From Tubulanus polymorphus (lineage: Eukaryota; Nemertea; Palaeonemertea; Tubulaniformes; Tubulanidae): a stretch of 64,000 nt of DNA. Positions 1-64,000 of this stretch are shown here, in pieces. Where the stretch lies: NCBI RefSeq assembly GCF_964204645.1, contig NC_134031.1, forward strand, positions 14,407,307 through 14,471,306, given 5' to 3'. The position numbers and the translations under genes are program-made. Under the pieces are notes generated by a model, which saw nothing but the letters and a program-made list of their open reading frames with translations, was not told the origin of the DNA and ran no database searches. Within the stretch, counting starts at the first letter, position 1, and each line of letters starts with the position of its first letter.

Positions 1-1373
1 ATCAAATTTTATTGATGACTTTTGTGGAACTTTTGTCACCAAAGTTTCTGTCTCTCTCTCTATTTCCCTGCGAACCGCTAATGAATATACGGATTATTGA
101 TCGATAGTTTAATGGCGCGTTATTAGTTCCTGAAGACCGACCGTGTATTCTGATCAGACGATTCTAAACTACACAAAACATCAATTAAACGACGGTGCGA
201 TAGAATGCACATGCGAATAGTGATTTTGATTGTCGGGTCCATTTCGACGTCGGGAAGGCTGTCGCTTGTTGAAAATAGTGCGGCTTCCTAAAAAAGCGAT
301 GCCGGCGCCTAATGAACTAAAAACTAATCGACAAGAAAAAGGAGACTCTGGTGATTGTGATTCAGTAATCATCCGCAGTGAATATATCTCCCGACGACTG
401 AATCAATGTCCGCCTCATTTAACCACAGTACACCTCCTTAATGCCCCGGCAAGTGACTAGCTGATTCTCATTTGGCAGGCAGTCAATTAAGATTGGACAC
501 ATTTTGGTTCTAGTTCCACAGTTCCACCTTTCCACTGTCGTTGGTTGAAATTCGAATAAGAAATATAAAATATAAACACATTAAATTCTTAGAATAAAAC
601 AGATCTATATCTAAGAGCTGAGTCCTGAACTTTTGAACAGGGTTGGGCAGTCCACTGTTGTATTTGACTTCTATATTATAAGTCTATTTCCAATATCTCG
701 ACCGTTGGAACTGGGTTCTCATACCAAATTGAACAGTTGTTTGGAAATGATGAAACTTGTTTCAGATTCAGTTGTCAATTTTTATTTGCAACGAGAAAAA
801 AAAACGACACAAATTTTTTTCCCGTAAAATACTACAGAATATTCTAGTTTATGTGATCATGATTTTGGCCCCAATTGAATTGTTTTATGCTGAACTCTAT
901 ATGAAAATTCGAAGCTCGCTCCTCGTAATGAAACCAGACCGCGGTGGCTTCCAGGCGAAATTGAATAGCTAAACCTGTCTCTGAGTCCGGATCCTCTGGC
1001 GATTTATAGTTAAAAAAGCGCGCGCCACAATTTTGGCCAAAGTAGTTTTTAGAGTTTTGATTTCCCCGTAGGATGTCAGGAAATTTAGATTATACATTTC
1101 GAACTGAAAAAACACACGTTAAAACGGGTCCCTGAGGGTCGTTGCGCATGACTACTCCAGTATTTAGAGACAACAGGATATACACAGGGTGACCAGAAAA
1201 TGTGGCATAGTTGTCAAAAAAATTTGGAAAACTAACCGGTAGTGTTATTGAAGACCATCCCGTAGGTGAATTTTAACAAAAGTATTTTAAAGATCGAGCG
1301 TATTTCGTGGTGATTCGAAGGGGGAATGGTGTGAGCGTATGAGCATTCTCTTAGGAAATGTTTTGCATTTATT
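1..1373. other. No gene recognised
   Basis: Only short frames without family features, good start context or splice partners. A (CT)n run at 49-66. Confidence 0.6.
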
Positions 1374-1675
1374 ACGGAAGCGTCATGGGGACATAATTAA
1401 TTTTTCTCATTTTTTGCTGATTGAAAAGTCATACAATTAAATAAAAATTCGATTTTTTATTAAACGTAGTGTTTTTTTCGACCGGCGCTGATTTAATTCC
1501 AATGTTTTTCACGGAATTAAATCATTTCTTATTTAATTTCATCTTTTTTCGACCGGTGGCGAATTAATTCCGACTTTTTCACGGAATAAAAAACCAATTT
1601 TTATTTAATCTTATGATTTTTCAATCAGCAAAAAAATAAACTAATCAATTATGTCCCCATACAGGATGCTTCCGT
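1374..1675. mobile_element. 302-bp MITE with long terminal inverted repeats
   Basis: Left end ACGGAAGC, then GGGGACATAATTAATTTTT and TTTTGCTGATTGAAAAGTCAT; the right end is the inverted counterpart (ATGATTTTTCAATCAGCAAAA, ATTATGTCCCCAT, GCTTCCGT). Terminal repeats are about 90 bp. The centre holds two direct copies of TTTTTTCGACCGG and TTTTTCACGGAAT. No coding capacity. Confidence 0.8.
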
Positions 1676-2185
1676 TATCTATCGAGTAGACTTTTGTATT
1701 TTTCCTAAACTGAGTAAAAAATCTGCGGTAATTCTGACCAAAAAAGAACATTTTCGATATTATCACAGAATGTCTTAAAAACACTGAACCAAGTGTCTGT
1801 ATAACATCGCTACATTTTCTATATACTTCTAGAATCAATGATCCAACTTCAAAGGAATCCAAGGACACGTCATTATTTAGAATACGTATAATCGTTTAAT
1901 GATTCAGCATCTTTTCATCTTTCTTTCAACTGTAGCTTAAAATTCCATAACTAACAATTTCCACCAGAGAGCTCGTTCTGAACTCTGATCTAACATTCAG
2001 AATTATTCACGAGATTCTTCCTAAACTATGCCAAGCTCTCTCCCAAGCTCTGTTTTGACTTTTCAAAATACGGGCTTATTTATACCAATTTTTCATCCGG
2101 GCTGAGGAGGATATTAGATTTTGACCTTATTTGGCAGTATCAACTAAACTAACGAATTAAAATCTGGATATTTTCAGTTGGGTGT

Positions 2186-2381
2186 TGGTCAACATCCTCC
2201 CCCGGCAGGAATTCGAACCCGATCGGCATCGAGATTGCCACGGTACGAAACCCTGCCACACTAGACGAGTTGTACCTGCGCACCCGGTCTAAATTTTTAG
2301 TGTGACAGGGGTTCGTGCCGTGGCTGAGTGTAGCGATGCCATCAGGATCGAATCCGTGCCGTCGGAGGATGGTTGGCCAAT
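2186..2381. mobile_element. ~196-bp hairpin element with box-B-like motif
   Basis: Arms of about 75 bp pair: left TGGTCAACATCC, GGAATTCGAACCCGATCGGC, TTGCCACGG, CCCTGCCACACTA; right TAGTGTGACAGGGGTTCG, GCCGTGGC, GCGATGCCATCAGGATCGAA, GGATGGTTGGCCA. The loop is about 35 bp. GATTCGAAYCC-type sequence resembles the tRNA T-arm/box B, but no tRNA fold is present. Confidence 0.75.
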
Positions 2382-4549
2382 GGAATGATTCATTACTGCG
2401 GAGTTTTATTATAAGCAATTGAATTTATAGATATGAAATTGTTCCAACACAAACAGAATGAAAATCAATGTTTATATGTATCTAATAGGCCTACATGTAA
2501 TGTGACGATGACCGCATCGTTAAAGTAACTCTGGCAATTCACTACTACAATATTGTTCTTTTTTATATTCATTTCCCCAACTAAACTTCGCGTTCAGACG
2601 AAACATCCAATGCTTGTATCTGGTTCTAGTTTTCGGTGAATAGAATTTGCGGTTTGCATCGCGCGAACAAATTGATAAATCATTAGTAAATTAGTGTCGA
2701 CACCACAATCCAATTGAGATTGTGTCGGCTATGGCTGTTCTACCGGGAGAGATTCCCCTTCTCTTCTCTTCACACACACACACACAGCAACAACATTTGA
2801 AATGGTAATTTTAACACCGTTTTTTTTAAACTATTCTCTCTCCCGCGCAACCTGATGTGAATAGCAGATGAGATTTTGTTTGTGGTTCGGTTGTCGTCGT
2901 GTTAATTTCAGCCCAGATTTTAAATCTGATGAATAAAACACCACCCTCTTACCGCCATCGCGGTGTATGAGTGAGTATTAAAACAAGGAAAAGGACGTCA
3001 TAACCAGACGGATATCGTCATGTATATATACACAAAGACGCACGGCCGTTTATAGTTATCAGAATGACAATACTTAGAAATCCGAGAAAAGCGTTTTATA
3101 TACATGAGAAGTCTGCACTTTCTTCAGTTTGATTAGGAATTGAGCCGTTTGGCGATGAATTCGTTTTCTTATCTGCACAGTCGGAAAAAAGAGCTTTAAC
3201 CGTCAACATGAGGTTCCAGCAGCTTTATCAGGCAACAAAACATTGAAATAACCGAAATGGAATCAATGGGTAAATGAACCTCAAATTTCTAAAAATGGGA
3301 AAATGTTGAAATTGCCAATAAGAAAGACAGCCGTTTCCAAAAATCCCGCAATGACGTCATCAAATTTCAATTTACTAGTTGAACCAGTTAGTTATGTCAG
3401 GAATTTTATGGAGGCCCTTAATATATGAAGGTGATTAGTTTGACGTCACATGGGTGTTTAAGGAGGCATCTTTTCTGAAAAGGGCTTTGAGGGAAGCAAT
3501 GACCTTGGGGACGACGACGCAATTTCGGTTATAGTTTTGCACCTATCAACGGACAGGATGTTTCGAGGTGACATCCGGTATGAGAGATTTATACCCGTAG
3601 ACGGAATGGGAGAAGGGTTGCCCCTCCGCGCGCGCTGATTGCCTGCCCTCCATTAATTACAATATGATCAATATTTTATCAGACTTCCATGGATTGGCTT
3701 TGAATCTCCGGTTTTAGTGTCACGGGGCTCACCGGTAAAAATAAAATGATCTATGATCGTCTCGCGTGCCGCAGCTGCCCCGCCTGCCCGCCGAGAGTAG
3801 GAGGACGTTATCTAGAACTCGAGAACATACTTCATCATCCATCCTACGCGAGCGAGCGATCGGCTTGGTGTTTGTCCAGGGTTGTTGATAGGATAATGGT
3901 AACGATAGAGGGTTGATTAATGGCATGGCGAGAGAGAGCGAAAGAGAAAGAGATAAAGAGCGAGAGAAGGGGTCGGGCCAAGGAAGTGAAACATAACCGA
4001 TTATAATTAAGCATATCTGTTTTTGAGGTGTCCTTTGTTTATAGGGCAGTAAAATCGTTAACACACGGAAACGGATCCATCTCTTGTTGTTGGGGTGAGG
4101 TTCAGACTTCTAACTCTCGGCGAAGAAATTTATGTGTCGAATTCTCTCGGCGACCTTCACCTTCGAAAAAAAAAGATGACGGCATAAATCATCAATATCG
4201 AGCGAATTAAAATAACGTCTTAAAAATCTGCGCCTCACAACTTACACAACTACCAATTAAAGACAGAAAAACGGGCGCTCGAATTCTACGTGAATGACAT
4301 ACATGATGATTACCACAGAACACAACTAGAACACAGCTAGATCCATTTAGAACATGTCGACAAAGGTAGCAGCATTCGACATCTCGAATTCATTAAGCGA
4401 CGCGAAAACTATCGCGCCATGCGGTCCCAATTGTGGACTTACTCGAGAATTCATTATCGAACCCGTCAATTTCGAGCGCGGCGTCACAGCCACAGCCGGT
4501 TTCTACGGTTCAATTAACAGTTGTAAATCCTTACTTGAAGCAAGGCTTC
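2382..4549. other. No gene recognised
   Basis: Contains a (CA)9 run at about 2768-2786 and a (GA)-rich stretch at 3925-3970. The 111-residue minus frame at 3729-4064 is largely the GA repeat translated and is not convincing. Confidence 0.6.
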
Positions 4550-4885
4550 CTACCTTTTTTCCTCCCTCCCTCCTGCCTCTCTCCTGCCTCTCTCAACTTC
4601 ATCCCTCTCTCTTTCAGCCTCTCACTCTTGTCTCTCCAGCAGCCCTAACTCACTTCTCCCTTTCTTTTTCCTCTCTCCCTCTCTTCTCATTTCTCCCTCT
4701 CTCATATCTGCCACTCTTCATATACATCTATCCCTCTCACTACCCCTGTCTCTCAATTTGCCCTAACTCCCATCTCCCTCTGTTCTCTCTTCGCCCCCCC
4801 CCCCCACTTCTCCCTCTCTTCTCTCCATTTCTCCCTCTTTTCATATAGATCTATCCCTCTCACTACCCCTGTTTCTCCCGCCTCC
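4550..4885. repeat. Polypyrimidine tract
   Basis: About 330 bp of plus-strand C/T-rich sequence made of CTCTCCCTCT-like runs, including a C13 run near 4795. The long Leu/Ser/Pro frames here are compositional artefacts. Confidence 0.9.
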
Positions 4886-7800
4886 CTATGAATCCTTCAT
4901 TAACACCAACTAAATGTGATTCTATCCCATGGCAATGGGGAACCCGCAAAACCACCTTTCCCACCAGATTACGTGACGAGCAGTAGGTCGTCCAATGTCA
5001 AAAAATAATTATTTTCAATGATATTTGAACAGAATTTTTGGACATATCATCACAGAACCCACCAAATATACAATACTTTTATTCTTCTACTCAGATTATC
5101 GGTATGGTTTTCATTAATAATTGATTTATCTAAGGGAAAGGTTCATATCTAAGGGAAAGGTTCATTTAGATTTATTTGAATAGAAGAAACCAAATGCGGA
5201 CGACCAACTATATCTGCAGGCGGACCTGACGGATCCTCTTTTGCCATAAGTCCTTGATTGCCACAGTGCACTGCGGCCACCCCATTAATATAATAAGAGG
5301 CGCAGCCTCTGAGAGACCAATCAGAATATGTAAATGTTTCTCAGAGCTGACACTGACAGTCTTCAGGTAGTTGGAAACTCTCTCGAGAGCCTAACTCAGA
5401 GCTTAACCAGCATCACAAAACTATAGCATAATATTCGGCGAAATTTTTGTGTCTTCAAAACGGGAACTTTCTAAATCCCACCCGATGTTTCGTTCACTGT
5501 CTGAAAATTGATTATCAAATATAATTGCCACGACGGGAATGACGTCCTAAATTTACATTGTTGGCATTGTTGACGTAACGTTAATATCCGTCGGGTTGCT
5601 AATGATCTATACGCTACTGCGCATTCTGACGTTTAAATATCATATCGATGTTAATATCATTAACGTTGGTTGCGATACTGGCGCGTTGCGTACTGAGTTC
5701 GCAGCGCAGCAAATCATTCGAATACGTCATTCGGTTTACGGCTCGCTAACCGTAAAGTTGTCTGTTCGTATTCATCCGCCGCCGTCAGAGTTCGAGTAAT
5801 TTCGGGATTCGAACCCGAACAAACGTGATTTCAAACATCTGGTTTATTCACTTTTTTCTGAATATTGGTGATGTGATGTTGGGATATTGAGCAGATTATG
5901 GAAAAAAATTGTGATCAAATTTTATCGAAACTTGGTTATAGAAGTGTCTACTGGTATTTTGGTGCAACATCAAAATCGATACGGATTCAATAGAGAAATC
6001 TCTGGAAGCGGTTACTTGGATTTTAATCACGTTGAATTTGCTGACGGAAAAAAAGGACGATCGGGGAATATTATTTTTGTGAAATATTCGGCGGTAAGTA
6101 CCTGGTGAATACTGCTTAAACAATACCAAAAAATTTCCTGACTAATTACAAAACTGTTAAGTTTTGCGCGGCCGGTATCAAGCCCGTATCACCAGCGTGC
6201 CCGTTCTGTAAGATTAAGAAGGTGCCATGAACAGATTGAATTTGGTGACTTTACCTTTGAAAATCATTATAATTTTCTGTACGTTCTAAAAAGGTGGCAC
6301 GAACGGAACTTTGTGAGTGGGCCCGTTAACCTCAAAACTATTCTCTAACAAAGCATTTTGGGAACTAGCCTAACTATGAACTTTTTCTTATTTCTAATAC
6401 TGTCATTAGCGTTATTTCTTATAAACCCGTATAAGTACTCGCGGCCTCTAAAAAATCTTGTACAGCAATTTTGCTTTTTTTCAAATACGTATAGTCTGCA
6501 AAAGATTGTTCGTTGGAATATGTACCAAATAGGAGAAAATAACTGAAGTAAGTTAATTGAACGTTGTTAAAAGTTCGTATCTCGTTACAATGTGAAATTG
6601 ATGGGAACCAATTGAAGTGTGATATTGTATACTATGTACTTTGCCAAGTATGACAGATGTTTCGAGAACTATATCTTATCGTTGGTCCAGTAACGTATAT
6701 TGAGATCATTCACCATTTATCAAAATTGTGATAATAATATCAAGCTATAAACCGATCGGTTTACCAACGAGATATGTACGAGATAAGTGAGTTGATAATT
6801 GTAGTAATTTTAGGTGAGTTTGACAGAAATAGGGAGAGGGAGGGAGAAAGGAGAGAGGAAGAGGACAGAGAAGGAGGAGAGGGGCTATGAGAGAGGGGGA
6901 GTGGAAAGGGAGAGGAGCGAGGGGTTGAAAGGGAGAGGGGGAGGGAGAGGGGAGAGGGGGAGAAGAGGGTGGGAGGGTGAGAGGGAGAAAAGAGAGGTGA
7001 ATGGAAGAAGAGAGGTGAGAGGGAGAGTAGAGAGGCGAGGGGAGAAGAATAGAACAGGGGTGAGAGGGCGAGAAGAGAGACGAGAGGGAGAGAAGAGAGG
7101 GGAGTGGGAGAGAAGATAGGGGAGTGGCAGGGAAGATGGAGAAAATATGGAGAGGAGAGAGAGAAAAACGACATTGACAATTGACAATTATGGAGTTAAT
7201 GGGTGCGACACGAAAGTGGAGATAGCCGAGATAGAGAAGAGAGAGTAGAGAGAATGGAAGAGAGTGATGAAGAGAAGGGGAGGTTAGTTGTAATTCACAC
7301 GGGGTTACCCGATAAATCGTGCAAGTCGAGTATAGACTAGAGATAAACGCCTCAATAGTTTATTTAATGGATTTGTAGTTCTATCAAATATTGTCACAGT
7401 CTGAAACTGTGAGATCGATATCTCAGAAGCCTGATGCCGCGCACTGCCGCGACGTACACCGTATACACCGTGACACGTGAACTATTATTGAGGATTTTGT
7501 TATTAACGACATAATTCTCAGTCCATTCCGTTCGACAGTTATAAAGTTTACTCCGATTCACCGAGAATATTCGGATCGTTGTCACCGACCGTATGAACGC
7601 AGTATGGGGGTGTTTCGGGAATTTCTGAACTTCCACGATGATGAATTTTTTTAGGATTGAAAGTCGAAAGGTTTATCCCACGCTAGTATTGATGGAAAAC
7701 ACAAAAAATTTTATTTTGAGCTAATAATTCATTCCACGTTTCGACTAGATCTTTGATCATCTTCGGTTTATCTTTTGGTACGATTAAAGATGTAAAATGC

Positions 7801-8100
7801 CACACTAAGAATGGAAAACAAAGCCCTGAATGTTTCCTTGAGCTAGTAGCAGTTTCGACATTGATAAAACACTATTATCCGTGTTGTGGAGATAATATTT
7901 AGAGAATTCTACAATAATGAAGAAATCGGAATCTGTTTTTCGTTATGAGAATCTCTCTAGCAGTTTTCCGCGGTTAATAATGTAAAATCCTACGCCAAGA
8001 ATGGATGATAAAGCATACTTGCAGTCATTCAGGAATACTTAACTTACTGAGGATGACAATTAGGATATCGTCGAACCGTTGAAGAAACCATTTCAACGAA
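4886..8100. other. No gene recognised
   Basis: Apart from the polypurine tract there is a palindromic GGGATTCGAACCCGAA at about 5803-5820, and nothing resembling conserved coding sequence. Confidence 0.6.
6815..7285. repeat. Polypurine tract
   Basis: Plus-strand G/A-rich sequence of GGGAGAGG-like units, about 350 bp nearly pure and then more diluted. Frames on both strands are compositional artefacts. Confidence 0.9.
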
Positions 8101-8148
8101 CGGATTTTATTCTTTTTCGGATTTTATTCTATCAATTCTCGTGCGGAA

Positions 8149-8322
8149 ACCCACAACACGGACTCAGAGTGCTTATATTGTGTGGGATGTTAGATATCAT
8201 CCCACAACATGGACTCAGAGTGCTTATGTAGTGTGGGATGTTATATATCATCCCACAAAATGGAATCAGAGTGCTTATATAGTGTGGGGTGTTATATATC
8301 ATCCCACAACACAGAGTGCTTT
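8149..8322. repeat. ~51-bp tandem repeat, 3.4 copies
   Basis: The unit is CCCACAACATGGACTCAGAG then TGCTTATATAGTGTGGGATG and TTATATATCAT. CCCACA and TGTGGG within each unit can pair. The small frames on both strands are artefacts. Confidence 0.93.
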
Positions 8323-9960
8323 CTTTCATAAATAGTTTCTACAGTATTGTATGTTAGCATTAAATTTATCAATCTACGATAATATTCGGAACTACCTCCC
8401 TTAAACAATTAACCTTATATCTATGTTTCTTGGCCCCCATGCCATTTATGTAAATAGTAACAACAGTGTTAATTTTTGCTTTTTTACTACTTATCTATTT
8501 TTCCATTTTGTTACATTGCTACTATGTTTGAATAAGGAAAGAACTTTAGTCATTAATCATTCATTAATTATATGATTACGCATTCTATTAGAAAACGCCT
8601 GATCGTTTCAGTAGTTCACGCTATATAGATATTATAGCGCAGTTTGTATATGCGATCAGCGCCGTTAATAGTTCAGACTTAAGTAGAAAGGATGGGCATT
8701 AAAACCTCTTAATAATCGATCAAATGATGATGTCTGCTTTATAAACTTAATGGATAAATCTCTAAAAACCTGAATAGAGAACGAAGCGACTCTGGTTGAG
8801 TATCAATTTTCGATACAGCAGCAATAGCAGCCGCAGTCCCAACTGACGCAGCCGATGACGAAATCACGACAATAGACTTCCACAACCTTTATTAAGAGCT
8901 GTTTCCGAAGTTTTTAACGACTGGCTTGTTGAATTCCGGAGGGTTTATAGAACCATACGCCAAACTCCCAAATCGTTATTGAATACATAATTTTCATACA
9001 AAAGCTGCCATCTTGAATCACGCAAGATTGTGATGAAATCACGCGAGACTTTGGATACAGGAACCGACCCCAAAGCGGTGGCGGCCATCTCGGGTTGGGT
9101 GAGATTTTGATCATATTCAGATGGCGAAATGTCAAGTACGAACTATTTCGTCAAAGTTTCACATTAAATCCAAGATGGCTGCTTTAGATCTCCTGAAACC
9201 CGACGACTTAAACGATAAATGTATAATATTGATAACTTTTTAGCCTTTGAAGAAAAACCCACGATTGTTTAGAAAAACGCCTTAAGGAAACTAACTAACT
9301 GAACAGTTTGTCACAATACCGGCAACGCTACAGTGGCAATTCAAATAAACTTTTCCCATGGTAAATAAATTTTCAGTGAAATCTATACCATTGTCACCCT
9401 GGTATAAGTCACACATTTCATAATCATATATATCTACAATTTCATAAGATTCCTACATATAAGATTAACTGCCTTAATGTTCCTGGTGACAATTTTCGGA
9501 TTTGGCAGCCTAAGAATCGAGTTCAGATGTCTTCGAAAATTGACTGATTTTCACTACGAATAATTACCCAGTGTTTTGTTGCGCCATCTGGTGAGTGCCG
9601 GTATCCCATTCTCTGAGCCATTCTAAGGAAATTCTGGAAACGTCACAACTCGCATTATTTCACTTTCATAATTGCGGGTTTTCCTTCAATTTGAGATACA
9701 GACAGTTCAGTATAGACAGTCAATTTTCTAATGCAAAAAAATTAACTGAATATTTTCAGGAAGGGACTTGTGAACGCGGTGAAGTTTCGTCGATATTCTA
9801 GACTAACCACTCGTGGACTGGCAGACAAACGCAGCAGCATCACGATTCATTTGAGTATCAGAACTGTCCCGCTCAGACGAGCGCGCACACAGATTGAAGG
9901 CACACCACTGAGATTGGTTGAGAATGACCTACCATCGCTGTTGACTAGATAAACGCGCAC
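8323..9960. other. No gene recognised; dispersed CCATCTTG-type repeats
   Basis: Between about 9000 and 9190, GCTGCCATCTTGAATCACG, GGCGGCCATCTCGGGTTGGG and AAATCCAAGATGGCTGC are related inverted fragments, probably MITE debris. Confidence 0.5.
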
Positions 9961-10400
9961 ACCGTTTAATCTGCTGGTTAATGCACACCACTGATGATCG
10001 AAGATTAACGCAAACGCCTGATCAGTTAGTAAACGCTCACTTGGTGTTATCAGTTAGTAAAGGCACACATGCGATCAGTCAGTAAAGGCGCACCTTCAAT
10101 ACCAGGAAACAAAGTTCGAGCGTTTTAGTGAAAATCTATCATAACGGAATTTTCTACGCGTAAATTCTGTGTCGACAGTTTCTTTTTATTGTACTGTACG
10201 CCTCGTCACTGCCTTCACAGCAGTGGTAATTAAAGGAATTTTAGATATCGAAAATTTCACTGCAGTTATTAGAATTGTAAGAGGATATTATACCCGGTAA
10301 ATGTGATGCTTCGAAGCGCGAACTAGGAAACCGGAATAGTCCGAACTAGGAAACCGGAATAGTCCGTTCTATGAGACCAAAATAGTCCGATCTAGAAAAA
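9960..10400. repeat. Short tandem repeats upstream of the dmsr-type receptor
   Basis: CAGTTAGTAAACGCTCAC-type units occur three to four times (10,018-10,095). GAACTAGGAAACCGGAATAG with TCC occurs three times (10,318-10,395). No gene seen; the stretch may include receptor 5' flanking sequence. Confidence 0.75.
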
Positions 10401-10708
10401 CCGTTGCGGTGCACGGATAGTTCCATTTATACGCCGTATACATGGTAATTACCGTAAGGTATAAAAAGTGTAAATAATTGTTATTACAGTAAGGTGGCGC
10501 CGCAATTGACTGTCGTTGTCATACAGCTACACAAACTCGCGTCAGCAATAGGATTACATTATCTATCTATCTTACGTTGAATATGGGATCGTACTAAATT
10601 ATCCCTCAATGAATCGTTCAACAGACGAAACGACGTAGCGGTATTTCCGTATTTGTATATATATTTTGAATACAGTACATTTGAACAGAAATTCGTAAGC
10701 GCACCGCC

Positions 10709-11947
10709 ATGACGTCCAATCTGACCGATTTGACAGTGGGCGCTTTAGATCCGGCGCTACACGATCTCTACGGCCAGTATAACTTCAGCGGAGACTACGA
10801 ACCGGACGCCGTGACCGATTCACCACCGTCTACGCACTACTGGGGCGCGGCGGAATTGAACACTTTTTCTAACTGGTATCGTCATTACCACGGTTTCATA
10901 GCCGCTATCGTCTGCGTGTTCGGGATAATCGCTAACGGATTCAACGTGATCATTCTCACTCAGCGGAACATGCAATCGGCTACAAATTTCATCCTGACCG
11001 CCCTAGCCGTCTCCGATGGTTTAACAATGGCTGCGTATTTCCCGTTTGCCCTCTATTACTACTGTATCTACGGTCCCGATGCTTCTCCGACCCGAGACAC
11101 TCAAGGCGCCGCGTACTTTCTACTGTTTTACGTTTTTTGGAGCGTCGTCATGCACAGCATTTCGATATGGCTGACAGTGACCTTGGCGTTGTTTCGTTAC
11201 ATATTTATAAAATACCCGCCGCGTGGCGCCACTGTATGCAGCATGCAGCGAGCTAAATTGGCCGTATTTCTGACTGTTCTAGCCACCGCTATCGTTCTCA
11301 TACCAAACTATATCAGTCATAAAGTCGAATGCTTTCCGGCTTCGAACGTGACAAATCGAACCGGTGAAATTCACACGGTTATACTCGCCAAAAAAACTGA
11401 AACGGAAATTATCATTTTCAGCGTTACGTTCTGGGTGACGGCCATCTTGGTTAAACTGTTACCGTGCGCTATGTTGACTGTGTTGAGTATCTTACTGGTC
11501 CGGTGCATGCAGGAAGCGGAAAAACGTCGCATAAAACTACGCAACCAATCAAAACTGATTCAACGTGAGGGCGACGACGATCGTTCGGACCGGAGGACGA
11601 ACCGGACCACTAGAATGTTACTAGCTGTCGTAGTCCTATTCCTTATATGCGAGCTTCCGCAGGGTTTGCTTAACTTACTAAGCGGCCTGTTACCGACATT
11701 TTACGAAGACATTTCGAGTCCTCTCGGTGATCTGTTAGATATATTAGCCCTGTTTAATAACGGTATCAATTTCATTCTATATTGCACCATGAGTAAGCAG
11801 TTTAGGGACACGTTCTGCGCCGTTTTCCTCAAACCGGTACAAGTACGTCACAGCGAGAATGGCAGGGGGCGCTTTACGCTTGTGCCGAATAATAACTCGG
11901 TTGCTAACACTGCGACAACGATGGTAACGCGTACCTCGGATGTTTGA
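10709..11947 (+). CDS. Neuropeptide GPCR, dmsr/myosuppressin (FMRFamide-type) receptor family
   Basis: A single uninterrupted frame of 412 residues encodes a seven-helix rhodopsin-class receptor, expected at the plasma membrane of neurons or muscle and G-protein coupled. The extracellular N-terminus has sequons at N4 and N25. TM1 is about residues 62-84 (HGFIAAIVCVFGIIAN), TM2 about 92-115, and TM3 ends in FRY (162-164) instead of DRY. TM6 carries CELPQG (314-319) in place of CWxP, and TM7 carries NFILYC (354-359) in place of NPxxY. These substitutions are the hallmarks of the dmsr/myosuppressin receptor family, which binds FMRFamide-like or myosuppressin peptides, so I place it there. The C-terminus ends TSDV, a possible class I PDZ ligand. 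The start ATG sits in gcaccgccATG, a good eukaryotic context; a TATATATA run lies about 50 bases upstream. No intron is evident. The exact ligand cannot be told from sequence. Confidence 0.9.
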   Translation: MTSNLTDLTVGALDPALHDLYGQYNFSGDYEPDAVTDSPPSTHYWGAAELNTFSNWYRHYHGFIAAIVCVFGIIANGFNVIILTQRNMQSATNFILTALAVSDGLTMAAYFPFALYYYCIYGPDASPTRDTQGAAYFLLFYVFWSVVMHSISIWLTVTLALFRYIFIKYPPRGATVCSMQRAKLAVFLTVLATAIVLIPNYISHKVECFPASNVTNRTGEIHTVILAKKTETEIIIFSVTFWVTAILVKLLPCAMLTVLSILLVRCMQEAEKRRIKLRNQSKLIQREGDDDRSDRRTNRTTRMLLAVVVLFLICELPQGLLNLLSGLLPTFYEDISSPLGDLLDILALFNNGINFILYCTMSKQFRDTFCAVFLKPVQVRHSENGRGRFTLVPNNNSVANTATTMVTRTSDV

Positions 11948-12294
11948 CTACCAGGTGGCGCTACCGGCGTACAACCGGAACCGTGATGGATAAATGCCGC
12001 TTTGTGATTGATGGTCGCGTGACGGATAGTTGACCAATCGGGGTTTCTAAAATGTGTTTTGCATGAAACCTCCATGAAATCTGTATTGTGTCTCGTGAAA
12101 CGAGGTATCAGATCAGTGATTGATACATGTATATACTAGTCAGGTGTGGGAACCTAGAGTCGTTATCTATATCAGCACGAATCATGTGCTTCTTAGCCAT
12201 AAAAATAAGGAATATTGATATAACTGAAATGTCGCGGTATCTATATTGAAATGAATACTGTACATAAACTTTATTTAATTTGTCCGGTCAAATA

Positions 12295-12470
12295 ACCTTA
12301 AGTGGTCAATTGGTCAGTTCATACATTAACGAGCGTCCATGTGGGATCACGTGAGAAGTGGTCAGTTGGTCAGTTCATTAACAGGCGGCTATGTTGGATC
12401 ATGTTAGGAATGGTCAGTTGATCAGTTCATACATTTACGTAACGGCCATGTTGGATCACACGTGAGATTG
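12295..12470. repeat. ~60-bp tandem repeat, three copies, 3' of the dmsr-type receptor
   Basis: The unit contains GGTCAGTTGGTCAGTTCAT, ACATTAACG and CCATGTTGGATCACGTGA, repeated three times with gaps. The CCATGTTGGATCAC motif recurs in several mobile-element-like places in the window (for example 63930-64000). Confidence 0.8.
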
Positions 12471-14054
12471 CGGTGAGATTACGCGTGACTTTGAAAAATT
12501 GGCAGCTGCTCAGCGCCAACCATTTAGCATCCTCTCATCAAAATCCAAAATAGCAGTTTTGAACTGGAGTATGTAATGTAACACTGAATGCTACGGGTGC
12601 ATGTAGAATGTATTGAAAGAGTGCTTGAGCATTTTTTAGTTTTTTTTTTGTTTTTGTTTTGCGAGTCGAGCACTTTAACGAGATATGATGGTTATTGATT
12701 GAGTGGTGTTTGCAAGTGTGTTCACGCATGCGCATGGGTTAACAATTAGGAAAATATGTCCACATATAAATATGCAGTAAAGCGATTCCTAGTACGGTGT
12801 ATTAATCTGACCAAATAATTTGCCAGGGGCTGTTGTTGACACACAAAGTGTCCCGACTAGCCAGAGAGAAACAGTTAATAACAAAGAAGTCTTACAGTTT
12901 GAGAACACACAAATTAAACGCCACATATCATCTTACCATATTTACGCACATTTCGCCAGCCATCGAGGTTGTTGCAATTAAATTGTGTCTCCGCGGCAAC
13001 GAGTATCGATTTTCAATGTCACTCGTTTGCTTTTCAGTTGTTTAATTCTGTCTGCGAGTGTGTGTGTTTTTGCAGTTTTTGACGGATGATTGCGGGTTGA
13101 GAAATGTAAGAACTCTTTTTCAATTTCAAGGAGCACCTCAGAGCGTATGTTTTGTAAGAAAATGATGTTTTGTAGGATTTAGAATGGATAGATGATGAGA
13201 GAGCCCAGCGCCCCTAACGGATCTTCGATTACCATGAGTATTAAGTCCTATCTTGCTGTCGACGTTTTCACTGATTCGTCAACTGAAATACTGCTAGGTC
13301 TATGAACATTTATTCTGTTAGTTTTCGCTGACAGGAATCGCAAACGCTACTGTGGTAATCGAGGATTTCTCCGGGTTCACCCTGAGTTCCCGTGTCTTCA
13401 GGTTTAAATTCTAAATTTCAGTTAAAATCGAATGGACGTTTCTCATACGTAAATCAATGATTAACGAGAACTTTTCCAATCATTAAGTACAAAACTGAAA
13501 TATACTTTGATAATTTATGTATTCGGAAGCCTGAAATTTCAGTTTAAAAGCTGATAGACAAATCAATTTAGATGACTATGACCGTGTGCTCGTCAGGCCA
13601 TCTGGCGGGTTGCCGATGGGGTTAAAATTGCTATTTGTGGTTTTGTTAGCTGTTTAGTGTGGAAAGTGTGGAATATTGGCTTAAGTGTGTAATGTGGAAT
13701 GTGAGGGTGTGGAAAGTTGTAGTGTTGAGAGAGAGTGAGAGTTTGTGTTAAAATGATTGAGTATCTGTCGTGAGAATGCGCGCAGTTTATGGAAAATGTG
13801 TCCAATAGAAATTGATTTCATTTAATGAGATTGATACTTAGATTGATTATTGATTGAATTATTGATTTTTTATAGATTGGGTGAATAAATTGAATTGAAT
13901 TGATTGATCGATGTTTGTCGAGTGTTTAGTTCATGTTTTGATCGATAGATAGCGCTGATTGGTGTACGCGGTTTTTTCGAGTGATTGGATTGGATTGATT
14001 TGAATGATTGCGGTTGATTTTTGTAAGCGCTTGGTTTTGAATGAAAGAAAGGAT

Positions 14055-14640
14055 CAATTGACCATTACACTAGACCAGTCATCTGACCCTTACACCAGAC
14101 CGGTTAACTGACCCTTGCTCCAGACCGGTTAACTGACCCCTAGACCGGTCAACTAATCCTTACACTAGACTAGTCAACAGACCCTTACACTAGACTGGTC
14201 AACTGACCGCTACACTAGACCAGTCAACTAATCCTTATAGTATACTAGTCAACTGACCCTTAAACACTAGACTGGTCAACTGACCCTTAAACACTAGACT
14301 GGTCAACTGACCCTTACACCAGACCAGTCAACAGACCCTTACACTAGACTGGTCAACTGACCGCTACACTAGACCAGTCAACTGATCCTTATAATATACT
14401 AGTCAACTGACCCTTAAACACTAGACTGGTCAACTGACCCTTAAACACTAGACTGGTCAACTGACCCTTACACCAGACCAGTCAACTGACCCTTACACCA
14501 GACCAGTCAACTGACCCTTACACTAGACTGGTCAACTGACCCTTTCACCATACCAGTCAACTGACCCTTACACTAGACTAGTCAACAGACCCGCATATTA
14601 GACTGGTCAACTGACCCTTTCACTGGAGTGATTAACTGAA
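14055..14640. repeat. ~24-bp satellite array, about 24 copies
   Basis: The unit is approximately ACTAGACTGGTCAACTGACC followed by CTTACA, with variants carrying ACCAGACCAGTC and ATACTAGTC. Each unit has the near-palindrome GGTCAACTGACC. Higher-order duplications of about 150 bp are visible. No gene. Confidence 0.95.
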
Positions 14641-15737
14641 CGTCTCCAATACATTGGACTGGTCAACTTTCTCTCTCCGCGATCAACTGAATTTAAATAA
14701 TGGTTCGTCTAATATGAAATAACTTGTTGGAGTCAGAATGAATGAAAAGGCGATTAACGTCGTCTTTCCTATCGATGAATTGTTTTATAAAATCAAAATA
14801 ACATTATTGAAACGATGTTTTTTGTCCCAAAGGAAATGAAACATGAACTGATCGACGGAATCTTCGAGACATTGTTCCCGCGTATATTATATTATATGTA
14901 TCTGGTGCGATACACTTGGTCAGTGTTTTGTTCGTTAAACTGAATATTCTGTAAACATATCGATAAACGATGCTATTAACTTCGTGAAGCTGTTCACTGT
15001 CCGCAACAGGCGCGATTTATATCAGAATAATTGCTTTCATTTGTTTAGAGAGTATAGCGAAACTAAAATCACAAGACTTGAGTCTTTAGAACTCAAATGG
15101 TTTTATACGGGCACGACTGTACAACTGGCTCCAGGTTTCAGCGGTACGATCGGGCGACAGTCTTACAGTCGTGGTTTTTGTAGCTACAGAACTGACACGG
15201 TCTTGTTCGTGTACCGGCGCCAGTTCCACAGTCATGGCTAGATTTCAGACCAGTCTAAAGCCGTTGCCAATCCGTAGCCGATCTATCAGATTAAGACCAG
15301 GCCTAGGATTTGAGACAACGTTAGGTCTTTAGTTACGACTGTTCAACTAAAACCTCGGCTCTGGTGTTCAATTGTTCTTGTTGGATCGTTAAGTTATTCA
15401 ATAGATGAAGTATATACATGTTATTGAAACTATTTCTGTTTTCAAAATTCTTCAAAGGATAGATAAGGATTACGGGGGGTGTATCTAGCCAAGAATATAT
15501 CTAATATAATAATTTGTTGATTTCTAATACTATTTGTAATCGTTAGAAATAGATGAAATCATTAACATTACGGTGGCCAAAATAAAGCATCGATTTAATC
15601 AACACACGCATCTATTGTCGCCATTCTAAACCATAGGTCGAGATAGATGTTTGTCGATACTTAGTGCAACCGGAACCGGAAGTATCGGTTGTATAAAAAG
15701 TTGTTCGGAACAGGTTCGGGTAGTACATGTGTCATAG

Positions 15738-15740
15738 TTA

Positions 15741-15814
<74 letters not shown>

Positions 15815-15873
15815 GTTATTATCATTATTATTATTATTATCATTATTATCATTATTATTATTATTATTATTAA
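15738..15873. repeat. (ATT)n microsatellite
   Basis: About 45 copies of ATT with a few G and C interruptions. The Ile/Leu runs in all frames are artefacts. Confidence 0.97.
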
Positions 15874-17687
15874 TCCATAATTACCAATCAACCTGTTATC
15901 GTATTATAGTTTGTAAATACATTAAATCAATTAATCCATTGATTAACGAATTAATTTTATTAAGATTTCTATACGAGTTTGATTATGATGACGTCATGAT
16001 TATTCTACAAAAAAAATTCAATATAATAAAATTCGCATGATATTTTTATCAAAAAAATTGTCGTTACATGTTTTGCTGATTTGAAGTTGATACTGATACT
16101 GATACTTTCGGTTGCATGCGAGTCAAACACAATTCACGAAGACAGGACAAAATCATCTGTCAGTGATCTTTTTGAATTTGATGCGGATACACACGTGCCC
16201 ACCCAGACTCCATAAGAGAAGAAGATTAAAGTCATAACATCGAAAAATCTGTTTTCGATAGTGCAAAAATTCTAGACGACGTGTATTTGTAAATATAGTT
16301 GTATATCATCTCAGTCGCGTACGGTTTAATATTTTTGCTTAAGGATCAAGTGAAGCCTATTCATCAACATTATAATTATGATCTCATTCAATAGAGAACT
16401 AACCCATATACCAGTAATAAGTAACACTGAACTTAAATGAATATGTGCGTTTGAAAAATGAATATCGGGTGAGCGAAATTTCTGGACGCGCACTGACTAT
16501 TTGTTTGTATATCAACATAAAACTAGAAATTTGCGCTTGCTTGAATTCATCATGTAGCCCCTATTATGTCATCATCGGCGCCATGTACATGGGTGTCAGA
16601 CGAACTACGCGATGTGAAAAAAAACTTCAAATCGACACTTTTCAATCACTTATATTTCAGTAATCCATCACTCATTACACTTAAACTTTCTCAACAATGA
16701 TAATTATGTATTCATGTAACATAATCCATCGTTGAAAAAAAATCTATTTTGGGCTACACTTGATCTTTAAAGAGATTTCAATGTTGAACTTAAAAGACGT
16801 CGATCGAGTTTCTTCGAAACAGTTGTTGAAATTGATTAGTTTTCCAGACGTCGATTCTTCCCTCCGGATTCTCCTCTCCGCGCCTGCTTCAGACTAAAGC
16901 TTTCAAAAATTGACTTCAAAACACATCTTTCTGTATAAGTGAGATAACTGTTTGCAGTTACGGTGGATAGAGAGGACTGGTCTGTAGAAAGGGAGAGGAC
17001 TGGTCGGTAGAAAGCGAGAGGGCTGGTTGCTTCAGAGGTAAGAGAGTGGTTGATATAGAGGACTGGCATCAGATGAGGTGGAAGGCTCATAGAGGCTGCT
17101 ACCTAAGGATCAGTGTCAGGTGCGGATCCATGGGAGGGTCCAGGGGTGCACACCCGCTTCTAAAATGTCAAGTTGTCCTGAAATTTAACGAAAAATGAAA
17201 AACGATGAATTGATACCTAAAAAGTTGAAATTCATAAGCTTGTTCTCTGTATTTCCAAAAATGAGTCATGTTTTCTGTCTTTTTCGGGTGCACTTTTAAA
17301 AATATGCCCTGTTTTGACAGTGCACCCCTCCCTGTATCAGACCCTATGTCCGCCCTTGAATGTTAGTTTGGTTTTTTTTTTCAGGAAAAACGAGTTGCTT
17401 TATTTCATGTATGTGGCGGAAATGAATTAAATTTTGATAAAGATGTATTATTGATACGCACGCCATCTAGCGGAATATATATTCGGAATTCACCATTGAG
17501 TAGCAGTCTAATCATAACTCTGTGATACTGGGATACAGTTTGAAACACTTTTAGTACGTTGTAATCAAATATTGCTTATAACAGCTTTGATATTTCGTAT
17601 ATGCTTAGGAGCAAATCACTTATTTGTCTGTGAGTATGTAAGATTTTGATTCTCCATCTCTGCGATAACCCCCATCTGTTATAAATC

Positions 17688-17782
17688 TCTCCCTTCCTTC
17701 CCTCCCTCCCTCCCCTCCCTCCCCTCCCTCCCTCCCTCCCTCCCCTCCCTCCCTCCCTCCCTCCCTCCCCTCCTCCCTCTAG
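17688..17782. repeat. (CCCT)n microsatellite
   Basis: CCCTCCCT repeats with occasional CCCCT, about 95 bp. Confidence 0.95.
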
Positions 17783-18517
17783 TGTATAGTAGCTTCACTG
17801 CAACTATATTTCAAGGCCACTCGATGTTGATTCCTAATTTCTAATCCTAATTTTTTTCAAAATATGACGAGGCCAGCGAATTTTATTTTCATCCAAATTT
17901 TACAAAGAAAGCTTTCGACAAACCATTACGGCCATTCACGGAGGCTGTACGACCTTGAGTTCCATCAGTGATAACACTTAACGAGTACATCAGCAAGAAA
18001 TTTTCAAAAGACGACTGATAAACGTCGTTGCGCGATGCGTGCAGAAAAAAAAGAGAGACAAGATGCTATTTCTCGGAAGAGCGCAATTTATTTTTTACGT
18101 TTACGCGCTCGGTTTTCGGAACTTATCAGAAACTAGGAATCAACATTGAGTGGCCTTATATGGATAGTGTAGAAACATTCGGCCCACTACGACTACCATC
18201 AGACACAATTTAAAATGTCACAGCTGTTGATATATGAGATGGTCCCATTTACTATCATTTGTTATGTCACTAACAAACCTTTTCTCATCTCATTTCACCA
18301 CATTCCATTTGTAATTCCCCATTTTCATATCATGGGTTCATCCCCTCTTTTGAGTACACCCTTTAAGGCTTCTTGTGCATCCCAGCACTGTAATTTCTGA
18401 AATTTATTACTGAAAATATATTATATATGTTAATTAATTCTGTAGGTATATATTTGTAACTACAGTGCAAAATAAATATATTCAATTCAAATATATATTC
18501 AAATGATTACTCCAAGA

Positions 18518-18622
18518 ACAAACACCAGTCACGCCTGCCGGGCACCAGTCACACTTGCCGGGCACCAGTCACACCAGCCGGGCATCAGTCACACCTGCCG
18601 GGCAACAGTCACACCTGCCGAG
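18518..18622. repeat. 20-bp tandem repeat, five copies
   Basis: CACCAGTCACACCTGCCGGG with small variations, five in a row. No gene. Confidence 0.9.
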
Positions 18623-19592
18623 TGACGAAACTTATAACACTACATGTTAAACGTCGCAAGAAGTAAGAACTAAGCGTGAACAATTGAACTAAGCTGACGA
18701 GTGAAATGGCGAATTTGCCCTGTGTGGCCTCAATGCTAATGTCCACATATGGTCAAGTGCGGGAAAACACCCTGTCGTCATTAACGGATTATGATTGACA
18801 AACATTGCGGTTATTCTATGCTGACTATACGTGTGTTTGTGCTGTGTGCGCGCATACTGTGCACAGGGAATTGAATACTGACCAGTAACAGGTATAGCGT
18901 TTACGACTATAGTAGTGAAATATATGAATTTATTATTTCAGTGACTATGTAAGTAGTAATGAAGTCTCATGTTGTCTCGTTTTAATTTCAATTTATTTCT
19001 CATGATAATACTAACAATAATAGTATAGACCGCAGCGTTTCAGTGTGGTTTGAAATTGGGCAGCAAAAATACATTTCAAATCATAGAAATGTTAAATGTT
19101 TAAAAGGAACATTTTTAATGATAGTTATATAATATTTATTCGTCAAAGTAATTAATACTTAACATTAACATTTTTAATGCTGTCTTCTATGTGTAAATTA
19201 TAGCAAAATCATCAATAAATCATATTACTCTAATTTGTAGATAATCTATGAACTCAAAAATTACTAACAGAGACTAATAGAAACTAAAAGACTAATAGGG
19301 GCCACTTCTGGTTTTAGTATAGATTTCAAACCATGATTTAACTCAACTCAAATCACAGCCAATTGAGATAATAAAACATCGGAAATCGACGTATTTTCAC
19401 TTATAAGTCAAACTCGATTAATAAGTAACTAGGACCACAATATGTCAAACTGTTTCAGTTACGTATATTCTAGATTATATTCTATACTCAATCGCGAGTC
19501 TCCCGTACCGGTATATTGAAACTCGCTTCGATTTGATATATTCAATTATTTATAACTCTTGTAAATCTATCTGTTTGATATCTAGATTTCCG

Positions 19593-20378
19593 ATGGAGCT
19601 GCAACCGACACCGGCGCCACACCCAGACAAACAGTGGCAAACTCCTACAGACCAACAAGTACCTTATCCTCAACAACCTCAACACTGGCAACAACAAACG
19701 CCTGGTTATCCTGGAGATTATGAAGGCCCTGGTGCAGTAGGGATGCAGCCCTATCCTGGAGGTCCAGGAGCAGCAGGGATGCAGCCATATCCCGGAGGCC
19801 CAGGAGCAGCAGGGATGCAGCCGAATCCCGGAGGCCCAGGAGCAGCAGGGATGCAGCCCTATCCCGGAGGTCCAGGAGCAGCAGGGATGCAGCTCTATCC
19901 CGGAGGCCCAGGAACTACAGGACAGCCCTATCCTGGAGCTGTCTATATGGTACAGCCCGCCATGACGCGACCGCATATGAAACTACCACGCGGTAAAGCG
20001 CATCGTGTGTTAGGACTGATTAATTTCACATTCGGTATCGTAGCTATGATAATGCAGATTGTATATCTGACTCAATATAAGAGTAACATGTACTACTCTG
20101 GTATATGGTGCGGAATATTGCTGATTATTACTGGTATTTTAGGTACTCAGATCATCAAGCGCAACAACCTCACGACCCCATGTATGGTATTTGCTATAAT
20201 TTCAGCTGTGGCCAGTTGTATAGCGATGGCTTTAACCGCCATGGTCGCTGTTGTTCTGACTATACTCAGTGGAGGCGCTTTATACGTGATGACCGTCATC
20301 TACGTATTCATATTCGTCGCTGCTTTAGTAACGACCATTGTGCAAGCATCTTTCTGCTGTAGTTGCTGTTTCGTGTGA
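19593..20378 (+). CDS. CD20/MS4A-like four-transmembrane protein with Pro/Gly/Met-rich repeat N-terminus
   Basis: The frame gives 261 residues from the ATG at 19593; it stays open another 20 codons upstream, but a possible 3' splice site (tatctag) just before this ATG makes it the better start. Residues 1-45 are Pro/Gln rich. Residues about 46-110 hold five copies of a 12-residue repeat, GAAGMQPYPGGP, encoded by 36-bp repeats. Four hydrophobic segments follow at about 139-160, 168-186, 198-222 and 229-252. The motif RVLGLINFTFGIVAMI, then GIWCGILLIITGILG, matches the CD20/MS4A and related tetraspan family. The tail ends with clustered cysteines (CCSCCF), likely palmitoylated. Vertebrate members sit in the plasma membrane and modulate signalling or calcium entry; no specific role can be claimed here. 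A dispanin/TMEM-type tetraspan is the alternative. A 41-bp satellite begins about 100 bp after the stop. Confidence 0.72.
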   Translation: MELQPTPAPHPDKQWQTPTDQQVPYPQQPQHWQQQTPGYPGDYEGPGAVGMQPYPGGPGAAGMQPYPGGPGAAGMQPNPGGPGAAGMQPYPGGPGAAGMQLYPGGPGTTGQPYPGAVYMVQPAMTRPHMKLPRGKAHRVLGLINFTFGIVAMIMQIVYLTQYKSNMYYSGIWCGILLIITGILGTQIIKRNNLTTPCMVFAIISAVASCIAMALTAMVAVVLTILSGGALYVMTVIYVFIFVAALVTTIVQASFCCSCCFV

Positions 20379-20459
20379 GAAACCGGAAGCAGACAAAATC
20401 AAAGTTGTCGTTTTTAGTCGTGCAGGTGCGCGAGCAGAATCTCAACATTCATTGTGATT

Positions 20460-20985
20460 AATCAATTGATCAACCTACTCTGATTGGCCTATTTACCGAG
20501 TCCCATATTTAGAACTCACTCTGATTGGCCTATATACCGAGTCCCATATGTAAAACCCGCTCTGATTGGCCTATTTACCGAATCACATCCACATGTAAAA
20601 CCTACTCTGATTGGCCTATATACCGAGTCCCATATATAAATCCCATTCTGATTGGCCTATTTACCGGGTCCCATATGTAGAACCCATTCTGATTGGCCTA
20701 TTTATCGAGTCCTATAATTAAAACCCACTCTCATTGGCCTATATACCGAAACCCATATGTAAATCCCACTCTGATTGGCCTATCTATCGAGTCCCATATG
20801 TAAAACCCACTTTAAAATGGCCTATTTACCGAGTCCTACATTCGAAACCCACTCTGATCGGCCTATCTACCGAGCCTTTGAATGTAACACACCTCTGGTT
20901 GGACAATTTTCACGTATGCATTACATCTGCATACAAATTCGAGTCATATATGTAAAACCCCATCTGATTGGTGTATAATTTGATT
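20460..20985. repeat. ~41-bp satellite array downstream of the CD20-like gene, 10 clear copies
   Basis: The unit reads approximately CTCTGATTGGCCTATTTACC then GAGTCCCATATGTAAAACCCA. It repeats about ten times with point changes, then decays into isolated TCTGATTGGTG and ACTGATTGGTCC copies. Each unit carries an inverted CCAAT box (TGATTGGC). Confidence 0.95.
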
Positions 20986-21620
20986 TCTATGTAAACTATA
21001 CACTGATTGGTCCATGTATGATTGATTCTACGCCAATCGATCGATCTGAATGGCTCAAGTTAAACTATCGGATCGACCAATCGAAAACAAGCGTTTCATG
21101 TTAGATGTTAATAACCAATTTATTTATTCAAAAGTATAAGATATTGTTAATATTTTCAAAACATTTATCCGCCATTTTTTATTCGTTAAATGACGTGAAT
21201 CTCAATGAACGAATGCCTGGGTAAATATTTGTTTTTCCTCAATTCATTAATTCATTAATTTCCGACCTGCACAATTGGTTGAATTAATATAATCTGTTTC
21301 AGATATATCTTTATTGCTTTTATATCGTATTTGTTATTGGGTAAATACATATTGATATATGATTACTGTTGGAATAGGAAAAAATAGGAAAAAATCTCAT
21401 TCAATATTGTTAGCAATTTTATCATATTTTTAGAGTTATAGAATATATATGTCCTTCATGTTGTTTTAGTGCATGAACAAATTTTATTTAAATCACAGAA
21501 TGTGAAAACGTTTACAAAACTAGTGCTTTTTAAAGATCATCACCCGTTTCTTCCTTAGAATAAAATATGAAGAAAATCAAATGTTGAAAAAAAAAATGAA
21601 TTTCGTAAATGTTTAAACTT

Positions 21621-22595
21621 TCATCTTCGGTCGTTCCTGTTTTCCCGGCGACAGTGCCGGAAGTAGATTGATTTAGCCACGTTATGCAGAATCAAGTCAA
21701 CAATTTCAAACAGCGTGAAGATACTAGCGCCGAGTAATAAACCCATGTAACCACCGACTTCACCTGTAAAACAGTTACAGTAAAATTAAGCGATGGACTG
21801 CTTTGGCGATCTTAGGCCACGCTAAGAAATACCGAGGTTTTCATCAGCCCTTTTGGAAAAGTGACTAGGGCGGCAGGTTTTCTATTTTTACCACCATTTA
21901 AAAAAAGAAATAGAAATAAAAGCCTAATTCAAAATTCCAAAAGTGACGAGGGTGACGATTTTTCCATTTTTTAAATGGGGAAATTTAGGCGTTAACGACC
22001 TTGAATCGGGATGGAAAGCGCTTCGTTACCGAAATACACACCCGCTACGGTAACAATTGGGTAGCGACCATGAAGAAAAACATTAAAGTGTGATCAGGTT
22101 GTTCATCGGATGTGTGTGCGGGAGTGTTTTACAAAAACAAACAAACAAGATTTCTGCACGCTGGATGCGCTTTTCTATTTCTTATTTTTTACTGACGTAG
22201 TGTTTTGACGCGCGCGGAAAATGAAACTGATGAGAAACGAACGACGGTTTTTTGCGTGGCCTTTACACTGTTTAACGATACACAGTTGTTAATCTAAAAG
22301 TTAGTGCTGGGGTATCGTTAGCGTCTAATATTTAGTTTTCAGATCATTACGGACGAGTACATCATTTGAATGACGGGTTGATTCGTTTAACTTTTTTGAT
22401 TCATTAAAAAATCGGATAACAAACTGAAAATCGAATCGATGATATCATAGGGTGTTTTACTAGTGGCCACATTTACTGAATGGTTGCGTTTAGTTCTACT
22501 TACCGAGGAATGAAAACATTCCATAATCTGGGTATTGTTCGATTTTCCTGTAACTCAACTCTTTGAAATACATGTTCAATAAAATCATGTTATTC
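21621..22595 (-). CDS. DEG/ENaC exons 11-12: pre-TM2 strand, TM2 with GAS filter, cytoplasmic tail
   Basis: Two short exons complete the channel. Exon 11 (22595-22504, 92 bp) encodes NNMILLNMYFKELSYRKIEQ then YPDYGMFSFLG, the conserved strand into the pore. Exon 12 (21763-21621) encodes EVGGYMGLLLGASIFTLFEI, i.e. the degenerin-site Gly, the GAS selectivity filter and the FEIVD end of TM2, then a basic 25-residue tail ending NRNDRR and TGA. Acceptors are ttttccgtag and gttttacag; the donor is CTCG|GTAAGT. Neither exon is a sizeable open frame, so both are easily missed. They prove that the long exon 10 is not the end of the gene. Confidence 0.88.
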
Positions 22596-25500
22596 CTACG
22601 GAAAAGAAACAAACGATGGAAAATTAATTGACAACCAACGAAATAGGACTATGATTTTTGATATCCATGAATATTGATGACCCGTGTATGTCCTGATAGA
22701 CCTAATAATGGTGTCATCAGATTTCTTATTCCAGAATGAACAAGGCCTATAGGCCCGGACACACTGGGCGATTTGGTCGCCCGATTTCGTCGCCCGACGA
22801 AATCGCCGGTAAAATCGCCCAGTGTGTCCGGGCAATCGCCTTCGGCGATTTAGTCGGCCGACGAAATCGCCCGAATCCAACATGTTGGATTCTGTCGCCG
22901 GCGATTTCGTCGCCGGCGACAGAATCGCCCAGTGTGTCCGGGTACGGCGATCAGTCGCCTCGAGCGCCGTATTAACCAGCCAATCACCGCTCTTTGATTT
23001 ATTAAAGGTGGCGCTAGCAGCTGGTCGTTTCAAAATAAGCGGCGCTGTTCGCCGATTTCGTCGCCGACGAAATCGCCCAGTGTGTCCGGGCCTGTCGGCG
23101 ATCAAATCGGTCATAAAATCGGCGGCGATTTCGTCGGCCGATCTCGTCGGCCGACGAAATCGCCCAGTGTGTCCGCGGCTTAACACTGTAGTTAGATTGA
23201 TTATAGAACCTAAAGGAGCTTAGACCTAAGTTGTTAGATTGGTTAAACAATCAAAATAAGCTTCGACTTGTCTTATATTGTAACCATCAAGATGAGACTG
23301 AGTCGTAAGTATTTGGCTATAGAAATAGGCGATGGCCTTCACTGTGTCCAATATTGGGCCTTGAATCTTATTCTCTACCTTATAAACATATGTCTGTCAT
23401 ATCTATCTAAGTCGATTTCAAGAAGGAATTTTTGAATCGTATCTCGAAGATCGTATAAATGTAGTAACGTGTCACTGCGATAACCCTCTAATTGTTGATA
23501 GATCAAATCGAAGACGCTCTGCTCATAGTCGACCCTCTGCTCCCTGGACGACAGGTATTTCTCGCTGAATTGTACGACCAGATAATCGTCGAATAAGTCT
23601 CGCATGTACGCCCTGTCCGAGGTCATTCCAGTCCAGTTCATCGGCGTCGTCCAAAGCAATCTATATTTCTGGTAGATACCGTACTTGCCAACGTCATGTT
23701 GAAGATAGGTGGCGCTCTTTGTTGTCCCGTTGAACGGTGGGAATACTGTTGCGATGGCCAGCCGATAGATGGCAGCTACATCGTTGAGGATCGTCTCCGT
23801 TATTTGCTCCAGACGCTTATAATCGTTTTTGACGGTTGCTAGGAAACTCTTCACGCGACTCACGTCTTGTCCGATTGCTTTGAATATTTTAACGCGTACG
23901 TCGGTCGTCATGGATACATCGTCGAAAAATTCGTCTTGTAATTGCATCCATTTTTCCTTCAACTCAATAATGAAAGGGTCTAGTCGGGAGAGCTCGTTAT
24001 TACGGACGCCGGGCACGTTCCAGCTTACCGGACCCTTTCTGAAGATGGTTTCAGATGCGCTCAATTTAGCCGTTAGATTGCTGTGCGTTGATTTCACGTA
24101 TTCCCAATGGTCTATAAAGTACCCATAACCCGATTTAGCCATCGGAACCGCTTTTGTGCGAAATTCAAAATCCAGCTGCCTGAGTTTACTTGTGTCCAAA
24201 ATTCGCCTGCTACTGTCGGTAAAGTTCAAAGAGTTAACGAACAATGCCGTTTCGTTAAGCGAGCGCCGAAATTGATGACGTTGCGTTCTCTGCGGTTCCG
24301 CATTAGACATGACGTCACCGAATATCTCAGTCGTGTAATACGAATCTCCTGCCTCAATCGCTTTGGAGATTTCGTCAAACAAATCGTTCAAACCGGAAGT
24401 TAGATATTCAATATGGCCGTCCCCTCGTTCGGGTGTGTAGTTTTCGTAAGTGGCCACCAGCCTCGACATGATATCGGCTATGACCTTGGCATGATGTGAA
24501 ATTAAAGTCAAATTTTGGGCAAATTCGTTTTCTGTGATTCGTAAAACCTCATCGACGCACCGGCCGAACTGAACCCGACCCTGATCACCGCCGGTCAACC
24601 CGAGAATGGCCGTCTTCAGTTCCTTGTCGAATAAGTTTTGTTTGATTCGGACAAGGTCGTAGGATAGACTGTTCATTTTTCTACGCAAATCTTGCAACCT
24701 GCGAGCTTCGATACCTAGCCTTTGGTCAGTGAGCATTGTTTTCATTAAAGTTGCCTCCTTGTATTTGGGTAGGTATTGCCTGCCCAATTTTGCGGTACCT
24801 TTTTTATTAAATAAATCGAACACACTGTCTCCAATACTGGATTGTGACGTAGTTATGTCGTAGGTATGTTTTTTGCAGCTATCCGGGCATTTGCAGGCAG
24901 AATTTCTGACCACTTTGTAAAATTCACCTGGAAAAAAAGCAGGATCCAGTTCCCGAGTTGTGTATTAAGATTTAATTCTGGGCCCGGTTCAATAGTTGTG
25001 AGTAAGAATTGATTCTGAGAAAAGTTTGAAATTAATTTTCGACTCAAGAGTCAAACGTTAAACCTCTTTAAAACTGGAATTTTCAAAATACTAATTCTAG
25101 ACGCCAGATATATTTTTGAGTTAGCGAATTTCATGATTTTTACCTTTGGCTTTTTTAATGGCGAGAACTTTGTATCCGTCGCAGTCTGGCCGGTTAAATT
25201 CAGGCCACTCGGATTCGGGTCTTGTGTATTCGTTATTTATCAACGGTCGCGGGACGCAGTTGAATCTCTTCACGATGTAATTGATAAAACATTCTTCCAT
25301 GCATTTCCCGTGGGTGTAGTGTTTAAATAACGCCAGAGGGCGCTCCGAGCAGTTCCAATGCGGCGGAGGCAGGTTTATATTCTGAAAGAAGAATTGATAC
25401 GTACGCGAAATCCTCATTAACGTATTCAAAGGATACGCGATCCTGTCAATACACAACTTCGTTCATTAGAAAATGTGTTTATCAAACGGGATTCGAACCC

Positions 25501-28500
25501 ATGAACGTCAAGTCTTCAATAATTTGCATATTTAAGCTACCACCAATTCGTAGGTTCGAATCCCATTCAAAAGCACTTCATTCTAAAGCACTATGTGTAA
25601 GTATTTAATGTGTATATCGATTTTTGCAGTATTAAGAATGAAAACTTATCCGCATTTTGAAGGAACGACTATTCAGATTTTAGGGGTAACGTCAAGAAGT
25701 TTTTAGTCATGTACCAAAGAATACGTCCTCAATACAGTCTTCGAATACTAGTAGCGCACTGTTCATATCAATAAAGTATCTATTTTGCGAGTAGTTCGGG
25801 CTTGTTACAAGCTAGAATATAGGCTAGTCAATCAAATTGTATTTTCTCTGCAAAAAAAATGATTATTTGACAGTAATTCTACCTCGATAAGTTCTACAGC
25901 AAGAGAAGTCTCGGTTCCTGGAGTCACATGTGTCCCATATTCCGGTAGGGGGAGCTCACCTTGCTCATGCGCCATTATCTGAAATCATAATTATCGTTAC
26001 AAACACTGGGAGTGGTCTAATTAACTAAATACTTATGGTATCAATGAAAACACGTCTTTTAGCCGTAATCTTATATTATAATTACCGTTACAAACACTTT
26101 ATGTGATTTTAATCGACTAAATACTTATGGTTACCATGGAAATACGTCTTTATAGTCGTTATTTAAAATTGTAACTACCGTTACTAACACTGGGTGTGGT
26201 CTAATCAACTAAATACCCCGGTACTTATGGTAACAATGGAAATACGTCTTTTAGCCGATATCTTGCAATCATAATTACCGTTGCAAACACTGGGTGTGGT
26301 CTAATTCACTAAATACTAATGGCAACAATAAAAATGCATATTTTAGCCGATATTTGTAACTATAATTACTGTTACAAGCACTTGGTGTGGTCTAATCAAC
26401 TAAATACTGATGGCAAAAAAATGAAAATGCATCTTTTTGCCGTAATTTGTTATCATAATTACGGTTGCAAACACTGCGGTCTAATTAAATCTCAATACTA
26501 ATGGTCACAAGTAAAATGCATTATTCATAATTATTAGATTAGATTAGATTTCTAGCATACCCCTTCAGATCAAATAATAGTGTTTGCTATGAAACCGGAG
26601 CTGAGAGCTTGTTCAATTCAACAAATATGATTTTTGATTTACCACATTTTCACTCTCCCTATGGACTTAATGAAACTGGCATATCGTTAAACCTATTACG
26701 GTCTAGACTGATTAGCTATTAACTGATGCTATGAAGTGATACGTGACGGCATAACTAATAGAATATCATTATATAACGTAGTTCTGGAAGCTCAGTTATA
26801 GATATATTTTGCATGATTGGGCAAAGTACTCAAAGTTGATATAGACTATTGGGCCAAGTGGTTGAAATGAATACTTTTACCTAGGACTGACATTTTGAAT
26901 TTACCCTTTGAACGTATGTAAGTTCTGGAGCAATCCAACTTAGAATCAAATAGAATGTATCAAATAAATTTATTCACAAAAACAATCTCAGGTAAATTTA
27001 CGTACAATGAGTCCACTTGCACCTTCATAATTCCCGCTTATATATTCGTAGGATTCGACGTTCGCCACTATTCTCAAACCGGAATATAAACCTAAAACGA
27101 ATTAAAAAGGAAATCATGTTTTCCCATTTCTGTTCATATAAACTCGAAACAGTTCTACAGTTCTTATAACTGAAACATTTGCGGAACTGGATCCTGACAG
27201 AAAATGATAAATATTAGAGTCTCATTATGGTTGATGCCAATACCGGGTATCTCAAATTATAGCAAGACCACAACTGTTAATAGAAACATTCAATTTTAGC
27301 ATGCAGTTTTTTTCACATTAACACTTCACCATCAGATTTCAATCTTGTGTAAGTCATTAGTAAATCGTGTACTATGTTTATGTTTGTAAAAGTAGGTACC
27401 TTTTTCATAATAATAAAGAGATGAGTCAGAATTTCTTAAATGAAATCTATTCAAAATTAAGATTTCAATAGTTTTGCATTCCCACTATTTGATGTCTTAC
27501 AGGGGTCTCGTCGTAAAAAAAAGTCTCAAATTGTACGTATATATATATTTCAGTGACTGTGAAATTATTACCGGGTTGTGTCATGTCCAGGCTGCCGTTA
27601 TGCGAATTCACAAACGGTTTAAACGTATAACAGACGCCATAAGCAGAAGTTACAATTGGGTAAAAGTCATCGACATCGCACAGTTCGCCTTTCCATTTAC
27701 AACTGTGTATTAGAAAGAAAAGTACCATAGACCTTTAAAACATCGCGTATACTAAACCTCGCCATTTGGCATATCAAATGTGAATTATTTTTGGGGGAAT
27801 TTTAGGATGAAACTCATTGCAAAGGAATTTAATCCATCGCGAAAACTAGGTTTCATCATTTGATATATTAGAAATGGAATTATTAACAATGTTATAATTA
27901 AATAATATCAAAGGTCTTTTATGAATATTGTGAAAACTAAACCTCGTCATGTGGTATATCAAATCCTTAACCATTATGTTATAACTAGGCATTTAGAAAT
28001 ATTGAAAGAAAAACTGAACTTGTCACTCAATATTGAAAGAATGTAAAGTCAAACTAGTATTTCGTACAACAGAATTCAAGTTTATGAATTTTCTCTACGT
28101 CCTCTATGTTTCCAACTTCGTCACTTACCCTGATATGAGGTCGTTTATGTCCTGCCGACATCCTTCGTAGACCTTACTCAAATTTGACATGCCTTGTGTG
28201 AAAAAAAAATGAAATGAAAGGCTCGATTTATAAGGGAGTAAAAGCGACCTGTCATAAGATTCTGAAAATCACCAGGATTCGAACCAAAAACACTGTTAAA
28301 TGGGACTAGTACAACACAATTCGAATCGCGGTGAACCCTAAATTCACCCAGTAACGATAACAATTTATTGACAGCTGTTTTGATTACCTGAAATTTCTGG
28401 ACCTCTGTCAACGTTACTAAAAAAATCGATCCACTTTTCTTTATAAGAATTTGTGATCCTGCAAATAGTCGAATATCTCACCATGAAACAAACTATATAA

Positions 28501-31155
28501 ATCAAAAATTGTTTATTTTTTTGCTTATAATGAATTAATTTCTGGATCCCCAAAAATGCTTATACTCACTGGCACATGTTTGGATTACAGATTGTAACCA
28601 ATGGAAATCGTACCGAGTCGTTTCTATTGACAGTAACCGATACCGCGATTGGGTGAGATGCAAAATAGCTATAACAAGAAAATCAATTTTGATAAATCAT
28701 TTGACGCCTTTAATTTTGTAGAATTTTGGGATAAGCTAATGTGGAATTGCAAATTTGAAATCGAAGTTTTAAGAAATTTGGGGAATTGTGAGATTTGGTG
28801 ATTGGGTAGCAGGTCGACCGGGCTAATTAAGTCGTCCCGGGGCTTCTGACTCGATCCTCTTGAGTCTGGGTAGAAGTGGACGTCATTTCTTGTTTATGTT
28901 ATTCTGTATGAATTACGCATGTGTTTTTATGTTTTATTTTCTTATTTTGAAATTTGTAACTTTATTGAATTTCGGAATCTTATATGTAATGTTTAAAATA
29001 AGGATCAATAACGAATTGAACTGAATTGTCACCTGAAACACATGCCATCAGAAGTCGTGGAGCCGTATACGACAGCTATGCTATTATAAATTGCAAATCG
29101 GGATCGTTCTCATGAAACCGGCATATCCGGCCCTGATATCGAACATATTTTCTAAAACTGTAGTTTAATATTGGAATTATATGTTTACACGTTTTTATAT
29201 TGACCGCTTGTAACTGTCGATAAAATTCACGCCGGCCCTACACAGATCGTATATAGCTTTCGTCATTCGACCAGCATTCCATGTCAGGGTCTGACTTTTA
29301 TATCAGATTTCCGTACCGTGTATACATCCGCCATTCAACCGAATAATCCGATTTACTCATCATTTCTATTTATGCTTGCCGCTTCTGATATAATCATACA
29401 TCCATTTCTATTACAATAAATTCATGAGTATTCAATGCAATATAACATTTCGACGTTCAAATAGGGCTCATTATATAATCACAGGAAGACATTCTACATA
29501 TTTATCAATAATGTTTTGCCAAATAGCGTTTATGTGTACACATAGACCTGTGACGTTTTGCGCAATCGATTTACGGTTGTCGTTTGTAAAATGCTGAATG
29601 CTTAACGTTGCTTAGGTTTCATAATGGTAACGTTTTACAAGGCGTCAAAAAATACTTGCAATTTCATTTGATGAAACAATGTTATGTTATCGGAGGATAT
29701 TTGAATATACTGATTTAACTGATAACATATATCCATTCAGATATATCCTAACGTCTATGCAACTATGAAGAGAATCATGTTTCGTTTTATAAGTTTGTGA
29801 TATGAATCAGTAAACATGAACACAATTAGTACTTCGTACGTTAATTTGATTTATAAAAGATATGAACTTTCACCAGGCCTAAATACAGTAGTCGTTGAAT
29901 GAGTAGCTTTTGCCACGAGTATAGTAGCCTTTAATTAAATGAGTAGCTTTCGCTACGAATAAAGCAGCCTCATAAATGAGTAGCGTTTACTACGAGTACG
30001 GTAGCCTCGCGAGGAATAGCTTTCACTGCGAGTACAGTAGACTCATACGTTCAATGAGTACGTAGCTTTCGCTTCGAGCGCGGTAGCCTCATTAGTTAAA
30101 TGAGTAGCTTTCAAGGAGTAGCTTTCGCATCGAGTACCGTAGACTTATACGTTCAATGAGTAGCTGTCGCTACGAGTACAGTAGCCTCATAAGGAGTAGC
30201 TTTCGCATCGAGTTCAGTAGCCTCATGAGAAATAGCTTTCGCATCGAGTTCAGTAGCCTCATGAGAAATAGCTTTCGCTACGAGTACAGTAGCCGCATAA
30301 GGAGTAGCTTTCGCTACGAGTATAGTAGCCTCATAAGGAGTAGCTTTCGCTACGAGTGTAGTAGCCTCATAAGGAGAAGCTTTCGCTACGGGTACAGTAG
30401 AATTATAAGTTAAATGTGGAGCTTTCGCTACTAAAATAGATAGACTTCAGTAGCGAAAGCTCCTCAGCGTACAGTAACCTCGTGAAGTAGCTTTCACTAC
30501 GAGTACGGAAGCCCCATAAGTTAGATGAGCAGCTTTCGCTACGAGTATAGTTGCAGTTTTGCAAATGCTATCATTTACACATCTTAAAAAATAGGAATAA
30601 ACTATGAACTCACTTGTATCGAATGATGACTATGAAACAGAACGATCCTATAATCCCAACACACAAAATCAACCATACAAATCTAATATAGAATAAAATC
30701 CTTTTCACTAAGGAATAAAGCTAATCTTCATATTAAAGAAACACTCAAACATTTTAGGCTACGATCTATGTATTTAAGGTAATTTATTCACCTTGTAAAT
30801 AGATGCATTTTGTCTCGGTTTGATATAATGTATTGTAGTCAGAAAATGCCTTATGATTGATTACTAATTACCTACATGGATGACAAATGACTTACCGGCG
30901 GATCAGAAAAGGAGTAGAATCAACGATATAACTGATTCCATGCATTGTGGTGGATTCCATATAATTTCTTATCAGCATCAATACACTGGGCAATTCATGT
31001 TCACGGCTGGGTTCTTCATTTTTTTCCGTTCGGGGGTTCATCAGCGGTTTGGGTTCACTATCGATGTTATTCGATTCTTTGGTCTCGATTTGCGGGTTAG
31101 GTGCTTTGTAGATGTCCATCATGGTTTCTTCAATCGTCAACGCAGAGATCGACAT
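21621..31155 (-). CDS. DEG/ENaC-family sodium channel, 12-exon gene, ~971 aa, with giant ectodomain insertion
   Basis: I assembled this gene by hand. Exons, in transcript order: 31155-30896, 30700-30614, 28668-28570, 28458-28388, 28192-28129, 27702-27572, 27091-27006, 25978-25883, 25381-25144, 24927-23379, 22595-22504, 21763-21621. Every junction is GT..AG and every phase matches. The product is a DEG/ENaC/ASIC channel subunit, expected as a plasma-membrane trimer passing Na+. It shows the N-terminal His-Gly gating motif (H72 G73), TM1 (about 91-114), FPLVTICN after TM1 (137-144), the palm motif VTPGTETSLAV, cysteine-rich segments, the CPDSC motif (391-395) and TM2 with the GAS selectivity filter (936-938). 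Some relatives are gated by FMRFamide-like peptides or acid; the gating stimulus here is unknown. Usual family length is roughly 500-700 residues, so this one is far larger. AATAAA signals lie downstream on the minus strand near 21485 and 21120. Confidence 0.9.
22752..23180. mobile_element. 429-bp foldback/MITE element with nested palindromes, in the DEG/ENaC intron 10
   Basis: The ends are inverted: GGCCCGGACACACTGGGCGA at the left and TCGCCCAGTGTGTCCGCGGC at the right. The same motif recurs internally at about 22815, 22925 and 23085, so several smaller palindromes are nested (for example GATTTCGTCGGCCGACGAAA and GCCGGCGAT..ATCGCCGGC). It is much more GC-rich than its surroundings. The apparent frames inside are repeats, not genes. 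It lies between exons 10 and 11 of the channel. Confidence 0.85.
23379..24927 (-). CDS. DEG/ENaC exon 10: CPDSC motif followed by ~460-residue insertion
   Basis: This 1549-bp exon (acceptor tttccag at 24928, donor AAG|GTAGAG at 23378) is many times longer than its neighbours. It opens with ACKCPDSCKKHTYDITTS, the standard cysteine motif at the end of the family ectodomain. Normally only a few dozen residues separate this from the strand leading into TM2 (here NMYFKELSYRKIEQ, in the next exon). Instead about 480 residues intervene. The insert is charged and looks mainly helical, for example RLQDLRRKMNSLSYDLVRI and YDLRDTIQKFLLEIDLDRY. It has seven N-glycosylation sequons (NLT, NYT, NET, NFT, NLT, NGT, NWT) and a single cysteine, consistent with an extracellular location. 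I do not recognise a known domain. There are no internal stops over 515 codons, so it is under coding constraint. Confidence 0.85.
25144..28668 (-). CDS. DEG/ENaC exons 3-9: finger, beta-ball and palm of the extracellular domain
   Basis: Seven exons of 64-238 bp encode the canonical ectodomain. In order they give YFASHPIAV..FPLVTICNPNMC (post-TM1 motif), ITNSYKEKWIDFF, SKVYEGCRQDINDL, CKWKGELC..YGVCYTFKP, SGLRIVANVESYEYI, EYGTHVTPGTETSLAVE and LPPPHWNC..GKCMEECF..FNC. These match the family order, including the CxW/YGxCYTF block and the PGxETS palm strand. For exon 9 the acceptor ttcttctttcag at 25382 is preferred over an upstream acceptor near 25443. It gives an in-phase joint and the same spacing (20 residues) seen in ASIC between TSxAL and the following Cys. 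The intron between exons 7 and 8 holds a tandem array that starts at the exon 8 acceptor. Confidence 0.85.
25486..25570. repeat. Short inverted-repeat element with GGGATTCGAACC ends
   Basis: Left ACGGGATTCGAACCCATGAA and right TCGTAGGTTCGAATCCCATT are inverted copies separated by about 45 bp. It sits in the DEG/ENaC intron 8. Similar pairs occur at 28268-28335 and 31766-31862. Confidence 0.65.
25975..26515. repeat. ~100-bp tandem array in DEG/ENaC intron 7, starting at the exon 8 acceptor
   Basis: About five to six copies of a unit containing AATCATAATTACCGTTACAA, ACACTGGGTGTGGTCTAAT, AACTAAATACTTATGG and CGTCTTTTAGCCG. The first copy overlaps the start of exon 8: GCCATTATCTGAAATCATAA lines up with GCCGATATCTTGCAATCATA in the next units. 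Confidence 0.85.
27735..28000. repeat. Imperfect tandem repeat in DEG/ENaC intron 5, three copies
   Basis: CTAAACCTCGCCATTTGGCA then TATCAAATG, and the variants CTAGGTTTCATCATTTGATA and CTAAACCTCGTCATGTGGTA, recur about every 90-110 bp. Confidence 0.6.
28268..28335. repeat. Third copy of the GATTCGAA inverted pair
   Basis: TCACCAGGATTCGAACC and ATTCGAATCGCGGTGA form an imperfect inverted pair in the DEG/ENaC intron 4, between exons 4 and 5. Confidence 0.55.
29885..30560. repeat. ~33-bp satellite array in DEG/ENaC intron 2, about 20 copies
   Basis: The unit is approximately GAGTAGCTTTCGCTACGAGT then ACAGTAGCCTCATAA, with length variation. At 30419-30465 one copy is inverted, giving GGAGCTTTCGCTACT and AGTAGCGAAAGCTCC as a hairpin. 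It ends about 55 bp from exon 2. The frame at 30156-30413 is a repeat artefact. Confidence 0.93.
30614..31155 (-). CDS. DEG/ENaC exons 1-2: cytoplasmic N-terminus, His-Gly motif and TM1
   Basis: Exon 1 (31155-30896) starts at ATG and is acidic and Pro-rich, then carries NYMESTTMHGISYIVDS, the conserved cytoplasmic motif whose His-Gly pair controls gating in the family. It ends CG|GTAAGT. Exon 2 (30700-30614) opens after gaaaag and encodes FVWLILCVGIIGSFCFIVII, the first membrane helix, ending AA|GTGAGT. The joint restores an Arg codon. Exon 2 lies directly beside the 33-bp satellite that fills the next intron. Confidence 0.85.
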
Positions 31156-31159
31156 AGAC

Positions 31160-34100
31160 TTCTTTATGAAAATGTAATCTATTTAAAAACTCGTGCTGAA
31201 GTGCATTATTGAAAAAGTCCTCCCAAAGAAAATTAAAAATAAATACACGAAGTTCTTTCATTTTTCTATCGCAATCAGTTTAGATTGCATTTCTAAGGAT
31301 TATTTTTGATTCTCTGTGCTTGTTGATTTCATATTTTGAGACAAATGTCTCTTATTGTAATGAATGAAATGAGACGGCGACATTCACAGTACTCGCTACA
31401 AACGACTGAATGAAACTGTTCATTGCTACTGTTAAAACTGTTAAGTTACTTTTTGCGAATAAACAAACGAAGCACATTTTTAAATGCAATCGCCCCCAGA
31501 TGACTTCGGTAACTCAGTTATTAAACAATTTACGATAACATCATCCATGCATTTAATCGAAAATTATTACGTACAGTTTTATGGGTCGTTTAATTTATTT
31601 AACGAGATCTGTAATATCCGGTTTATGAGTCGATCAGACGACCATTTTTCATATTTGAATATAAGTTATCTTTAAGTGCAAATACATTTTACTCCGAAAA
31701 ATATCATTTACCAAGTATATACTTGCTCGGGTTAAATACCAAACATAAATCTTGTTGTTTCTGGGATTCGAACCGACTAATTATCTGTTTTTATTTGGAT
31801 ATGGAAAAGAGTTGGTATGTCGTCAATTCAGTGTTTTAGGTTCGAATCCCAGCATAGGCAGAATTTTAGTCGGTATTCCATCATTTACTTAAAAGCAAAG
31901 CAATATCATGCCCGCCTCAAATGAAACGTTATAAAAAATTCAAAATACCAATGAAATAAAAGTATTTTCCCTTTAGGTGCGTGTAGTGTTTATATTGTCG
32001 AGTGAGTCACGTTTGTTTTTTTGACAATCCATTAACTTTTTATATCGAATATCAAATTCACATACAAAACACAATTAATCGTGAAATTAGCCATCTCTCA
32101 ATTAGCCGCTCTCTACGCTCTACACACAATCACCGGATCGCTTAATGTGTATTTACTTCCTATTTATGTCGATGTATCATTGTGTTACACTGTGTTCTAG
32201 TGCAGCAGCAGCATTTGTATAAAAGCGTAATACACGTGGGCATTTGTGTTAAAAATTAACATATGTTAAAGCTTAGAGTTCCCCACAAATCATGCAACTG
32301 GTCTCCGGTATTCGCGAGGATTAAATCAACTGGTGTGCAAAATACTATCTTCACAATTTAATCTCAAGATATATGAAATATGATATTTCATTGATCATCA
32401 GTGTTTGAGCAACTGGCCCAGGATCACGTTACTCTACGTTTGGTTGAGTTAACAGATGACCCGATGAGTAATACTGCAGCAAAATGTATATCTATAATAT
32501 GGTCGTTATGTCAATTATCCATCAATTTGTTTGATCCTGTCTGAGTAGTTAGTAAATCAACTTTTACTAAGTTTTGGTTCCTCGTAAAGCGTGTTTCAAT
32601 GGGAACTGTATGAATATTTCTGTGTTAAAACCTCTTGTTTGGTAAACGAATGAACAGATCGCAAAACAAAGAAATGTCAAAATATCAAGAAGCTGTTTAT
32701 AACTTACCTCGAAGTCCAACTACAGTTAATTCAGTAATTCAGATTATATCTGTCTCTGGTCATTGCTGCTGCATTTGTCCTATTGACAGATAACCAGGCT
32801 ATTGGCCACACCTTATGCTTACGTGATTGGCAAACTTATTTCCATAAACTATAATATCGTAAACTGTCTAGTATTTCAAATCAAAAGGCACTCTCCAGCG
32901 ACACCTGTCGGCCGATTACACAATTCAGCTGTATCAAGTCGCCTCAAACCTACTAATGAATTACTACCAGTAAACAAAAATATAGTAATGCAACCCGTAG
33001 TGGGTCATTCATGCTCGCTAGTGCACTAGTGCCTAACAACTCTATCATAAACACCATTAGTTGGATTAGTTTATGTCAAAACTAATATGAAATCGCATGT
33101 GCCAAATTCTCCGGGGACGAATTATTGTAGATTTCTTAATTTGTCTAGTCGATTGTCATGTCGTTTGTCTTTTCTTTCTGACACGACCTGCTGCACGACA
33201 TATCAATTTTGGTAAAAATTGCTTTCGTGCATAGAATTCGAGAATTTCACAATTTGATACTTCATTGATTGATGTTTTGATAGTTCTTTGATAATTTTGT
33301 GATGACCTTTTTATTATTCCGTTAGCTGCTATTGATGAGTTATATTTTGATGGCTGGTAAAATAAACTTAGAATATTATGATATGGAAACTACACAGTCA
33401 CGCCCACCGCTAGATGGCGAACGAAGCATCGACGGATGAAATACTCATTATTAATATCTATCTGGTTTGAATATTAACAGTGACAAAACGACCTGGTGCA
33501 AGGCGCGGATCCAGACTGTCGCACATGCAGCATGTGCAAGTACCCTCGAAAAATCTTGTTTAAAATAGATAAAATGGCACACAATTTGTGAGCCATAAAA
33601 GATGATTGCCTTTCTGTACTAGGCCTAAACCAAAATGTGAATGAAAATAGATTCTTCTAATTAAAATAGGCAAAATGAGGCACTCTCCTTTGCTCAAAAG
33701 GGCACTATTCTAAAAATACATTATTGTTACGTTATAAGTTTAATCAAAAAGTGCATATTTTGCCAAAAATCTTTAAGCACAAGCAAATTGAATGTAAAGG
33801 AAATGCGTACGTCTCACCGCAAATCTGATGACATGATATACCAATAAGGGTTACACAAATTCAAATAAAAAGGCAGGTTGAGATCAGTTTTTATTTGGAA
33901 TATGCCTCGTTGACATACCTCTTCTATGTGGCCAAAGTGCTTGGAAAATGCTTTGAAATAACATGAAATTCCAAAATTATTTGGGGAAGGACTCTCAGAC
34001 TACGCTTTATCTGCGTCACTCGCTGCCGATGGATACTGGCCCTTTTAAAGTTGATGCCCCTTTTTCTCAGGATTCTATCAACCATAGAAATTGATATGTC

Positions 34101-35319
34101 AACTATTATCATCCTTCGTCGGTTTTGAAAAATGTCATCTTTTTCTCTAGACATAATCCGGTCGACTTTGTTATTTTTATTGAGCTCTGAGTCTCTGTCT
34201 TGACGTCACATCTTGGACCGTAGTGGTATCTATCGATTTCCGAGAACAGAGTTGTTATCCAATATCCGTGTGTTCTTTCCACGGCGGTCAAGTGTGTATT
34301 CAGGCTTCGGCAAAAGATTTTTTGACATGACACTTTCGATCTGTCAACAAAAAAAGAATTTCTTGTCCAGCGTTCGCGTCATGGTCGACAATATATAAAA
34401 AAGCTAATGTTTTTGAATTGTTTTTGCGATGGAGAATTGCGCTTGAGATTTTCAAACGTTTCGTCTAAGTAGAAATCAAGGTAAACAGGATATTGACTGA
34501 GTCACGAACACGACCAACAATCGAATCCGTTACAGACTCGACTAACAATCAGATCTGTTACCGTCGTCTGGTTTGAAATTACAATGGTCGGCCAAATGGT
34601 CGATGAAAAATGGACCAACCCCTAAACGTATTCACGTAGCCTGGAAAATAATATAGAAAAAGATAAACGGATTGAAATCAACGTTGGAATAATGAAAAAA
34701 AAACGTTTGCAAAAGCAAATTTCCTGAATTCTTCTTTTTTTCTTATATTTGTCAAATGTCAAACGTCTACGACATATCAAGGATTGAGAGAAGGGCACTT
34801 TTTAAACTGAAATGGTATATATTCCCCCACAACTACGTGCGTTTCAAGAAATTTCGAATAAACTGGTTTGATTTTTAATTTCGACGAGATGTGTATTATC
34901 CCAGCATCAATTTCCCTCATCCTTTTATAAACCGAAGACGGTTTTTATTTCATACACTACTTTTTCTTAATCCGCAGCAGAAAAAAAATAAACTGATTTC
35001 TATATTGAAAAAATATGCTATGGCTGGAAAAATTTCCATTGATTTAACGAAACTTTTAACGTCCCTGGATTTACCGACTTGTTCAGCTATCGGTTTTGAG
35101 CCGAACTGGTCGTTGTTTCTTTTTTCTTTTCTTTCCGTTTGTACCACTACGCACCACGACCGTGATACAGTCGTAGAATATAGCCCAACCACTCGGACGT
35201 GTATAGAATATACGGTTACTAAAACCCACTTGATATACAGACAGAAATTACGGAGCGCAGGAGTTGATACGGTGAAAAACAAATATTTCCCGGGAATGAA
35301 ATATTGGCTCAAGTAGGGT
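31160..35319. other. No gene recognised upstream of the DEG/ENaC gene
   Basis: The channel promoter should lie here, but no core element is convincing. The minus frames at 33924-34333 have a weak helix-turn-helix look (SMVDRILRKRGINF) but no transposase catalytic motif or terminal repeats. Confidence 0.5.
31766..31862. repeat. Short inverted-repeat element with CTGGGATTCGAACC ends
   Basis: CTGGGATTCGAACC on the left and GGTTCGAATCCCAG on the right are perfectly inverted, about 65 bp apart. It lies about 600 bp upstream of the DEG/ENaC start. No A box or cloverleaf, so not a tRNA gene. Confidence 0.65.
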
Positions 35320-35735
35320 ATTGCACAGTATCCTAAAGAAAGTTGACACGTCGACACATTCACATCGCCAGCCAATAACATTCCATGTGTCAACGTGTCG
35401 ACGTGTCTACCCACCCACAAATTAACTATTAACGATCTATTGTCCTCATACACTAAACACATCACCTGACCAAACACATGATAAACTGCCGTGACACCGC
35501 CAGCCATTAACATTCCGGCCAGTATTACGTGTGTCTGTCAACGTGTCGACGTGTCTACCCACACGCAAATTAACTATCGACGATCTATTAACCCATACAA
35601 TAAACAAATAAACCCCGTGACAAGCAGTTGAAACTGAAGAAAAAGCATTTTCTTATGAACCAGCACCGGGGACATTGGCGCCTGATGCGACGCAACATAA
35701 AATTGCCGGAATGAATAAGGACTATCTGTGATCCT
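35320..35735 (+). repeat. Diverged copy of the 40.86-41.5 kb repeat unit, with degraded exon
   Basis: Bases 35338-35560 match 40860-41090 closely (both share AAAGAAAGTTG, then GACACATTCACATCGCCAGC and CATGATAAAC blocks). Bases 35640-35735 match the coding exon at 41430-41490 but are disrupted. Within each copy the motif CAACGTGTCGACGTGTCTACC is itself repeated. The two copies flank the LINE. Confidence 0.75.
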
Positions 35736-35861
35736 AACCCTAACGGCTCAACTCCAGAACAGGTAAAAGTAAAAGTAGATCTGTGGGTCCAACAATTTCA
35801 CTGAGAAAAGAATTAATACGCGCAGATCGATAGTAGGAGGCACGTGAAGTAATTTCCAGAA

Positions 35862-36150
35862 GTCGACAATCGGCAATCGGCAATCAGAAACTTGAATGTC
35901 GACCATTTCTCGGGTCGACAATCGACATTCGGCAATCAGAAACCTGATACTCGACCATTTCTCGGGTCGACAATCGGCAATCGGCAATCAGAAACCTGAT
36001 TGTCGACCATTTTCCGGGTCGACAATCGGCAATCAGGAACCTGATTGTCGACCATTTTTCGGGTCGACAATCGGCAATCAGAAACCTGATACTCGACCAT
36101 TTCTCGGGTCGACAATCGGCAATCGGCAATCAGAAACCTGATAGTCGATG
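35862..36150. repeat. ~40-55 bp tandem array, six copies
   Basis: The unit is GTCGACCATTTCTCGGGTCG then ACAATCGGCAATCAGAAACCTGA, with CGGCAAT doubled in some copies. It lies just past the 3' end of the LINE. The open frames on both strands are satellite artefacts. Confidence 0.93.
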
Positions 36151-37332
36151 GTATATAGACATGGGTGCCTTTTTGTGTTTCGAAATGCCAATATCATCCG
36201 AATCGTCCGCAACTTCATAATACGCAATGGATTTATGAGAAAAAAAAATAAAACTATGAACACAAATGGCATACTTCAGTTCTTCAGTGGATTACTTAAG
36301 GTGTCGACTGTCATCGGTCAACTGCTATATGAACACTGCCCTAATAACGCAGTGGTGTAATTCAACACACGCACTATAAAGTCGTATACTGTAGAACAGA
36401 ATAGAATATGTTTTATTGCTCGAAAAAATACAATTGCTTAGAGCACAAAAACAAAATCAAAATCTATAACAATTTCAATAATTAATGCGGTTCACAATTA
36501 ACAGGTAATTAACTTAAAAAGACGCACATACACATACAGATTCAAAATCAAAAACATACAACAACATATACAAAAATGGTCTAGAGAAATTTAGAAGCAG
36601 TTTTGATAAATTTGGTGAGTTGATTAAGCTGTTTCCCTTTAGTTTTCATTAGTTGGGTAAATTTGTAAACGCTTGGTCTAGTTCTGAAAAATGGTTTTAA
36701 ACATTTAGTGCGGATGTTTCGGAAAAAAGGGCATTAAATGACGTGATGAAATTCGTCCCCAGCATCTTCAGTGTCACAGAGACTACAAATTCTTTCCTCC
36801 TTGGGGGTTCGATTGTATCTTCCGGTTTCTATGGGTAATTTGTAGTTTGAGCAACGGAAGCGGCAGAAAATTATTCTTAGGTCCGATGGTAATGTGGTGA
36901 GGTATTCTTCAAAGCCCCATTTACTTTTGAAATTTTTATAATATATAGCTGTGTTAGAGTTGTTTAGGGATTCGTGCCAAAGTTGGATAAACTGATCTGT
37001 TAAGCGTTGCTGTATGGTGGAGGCAAAATTATTTAAATTTGGGGTATTCTGTGTATACCATATTTCGCCCAACCCATTGGTTTCTAGAACATTTCTTATG
37101 AAGTCAAGCCATTTACTAGTGTTTCTGTCAGTTAAAAAGTGACGGTACAGGGTTTTATACACATACGATGATAATTTGTTAGTATTCAACAGGTTTCTCC
37201 AGAAATAAAGCATTCTGCTCTTAATGGTAATTGAAAGAGGGAATCGTCCTAGTTCACTATAAACAAAAAAACTTGGTGTTGATCTTTTTAATTTTAACAG
37301 GTACTTGAAAAAGGTTAGTTGGACTCTCTCTA

Positions 37333-37595
37333 CAGAGCCGTCGGAAGGAATTTTTCAGTGGCGAGGCTTATTTCTGAAGGGTGGTCTGGGGGCCCTCCCC
37401 TAGAAAAATTTTGAAAATTCAACCGCCGGAGATGCGTTTTGGGGCCATTTCACGGTCTCATTCACAGAAGGATGAGAAGTCGTGAGCCAACTACTTAGTA
37501 CAGAGAGCGACGAGCTGCTACGCGGTACAGCGTGCTTTTGAAAAAAAAGTGGGGTGGCTTTGGCCGCCCCTGCCACCCCTGTTCCGACGGCCCTG
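37333..37595. mobile_element. 263-bp non-autonomous DNA element inserted in the LINE RT thumb
   Basis: The termini are inverted: CAGAGCCGTCGGAA at the left and TTCCGACGGCCCTG at the right (13 of 14 matched). Both sides are flanked by CTCTA (37328-37332 and 37596-37600), a probable 5-bp target duplication. Removing it joins the LINE frame FLNLNR to VQLTFFKYLLKLKR. No open frame belongs to it. Confidence 0.72.
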
Positions 37596-38848
37596 CTCTA
37601 GCCGGTTCAAATTTAGAAAACCCCAGATTTCACAGCCAAAAGTTAAGACGGGAACCACCATACTGTCAAAGAGTTGCTTTGCAAGATCTATTCCTAGTGA
37701 ATATTCCTGAACCTTTTTCAATACGAAAAACATGGCTGCTCTTGTATGGGTTTCTATTGAATCTATACATGAAGATAAACTTCCATTGTAACGGAAAAAT
37801 ATACCTAAGTATTTAAAACAATCCACCAGTTCTATTTTGTTATCGTAAAACTCTGGGGGGTTACGACGCTTTCTTTTCTGAAAGATAATTACTTAAGTTT
37901 TTTCCAAATTGATTTCTAGTCCCCAAAGTTGGCAGTAGTCAATTGGCACGTCCATTTCATATTGTAAACTCTCCGGGCTTTCTGCTAGAAGCACAGCATC
38001 ATCGGCATAAAATAACACAAAAAGTTTAAACCAGAAATCTAAGTTTTCTTGGTCATGAAAGAAATTAATACCATCACATCGATTTTCCGATATAGGAATG
38101 ATTCCATATCGTTCAAATAGATTGAGAAAAGGATTGGGAAAGGTTTTCACCTTGCCGCAATCCTTTAAAACTCAGAAAATAATCTGACAGTATTCCATCT
38201 ACACGAACACACGACTTGGCATTTTGATAGATATTAGTAATTACCCGAAGGATCTTCCCTGTTACACCAGTGCCTATGATTTTGTGCCATAACGCTTTTC
38301 TCCAGATCGTGTCGAAAGCTTTACAATAGTCGATAAAGACACAGTAGAGCCTTTTATTACTAGCCAGGAATATATCAAATTGACTTCAATGAAAACATAT
38401 GATCAAGCACCGAGTGCCCCTTTCTGAAACCGGCTTGGTTCTTCAGCAAAAGATTCATTTCTAAGTTCATTTCTAAGTAGGCCGTAAGGCGGTCATTAAT
38501 TAGGCTAGTAAATAACCTTCATAGGCAGCTAAGAAGGGTAATCCATCTATAGTTGTCAGGGTTTGTAACGTCACCTTTCTGTTTATAAATGGGGGTGATA
38601 GTGCCAATACTCCAAGCGTCTGGTATATCCACAGTATCTAGAATGTTGTTAAATAATAGGACCAATGTAGGCGATATGAAAGCATGAGATGCCTTAAGAA
38701 TTTCATTTGCAATTTGGTCTATTCCTGGCGCTTTGTTATTTTTCAACCTTTTTATGCCATTAATGACTTCGTCTTCTGTAAAGTGGCTATTAAGTAAGTC
38801 GTCACCGTCTTCAGTATTATCACTAACGTTAAACAAAGCATCAAGCAA
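37518..38848 (-). pseudogene. Broken reverse transcriptase domain of the LINE
   Basis: Three separate frames cover the RT: fingers (HFTEDEVINGIKRLKNNKAP, then PDAWSIGTITPIYKQKGD), palm (LFYADDAVLLAESPESL) and thumb (FKYLGIFFRYNGSLSSCI, then VVPVLTFGCEIWGF). Stops and frameshifts separate them. The usual PDNYRGITLL motif reads PDNYRWITLL. The thumb frame stops where the 263-bp element is inserted. It is a non-functional relic. Confidence 0.85.
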
Positions 38849-39889
38849 ATTTTCCCCGTCTACAGGATTTTTGTTAAGATCAACATAGAAACTAAAGAGA
38901 TATTCAAATAAGGCACTACATGCGGATGGTTTATCATTTTTAAAAAAGTTCCAATAGTTTTTTGGTTCTTGACGCTTTATTTGTCGGAGTATGTTGTTAG
39001 TATTTCGTACTTTCTTCTTATTGTCAGTTCTGATTCTTATATCATCTACGGGCCCTATTTATTTCTACCTTATTATGGCAGGTTCTCGCACTTTTATACC
39101 TACATTTCATGGTACGGTAATTTATCCTACATTTTATAAACTCTGGGCTAAAGGTTTTTTTTACTATTTCGTTTCAAGTTGGTGTGGCTTTTTTTCTTTT
39201 TCACATCCATGACGGAGGCTGCAGTGCCGACAATGATGTCAGATAAAATATTACTTGCGTCGCTAGCACCAATTGTTGTTTTTTTGAGGCTCGTATTAAG
39301 TTCGTTTAACCGGAGACTATTGTTTTGTATAAGTTCGTTTTTAAAAATATAAACTTTTTCATTTTTCCGATTAATCTTTTCAATTTTTTGCGGGTTTAAC
39401 AAGCTAGACTGCTTAGGTATAGTACCTATTAATTCACCCTTTTTGAACCGGCAACTAGTTGGCGCATGAACATCGGAAAAGAATTTGTCAAAATCTTCTA
39501 CTTTAGAGCCGAGAACAGTTCTAAAAATATTGGCTGATCCAATGAAATAATCAACTAAGGTGCTTTGATTCCCCTTTAAAACAGGTACACCTTCCAATGT
39601 TTTTATCGCTACCGACTCGGCCATTTAAGATAAACAAATTGCATAGTTTACATAACTCGATCAATCTATACCCGTAGTCATTTATTCCGAGATCCGTATT
39701 GCTTCTATTCCAGATTCCTAGTCTATCAAGCTCCACTAAAGCGGCGGTTTCATCATCAAAAATAGCACCCATGCCTAGTTCCTCAATTAAAAATTCGTCG
39801 TGGTTTATAAAATCAGGTAAGGTTTTGTATACAGATTTAAGTCCCCAGTTATGAGAAATAAATTATCAGCATTTAGGACCTGTGACAAT

Positions 39890-40245
39890 TATGGTGGCTG
39901 ATAAGGGCCAAATGCATTAATTTTTACACGACCTCGATTATAGAAAAATGCAAAACGAAACCTATAGAGCAAAAACGAAGTTTTCGTTTTTGCTACCGCG
40001 CAAAAACGAAATATTATAGCGCAAAAACGAAAATATTCGTTTTTGGTCTATGATTTTTCGTTCTTGCGCCATGAAATTCGTTCGTGCGGGGTAGCAAAAA
40101 CGAAAGTTCGTTTTTGCTACCCCGTTCGTTTTTGCGCGGTAGCAAAAACGAAGTTTTCGTTTTTGCTCTATAGGTTTTGTTTTGCGTTTTTCTATAATCG
40201 AGGTCTTGTAAAAATTAATGCATTTGGCCCTTATCAGCCACCATA
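39890..40245. mobile_element. 356-bp palindromic MITE inserted in the LINE endonuclease region
   Basis: The ends are inverted copies starting TATGGTGGCTGATAAGGGCC and running on through AAATGCATTAATTTTTAC. Both sides are flanked by GACAAT (39884-39889 and 40246-40251), a likely 6-bp target duplication. The interior is made of alternating inverted copies of GCAAAAACGAA. No coding capacity is seen. Removing it rejoins LINE endonuclease sequence. Confidence 0.8.
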
Positions 40246-40794
40246 GACAATTCATTATTTAAGTCATCGAAAAGTTTGGCAAAGTTCTTATCGGTGCCCC
40301 ATTAAACCTTGTCAAACTCTACCCATAATACGAGGTTACTCAAGTGGAAAGATCTTATCACAAAATGTGCTAATTCTTTTTAACAGCAATGATTATGCCT
40401 CCTGATTTACTTATCGCTAGCTTGTGTCTATTATTACAATAAACATCATAACCTAAGTCATTAACTGTTGACCCATATTTCATCAGTATCATCAATTTTA
40501 GTTTCATTTAGTGTAATCAATTCATGCTGTTTTAAAAACCCACTGAATTCTGGTACACTAACCCTCGACTGCAAACCGCAGACATTTAAGTTCAGAATTG
40601 AGAACGACTTGTCACTTAAAGTTTTTGGCTCCTCGGGATCCTATGCAGTTAGTTCAAGTTATAATCGGCACTTTCATTGGTTTCACTAATCGGTTTAGCA
40701 GGGCTTATTACGCGAGTCGTCTCAGCTTGCCGCGTGGTTGTGGGTAAGTCTTCGTCTGTCGGGGCAGTTGATTTTCGAGATGTTTGTCCGGCTC

Positions 40795-41105
40795 AAGTTG
40801 GGTATGGCATAGTATAGTTCCTTCGCGTATGCTTACTGCGTTGTTCGGTTTATGTGTATCCCAAAGAAAGTTGTCATGTCGACACATTCACATCGCCAGC
40901 CATTAACATTCCATGTATCAACGTGTCGACGTATCTACCAACGAACAAATTAACTATTAACGATCTATTAACCTCATACACCAAACACACCACGTGACCG
41001 AACACATGATAAACCTTGTGACACCGCCAGCCATTAAGAATCCGGCCAACATTCAATGTGTCAACGTCTCGACGTGTCTACCCACACACAAATATAACAT
41101 TAAGT
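40795..41105 (+). repeat. Second copy of the flanking repeat, preceded by ORF1-end-like sequence
   Basis: Starts with CTCAAGTTGGGTATGGCATA, which is an inverted near-match to the ORF1-like stop region at 42140-42165 and a direct match to 35308-35332. It continues into the shared block described for 35320-35735, with GTCGACACATTCACATCGCC and CCGCCAGCCATTAA. Confidence 0.65.
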
Positions 41106-41346
41106 CTTTTAAAGATCGCATTCTAAGGACAATATGCCACTTACCAGGCCCTTTAGTCGACAGCCGCCAAATACAGCGACATACAAAAGGCTCTCTAAGT
41201 CTAGCTCAACAAATTATAGGTACGCTATGCTCACTTCAAATTAATTACATGTTTTTTTTTACATTTTACAACAATCGCAATTAATCTAAGCTATCCACAT
41301 TATTGTTGACCACAGTATCGTTATTTCGGCGTTATTTCAATTTCAG

Positions 41347-41654
41347 TTGAACTACAAGCACAAGAGAGTGCGGGATTCGGAGAGTATACCAACCGCAAAA
41401 TACGCAACGCTACTCGACACATTTTCTATAAACCGGCACCGGAGACATCGGCACCTGATGCGGCGCAGATTAAAAGTGCCGGAATAAATAAGGACACTTA
41501 TAACGCGAAATTCTGGGATACCACCGGGGTGTCTGACCAACTAATGGACTTATGCATAGCTGAACATCCTCACATAGAGCTTCTGAGAGACATACTGACT
41601 CAGGCAGCGCAAACTGAGGCCGAAACTGATAACAACGATGACGATGATAACTAA
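41347..41654 (+). CDS. Terminal coding exon of an unidentified protein
   Basis: A 3' splice site (tttatttcaatttcag region, AG at 41345-41346) opens a 101-residue frame: ELQAQESAGFGEYTNRKIR, then FYKPAPETSAPDAAQIKSAG, then YNAKFWDTTGVSDQLMDLC, ending in an acidic TEAETDNNDDDDN tail. A poly(A) signal AATAAA lies 25 bp after the stop (41679-41684). A shorter, frame-broken copy of the middle part occurs at 35640-35735. No family is recognised. The repeated copies suggest a retroelement or multi-copy gene. Upstream exons were not found. Confidence 0.5.
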
Positions 41655-41744
41655 ATTTTATTGTGTAATCATTTCGTAAATAAAACCTAATACATCAATA
41701 CGTTGTTTATTTACTTCTCTTGTTTGTTTGTGTTTTGTGGTCAC

Positions 41745-41960
41745 CCGTCAACCAGTCAACCCACGATCCTTGTACATACATTGGCGACAACATTGCGACG
41801 TGTCGTCTGTCGACCGTCAACCAGCGGATGATATAGGTCTATGCACTCTATCGTCTCTCATTTTTGTCACCACGATCCTTGTACATAAATTGGCGACAAC
41901 ATTGCATCGTGTCATCCGTCGACCGTCAACCAGCGGGTGAGATATGCACTCTATCATTTC
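41745..41960. repeat. Two tandem copies of a ~109-bp unit
   Basis: The block CACGATCCTTGTACATA, TTGGCGACAACATTGC, then GTCGACCGTCAACCAGCGG, then TATGCACTCTATC occurs twice in a row, 109 bp apart. It follows the poly(A) signal of the unidentified exon. No gene seen. Confidence 0.8.
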
Positions 41961-42138
41961 TCCAATGGGCCAACCAACAAACAACCAACAGTAGTCAACT
42001 GTCACTAGTCGTCGGTCAACCTGTACATGAACTGTTCCTTTGCCGCGCATTAATACCCAATTATCAATGTATTCATGCGCCAATGTATTAATGCGCTGAT
42101 ACATTTACCGCACAACGTATTAACTCTACGCCAAGGCA

Positions 42139-43164
42139 CTATACTATGCTATATCCGACTTGGGCCGTTTGTCCCTGTGTCTCGTTGACATTGTCGTTCG
42201 GCTCACGGGCAGCAGTGTGTTCATTTGTCTGTAGTTCGTGTTGTCTAGCTACATCATCTTTTGGGATGATTCGTCCATTAGCCGCGACGCGATAGTTCTG
42301 TCCTTTCGGAATATTTCGCAAATAGATTTTCGCATTTAATTCGACGATTCTCTCTGTGTGTGATTTACTTGATCGGAGCATCACATATTTATATTTTTCT
42401 GTTTCCGATAGTTTTCTTTTACGCCTTAACACATCTACTTTTCCTGCGATCGATGCGAACGCAATTTTGACAAGACCAGGTCTATTTCGTACGCGGGAGG
42501 TTAATCTTATTGCCTCAGTTACTACTGGCACGTCTTCATGTTCCGCGTATAACGATTTTACGAGGTCTTTGGCAATTTCTAGAGTATTTTTAGCATTTCT
42601 TTTGAAAACCTGGCTAGCGATAATGGTATACTCTGGGTCATCGGCCTCTCCCTCTCCCTCTCCCTCTCCCTCTCCCTCTCCCTCTCCCTCTCCCTCTCCC
42701 TCTCCCTCTCCCTCTCCCTCTCCCTCTCCCTCTCCCTCTCCCTCTCCCTCTCCCTCTCCCTCTCCCTCTCCCTCTCCCTCTCCCTCTCCCTCTCCCTCTC
42801 CCTCTCCCTCTCCCTCTCCCTCTCCCTCTCCCTCTCCCTCTCCCTCTCCCTCTCCCTCTCCCTCTCCCTCTCCCTCTCCCTCTCCCTCTCCCTCTCCCTC
42901 TCCCTCTCCCTCTCCCTCTCCCTCTCCCTCTCCCTCTCCCTCTCCCTCTCCCTCTCCCTCTCCCTCTCCCTCTCCCTCTCCCTCTCCCTCTCCCTCTCCC
43001 TCTCCCTCTCCCTCTCCCTCTCCCTCTCCCTCTCCCTCTCCCTCTCCCTCTCCCTCTCCCTCTCCCTCTCCCTCTCCCTCTCTCAGCCTGACATTGATAT
43101 ACAGCACTTCAGATTCTCTTCTATCTAGAACCGTTGTGTCTCCGCATGGTGTAAAGTAATTTCG
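42139..43164 (-). CDS. Retroelement ORF1-like protein (FP C-terminal-like domain) with (Glu-Gly)n microsatellite insert
   Basis: The minus-strand frame is open from just after a TAG at 43165-43167 down to the stop at 42139. About 25 residues ([20 protein letters not shown]) precede about 73 Glu-Gly pairs. A folded-looking 160-residue part follows: [14 protein letters not shown], then [18 protein letters not shown], then [20 protein letters not shown], then [17 protein letters not shown]. This resembles the FP-type C-terminal domain common in ORF1 proteins of invertebrate retroelements, which bind nucleic acid. It lies upstream, on the same strand, of the LINE endonuclease at 40.7 kb, so it may be that element's ORF1 separated by later insertions. 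No convincing ATG was found; it may be a relic. Confidence 0.55.
42645..43083. repeat. (TCCCTC)n hexanucleotide microsatellite, ~73 perfect copies
   Basis: About 438 bp of uninterrupted TCCCTC, reading GAGGGA on the minus strand. All six frames are open, giving Glu-Gly, Ser-Pro and similar dipeptide runs, so long frames across it are artefacts except where real coding flanks them. The G-rich strand has GGG every six bases. Confidence 0.97.
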
Positions 43165-43167
43165 CTA

Positions 43168-45094
43168 AGTGCCTCGTTTAGCAGCACTTTTAACGTGAAG
43201 AAATCAATTTCTAGCCTAAAGGTGAGTTACATGTAGTTATAATACATCCGTTGGTCGGTAATGTTAGACATACCATGTTCACTGTATGGAACATGAGCCT
43301 ATTGTTACAATTGACATGACCTTCCCAGCGATCATTACTAAACGTATACCGCATGGTTTGAATTACATTGTAATACAATTTGCAGTCACTCACCCATAAG
43401 CCAGTTGTCAGTTAATTCAAGCGATTGAAATCGGACACGGTTTGTCATCTAGTTCTCGGGGTAAAAGTTAGACTCGCTAAGTTAATCAACAATTATTGGC
43501 CTCCAGACTCGAATCCAACAACTGTTGAAGCTAGAAGATAAAACATTTATTTCCAAATTTTTTAGGGCGTCAGTCGCAATGGTTTTATGAAATATGTGAT
43601 ATCGACTTAGCGCTAAAATAGCGACCTTGACACTAGTGAATTGACAATATCTGAGTCAATTGGGAAAGTGTCTTCTGTTTGATAAGAAGCAGAGTTGCAG
43701 AATTTTAATACGCGTCGTCAGATATTCCGTCGTTCAGCTGAAATCCTCTTTTTAACCGCACTGCCGCCTGCGCTCGACTGTAAAATACCGCGTTCGTCGT
43801 TTCAGCGCGAGGAATTTCATATCTGCGCTGAAACTGAAATCGCGCCGACGAATCGACGAACCGAAAAATCGAATCTCTAAGAAACCGATACCTTGTTACG
43901 TTAAGAGACAGCCAGTGCAGTTTGACGGCTACTAATTCTCGATTCACGCGCTCAAATTCTCGGAATAAGAGTTATTTACGACGCTTATAATTCACGATAG
44001 AGCTACGCATTCTAACGGTAATCAGAGACCGTTTAAATTCAAAAACTGGCACGTTGTCACGGAAACGAACAGCCGAAATAATCGTCCGTTTGTAGGCGTT
44101 ACTATAGAGAGATCATCATCCCCCTTCCTCCTTACAACGTAGATAAAACTGCTACACAGTGTCAGCCGCCTGGAGACCAACATCTCTTACTCGTGGATGG
44201 AAATGCCCCTCAACACGAGTAGTTTACCTTAAATCAGAGGGGAGTTGGGAAAGTTCCCTTTTGCAAATATGACAGTCATATCCAATTCAGAACTGCCCCC
44301 ATGATATCCATGACTCAATGCTCATGATCCAGCTCTACATAGGTTGTAGGATAGAGTTAACTCTTGAGTTTAATATCATTTCATTTAAAATGAGTTCACG
44401 TGAGTCATATATTTCTCACAGCAGTGGTCCTGTTGAAGTGTTCAGTCAGGATATGTCAGTCAGCCAAAACCATTCCGGGAACGCAAAGTATATCAAATTT
44501 TAATCACAGAATTATCTGATTAATTAAGTTTTTAATTTTAGATATCAACAATACATATTAACTCTCTCATAAATTCAATCGATATTTTGTAACGCAATAG
44601 CAATAACACAAATCACGTGGCAAACAATTGACTCATACACCGGTAGTGCGCGTATATCGGAATTGGAAAAAAACAAAATAGATATATTTTACAGGTTTTT
44701 TTCTTGTTATCTCTTTAAAATACGAACGATTTTACTAAAAAGTCTGAGGAAAATTCGAGTAGATTATTTCCTCAATTCGTCGGCAGCACGGAGCTTTTAC
44801 ACTTGTGAAGTTATAGAGGTCTTGCAGTCGAGTGCTTTTTCCACGTGACCGACGCCGTAGGCAACCACAATTTACATGACAGACCCTCGGAATAATGTAT
44901 ATCGTTGGTTAGATCCATTCTGTAGTTATGGTTTAGGTTTAAGACCAAACTAAGACCATCTCAGTTCAATAGTCAATCTAACAACTTAAGACCAGTCTTA
45001 AGATTTGACTTAATTCGCATAAGTCGGCCCTGGTAATCTTGTGTTGTAAACTGATGCGCGAATAAAGTATGACGTCCCGTACTCGTCACGTCTT
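43168..45094. other. No gene recognised between the ORF1-like frame and the GPCR
   Basis: No conserved coding segment, long repeat or hairpin seen. The proximal part should include the receptor 3' UTR, but no clear minus-strand AATAAA was found close to the stop. Confidence 0.5.
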
Positions 45095-45984
45095 CTATAC
45101 GGGAAACTCTTTGAGAGGAGTTGTCGATTTGTCGGCTGCCAATTCATCGATCGATTCGACTCCTGTCGTCAAAACCCTTTCGCAATTCACATCCTTCGAA
45201 GATGCCCTTCGACTGAAACGTGAATTGCTGATAGAAGTTGCTAGCGTACTGTAGCCCCTTCCGTCCATCGGGTTGGTCGTCGAGAAAACGCTGCCGTGTC
45301 GATTCTTACGCCGCGACGTCACCAGCGCGTTTTTGAACGATTTACGAAAGTTTGACGACATAAAACTGTAAACGATCGGGTTTATTATACTGTGTATATA
45401 GAAAAACAGACGCACGCAGGTCAAGGTCATGTGGTAACCGTGGAAACCCAGACGTAATGGTACGTAATTGTCGAATATCAGTATTAGCGACAATGAACGG
45501 TACGGAAGATGACAGAGAAAAAATAAAATGACAACAATGATTAACATGGCAACCACTTGTTTCCGCGCGCGCAGCGTCGTCGCCGAGACGAAATTTTCCG
45601 GATCGTTCGCCCTTGACATTAGTTGTTTGGTAATGACTGTGTATAGTGTAAACAGCACGGCGAGCGGGATTACGTATGATACGACCATCAGAGAACAGGC
45701 GTACACGCTTTTTAAAGTCGTATCGATTTTCAGGCGGCACACCTTAACGGGCGTCCCGTCCGTTAGACGCGAACCCTTGTAGTAAGCGATTGGGATAAAC
45801 GGCGCCGCTACGAACAGCGAAATTAACCAAATTACGCATAAGATTTTAATCGTGCGACTCAGCGTGCAGGTCACGTGCGCTCGTAGTGGCCGACAGATGG
45901 CGTAGTAGCGCTCTAAAGCGATGCCGATGATTGTCTGTATGGAAGCGCCTGTAACTGAGTTCTCCAGAAAAGGCACGAATTTAC
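45095..45984 (-). CDS. Exon 2 of the TRH/ETH-receptor-like GPCR (TM3-TM7 and tail)
   Basis: The exon begins after ttgtag at 45985 and ends at TAG (45095-45097), giving 295 residues. It contains TM3 with ERYYAIC, TM4 (ILCVIWLISLFVAAPFI), TM5 (SYVIPLAVLFTLYTVI), TM6 (AMLIIVVILFFLCHLP), TM7 (RLFFYIHSIINPIVY) and about 80 residues of Ser/Arg-rich tail. Confidence 0.9.
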
Positions 45985-48900
45985 CTACAACGAGAAATAT
46001 CATTAGAGAAACTTAAATCAACTTTTTAAACATTAGTGGAAATAAATTCGAAAAAAAAACTTTAGGGTTAAGTTTCGTGAAAAATATCGAAGAGTTCAAA
46101 ACGATGAAGTTTGAAAGTTTGTCTTTGTTGAATGCAGCAATCAAAACAAACAATAATTTGAGTTTATCATTATCTTTATAACTCTACCACCAGTGGGCGT
46201 TCATGATGATAGACTCATTATTAATTATTGGCAATGCAAAAATGATATCAAATTAGAAAGGTAAATTAGAAAGCTTGACGAGGATTTAGCAATAAGCTTA
46301 TTCGAATAACATGTAGAAAGAATTGGGTCTCTTTTTTGCCTGTAAATGAATAACCAAACCTTCAGTTAGATATAAATGATAGATTATGTTCCGCTTGAAA
46401 TGTTTAAGGTGATGAATAATACTTTATTTTTAGTTGCAACCTACTAAATGAAATGCTTGAAAATATTTTGAATTTGAGCTCTTTTGGCAATCTAGATTTT
46501 CTATAAAAAAAATCCTACAATCAACTTTGCAAAATTCATAAAAAAGGATCAGACATATGGGTCCCAATAATTATTATGTTGTAAATAGATGTATGTATTT
46601 TCAAAAACTTTGTTATCTATAAATTAATACGAAACTATGTACCAGTCGCCTTGGAGAAGAAATTGGTCTTGAAATTTGGTGTGGTAAACAATCATATTGT
46701 ATGAATTAATGCAACGGCTGGAAACTGCAGTGAAAATATTTATAAGGGGCTGGGCAAACTGAGGCAGGCAAAATTTCAGCCAATCAGTAAGCAGGAATTC
46801 TTATTATTGACTCTCGCACTGCATCAAAACAATTTCACAGTCAGTAATTGCAGCTATTCGGTGAGGAGGTCGCGTCCAACACAGCACCTTTAATATTTTG
46901 TTCAACACCGGCAGGCTGCTCTTTGCACTCTGCGGAGTACTCCGAACACTGTGCGGAACAAAGAAATACACTAGAACAAGTCACGTGACTCTGCCATACG
47001 TTACTCCGCTACTCCACAAAAGTGGGGCAGCATTTGTATTTGTCTAACATGAAAATAGCGTAATGCGCGTATGCAGAAAACTCGACGGTCAACCACTCGC
47101 GTGCGCTTTGCGCTTGACTCAACCGGTGGCCACGCGCGTTTCTATGAAGATATTTTTATGAAAATAGGATCAACAAAATTCTCAGATAAAACTCTATCTT
47201 CAATCTACATTATATCTCAAAACATGAAAAAGTTACAGTCAGTAACACAAAATTACCAATCTTTTTGAGGCGCCTTCGGTGAAGTATATTTTTTAAACTG
47301 TAACTGTATCCGATTGTTGCAGCCGAGAAAAATTAAATAAACACCATCAGAAAATAGAAATTGTCACCTTTCTAACGATAAAAGACTTAAACTTTTGAAG
47401 CAAAAGGGTGATGGGCTATAATGAATCGCGCTAAAGGTTTTACTTTAAAAAATGTGAAATCTGTCCAACAATGCGGACCCCGCGAGACGCCTCAAAATGG
47501 CGCCTGGAAACTGGAAACTTACCTATACCTGGCAAGTTCTTGGCCAAAGGAAATCACCCGTTGTTTCCACGGGTATTATTCCTAGTATTTTATTGAGATA
47601 AATTTATATTTTCTGTTGATTGTAGATATCGTATATTTCATAGTCTCCCTCCATGTACCATAGAAATGGTTGGAGTGTAAACAAAATCCTAATCATTACT
47701 TCCGCGGACATGTTGCCTTTTAAATAGAAATCTAAAGCGAAAAGCACTTAGGTAATTTCCACCAAATAAGAAAAACACCAGTGCAATACTTTCCCACTAG
47801 GGGGCTTTCACGGCACGAAACTAATTCCATAATAACACGTGCCAATCGTGAAAAAAACGTTTTTTTTTAATAAAAACCTTTTCCTGTTAATGCACAACGG
47901 CAGTTCGGTCACTTTCCCGTATGAGGGACGCATGAGGGGGAGTCTTTGATACTTAACCTTGAGCGCTGATTGCTCTGTGCGCACTCACCAATCATTACCG
48001 TAATCATTCACAAACACTAAACGGAGTTTCCAACGATATGATGAATGTCATGTTGTCACGTCAGAGAGTAAATAAAAAATTATTTTCTTTCTTTTAGAAA
48101 AAAAATAACACCCTGCTCATTATTCATGAAGAACTTTCACTTGGCGAACAGAAGAAAATGATTAGGTGGTCGACACATTACGCGGCGTTTGGGAAGGTAT
48201 CAGGAATCGTGGCTGGTTTGAATAATTCAACATCGGTTACTTCTTGATGGCCGATTGAGGATATTACTAATTGTATTCGAGCCTCATTGCCTCCACAACT
48301 GACTGTGCTACACAGCCACTAGATTTGTACAAGGTCAATTTCTAAAAGAAATATCCTGCGACACATTGAGCTATTATAGAGTTCTATAAGCACGATATTG
48401 TACGAAAAATGTTTTGAATGGAAAGCTGGACGTAAAGCTTTTACTTTCATGGCACCAACTTTATGGAATGTCTTACCACTGGAAATTCGTGAAAGTCCAA
48501 CTGTCTCATGTTTTAAATCACGTTTAAAAACTTTTTATTTTAGAAATCTGTACAATTAGTGTTTTAATCTGCTTCTGTCTTATCTGTTTTAATAAAGTGA
48601 AGTGCAATGAGTATGTTTTATAGAAATGCACTTTATAAGTAAATAAATTATCATTATTATTATTATTATCATTATTATTATTTTTATTGTTATTGTTATT
48701 GTTATCTTTATCGTTATCGTTATCGTTATCGTTATCGTTATCGTTATCGTTATCGTCATCGTCATCGTCATCATCATCATCATCATCATCATCATTATCA
48801 TCATCATCATTATCATCATCATCATTATCATTATCATTATTATCATTTATTATTAAAGTAAAACGACCAATAACCAATAATTCACAACCAATCATTGTCC

Positions 48901-51900
48901 GTTCTTGAAGTTTACACAAAGAGTCTTGAAAATGAGATTGACTCACGAATACAAATTTCAGCTTTTGCTGAGGACATCGGGTGGCACAGTACAGTTTTGG
49001 AAGTACATACCTGATATAGGTTTTAATAGGACGAGCATAGATTAGCAGCTTAAAAGATTAAAAACGAATTTCATTATTTTAAAAATTAAAATCAAAAGAC
49101 GTTTCGAACTGTCTCTAGTAAAGACCATCAAGGTGTGAATAAACGAACTAAGGGTCGCGGAGAACATGCCGTTAGTTGAGTAGATTTCTAATAATTATAG
49201 CTGCGGTAGACATGGAGAAATATCAATGAAGAAGTCCCACAATTGAATGTTATATGATAGAATGTATTACAATGAAAGCATACACTGATTATGTTCATTC
49301 GACTACTAAAATATAGAAATATACTAGGATAGAATAGAATTATGAGGAGAGAAATTAAATGCTACAACAAAGATCAAACGGTTCAAAGGTTTTTGTTTCC
49401 GGGTTGATTATATTCGGATAAAATATCAGCCACGAGGAGTGCAAAAACTGATGTAATGTTTTAAGAGAGCAATAAAGTATTAACGTATGGAATTGAACTG
49501 AATTTGAATTGGATTTGTTCCGCTAGACGGAGCTCTTGGAGAGGATTGAGCCCACCAGACGGTGCCACTGAATAAGGCCGGAAGCGATTCGCCGGCAAAA
49601 TATGCTCTACCCCGAAGGGTGTCGCAAAAACGTTCTAATGATAACATCATAATCATCAGTAATAGGGATAATAGGGGTTCAGGCCAAAGGTCGAAGGGTC
49701 GTGCTCATAAAAAATGAAAAATAAATTCTCGCACACTCGAATTGATTTTTCATTTTTTTATTCACTCGCCCCTTCAACCTTTAACCTGAACCCCTATTAT
49801 CCCTATTACTCTTAAAATATTCATATATATGAATAACATATAAATGAATAACTTCTAAAATCAATTTTAATAAAAAAATTTAGCATTAAAATGGAAGCAA
49901 ATAAGAAGTACAACTGTTCAACATGTAAAATCAATATAGATGAATCCCAAAAAGCAAGGCACAATAAAACTAGAACACATTTAGATAGACATAGTAGTGA
50001 ATATATATTCTCTGCTCTGGTAAAATTTATCTAAATTCTACAATGGAAAGAGATATCCGGCGATTGATCATCATTGATACGATGATCAATCGCCTAATGA
50101 CCAGTCTGAGTTAATTTCGGTTCTATAACCGATCTTACAACTTCAGATTTATCATGGTTGATAATCACAAGCTGAGGAATTATGATAATCTGGTAGTTTC
50201 TCAATTTCACACAGTCTCTCACTCGAAGTGAGAGTGAGATTTGATGATAACACAGAAGATGATCAAAGTATTGCTCTAGACTCTGCCACTAACTCAGAGT
50301 CAATGATAAGCCACGATGTAGAGATTAAGAGTAAATTTAGAGTCAATTATTAGCCACAATATGTGATCAGTTGGTGCTAACCTTATTGTACAATTCGTTA
50401 GAGCTAACGGTGTCCTCAAATTGATGTAGACTAAACAATTAATCAGCGCCGGTGATTATTGACAATGACTGCAGTTCGGGGGTTGAATGGCGAATATATG
50501 AGCCACGCGATTCTGCGTCTAGACATCCCAAATTAGGAACCGGTTCAGTTACCTCTCAAACTATCATCACATAATTACATATAGCACGAATATTGTGCAT
50601 CGCATTTTGTAACAACCTATCATAAACCAATCGTATATTCGGATGCAGGTATCGACAATGCGCGCCTGGAGCCAACCCCTCGGTCATTCGCTATCGTAAG
50701 ATGGAGTCAAGACGACGAGGTTTTGAAAGTGTGCTGATAAAATGTTTTGTGTCTGGTGTTTGTAGTCCATTTTCATTTCAAAATGTCTCGGGTGAAGTTC
50801 TGAACACATGTGGGTGATCAGTTTTTGAAAGTGTGCTGGTAAAACTCTGATATCTGGTGTTTGTAATTGTTCCTTTTCAATCGAAATGGCTCTGGTAAAG
50901 CTTCGAACGAGAGTGAAGAATGGACGATCAGTTTTTGAAATTGTGCTGATAAAATGTCTGATATCTGGTGTTTGTGGTTCATTTTCGACTGAAAAGAGAA
51001 AATATGTCCAAGGTCCTGGCTGAGGGAATTCCGGGATGCAGGTTGGTGTCTGAAGTCGTGCACGGTCTAGGGTAAAGGCTCTAGGTCACAGATTGCTATC
51101 AGTATTGGTGATGAAGAGGACATGAAACATTTGAAACTAATAATCCTTGAGGTTTGTTTCAGATATAAACGGTTATTATTTAAGGGAACAGTGTTCTGTT
51201 CACCACTTGGCTGTATGTGTCGGATGAGGCTCACGATTCAGTGATCAAAAACTTCAAATGACTTCGATGTTTTTATCCAAATGGGCATTGATTTGATTAT
51301 TGAGTTGACGATTGAGTGTCTCATGTCGAATAGACAGTGTGTCCAGACAGTACTGAGAATGTTTACACACGACATTCTTCGACGTAAGACACAAGACATG
51401 GATAGATTTGTTTCCTTAGAATAACTATCGAGTTTGATCTTAGATCAGATGTATATATGAATATGAATACATCAGTATAATCATGAACATGATAGGAAAA
51501 CTATCAAAAACTCATGTTTGTAATAAATGTATGATCGGACATTCAGCGAATGAATGTGGGTATTGTGACTGTCAATAGAGGTAAATGGCTACCACACTAA
51601 CCAGGCAAATTTACAAACTTCCCTAAAATACGACAGCTCTGTGGTTCAGAAATTAACTTGCTCACCGACAGCTGGTATGTAGGAGGACGCAGGTTCGGTT
51701 CCTGCAGGGTGTAATCTCACGGTGCTACTGGGGGTCAGAGTTATCCGCTCGAGTTTGGGGTTATTCTTTGGTAGAAAAAGTTTTCGGGTATCGTTAATTA
51801 ATGATTGATGATTGATTCGAATGATTGCGGGTATCGTTAATTAATAGAGTCACTGGTAGTATTTTCTTGGGCACTCCAAGGCCATAGGAACGTGTTGGCG

Positions 51901-54900
51901 ATTGAGGGGCACAGTCCTTTTCGGATAATCAACACAAAAATGTTGAGACGCGCAAGATTTTATGCCCATCTAACTATTTCAATCCCCCCTCCTCCCCCCT
52001 CCCGTTCAGGAAATCTAGTATCCCCCTGTTACGTTATAGTAAAATAAATTATATATGTGTATTTGTAAATTCAACCTTCCACATAGGCCCCTATCTGTAG
52101 ACCTGCTGTTATCATTTGTGCTATGCACTGATTTCGCTATTTTTGAAAAACCCAGTTTTGTTCTTGCTCCTCATGCCCCATTTTCCACAAAGCAGCAATC
52201 CGCAAGGTTTAACTTATATTCTCTTGTCTGCGTGGATACTAAACTTATCCTTTCGCGGTTTACCCTTTTCATTTTTTTGTGCTCCTATCAAAGTCCGCCC
52301 CTGAACTGAACGGTCTCTTCTCCGACTCGTAAATCAATAGCGAAAATATTGTACACTCATCGGTCAACATCTCGGGAAAGGCACTGAACAAGCGAATGGA
52401 AGAAAGAAAAAAATAACAGTGTTTCCTTTTTGATCGCGAATCGACGCGTGTGTGAATGGGAGTGTGGTCACAAGGATAGATAGCAACCTGTATACAATAC
52501 TAATCCGCTAATCCCGTCGTTATCTCTGCGCTGAAATTTCAACCCGATTAGAGAAATGCGAACACTACTGTGAAAGAATGCAGAACACACATAAAGCAAT
52601 GCCAGAGGGGGAGAGGCAGAGGCAGAGGGGGAGAGGCAGAGGCAGAGACAGAGACAGAGACAGAGACAGAGGGAGGCCCCTCCCCACCGAGACAGCATAA
52701 TCGCTCAACAAGAAGTTTTTTGATTTTTAGCGAACCGGAGGTGTTTAGTACGTCACCTTGTCTGACAACATGATTGACCATGTTTGCTGTTACCTGCAAT
52801 GCGACTTAATTGATCTCGTTGACATCAGAATTCCGGACTAGTCGTCAGTGGATTAGTGCTGCTAGTGGCCTATCGAGATGTCTAACGGAACACTATTGAC
52901 AAGATGAATACATCTCGAGCTGTCTATCCCCTTGAAGCAGCAATAACCATGGTTACTACGTGCAGTAACACTAAGTCTTTTAGTTGTATATAGAATTAAA
53001 TTCAGATTATTTTTCTTATTTTTATGCGGTAATTTTTTTTCTCTTCTAATTATCAAAATTTTCTTCTTCCGAAGAATGATACTGCGGATATCGAGGTTCC
53101 GCTAGGGTGCGCTAGTGGTGACACTATTTGTTCATAATTCATTTGGAGAAGAGGATTCGTTCTTTGGTAATCGAGGTTCTGCTAAGTGCGCTAGTGGTTA
53201 CTGAATAAAACATGGACGGAAAATGTTGTTCTTAATTCGAGACGGTGCATGGACAATTTTAGACCGATAAAGATTGATAGTTACGCCATCTGGCGTCGGA
53301 GAACGGCTGCGGAGAATGACCAGATTTTTCATAGGATTTTTTACACCTTACGAACGGATATTGAGCTGCATTATGACGTCAGAATTAAGATACCTTACAA
53401 CGTAATTACATCTCTAATCTCTTTTCCCTCCCTCCCTCCCTCCCTCCCTCCCTCCCTCCATCCCTCCCTCCCTCCCTCCCTCCCTTCATCCCTCCCTCCC
53501 TCCCTCTCTCTCTCACTCTCTCACCCTCTCTCTCTCTCTCCCTCCCTCACCTTCTGTCTCGTTCAGTTTTAAAAAAGAACCGATTCATTTGCATCTTCGC
53601 TGTCAAAATAATTTCCGGAATATTCTCCCGCGACGAGCGACGAACATTCGAATGTAACGGACCGATAGACTATCGATTTGTTCACTACTACCACAGTCCG
53701 GTGTCGTCACGTAATTCCATCGGATGCTTATTTTCGGGAAGGTCGCGTTTTGAATAAATGATTTTTTCCCAGTTCGTATCGTGTAGATTTACTCAAGCAA
53801 AACGAGTAACGGTGTCGCCATTGGTCGATAGTTTTTCTCGTTACTCTGGGAAAGGAGTAATCGATTAGGCTCACCGGTGGGACTGGCAAAAAACTACAAG
53901 TAGCCGTAACAACTTTATTTCTACTGAATAATCCATGGACCGGCACGCGCTCAGGCCTAAATCGGTCGCAGATTGATAATCATTTATTCATTTCATCTAA
54001 TACTCCATAAATAAGCAGAAAATAGCTCTGAAAATACTAACAGCCCTTGAAAAATCTATCTGCGCCAAATATGTGGCAGGAATCGAGCAATAGATTAGCT
54101 GGAATCGAGCTGCAAATGTAGCAGGAAGAGAGCAGCGAATGTAGCAAGAATTGAGCACAGTGAATGTGGCAGGAATTGAGCAGTAAAAGCATCAGGAATT
54201 GAGCAGTAAATGTTGCAGGAATTGAGCACTGAATACATCAGGAATTGAGCAGAAGTGGCAGAAATTGAGCAATGAATGCAGCAAGAATTGAGCAGTTAAT
54301 GTGGCAGGAATTTAGTAGTGAAGGCAGCAGGAATTGAGCAGAAGTGGCAGAAATTGAGCAATGAATGCAGCAGGAATTGAACAGTAAATGTGGCAGGAAC
54401 TGAGCAGTAAAAGCAGCAGGACTTGAGTAGTAAATGTTGCAGGAATTGAGCACTGAATACATCAGGAATTGAGCAGTAAATGTTGCTGGACTAATTGAGT
54501 AGTGAAGGCAGCAGGAATTTGACAGTTAATGTAGCAGGAGTCGAGCAGTCAATGTGGCAAGAATCGAGCAGTAAATGTGGCAACAATCGAGCAGTAAATG
54601 TGGCAGTAATTGAATCACCAATCGATTAATCCGCAATCAGGGAAAATATTTTTTTTTCTATTGCGCAAAATAATTCGAAATATTAGATAGATATGATTGA
54701 GTCGGCGACACTATATTTATCCACCACGAGTAGAGCGGCGTACCGATTATCTGTCACATAAAATCCATTTCGATTTATGGCTTAAATTCTTTCCGTTTTT
54801 GTCTGAGATATTTATGATGTTCACACAAACAGACTGAGACTATAAATCGCGTATGGGTTGGGATTTCAATAACTGATCGTCAACAGATTGTTCGCTGTCA

Positions 54901-57900
54901 TTAGTAACTAATTTTACCGAATCGTAGGAGTTATCGACAATGAGAAGGTCTTTGAGGAGAGGTTCATTGGAATATGAGACGCTAGTCCCTCTGAGGCACT
55001 AAATTCCAGTATCCGGCATTATAGCCCGTGTGTAGAGTTACACTGTGTTATTCGGTCAGTGTTCACAGCTGTTGACCGTTGACAGTCGACACTTAGAGTA
55101 AACTACGAGAACAGGTGGCAACCTGTCAACCTGTCAACTAGAACTGAAGAATGACAGTTATTCTACCCCTTTAACTGCAATTTTCTGTTTCTCATTATTC
55201 CATTCTAGCGTATTATGCGGATGATTTGGCTGATATTGGCATTTCGAAACAGAAAAAGAAACTCATGTATATATAACATTCAAATATATTTAGATAACTA
55301 TCAAAATTGGTTGGAGCTTTTTTGGCGGACACATCACAGTTATTGGGTGGATTATTTAATGTTGATGTGACAAATCTTTGGTCCTAAATAACCTCGGGAA
55401 AGTTTTAAGCATAGTTTAAATGTGAACTAGCGTGTAGGGTGTCTACCTATCAACCGTCCTGTAGAGTCATCACCCTAATATGTAAAGCTGAAGAAAATAT
55501 GGATCCCCAATCAAGGATCTATTATCATGGAACTTCTTTTAGTTCCATATCACTAGGCTTTTATATTTCAGCTTGCACATGGGCGGCCCCGATTTACTCC
55601 AAAAGTAACTCTTCACGTTGCACTACGATGTCGCATATCGGATTTGGGCTGAATCTAATAGTAAGAAGAAAACTACTATCCAACTGATCATGTGACATTA
55701 GTGACGCGGTCACTTCTTAGTTTGCTTTCAGAGCTATCGGACGCGTGTGGCCAGCAGTCCCTTGGTGTGAGTGTTTTGTCTCCTCCATTCGTCGATTTTC
55801 TGTTGTTCCTTTCCGGTAGCATTTGGTATTTTCATTGGAGTTTTGTTTATGGTTTCCGCTTTAGTTTTCATCTCCTGTTGCCTGGTTTGGAGACTTTAGG
55901 GCAGTCATTTCAGATGAAGCTATTGTGTAGTCATTTCTGATGAAATACTGGTTTTATGAATTTTAGTGCAGTCATTTCGGATGAAACACCGGTTTTATGA
56001 ATTTCAGTGCAGTCATTTCGGATGAAATACTGGTTTTGATGTTTTGGGTTATACTGTGCTGTAATTTTGGATTAAATCACGAGCAATAGTCCTAGGATAA
56101 GTAATGCAGTATTTCGGAAGAAGCACGGAAGATGGATTGATAGTGATTTTATTGAGGGAAAATTTTTGGTCAGGTTAGAAGTACTAGGTTACTTTGGTTT
56201 AACCTTGGTACGTCAATGACATTTAGGTTACAGCGCAAAGAAGAAGGCCCATGTGCGCATGCGTGATTACTTATTTTGCCTATTTTAGGACGTGGGTACT
56301 GTAGATACTGTAAAACCACAGTGCATGCAATTTTGCTAGATTTAGTTCATTCATAGGCGCATTTCCAGGGTACGGATTTGGAATTCTTTTGTTGAATTTT
56401 ATTGGTTATTCAAAATTCGGTTATGGGCCTGTAAAGGTAATCTGGTGACATTTTACCCAGTTCCGTAGGCTACGGCGCAAGGAGGAGTTCTAGGGGAAAT
56501 TGTTTATTATGCCGCAAAGAGGGTCATTTTATTTGCGACTGTCCTGAGAATAAACAAAAACCACAAGTAGTAACGAAGACTGAAAGTGAGGTTAGCTAAA
56601 TGAGTTAAAAACCTGATTGAGTTTAGTTTTGGATGATACATAATATAATATCATGACGTCAAAGATGTAAATCATTCAATGTTATTCTCTTCATTGAATT
56701 GAATATTGGATAATTCATTGTAATTGTTATTAGTTGTTTGTGGTCGGTTGGTTTTGTTGTCACAGGCTATCTAAGTATGTTGTCACGGCTTATGTCGTGC
56801 TGGCAATGGGGCTGGACTGATGGACCTTAGTGTCTTTTTAGGAATTTGTTCCGTTGAAGATACTTGTGTGCAAATACGTGTTTTGGGTTGGTGCTTGAGG
56901 TTCATCCGTCCAGTCACCGTAACCCGGGGTCGTCTCAGCCGAGACCGTTTCGAAAATTCCTTTTGTTAGTCTCTGACTCCCTCGGCCAAGCTATGAAATA
57001 ATTCACTGATAAAAGTGTAGAATCGTATCGCCATAATGATACTACAAGCGGGTTTAAACCAATGTTTTTATCCATGTAGGTTCTACACGCCAATTTATAT
57101 CGATAAGAGATTAGACGCTAATACAAATTTGTATATTGATATACCCGATTTCTAAGGCGGGTCTAAATAAAGCGACTTCGGGTGCGTATTCTGTCTTCTA
57201 ATCTTTTGGCCTCGTTTCACTCGGCCTGTTATAGTTGGGGTTTGGTCGTAGTTGTGGAAAGGTTTTGGAATTTGTTGTGGTTATCAGTAAGGGCTTGGGT
57301 CGTTTTTTATCCCCAATCATGACATAACCGCGGAACGAGAAACTGCTGATCAGTGTGGATATCACCCTATTCACATTTCAAATCTAAAATTGTACAGCGC
57401 GGGTAACACTATACGGCGGATTCAGTATCAATCGCGTGCATTTTGAGCGTTCGATCGTTTTTTCTACGTATTCTTGAATTCTTCGCAGAAAAAAAAGCTC
57501 TCCATTCTTTATTGGATTGTATCATCCGGATTAGAGATTCACAAACAAGATAGTAATCAATAATTCATGTAACGGTGTGTTATAGTTCTAGCAAATAACT
57601 TCAACGATTCAGTATAGAGATATTACTATAGTTACTTATGGCGACCTATTATTTCTCAATAACTTTAGCAAGATTACGATTTATTACAAAAAATGACGAA
57701 TTTCTGGTTCAAATCTGTATAGAACTGCATTCAGATTCAGCCTCTTCAGAGCAACAAACTCAAAAGCAATGACACATTATTTGTTCGCGTCTCAAATTGC
57801 AGCACTTTGTAATAATTTTAATTCGTCTTCATCAAATAAATTCTCTCGTGGATTAAACAAGCAGCACCAGCAGTAGCAGATTTAAATTCCAGGGGCTCGA

Positions 57901-60633
57901 TTTTCACACAAAACGAGGTTAAAGTTTCACCAGTCGTATAATAACATCCCTTTAAGAAACTGGTCTCAAAAGACGCCATCGCCGCCCCCAGTGAGGTTTG
58001 CCACGATACAACGCCGAAAACCTCTTTCAAAACTTGATTAAAGATTAGTCTGCTGTGTAAAAACAAAATTATTAGACTGATGATTAAGAGGCGTAGAGAT
58101 CACGATCGTTAGAAAAATGGCTGCAGTGAAGCGCGCTCTTCGTGTAATAGCTTTCTTTTTATAAATATCAGGGTTCATCATTCAACAAACTGCTTTTACT
58201 TTATCAATCCGCTCTCTCCATTTTTCTCCCTCTTTTTTTCTCTTTTCCCAAACAGTCCTTCTTTCCACCCCCTGTCCCTTCCAGCCCCTCTGCTCATTCC
58301 CTCCCCCTCTGTCGCTATCTCATTCCTCTCCCTTCCACTCCCTCCCATGTCTCCCTCCCCATACTCTCTACTCCCTCATCTCCCCTGTCTCTGTCTCCCT
58401 CCTCCTTACCTTCCCTTTCCCCTTTGTATCCTCCCCTCACTGCTGACTATGGGATGAAATTACTAGCACTTTGATCAGCCGTTTCAGTTCTCTACGGATT
58501 GGCAACATATGTTCACAAGAGTCATTGAACATTAGATTCCGGAACACTTCAAAATCACTGGTTCGATTGTCAACGATTTCAATAACAAAACCTCGCAACC
58601 GTCACGAATTAACAATCGCATATTTCGTCATGCTTTGAAATCAAGTTGGGATTTGCACATGAATGTTTGTAGTTCAGGCGTGCAGCAGCAGCAGCAGCAG
58701 CAGCGGCAGCAGTGGCGACGGCGGTATACTCTTTCACTATCGAACTTTATACAACTGCTGACTATTTTATAAAGTGCGTTAGAAAATAGTTTTAATCAAT
58801 ACGTTATAAATAAACGGCACTGATTTACTTTTACCCGCACATGTTAATCCGTTCGTTGAATCATATTCCTGGCTCTATAAATACTCAACGCTGGATCTAT
58901 GGCCAACCGTCTAATATGCATCTTAACCGAAAATCAGCTGTATATACCATCAAAATCACGCCTTTTAAAGTTTCCTTCATGCTGATCCGATATGGATTAC
59001 TTCAAATTTTTCTTAATTACTCAGCCTAATTGATTGTCCAATATGGTTTTACTCCCTTTTTGGCAAACGCGTCGAATACCATTCTTACGTGGGCATACAC
59101 AGCCGTCAAATGTGTGTAATCAATTTAATCATTGCATCGTGTACCGTCGAATATGGCAAATCGATGACATGATTCATTTGGTGATCCGTCGAATATGGCC
59201 CAGTATCTAACCGTTGTTCCTCGGGGGACCGTAACAACGTCTGAGGGCCCAGTTACACAGAAAAGTTTAACTCTTAAATGGACTTAATTTCTTCATTAAT
59301 TCAGTTTATCTTAAATCGATTTAGGCCTTAATCCTTTTTGTGAAACCGGGATTAAGACTACGCCGAATATGTCATCAGTTCAAAAATATAGGTAACTATC
59401 AGTCATTTTCTGTATTGTTTGTTTAATGAGCTTAATCAGTTTACTGTCACTTAATCTCCACCACAAATTAATCCGATATCGGAAGCGAGAGCGACAAAAA
59501 AGTTCAGATTTTCAAACTGGTTTTTCTCAGTTTCTACACAAGCGCATATTCGACGGTTCGCCAGTCAGCGTGACGTATAGTATATATCGATAGTTATACA
59601 AATTGGTCTGATGGAGAACCTAATTTTACAAAAATGTACAAGATGTCGGTCTACTACCGATGATATATAGAGGTCTTGTAAAGCCATCAGCGACATATTG
59701 GTTGAGATTTACCTGACACAACCTCGAAATTTGTAAAATCCCCTGATCATATTTTGTTGAAAATTTCCACGGCCCAAAGATAGACTTGATAGGATTGATA
59801 TCTTCAATCATTTTCATCAGTGAAATTCAGTCGTAAGCGAAAATCTGATCAACGGAAAATTGAAGAGAAAAGAGTAACTAGAAAGTAACTAATGAAAGAT
59901 AGAGTAACTAGATTCAGGCGATGAAAATTAGTAGAATATTTCTTGATTTTAAGTCAGACCTCCAACGTTTCATTTTAGAATATTCTATATTTCAATAATG
60001 AATATTCCCTCAAATTCTAATTGTAAATTAATTCGTTGCTAGAATATAATATATCTTTATAGCCAAGACATTAGTTCGCAGATTTCTAATATCTTTATTT
60101 TCGTGTCATCTCGATGTACAACAAACATGTAACAGACCGGTACAACTAATTCCAGTTGGATAAAATTGAATCAAGAATTGCGGAGTTTCATTGCGGCTGA
60201 TATGAATCCGCAAACACTAGTTACGACCCGACTATTACTTAATAGAATGTTGATTTTATCGATATTTGATAAACGATAGAGTGATAATTTGATATCGTGT
60301 GTACTTACACATGAATTCGCCCAGATACCAAACTTCTTTCGTGTACAAATCCATCAAAGTCGACGGCATCGTTACAGTCAGAACTAACAGATCAGCGGCG
60401 CTTAAATTAGCCAGAAAAATATTCGTCGAAGTTTTCATTTCTTTGTTCTTCAATACGACAACAATCACCAGCACGTTGCCAATAACGCCGACTACGAATA
60501 TGACAACGTAACAAACAGTAGCTACGGCGACTAGTTGTAAGGATAACTGGGGTACGGGTCTGCTAGTTGTCGGGTTTGTATCGTTGAAATCCATCGCCGA
60601 ACCAGAAGAAGTTGTATTTTCACTTATATCCAT
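45095..60633 (-). CDS. Neuropeptide GPCR of the TRH/ecdysis-triggering-hormone receptor type, two exons
   Basis: Exon 1 (60633-60309) and exon 2 (45984-45095) join through a 14.3-kb phase-1 intron (donor T|GTAAGT, acceptor gttgtag). Together they give a 404-residue rhodopsin-class receptor. The N-terminus has sequons at N6 and N76 is in TM2 (LANLSAADLL). The split codon is the conserved Cys109 at the top of TM3: EFMC|KFVPFLENSV. ERY is at 133-135, TM6 has FFLCHLP (W to H in CWxP), and TM7 has NPIVY (310-314). The tail is Ser/Arg rich. The WYLGEFMCK..PFLENSV and LERYYAICRPL motifs are those of thyrotropin-releasing-hormone, ETH and ghrelin-type receptors, so the class is fairly sure and the ligand is not. 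The protein would sit in the plasma membrane and signal through G proteins. Confidence 0.88.
48410..48660 (+). mobile_element. 5'-truncated LINE: RT C-terminus and 3' end (CR1/L2-like)
   Basis: The frame at 48410-48559 reads FEWKAGRKAFTFMAPTLWNV, then LPLEIRESPTVSCFKSRLKT, ending LYN and TAG. The (A)P-LWN-LP-EIR..FKSRLKTFLF pattern is the conserved ORF2 C-terminus of CR1/L2/Jockey-like LINEs. AATAAA follows at 48591-48596. The tail runs into a TTA-type microsatellite, the usual 3' end of such elements. It is a dead fragment inside the GPCR intron. Confidence 0.8.
48652..48846. repeat. Compound trinucleotide/hexanucleotide microsatellite
   Basis: Successive blocks of (ATT)n, (TTG)n, (TTATCG)n, (TCGTCA)n and (TCA)n, about 190 bp. 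It continues directly from the 3' end of the LINE fragment, from which it probably grew. It creates low-complexity Asp/Asn, Ile/Met and Leu/Ser frames that are not genes. Confidence 0.95.
49658..49810. mobile_element. 153-bp MITE
   Basis: The termini AGTAATAGGGATAATAGGGG and CCCCTATTATCCCTATTACT are perfect inverted repeats. They extend with some mismatches through TTCAGGCCAAAGGTCGAAGG on the left and its counterpart on the right. The centre is A/T rich. It lies in the GPCR intron. Confidence 0.85.
50700..51015. repeat. ~119-bp tandem repeat, about three copies
   Basis: TTTTGAAAGTGTGCTGATAA, then TCTGGTGTTTGTAGTCCATT, then TTCAATCGAAATGGCTC-type blocks recur at a spacing of about 119 bp. No coding sequence is recognised. 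Confidence 0.85.
51640..51765 (+). repeat. Possible tRNA-derived SINE fragment
   Basis: AGCTCTGTGGTTCAG and, 40 bases later, GACGCAGGTTCGGTTCCTGC, resembling the A and B boxes of a tRNA-derived SINE head, followed by a unique-looking body. No cloverleaf is evident and the A box is weak. Confidence 0.3.
52600..52675. repeat. GA-rich minisatellite
   Basis: GGGGGAGAGGCAGAGGCAGA twice, then (CAGAGA)n. About 75 bp. Confidence 0.9.
53423..53555. repeat. (CCCT)n / (CT)n microsatellite
   Basis: CCCTCCCT repeats change to CTCTCT repeats; about 130 bp. Confidence 0.95.
54063..54615. repeat. ~21-bp satellite array, about 25 copies, in the GPCR intron
   Basis: The unit is approximately GGCAGGAATTGAGCAGTAAAT with GCAGC, GTGGC and ACATC variants. 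Clear 60-100 bp higher-order repeats are present. No gene. Confidence 0.95.
55920..56045. repeat. ~48-bp tandem repeat, three copies
   Basis: CAGTCATTTCGGATGAAATA then CTGGTTTTATGAATTTCAGTG recurs three times with minor changes, 450 bp before the zinc-knuckle exon. Confidence 0.8.
56461..56599 (+). CDS. Gag-like zinc-knuckle exon or retroelement relic
   Basis: After a good 3' splice site (cattttacccag) the frame reads SVGYGARRSSRGNCLLCRKE, then GHFICDCPENK, and stops 20 codons later. CLLCRKEGHFICDC is a CX2CX4HX4C zinc knuckle, as in Gag nucleocapsids and in DIRS/LTR element proteins of invertebrates. No protease or reverse transcriptase was found nearby. It may be a remnant or an exon of a host zinc-knuckle protein. 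Confidence 0.55.
57818..58050 (-). CDS. Possible terminal exon of an unidentified protein
   Basis: The minus strand shows a strong acceptor (ttgtttttacacag) followed by a 77-residue frame: RLIFNQVLKEVFGVVSWQTS, then LGAAMASFETSFLKGCYYTT, then SFCVKIEPLEFKSATAGAAC, ending in YLMKTN and TAA. Its composition looks like a folded protein rather than random sequence. I do not recognise the family, and no matching upstream exon was found. It lies within the 14-kb intron of the TRH/ETH-receptor-like gene on the same strand, so it is either nested or an alternative or dead exon. Confidence 0.35.
58205..58440. repeat. Polypyrimidine-rich tract
   Basis: CCCTCCCTT/CTCTCC-like sequence on the plus strand; no gene. 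A short CAGCAGCAG run follows at 58682-58705. Confidence 0.8.
60309..60633 (-). CDS. Exon 1 of the TRH/ETH-receptor-like GPCR (N-terminus, TM1, TM2)
   Basis: The exon runs from ATG at 60633 to the donor after 60309, giving 108 residues plus one base. It holds a Ser/Thr-rich extracellular N-terminus, TM1 (about 35-60, with GN at 52-53) and TM2 (LANLSAADLLVLTVTMP), then WYLGEFM before the Cys codon is split. Reading past the donor leads to a stop within 20 residues, which supports splicing here. Confidence 0.87.
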
Positions 60634-63600
60634 TTTTGTCCTGCGCTAAATTTTTCCCACTATTTCAATAATTATTATACTTCATAAATTCCACGACCAT
60701 TTTTGCCTTCGGAACAGAGCGAATTCCAATCCAAAAAATGTCACAGAGAACGTTGTCGGCCGCGACAATTGATTACAATGCGCTGTTGATTGTCGAGGTG
60801 CGGTTGTTGTAACTGCTACGCGTAGTGGCTACCACCAGCACCAGCAGCGGCTAACCACTGCCTGATGTAACTGCAGGCAGCACAGGGTGTTAGTTCGCTG
60901 GTCGCTACATGTCCGAAGTTTCGAAAGACAACCCACGCCGATGTTTTCTCTGCGGCCACGTGAACTTCTACAACGATTGCTGAACCTGTTTCAATCTCGA
61001 TTCGGTGATAGTAAAACATCCCATCTTGCCAGTTACCACTCTAATCATAGAATACTTTATGATTACTTTGGTAACTTACGCTAATGTTGAACATTCCCGA
61101 AAGTAAGTACATGTATACCCTGAGAAGAACGTGACCCTTGCCCGCAGGTTGAGGTTTTATCTCTAGGAAGAACTTTGATACCCGGGCTTTTTGAAACCCT
61201 CTCTCATTTTCCGAATCTATAGGAAGGGCCCATTTCAAAACTGATTACTTCTCTGTCTTCGTGTCAGCGAAAAGAACAACAAAAGAATCTCTTCAGAGGC
61301 GAATATGAATTAGTATTCAGTACAACGTCTGAGAGTAGGGCTAGACACTTTCACTGAGTTGATTAGACTTTAAACGATGGACTGAAGACACTGGGAATGA
61401 GAAAGTTGACAGTAGCGACTAATCATAATTTGTTTCAGTGAAAGTAAGCCCTGGGGATTTCAGTTCCGGCGTATTTATTGTTATTACAAGGTTTCTTGAT
61501 GTGTTTTTGCTCCACGCCATTTATGAGAATTATAGTTCAAACAATCAAAAACAAACATCGCACAGCGAATAATAATCGTTTCTTTGGAAATGAGTCACGG
61601 TCGGCAACTTTATTATTGCTCTAGCTTATTTTTGTGTTTAGCGGCAAAGAAATAAATCGTAAAACAAATTGGCTTCCTCTATCAGCTATTCTACAGGACT
61701 GTGTTCTACAGGTGTGGATTATGATTCGTCTAAACTTAAGAACATTGAAAATTAACTTATTTTGATTTATTTTTTTAAGTTAACCCTAACTCCCAACACT
61801 GTGGTATCGGATCCTGAGTTAACTCTAACTCACCACTGCGGGACTAGGTTCAGTTCATTATCAATGAGACAGATCTTAACTCACCAATGTTGGACTGGAT
61901 CTAGGGTCGCTTTGCGTGTCTTTTTTTCGAAATGTATTTTTAGTTCTATTTTGTTTCAACAGAATTAGTTGCATCGATAGAGCATATTTAAGGGTTGCTA
62001 GGCGATAGGTACAAGAAATCATTTTGTTTGACATGAAACATTTAAAAAAAGATGAAAGGGGACATTTTTGTGCTGGTTCATTTTCCGATTGGGTGGAGAA
62101 AAAGGAAAGGGCGAGTGAATAATTCCGTCGCCACTGGGAGTCGAACCCATGAACGATCGATCGATCGATGGGTGATTTAAGTTGCATATTATGTAAATTA
62201 CTGACGCGTCTAATCTAACGATTTATCATTGATATATTTGATAATTGAATTTCGACAGTTTAAACGGGAAAGATGATCGTCGAAGGCGTCGTCTCTATTA
62301 GCAATATCGGATGCTGTATACAGCATTGTAGATTGGTTTATGACGCGCGTTTAAATGATTTGTCGAGTGAAAATTGATACTAATTCGGGGTTCGAAACCG
62401 GCTGTGACTCTCAGTTCAGTAATATCACAACACACTGGGTCAACAGTGCATCTTCCAACGAGAATTCACTCCCCTCATGGGGAATGAACCCTAAACTTGG
62501 ATTTGAATAAATTCCCGCCCATGCGCGAATACAACCCCCCCTAAAATTCAAACTCCTGACGATAATTCTACCTAGTAATCGGGTAATAGGTACTATAGAA
62601 CTCGTTCTATGCAGGTACAGAGTTCCGGGCTGTGTCTGGTCGTCATCCGTTACGACACATAATTCTTGACCTAGGATAGTCTGATTAACAGTTTATACAG
62701 CTCTCACCCAAATCCCTCGTCCCTCTTATAATATGTGAGTTTACTGTCCGATAATCTGTATATTTTACAAGGTAAAGGCTTGATCCTGCCCATAGGGTGT
62801 AGTTAAGTAGAAACCATCGTATAAATGTTTACGAGTAGCAATTAACCTATTCTCGTACCCGTCGAGATGTACGTACACCAAAGACTCGGTTTACACTCGT
62901 GAAGATCGTCCATGTTTATGATTAATGGAGATCTTTACCTGTTCATTGAATAACCTTTTTAAATGGAGTCAAACCCTCCCAATCTCCCACTACAGGCCAA
63001 CTCATTAACCCGCCTTTGTATTTGTAGCAATTATTTTGCCTTACCTTTGATTGACAACTCATTAAAACCAGTTTCTTTGATAAAACGTTAGTAAACCTAT
63101 CGCTTGTCCCTCATGTCGTATAATGGAATTCAATGTTGATCGCACAACATTCGGTACTAAATACAAGTGTTTTAGAAAAGGAAGTTGGTGAAATTTGAAT
63201 AAGTATTGGGAATCAGAAATATTCGGTTGCAAAGAAATTGTAAACTGCAGAGAAATTATAAACTTCATAACTCGGACATTAGTTCCGATGACTCGCATAT
63301 CACTCTCAAGTTTCTGCAGAAATTTCGTATACGACTGAATCTGATTATTTGAAGATATTTATCTAAGAGTTGGTAGAAAAGACCTAAGGTTGACTTTTGG
63401 TAAAATTCTGCCACTGCAGCTAGTGACTGATTATAACCATTATAACAATTACAAATTCCGACGAGTCACAATATATCATTATACAATATAAACGGTTTGC
63501 GTCACGATTCAAGTGTTTAATCAACATTTATATTTGTAATTATCGTTTATGACTCGACCCCCGTTGAGTCTATGTGAGCCACAGCGGGGATACCAGGGGT

Positions 63601-64000
63601 CACAGCTTTGAATAAACGATATCAAAATAATAAGCAAATAATTCATGTGTAATTAATGATCTTCGTGTCAGGCAGACAATTTAATTTGCCTCTCTCTTCC
63701 GCCCGGGAGTAAATGGGTACCTCCTGAGCGATCGGTATAGTCAACATCTCTCCAGGGAGAGATGCCTGATTCAGATTCAGAGAGCGAGATAATAGAGACA
63801 CAACACGCCGTGATCTATTACTAGTTGTGTTCCTTCAAAATGACAAACAAGGCATCAGATAATAAGTTTGTGTTCCTCAGGGTATCGAAAGGCCATATTT
63901 CATTTGATTGTTTGTCTCGGGGTTTCAGTATATCCACCATGTTGGATTTCATTATATCCGCCATATTGGATTCAATATTATTCGCCATGTTGGATTGTTT
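60634..64000. other. No gene recognised; receptor 5' flank and dispersed repeats
   Basis: Two to three loose copies of TTAACTCTAACTCACCACTG lie at 61775-61900. A small hairpin bounded by ATCGTTTAT and ATAAACGAT lies at about 63543-63621. TCCGCCATATTGGATTC-like repeats lie at 63930-64000. Confidence 0.5.

Follow-up and report, generated by a model that had tools for sequence, protein, structure and literature searches.

Can a subunit of a DEG/ENaC channel carry several hundred additional residues in its ectodomain and, if so, where are they placed and what might they do there? The question is raised by a locus of Tubulanus polymorphus, a palaeonemertean ribbon worm (Nemertea; nemerteans are lophotrochozoans, as are molluscs, annelids, and brachiopods), located in a 64,000-nucleotide stretch of DNA that was analyzed as a whole and is called the window below.

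The gene was rebuilt by hand as a set of 12 coding exons (Table 1) with AG/GT borders and matching phases. At several borders a choice was made among alternatives, and the donor between exons 6 and 7, for which no border was proposed by the computation, was placed manually. The resulting frame of 971 residues runs through all 12 exons in consistent phase and without a stop codon, which bears out the in-phase 12-exon DEG/ENaC gene with an extra segment that the earlier note had read at this locus; the borders of exon 10 also came out exactly as they had been given there. With its 1549 bp this exon contrasts with the other nine internal exons, which range between 64 and 238 bp, the range that had been stated for the core ectodomain exons. 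The landmarks of the model are CPDSC at residue 391, NMYFKEL at residue 901, and GAS at residue 936.

Table 1. Features of the DEG/ENaC gene of T. polymorphus, given in positions of the window.
Feature	Positions	Strand	Basis or remark
Entire DEG/ENaC gene as modeled by hand (12 coding exons, 971 aa)	21621..31155	-	Pfam ASC PF00858, E 2.9e-66, 224.8 bits (cut-off 23.6)
Exon 1, N-terminus and HG motif (aa 72)	30896..31155	-	rebuilt model
Exon 2, TM1, 87-bp in-frame cassette with weak 3' splice site; absent from the deposited NCBI protein	30614..30700	-	
Exons 3-9, core ectodomain	25144..28668	-	rebuilt model, ASIC1 alignment
Exon 3	28668-28570	-	
Exon 4	28458-28388	-	
Exon 5	28192-28129	-	
Exon 6	27702-27572	-	
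Exon 7	27091-27006	-	
Exon 8, 96-bp in-frame cassette; absent from the deposited protein	25978-25883	-	
Exon 9	25381-25144	-	
Exon 10, CxC/CPDSC region and insert, 1549 bp	23379..24927	-	whole in the deposited protein
Insert, aa 421-884, 464 aa (borders uncertain by ~10 aa), seven N-x-T, Cys501	23408..24799	-	gapless ASIC1 alignment once excised
Exon 11, final palm strand plus wrist (NNMILLNMYFKEL...), up to where TM2 begins	22504..22595	-	rebuilt model
Exon 12, TM2 with GAS filter (aa 936), C-terminus, stop	21621..21763	-	rebuilt model

The membership of the gene in the DEG/ENaC superfamily is firm. The Pfam family ASC is matched by the model (Table 1) and also by the deposited protein (E 5.6e-41). 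Hallmarks of these channels are an HG motif that precedes TM1 and a Trp where TM1 begins (PMC9822975), and both are present, the former at residue 72 and the latter as W96 of the FVW stretch (residues 94-96) encoded by exon 2. The GxS selectivity motif of TM2 takes the form GAS. The core ectodomain contains 14 Cys residues, in addition to Cys501 of the insert, a figure that is a count only and stands beside the 11-14 conserved ectodomain Cys given for 15 sea-anemone channels (PMC9822975). The best 19-residue hydropathy means are 2.9 for TM1, a strongly hydrophobic segment, and 2.0 for TM2.

Repeats were also seen in the introns of the gene. Intron 7 contains a 91-bp tandem array (25971-26476, 5.4 copies, 74% matches) that extends into the exon 8 acceptor. 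In intron 10, just downstream of the exon with the insert, a GC-rich cluster of repeats, inverted as well as direct, surrounds CGACGAAATCGCCCAGTGTGTCCGGGC (22745-23180) and looks like a palindromic mobile element.

From CPDSC, exon 10 stays open across the ~464 additional residues and as far as the last palm strand ahead of TM2. The gap between CPDSC and NMYFKEL, first put at about 500 residues, amounts to 505 and includes one Cys (residue 501) and, as had been counted, seven sequons (residues 516, 540, 602, 612, 661, 777, and 808). At the base composition of the insert, a stop-free frame of 515 codons has a chance probability of ~8e-14. The insert is slightly richer in GC than the core (0.454 vs 0.422; GC3 0.535 vs 0.475), and codon usage trained on the core slightly favors its correct frame (0.026, with -0.11 to -0.24 for the other frames). 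The period-3 power is 8.7 for the insert, 5.0 and 2.8 for two pieces of the same length from intron 2 (no other intron has the length for this comparison), and only 3.2 for the joined core coding sequence; in 65 other stretches of the window it has a mean of 2.2 and a maximum of 21.9. On its own this measure is not decisive.

The most telling evidence for a real coding module is the excess of sequons. All seven are N-x-T, the more efficiently used type. In shuffled versions of the insert (residues 422-885) the mean number of N-x-T is 1.36 and seven are reached in 4 of 20,000 shuffles, the p value of 0.0002 being somewhat flattered, as this test was picked after all seven had been seen to be N-x-T; the figure for N-x-S/T is safer (7 vs 2.5 shuffled, p = 0.006). 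The core ectodomain has no N-x-T and 4 N-x-S/T (3.0 expected), and the reversed insert has a single N-x-T. Such an excess fits an exposed extracellular module. No membrane-like segment was found in the insert (best 19-residue hydropathy mean 1.25), and in a blastp search for internal repeats residues 414-886 returned only the match to themselves.

The coding evidence also bears on the idea that the insert is an exitron, that is, a 1392-bp in-frame cassette spliced out of some or most transcripts, which would leave a canonical channel as the usual product. Splicing from an in-frame GT (24798) to an AG, with the exon taken up again at 23406, would excise just those 464 codons whose loss gives the gapless fit to ASIC1. 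This fit is partly expected, as the excision was chosen from this GT-AG pair and there are further in-frame pairs close by. The pair itself is weak: its combined score of -0.8 is reached by 47 of the 1030 in-frame pairs inside exon 10, whereas 10 of the 11 introns of the model score at least 4.9 and the remaining one -2.1 (consensus matrices). The GC content of the insert (0.45) differs from the 0.27-0.38 of 10 of the 11 introns (intron 10: 0.49), the sequon excess points to translation, and the deposited model keeps the segment. We consider the exitron quite improbable.

The deposited protein LOC141909180 (T. polymorphus, 898 aa) begins at Met13 of the rebuilt model, is identical to it over the shared parts, and includes the whole insert. 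What it lacks are precisely the residues encoded by exon 2 (TM1, 29 aa) and by exon 8 (32 aa). The full-length form of 971 residues is to be regarded as a reconstruction from the genomic sequence, the only deposited model found being the one without these two exons. Either they are often skipped in the RNA or they were missed by the predictor; possibly the skipping is regulated and yields a subunit without TM1, or their absence is a miss of the annotation. We take both as real coding exons because exon 8 aligns well to ASIC1 and TM1 is strongly hydrophobic. Their splice acceptors are the weakest of the 11, with scores of -0.9 and -1.9, as against 2.8 to 8.8 for the others (again from consensus matrices). 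A second AG lies 7 bases upstream of the exon 2 acceptor.

Both the loss of the two segments from the deposited protein and the weakness of the two acceptors could be read as signs of a decaying or non-channel gene, whose main transcript would skip TM1 and give a dominant-negative or useless protein, with the insert as neutral baggage. This is hard to reconcile with 12 exons that are open and in phase, with four tested hallmarks that are intact (including the 14 core Cys and GAS), with a strongly hydrophobic TM1, and with a sequon excess that suggests selection on the insert; decay is a quite unlikely account. The gene is a genuine, unusual DEG/ENaC variant.

The position of the insert was derived by alignment. 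With 464 residues (421-884) removed, phmmer extends 103 gapless columns with 32 identities across the junction to ASIC1, a net insertion of 464 residues with respect to this channel. The excision was guided by the in-frame GT-AG pair, and its exact borders are uncertain by perhaps 10 residues. A 469-residue excision gave a continuous match to the ASIC1 chain 7rnn_D that spans ectodomain and TM2 and totals 124.8 bits, while the unexcised protein matches the same chain in separate stretches (115.6 bits in all). The insertion maps to hASIC1a residues ~383-397, numbered by count on the 528-aa chain 7rnn_D. In ASIC1a, K384, K388, K392, and K396 belong to the knuckle and K380 to the palm, which the knuckle tops (PMC12658276). 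Because the aligned ASIC1 residues include these four knuckle lysines, the insert is assigned to the knuckle helix α6 and not to the wrist. On this alignment the knuckle placement is very probable, and the site itself is firmly pinned within ~10 residues. The earlier proposal of a module hanging from the palm and wrist, close to the gating machinery, is not supported: the insert adjoins TM2 in the linear sequence only and would be found where the ectodomain is topped by the knuckle, alongside the finger of the neighboring subunit.

Solved structures were surveyed with the insert-free core, which found 32 distinct PDB sequences, 26 of them with their best stretch across the site. In these 26 the span of the query minus that of the chain varies between -10 and +24 residues, and none has a comparable insert. 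The other 6 sequences, without a best stretch across the site, are from FaNaC (two), ENaC gamma (one), and thermal receptors (three). An ordinary length of the knuckle, measured from the CxxxC motif to the last palm strand, is a usual and not a defining trait of the family, and here this region is longer by 464 residues.

The segment was first described as an unrecognized domain, and its sequence gave no significant match in Pfam or the PDB. Only matches below the cut-off were obtained from Pfam for exon 10 (the ASC tail, E 0.0071, and QueF, E 0.19, the latter regarded as noise), and the search of PDB sequences returned nothing significant for the insert (one match at E 0.35). In homologue searches the deposited protein of T. 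polymorphus was the sole hit, both for residues 400-895 among the 7994 candidates listed and for the whole deposited protein among 6108. The same was true for the core (residues 205-412, 232 candidates), where not even an ASIC or FaNaC appeared; therefore these searches detect close relatives only and say little on distant ones. They covered proteins of at least ~534 aa (residues 400-895 and core queries) or at least ~494 aa (whole-protein query). Among viral contigs (1 pattern match) and prokaryote contigs (26), none was confirmed, in a search able to detect close relatives only. A second copy of the insert was looked for in the window with tblastn at E up to 10, which gave, apart from exons of the gene itself, only two rows with E values of 3.3 and 8.1. 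In the literature searched, no DEG/ENaC channel with a comparable insert was found.

Of the helical fold originally suggested for the segment, the helices are drawn by structure prediction, with low confidence. Single-sequence AlphaFold2 gave helices for exon 10 with a pLDDT of 36.9 and for residues 430-610 with a pLDDT of 54.7 (at least 50 in 121 of the 181 residues). The hydrophobic periodicity at 100 degrees has a z score of 2.7 in the insert and of 2.5 in the core ectodomain, and a Chou-Fasman-type count on the insert is mixed between helix and strand, so that "helical" should be taken as a guess from the models. A Foldseek search of the 430-610 model against the PDB yielded 348 matches at E ≤ 10 and none at E ≤ 0.001. 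Most top rows among the best 50 of these 348 are ESCRT-III/Vipp1-type helical proteins (E 0.16 upward), which were set aside as generic helix matches of a low-confidence model.

The reading that we prefer, with a rough probability of 0.4, is that the knuckle module acts as a glycosylated tether or lever. The protein would be a subunit of a DEG/ENaC cation channel, trimeric as in the rest of the family, with the knuckle helix α6 interrupted by a module of ~464 residues that is presumably extracellular, N-glycosylated, and self-folding, and that would occupy the upper outer edge of its subunit, adjacent to the finger of the neighboring one. Extracellular matrix, mucus, or cuticle could hold the glycan-bearing module, and the held module could then pull on or prop the interface between knuckle and finger, so that the channel is opened or biased. 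The tether is favored because knuckle glycan sites of ENaC are tied to force sensing: the site at N511 of the alpha subunit is important for responding to shear, and an additional site introduced at N487 of the delta subunit raises this response in a matrix-dependent manner, hyaluronidase largely abolishing it (PMC7958617). Like those sites, the seven of T. polymorphus belong to the knuckle domain; in ENaC, by contrast, they are single sites on a normal knuckle, and here they are carried by an added module. A moving knuckle lever is argued against by the helix α6 of FaNaC1, which is relatively static during gating (PMC11026163), and by mutations of the ASIC1a knuckle residues K384 and K388, which have no or small effect on pH dependence (PMC12658276). 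That tethering or leverage is the main role of the insert is accordingly put forward as a tentative proposal. A single acquisition event, as suggested early on, is compatible with the location in one exon. It is also conceivable, at rather less than even odds, that an unrelated, self-folding glycoprotein domain of ~464 residues, new to the superfamily, was captured inside α6 in ribbon worms and gave the channel an extracellular tether or sensor of its own.

Among the alternatives, the one best supported by anatomy would be a ligand-binding lobe, which covers the pocket between the knuckle and the finger of the next subunit and there acts as a binding site or filter for a peptide or another ligand. 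The neuropeptide pocket of FaNaC1 is built from the finger helices together with segments of β6-β7 and of the knuckle helix α6, the last of these contributed by the adjacent subunit (PMC11026163), and it is in α6 that the insert sits. The peptide-gated FaNaC/WaNaC channels of molluscs and annelids are DEG/ENaC relatives that belong to other lophotrochozoan groups (7yvb, E 5.9e-23; 8on7, E 2.7e-14). The annelid FaNaC1 also has extra residues, ~28 with respect to the T. polymorphus core and just before the knuckle, and the Aplysia FaNaC is longer by ~69 residues over a wider stretch (both estimated from alignment ranges). The knuckle region of these channels is nevertheless far shorter, and their α6 takes part in forming the pocket for the peptide (PMC11026163). 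Moreover, the insert has no match in Pfam or the PDB, its sequon load might shield a pocket rather than expose it, and the best solved match of the core is ASIC1 and not FaNaC. A ligand lobe is on balance doubtful.

The same position, at a subunit interface by homology (PMC11026163), could also suit a module without any sensing role, which sets the subunit partners, by packing at the interface or by a disulfide of Cys501, or aids glycan-dependent folding and export. The single Cys501, the seven glycan sites, and the long helices of the low-confidence models are in line with such a role, whereas the helix prediction is weak and the module has no known partner. To our knowledge, other DEG/ENaC channels assemble without one. 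An assembly or trafficking module is unlikely and, as with the exitron and the decaying gene, less likely than the tether or lever.

For the core of the protein, the best solved relatives are ASIC1 and its group. Common to them are the HG motif, the two TMs, the Cys-rich ectodomain, and the GAS filter, as well as the gapless alignment across the site when the insert is left out; the 464 extra residues in the knuckle α6 set the T. polymorphus protein apart. H73 and K211 are determinants of proton gating in ASIC1, and some proton-activated DEG/ENaC channels lack both (PMC10507113). In the phmmer alignment, inspected by eye, H73 is replaced by Pro (in YFASHP) and K211 by Gln (in DMTQPG), the former assignment being less certain, as the stretch with H73 is weak (10-13 bits). 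The classical pair is absent, and therefore the protein is not filed as a proton-gated ASIC; acid sensing is possible, in view of the proton-activated relatives without H73 and K211 (PMC10507113).

Among published sets, the 15 sea-anemone channels picked for functional work have 458-578 residues (PMC9822975). From a DEG/ENaC tree with one nemertean, poorly aligning segments and sequences longer than 1000 residues were removed beforehand (PMC9234716), and a putative ASIC has been named in the nemertean Notospermus (PMC9949801). An insert is not mentioned in the excerpted text of either of the latter two papers.

The window also contains features outside the gene. Two GPCR-like open frames are found, one at 10688-11944 on the plus strand (Srw, E 9.9e-38, and 7tm_1) and one at 45098-46012 on the minus strand (7tm_1, E 2e-30, later part of the profile only). 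A frame of 260 residues on the plus strand (19596-20375) has a tandem repeat rich in Pro, Gly, and Gln (36-bp unit, 6.1 copies) followed by four putative membrane segments, assigned by eye, and has no Pfam match at E 0.001. At 36737-39624 on the minus strand, frames resemble by eye pieces of a LINE-type retrotransposon, with reverse-transcriptase-like residues at 38522-39058, and again have no Pfam match at E 0.001. The hexamer CCTCTC is repeated in 73 perfect copies (42645-43082, 100% matches), with several frames open across it.

Phylogenies that drop poorly aligning segments and sequences longer than 1000 residues, as was done in one case (PMC9234716), may overlook variants of this kind. 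As to how force from the matrix is passed to DEG/ENaC channels, the work on ENaC suggests a tethering role for glycans of the knuckle (PMC7958617). A large, sequon-rich module in the knuckle of a natural channel would offer a ready test of gating by force or by ligand, and it suggests that the knuckle is able to take a whole added domain.
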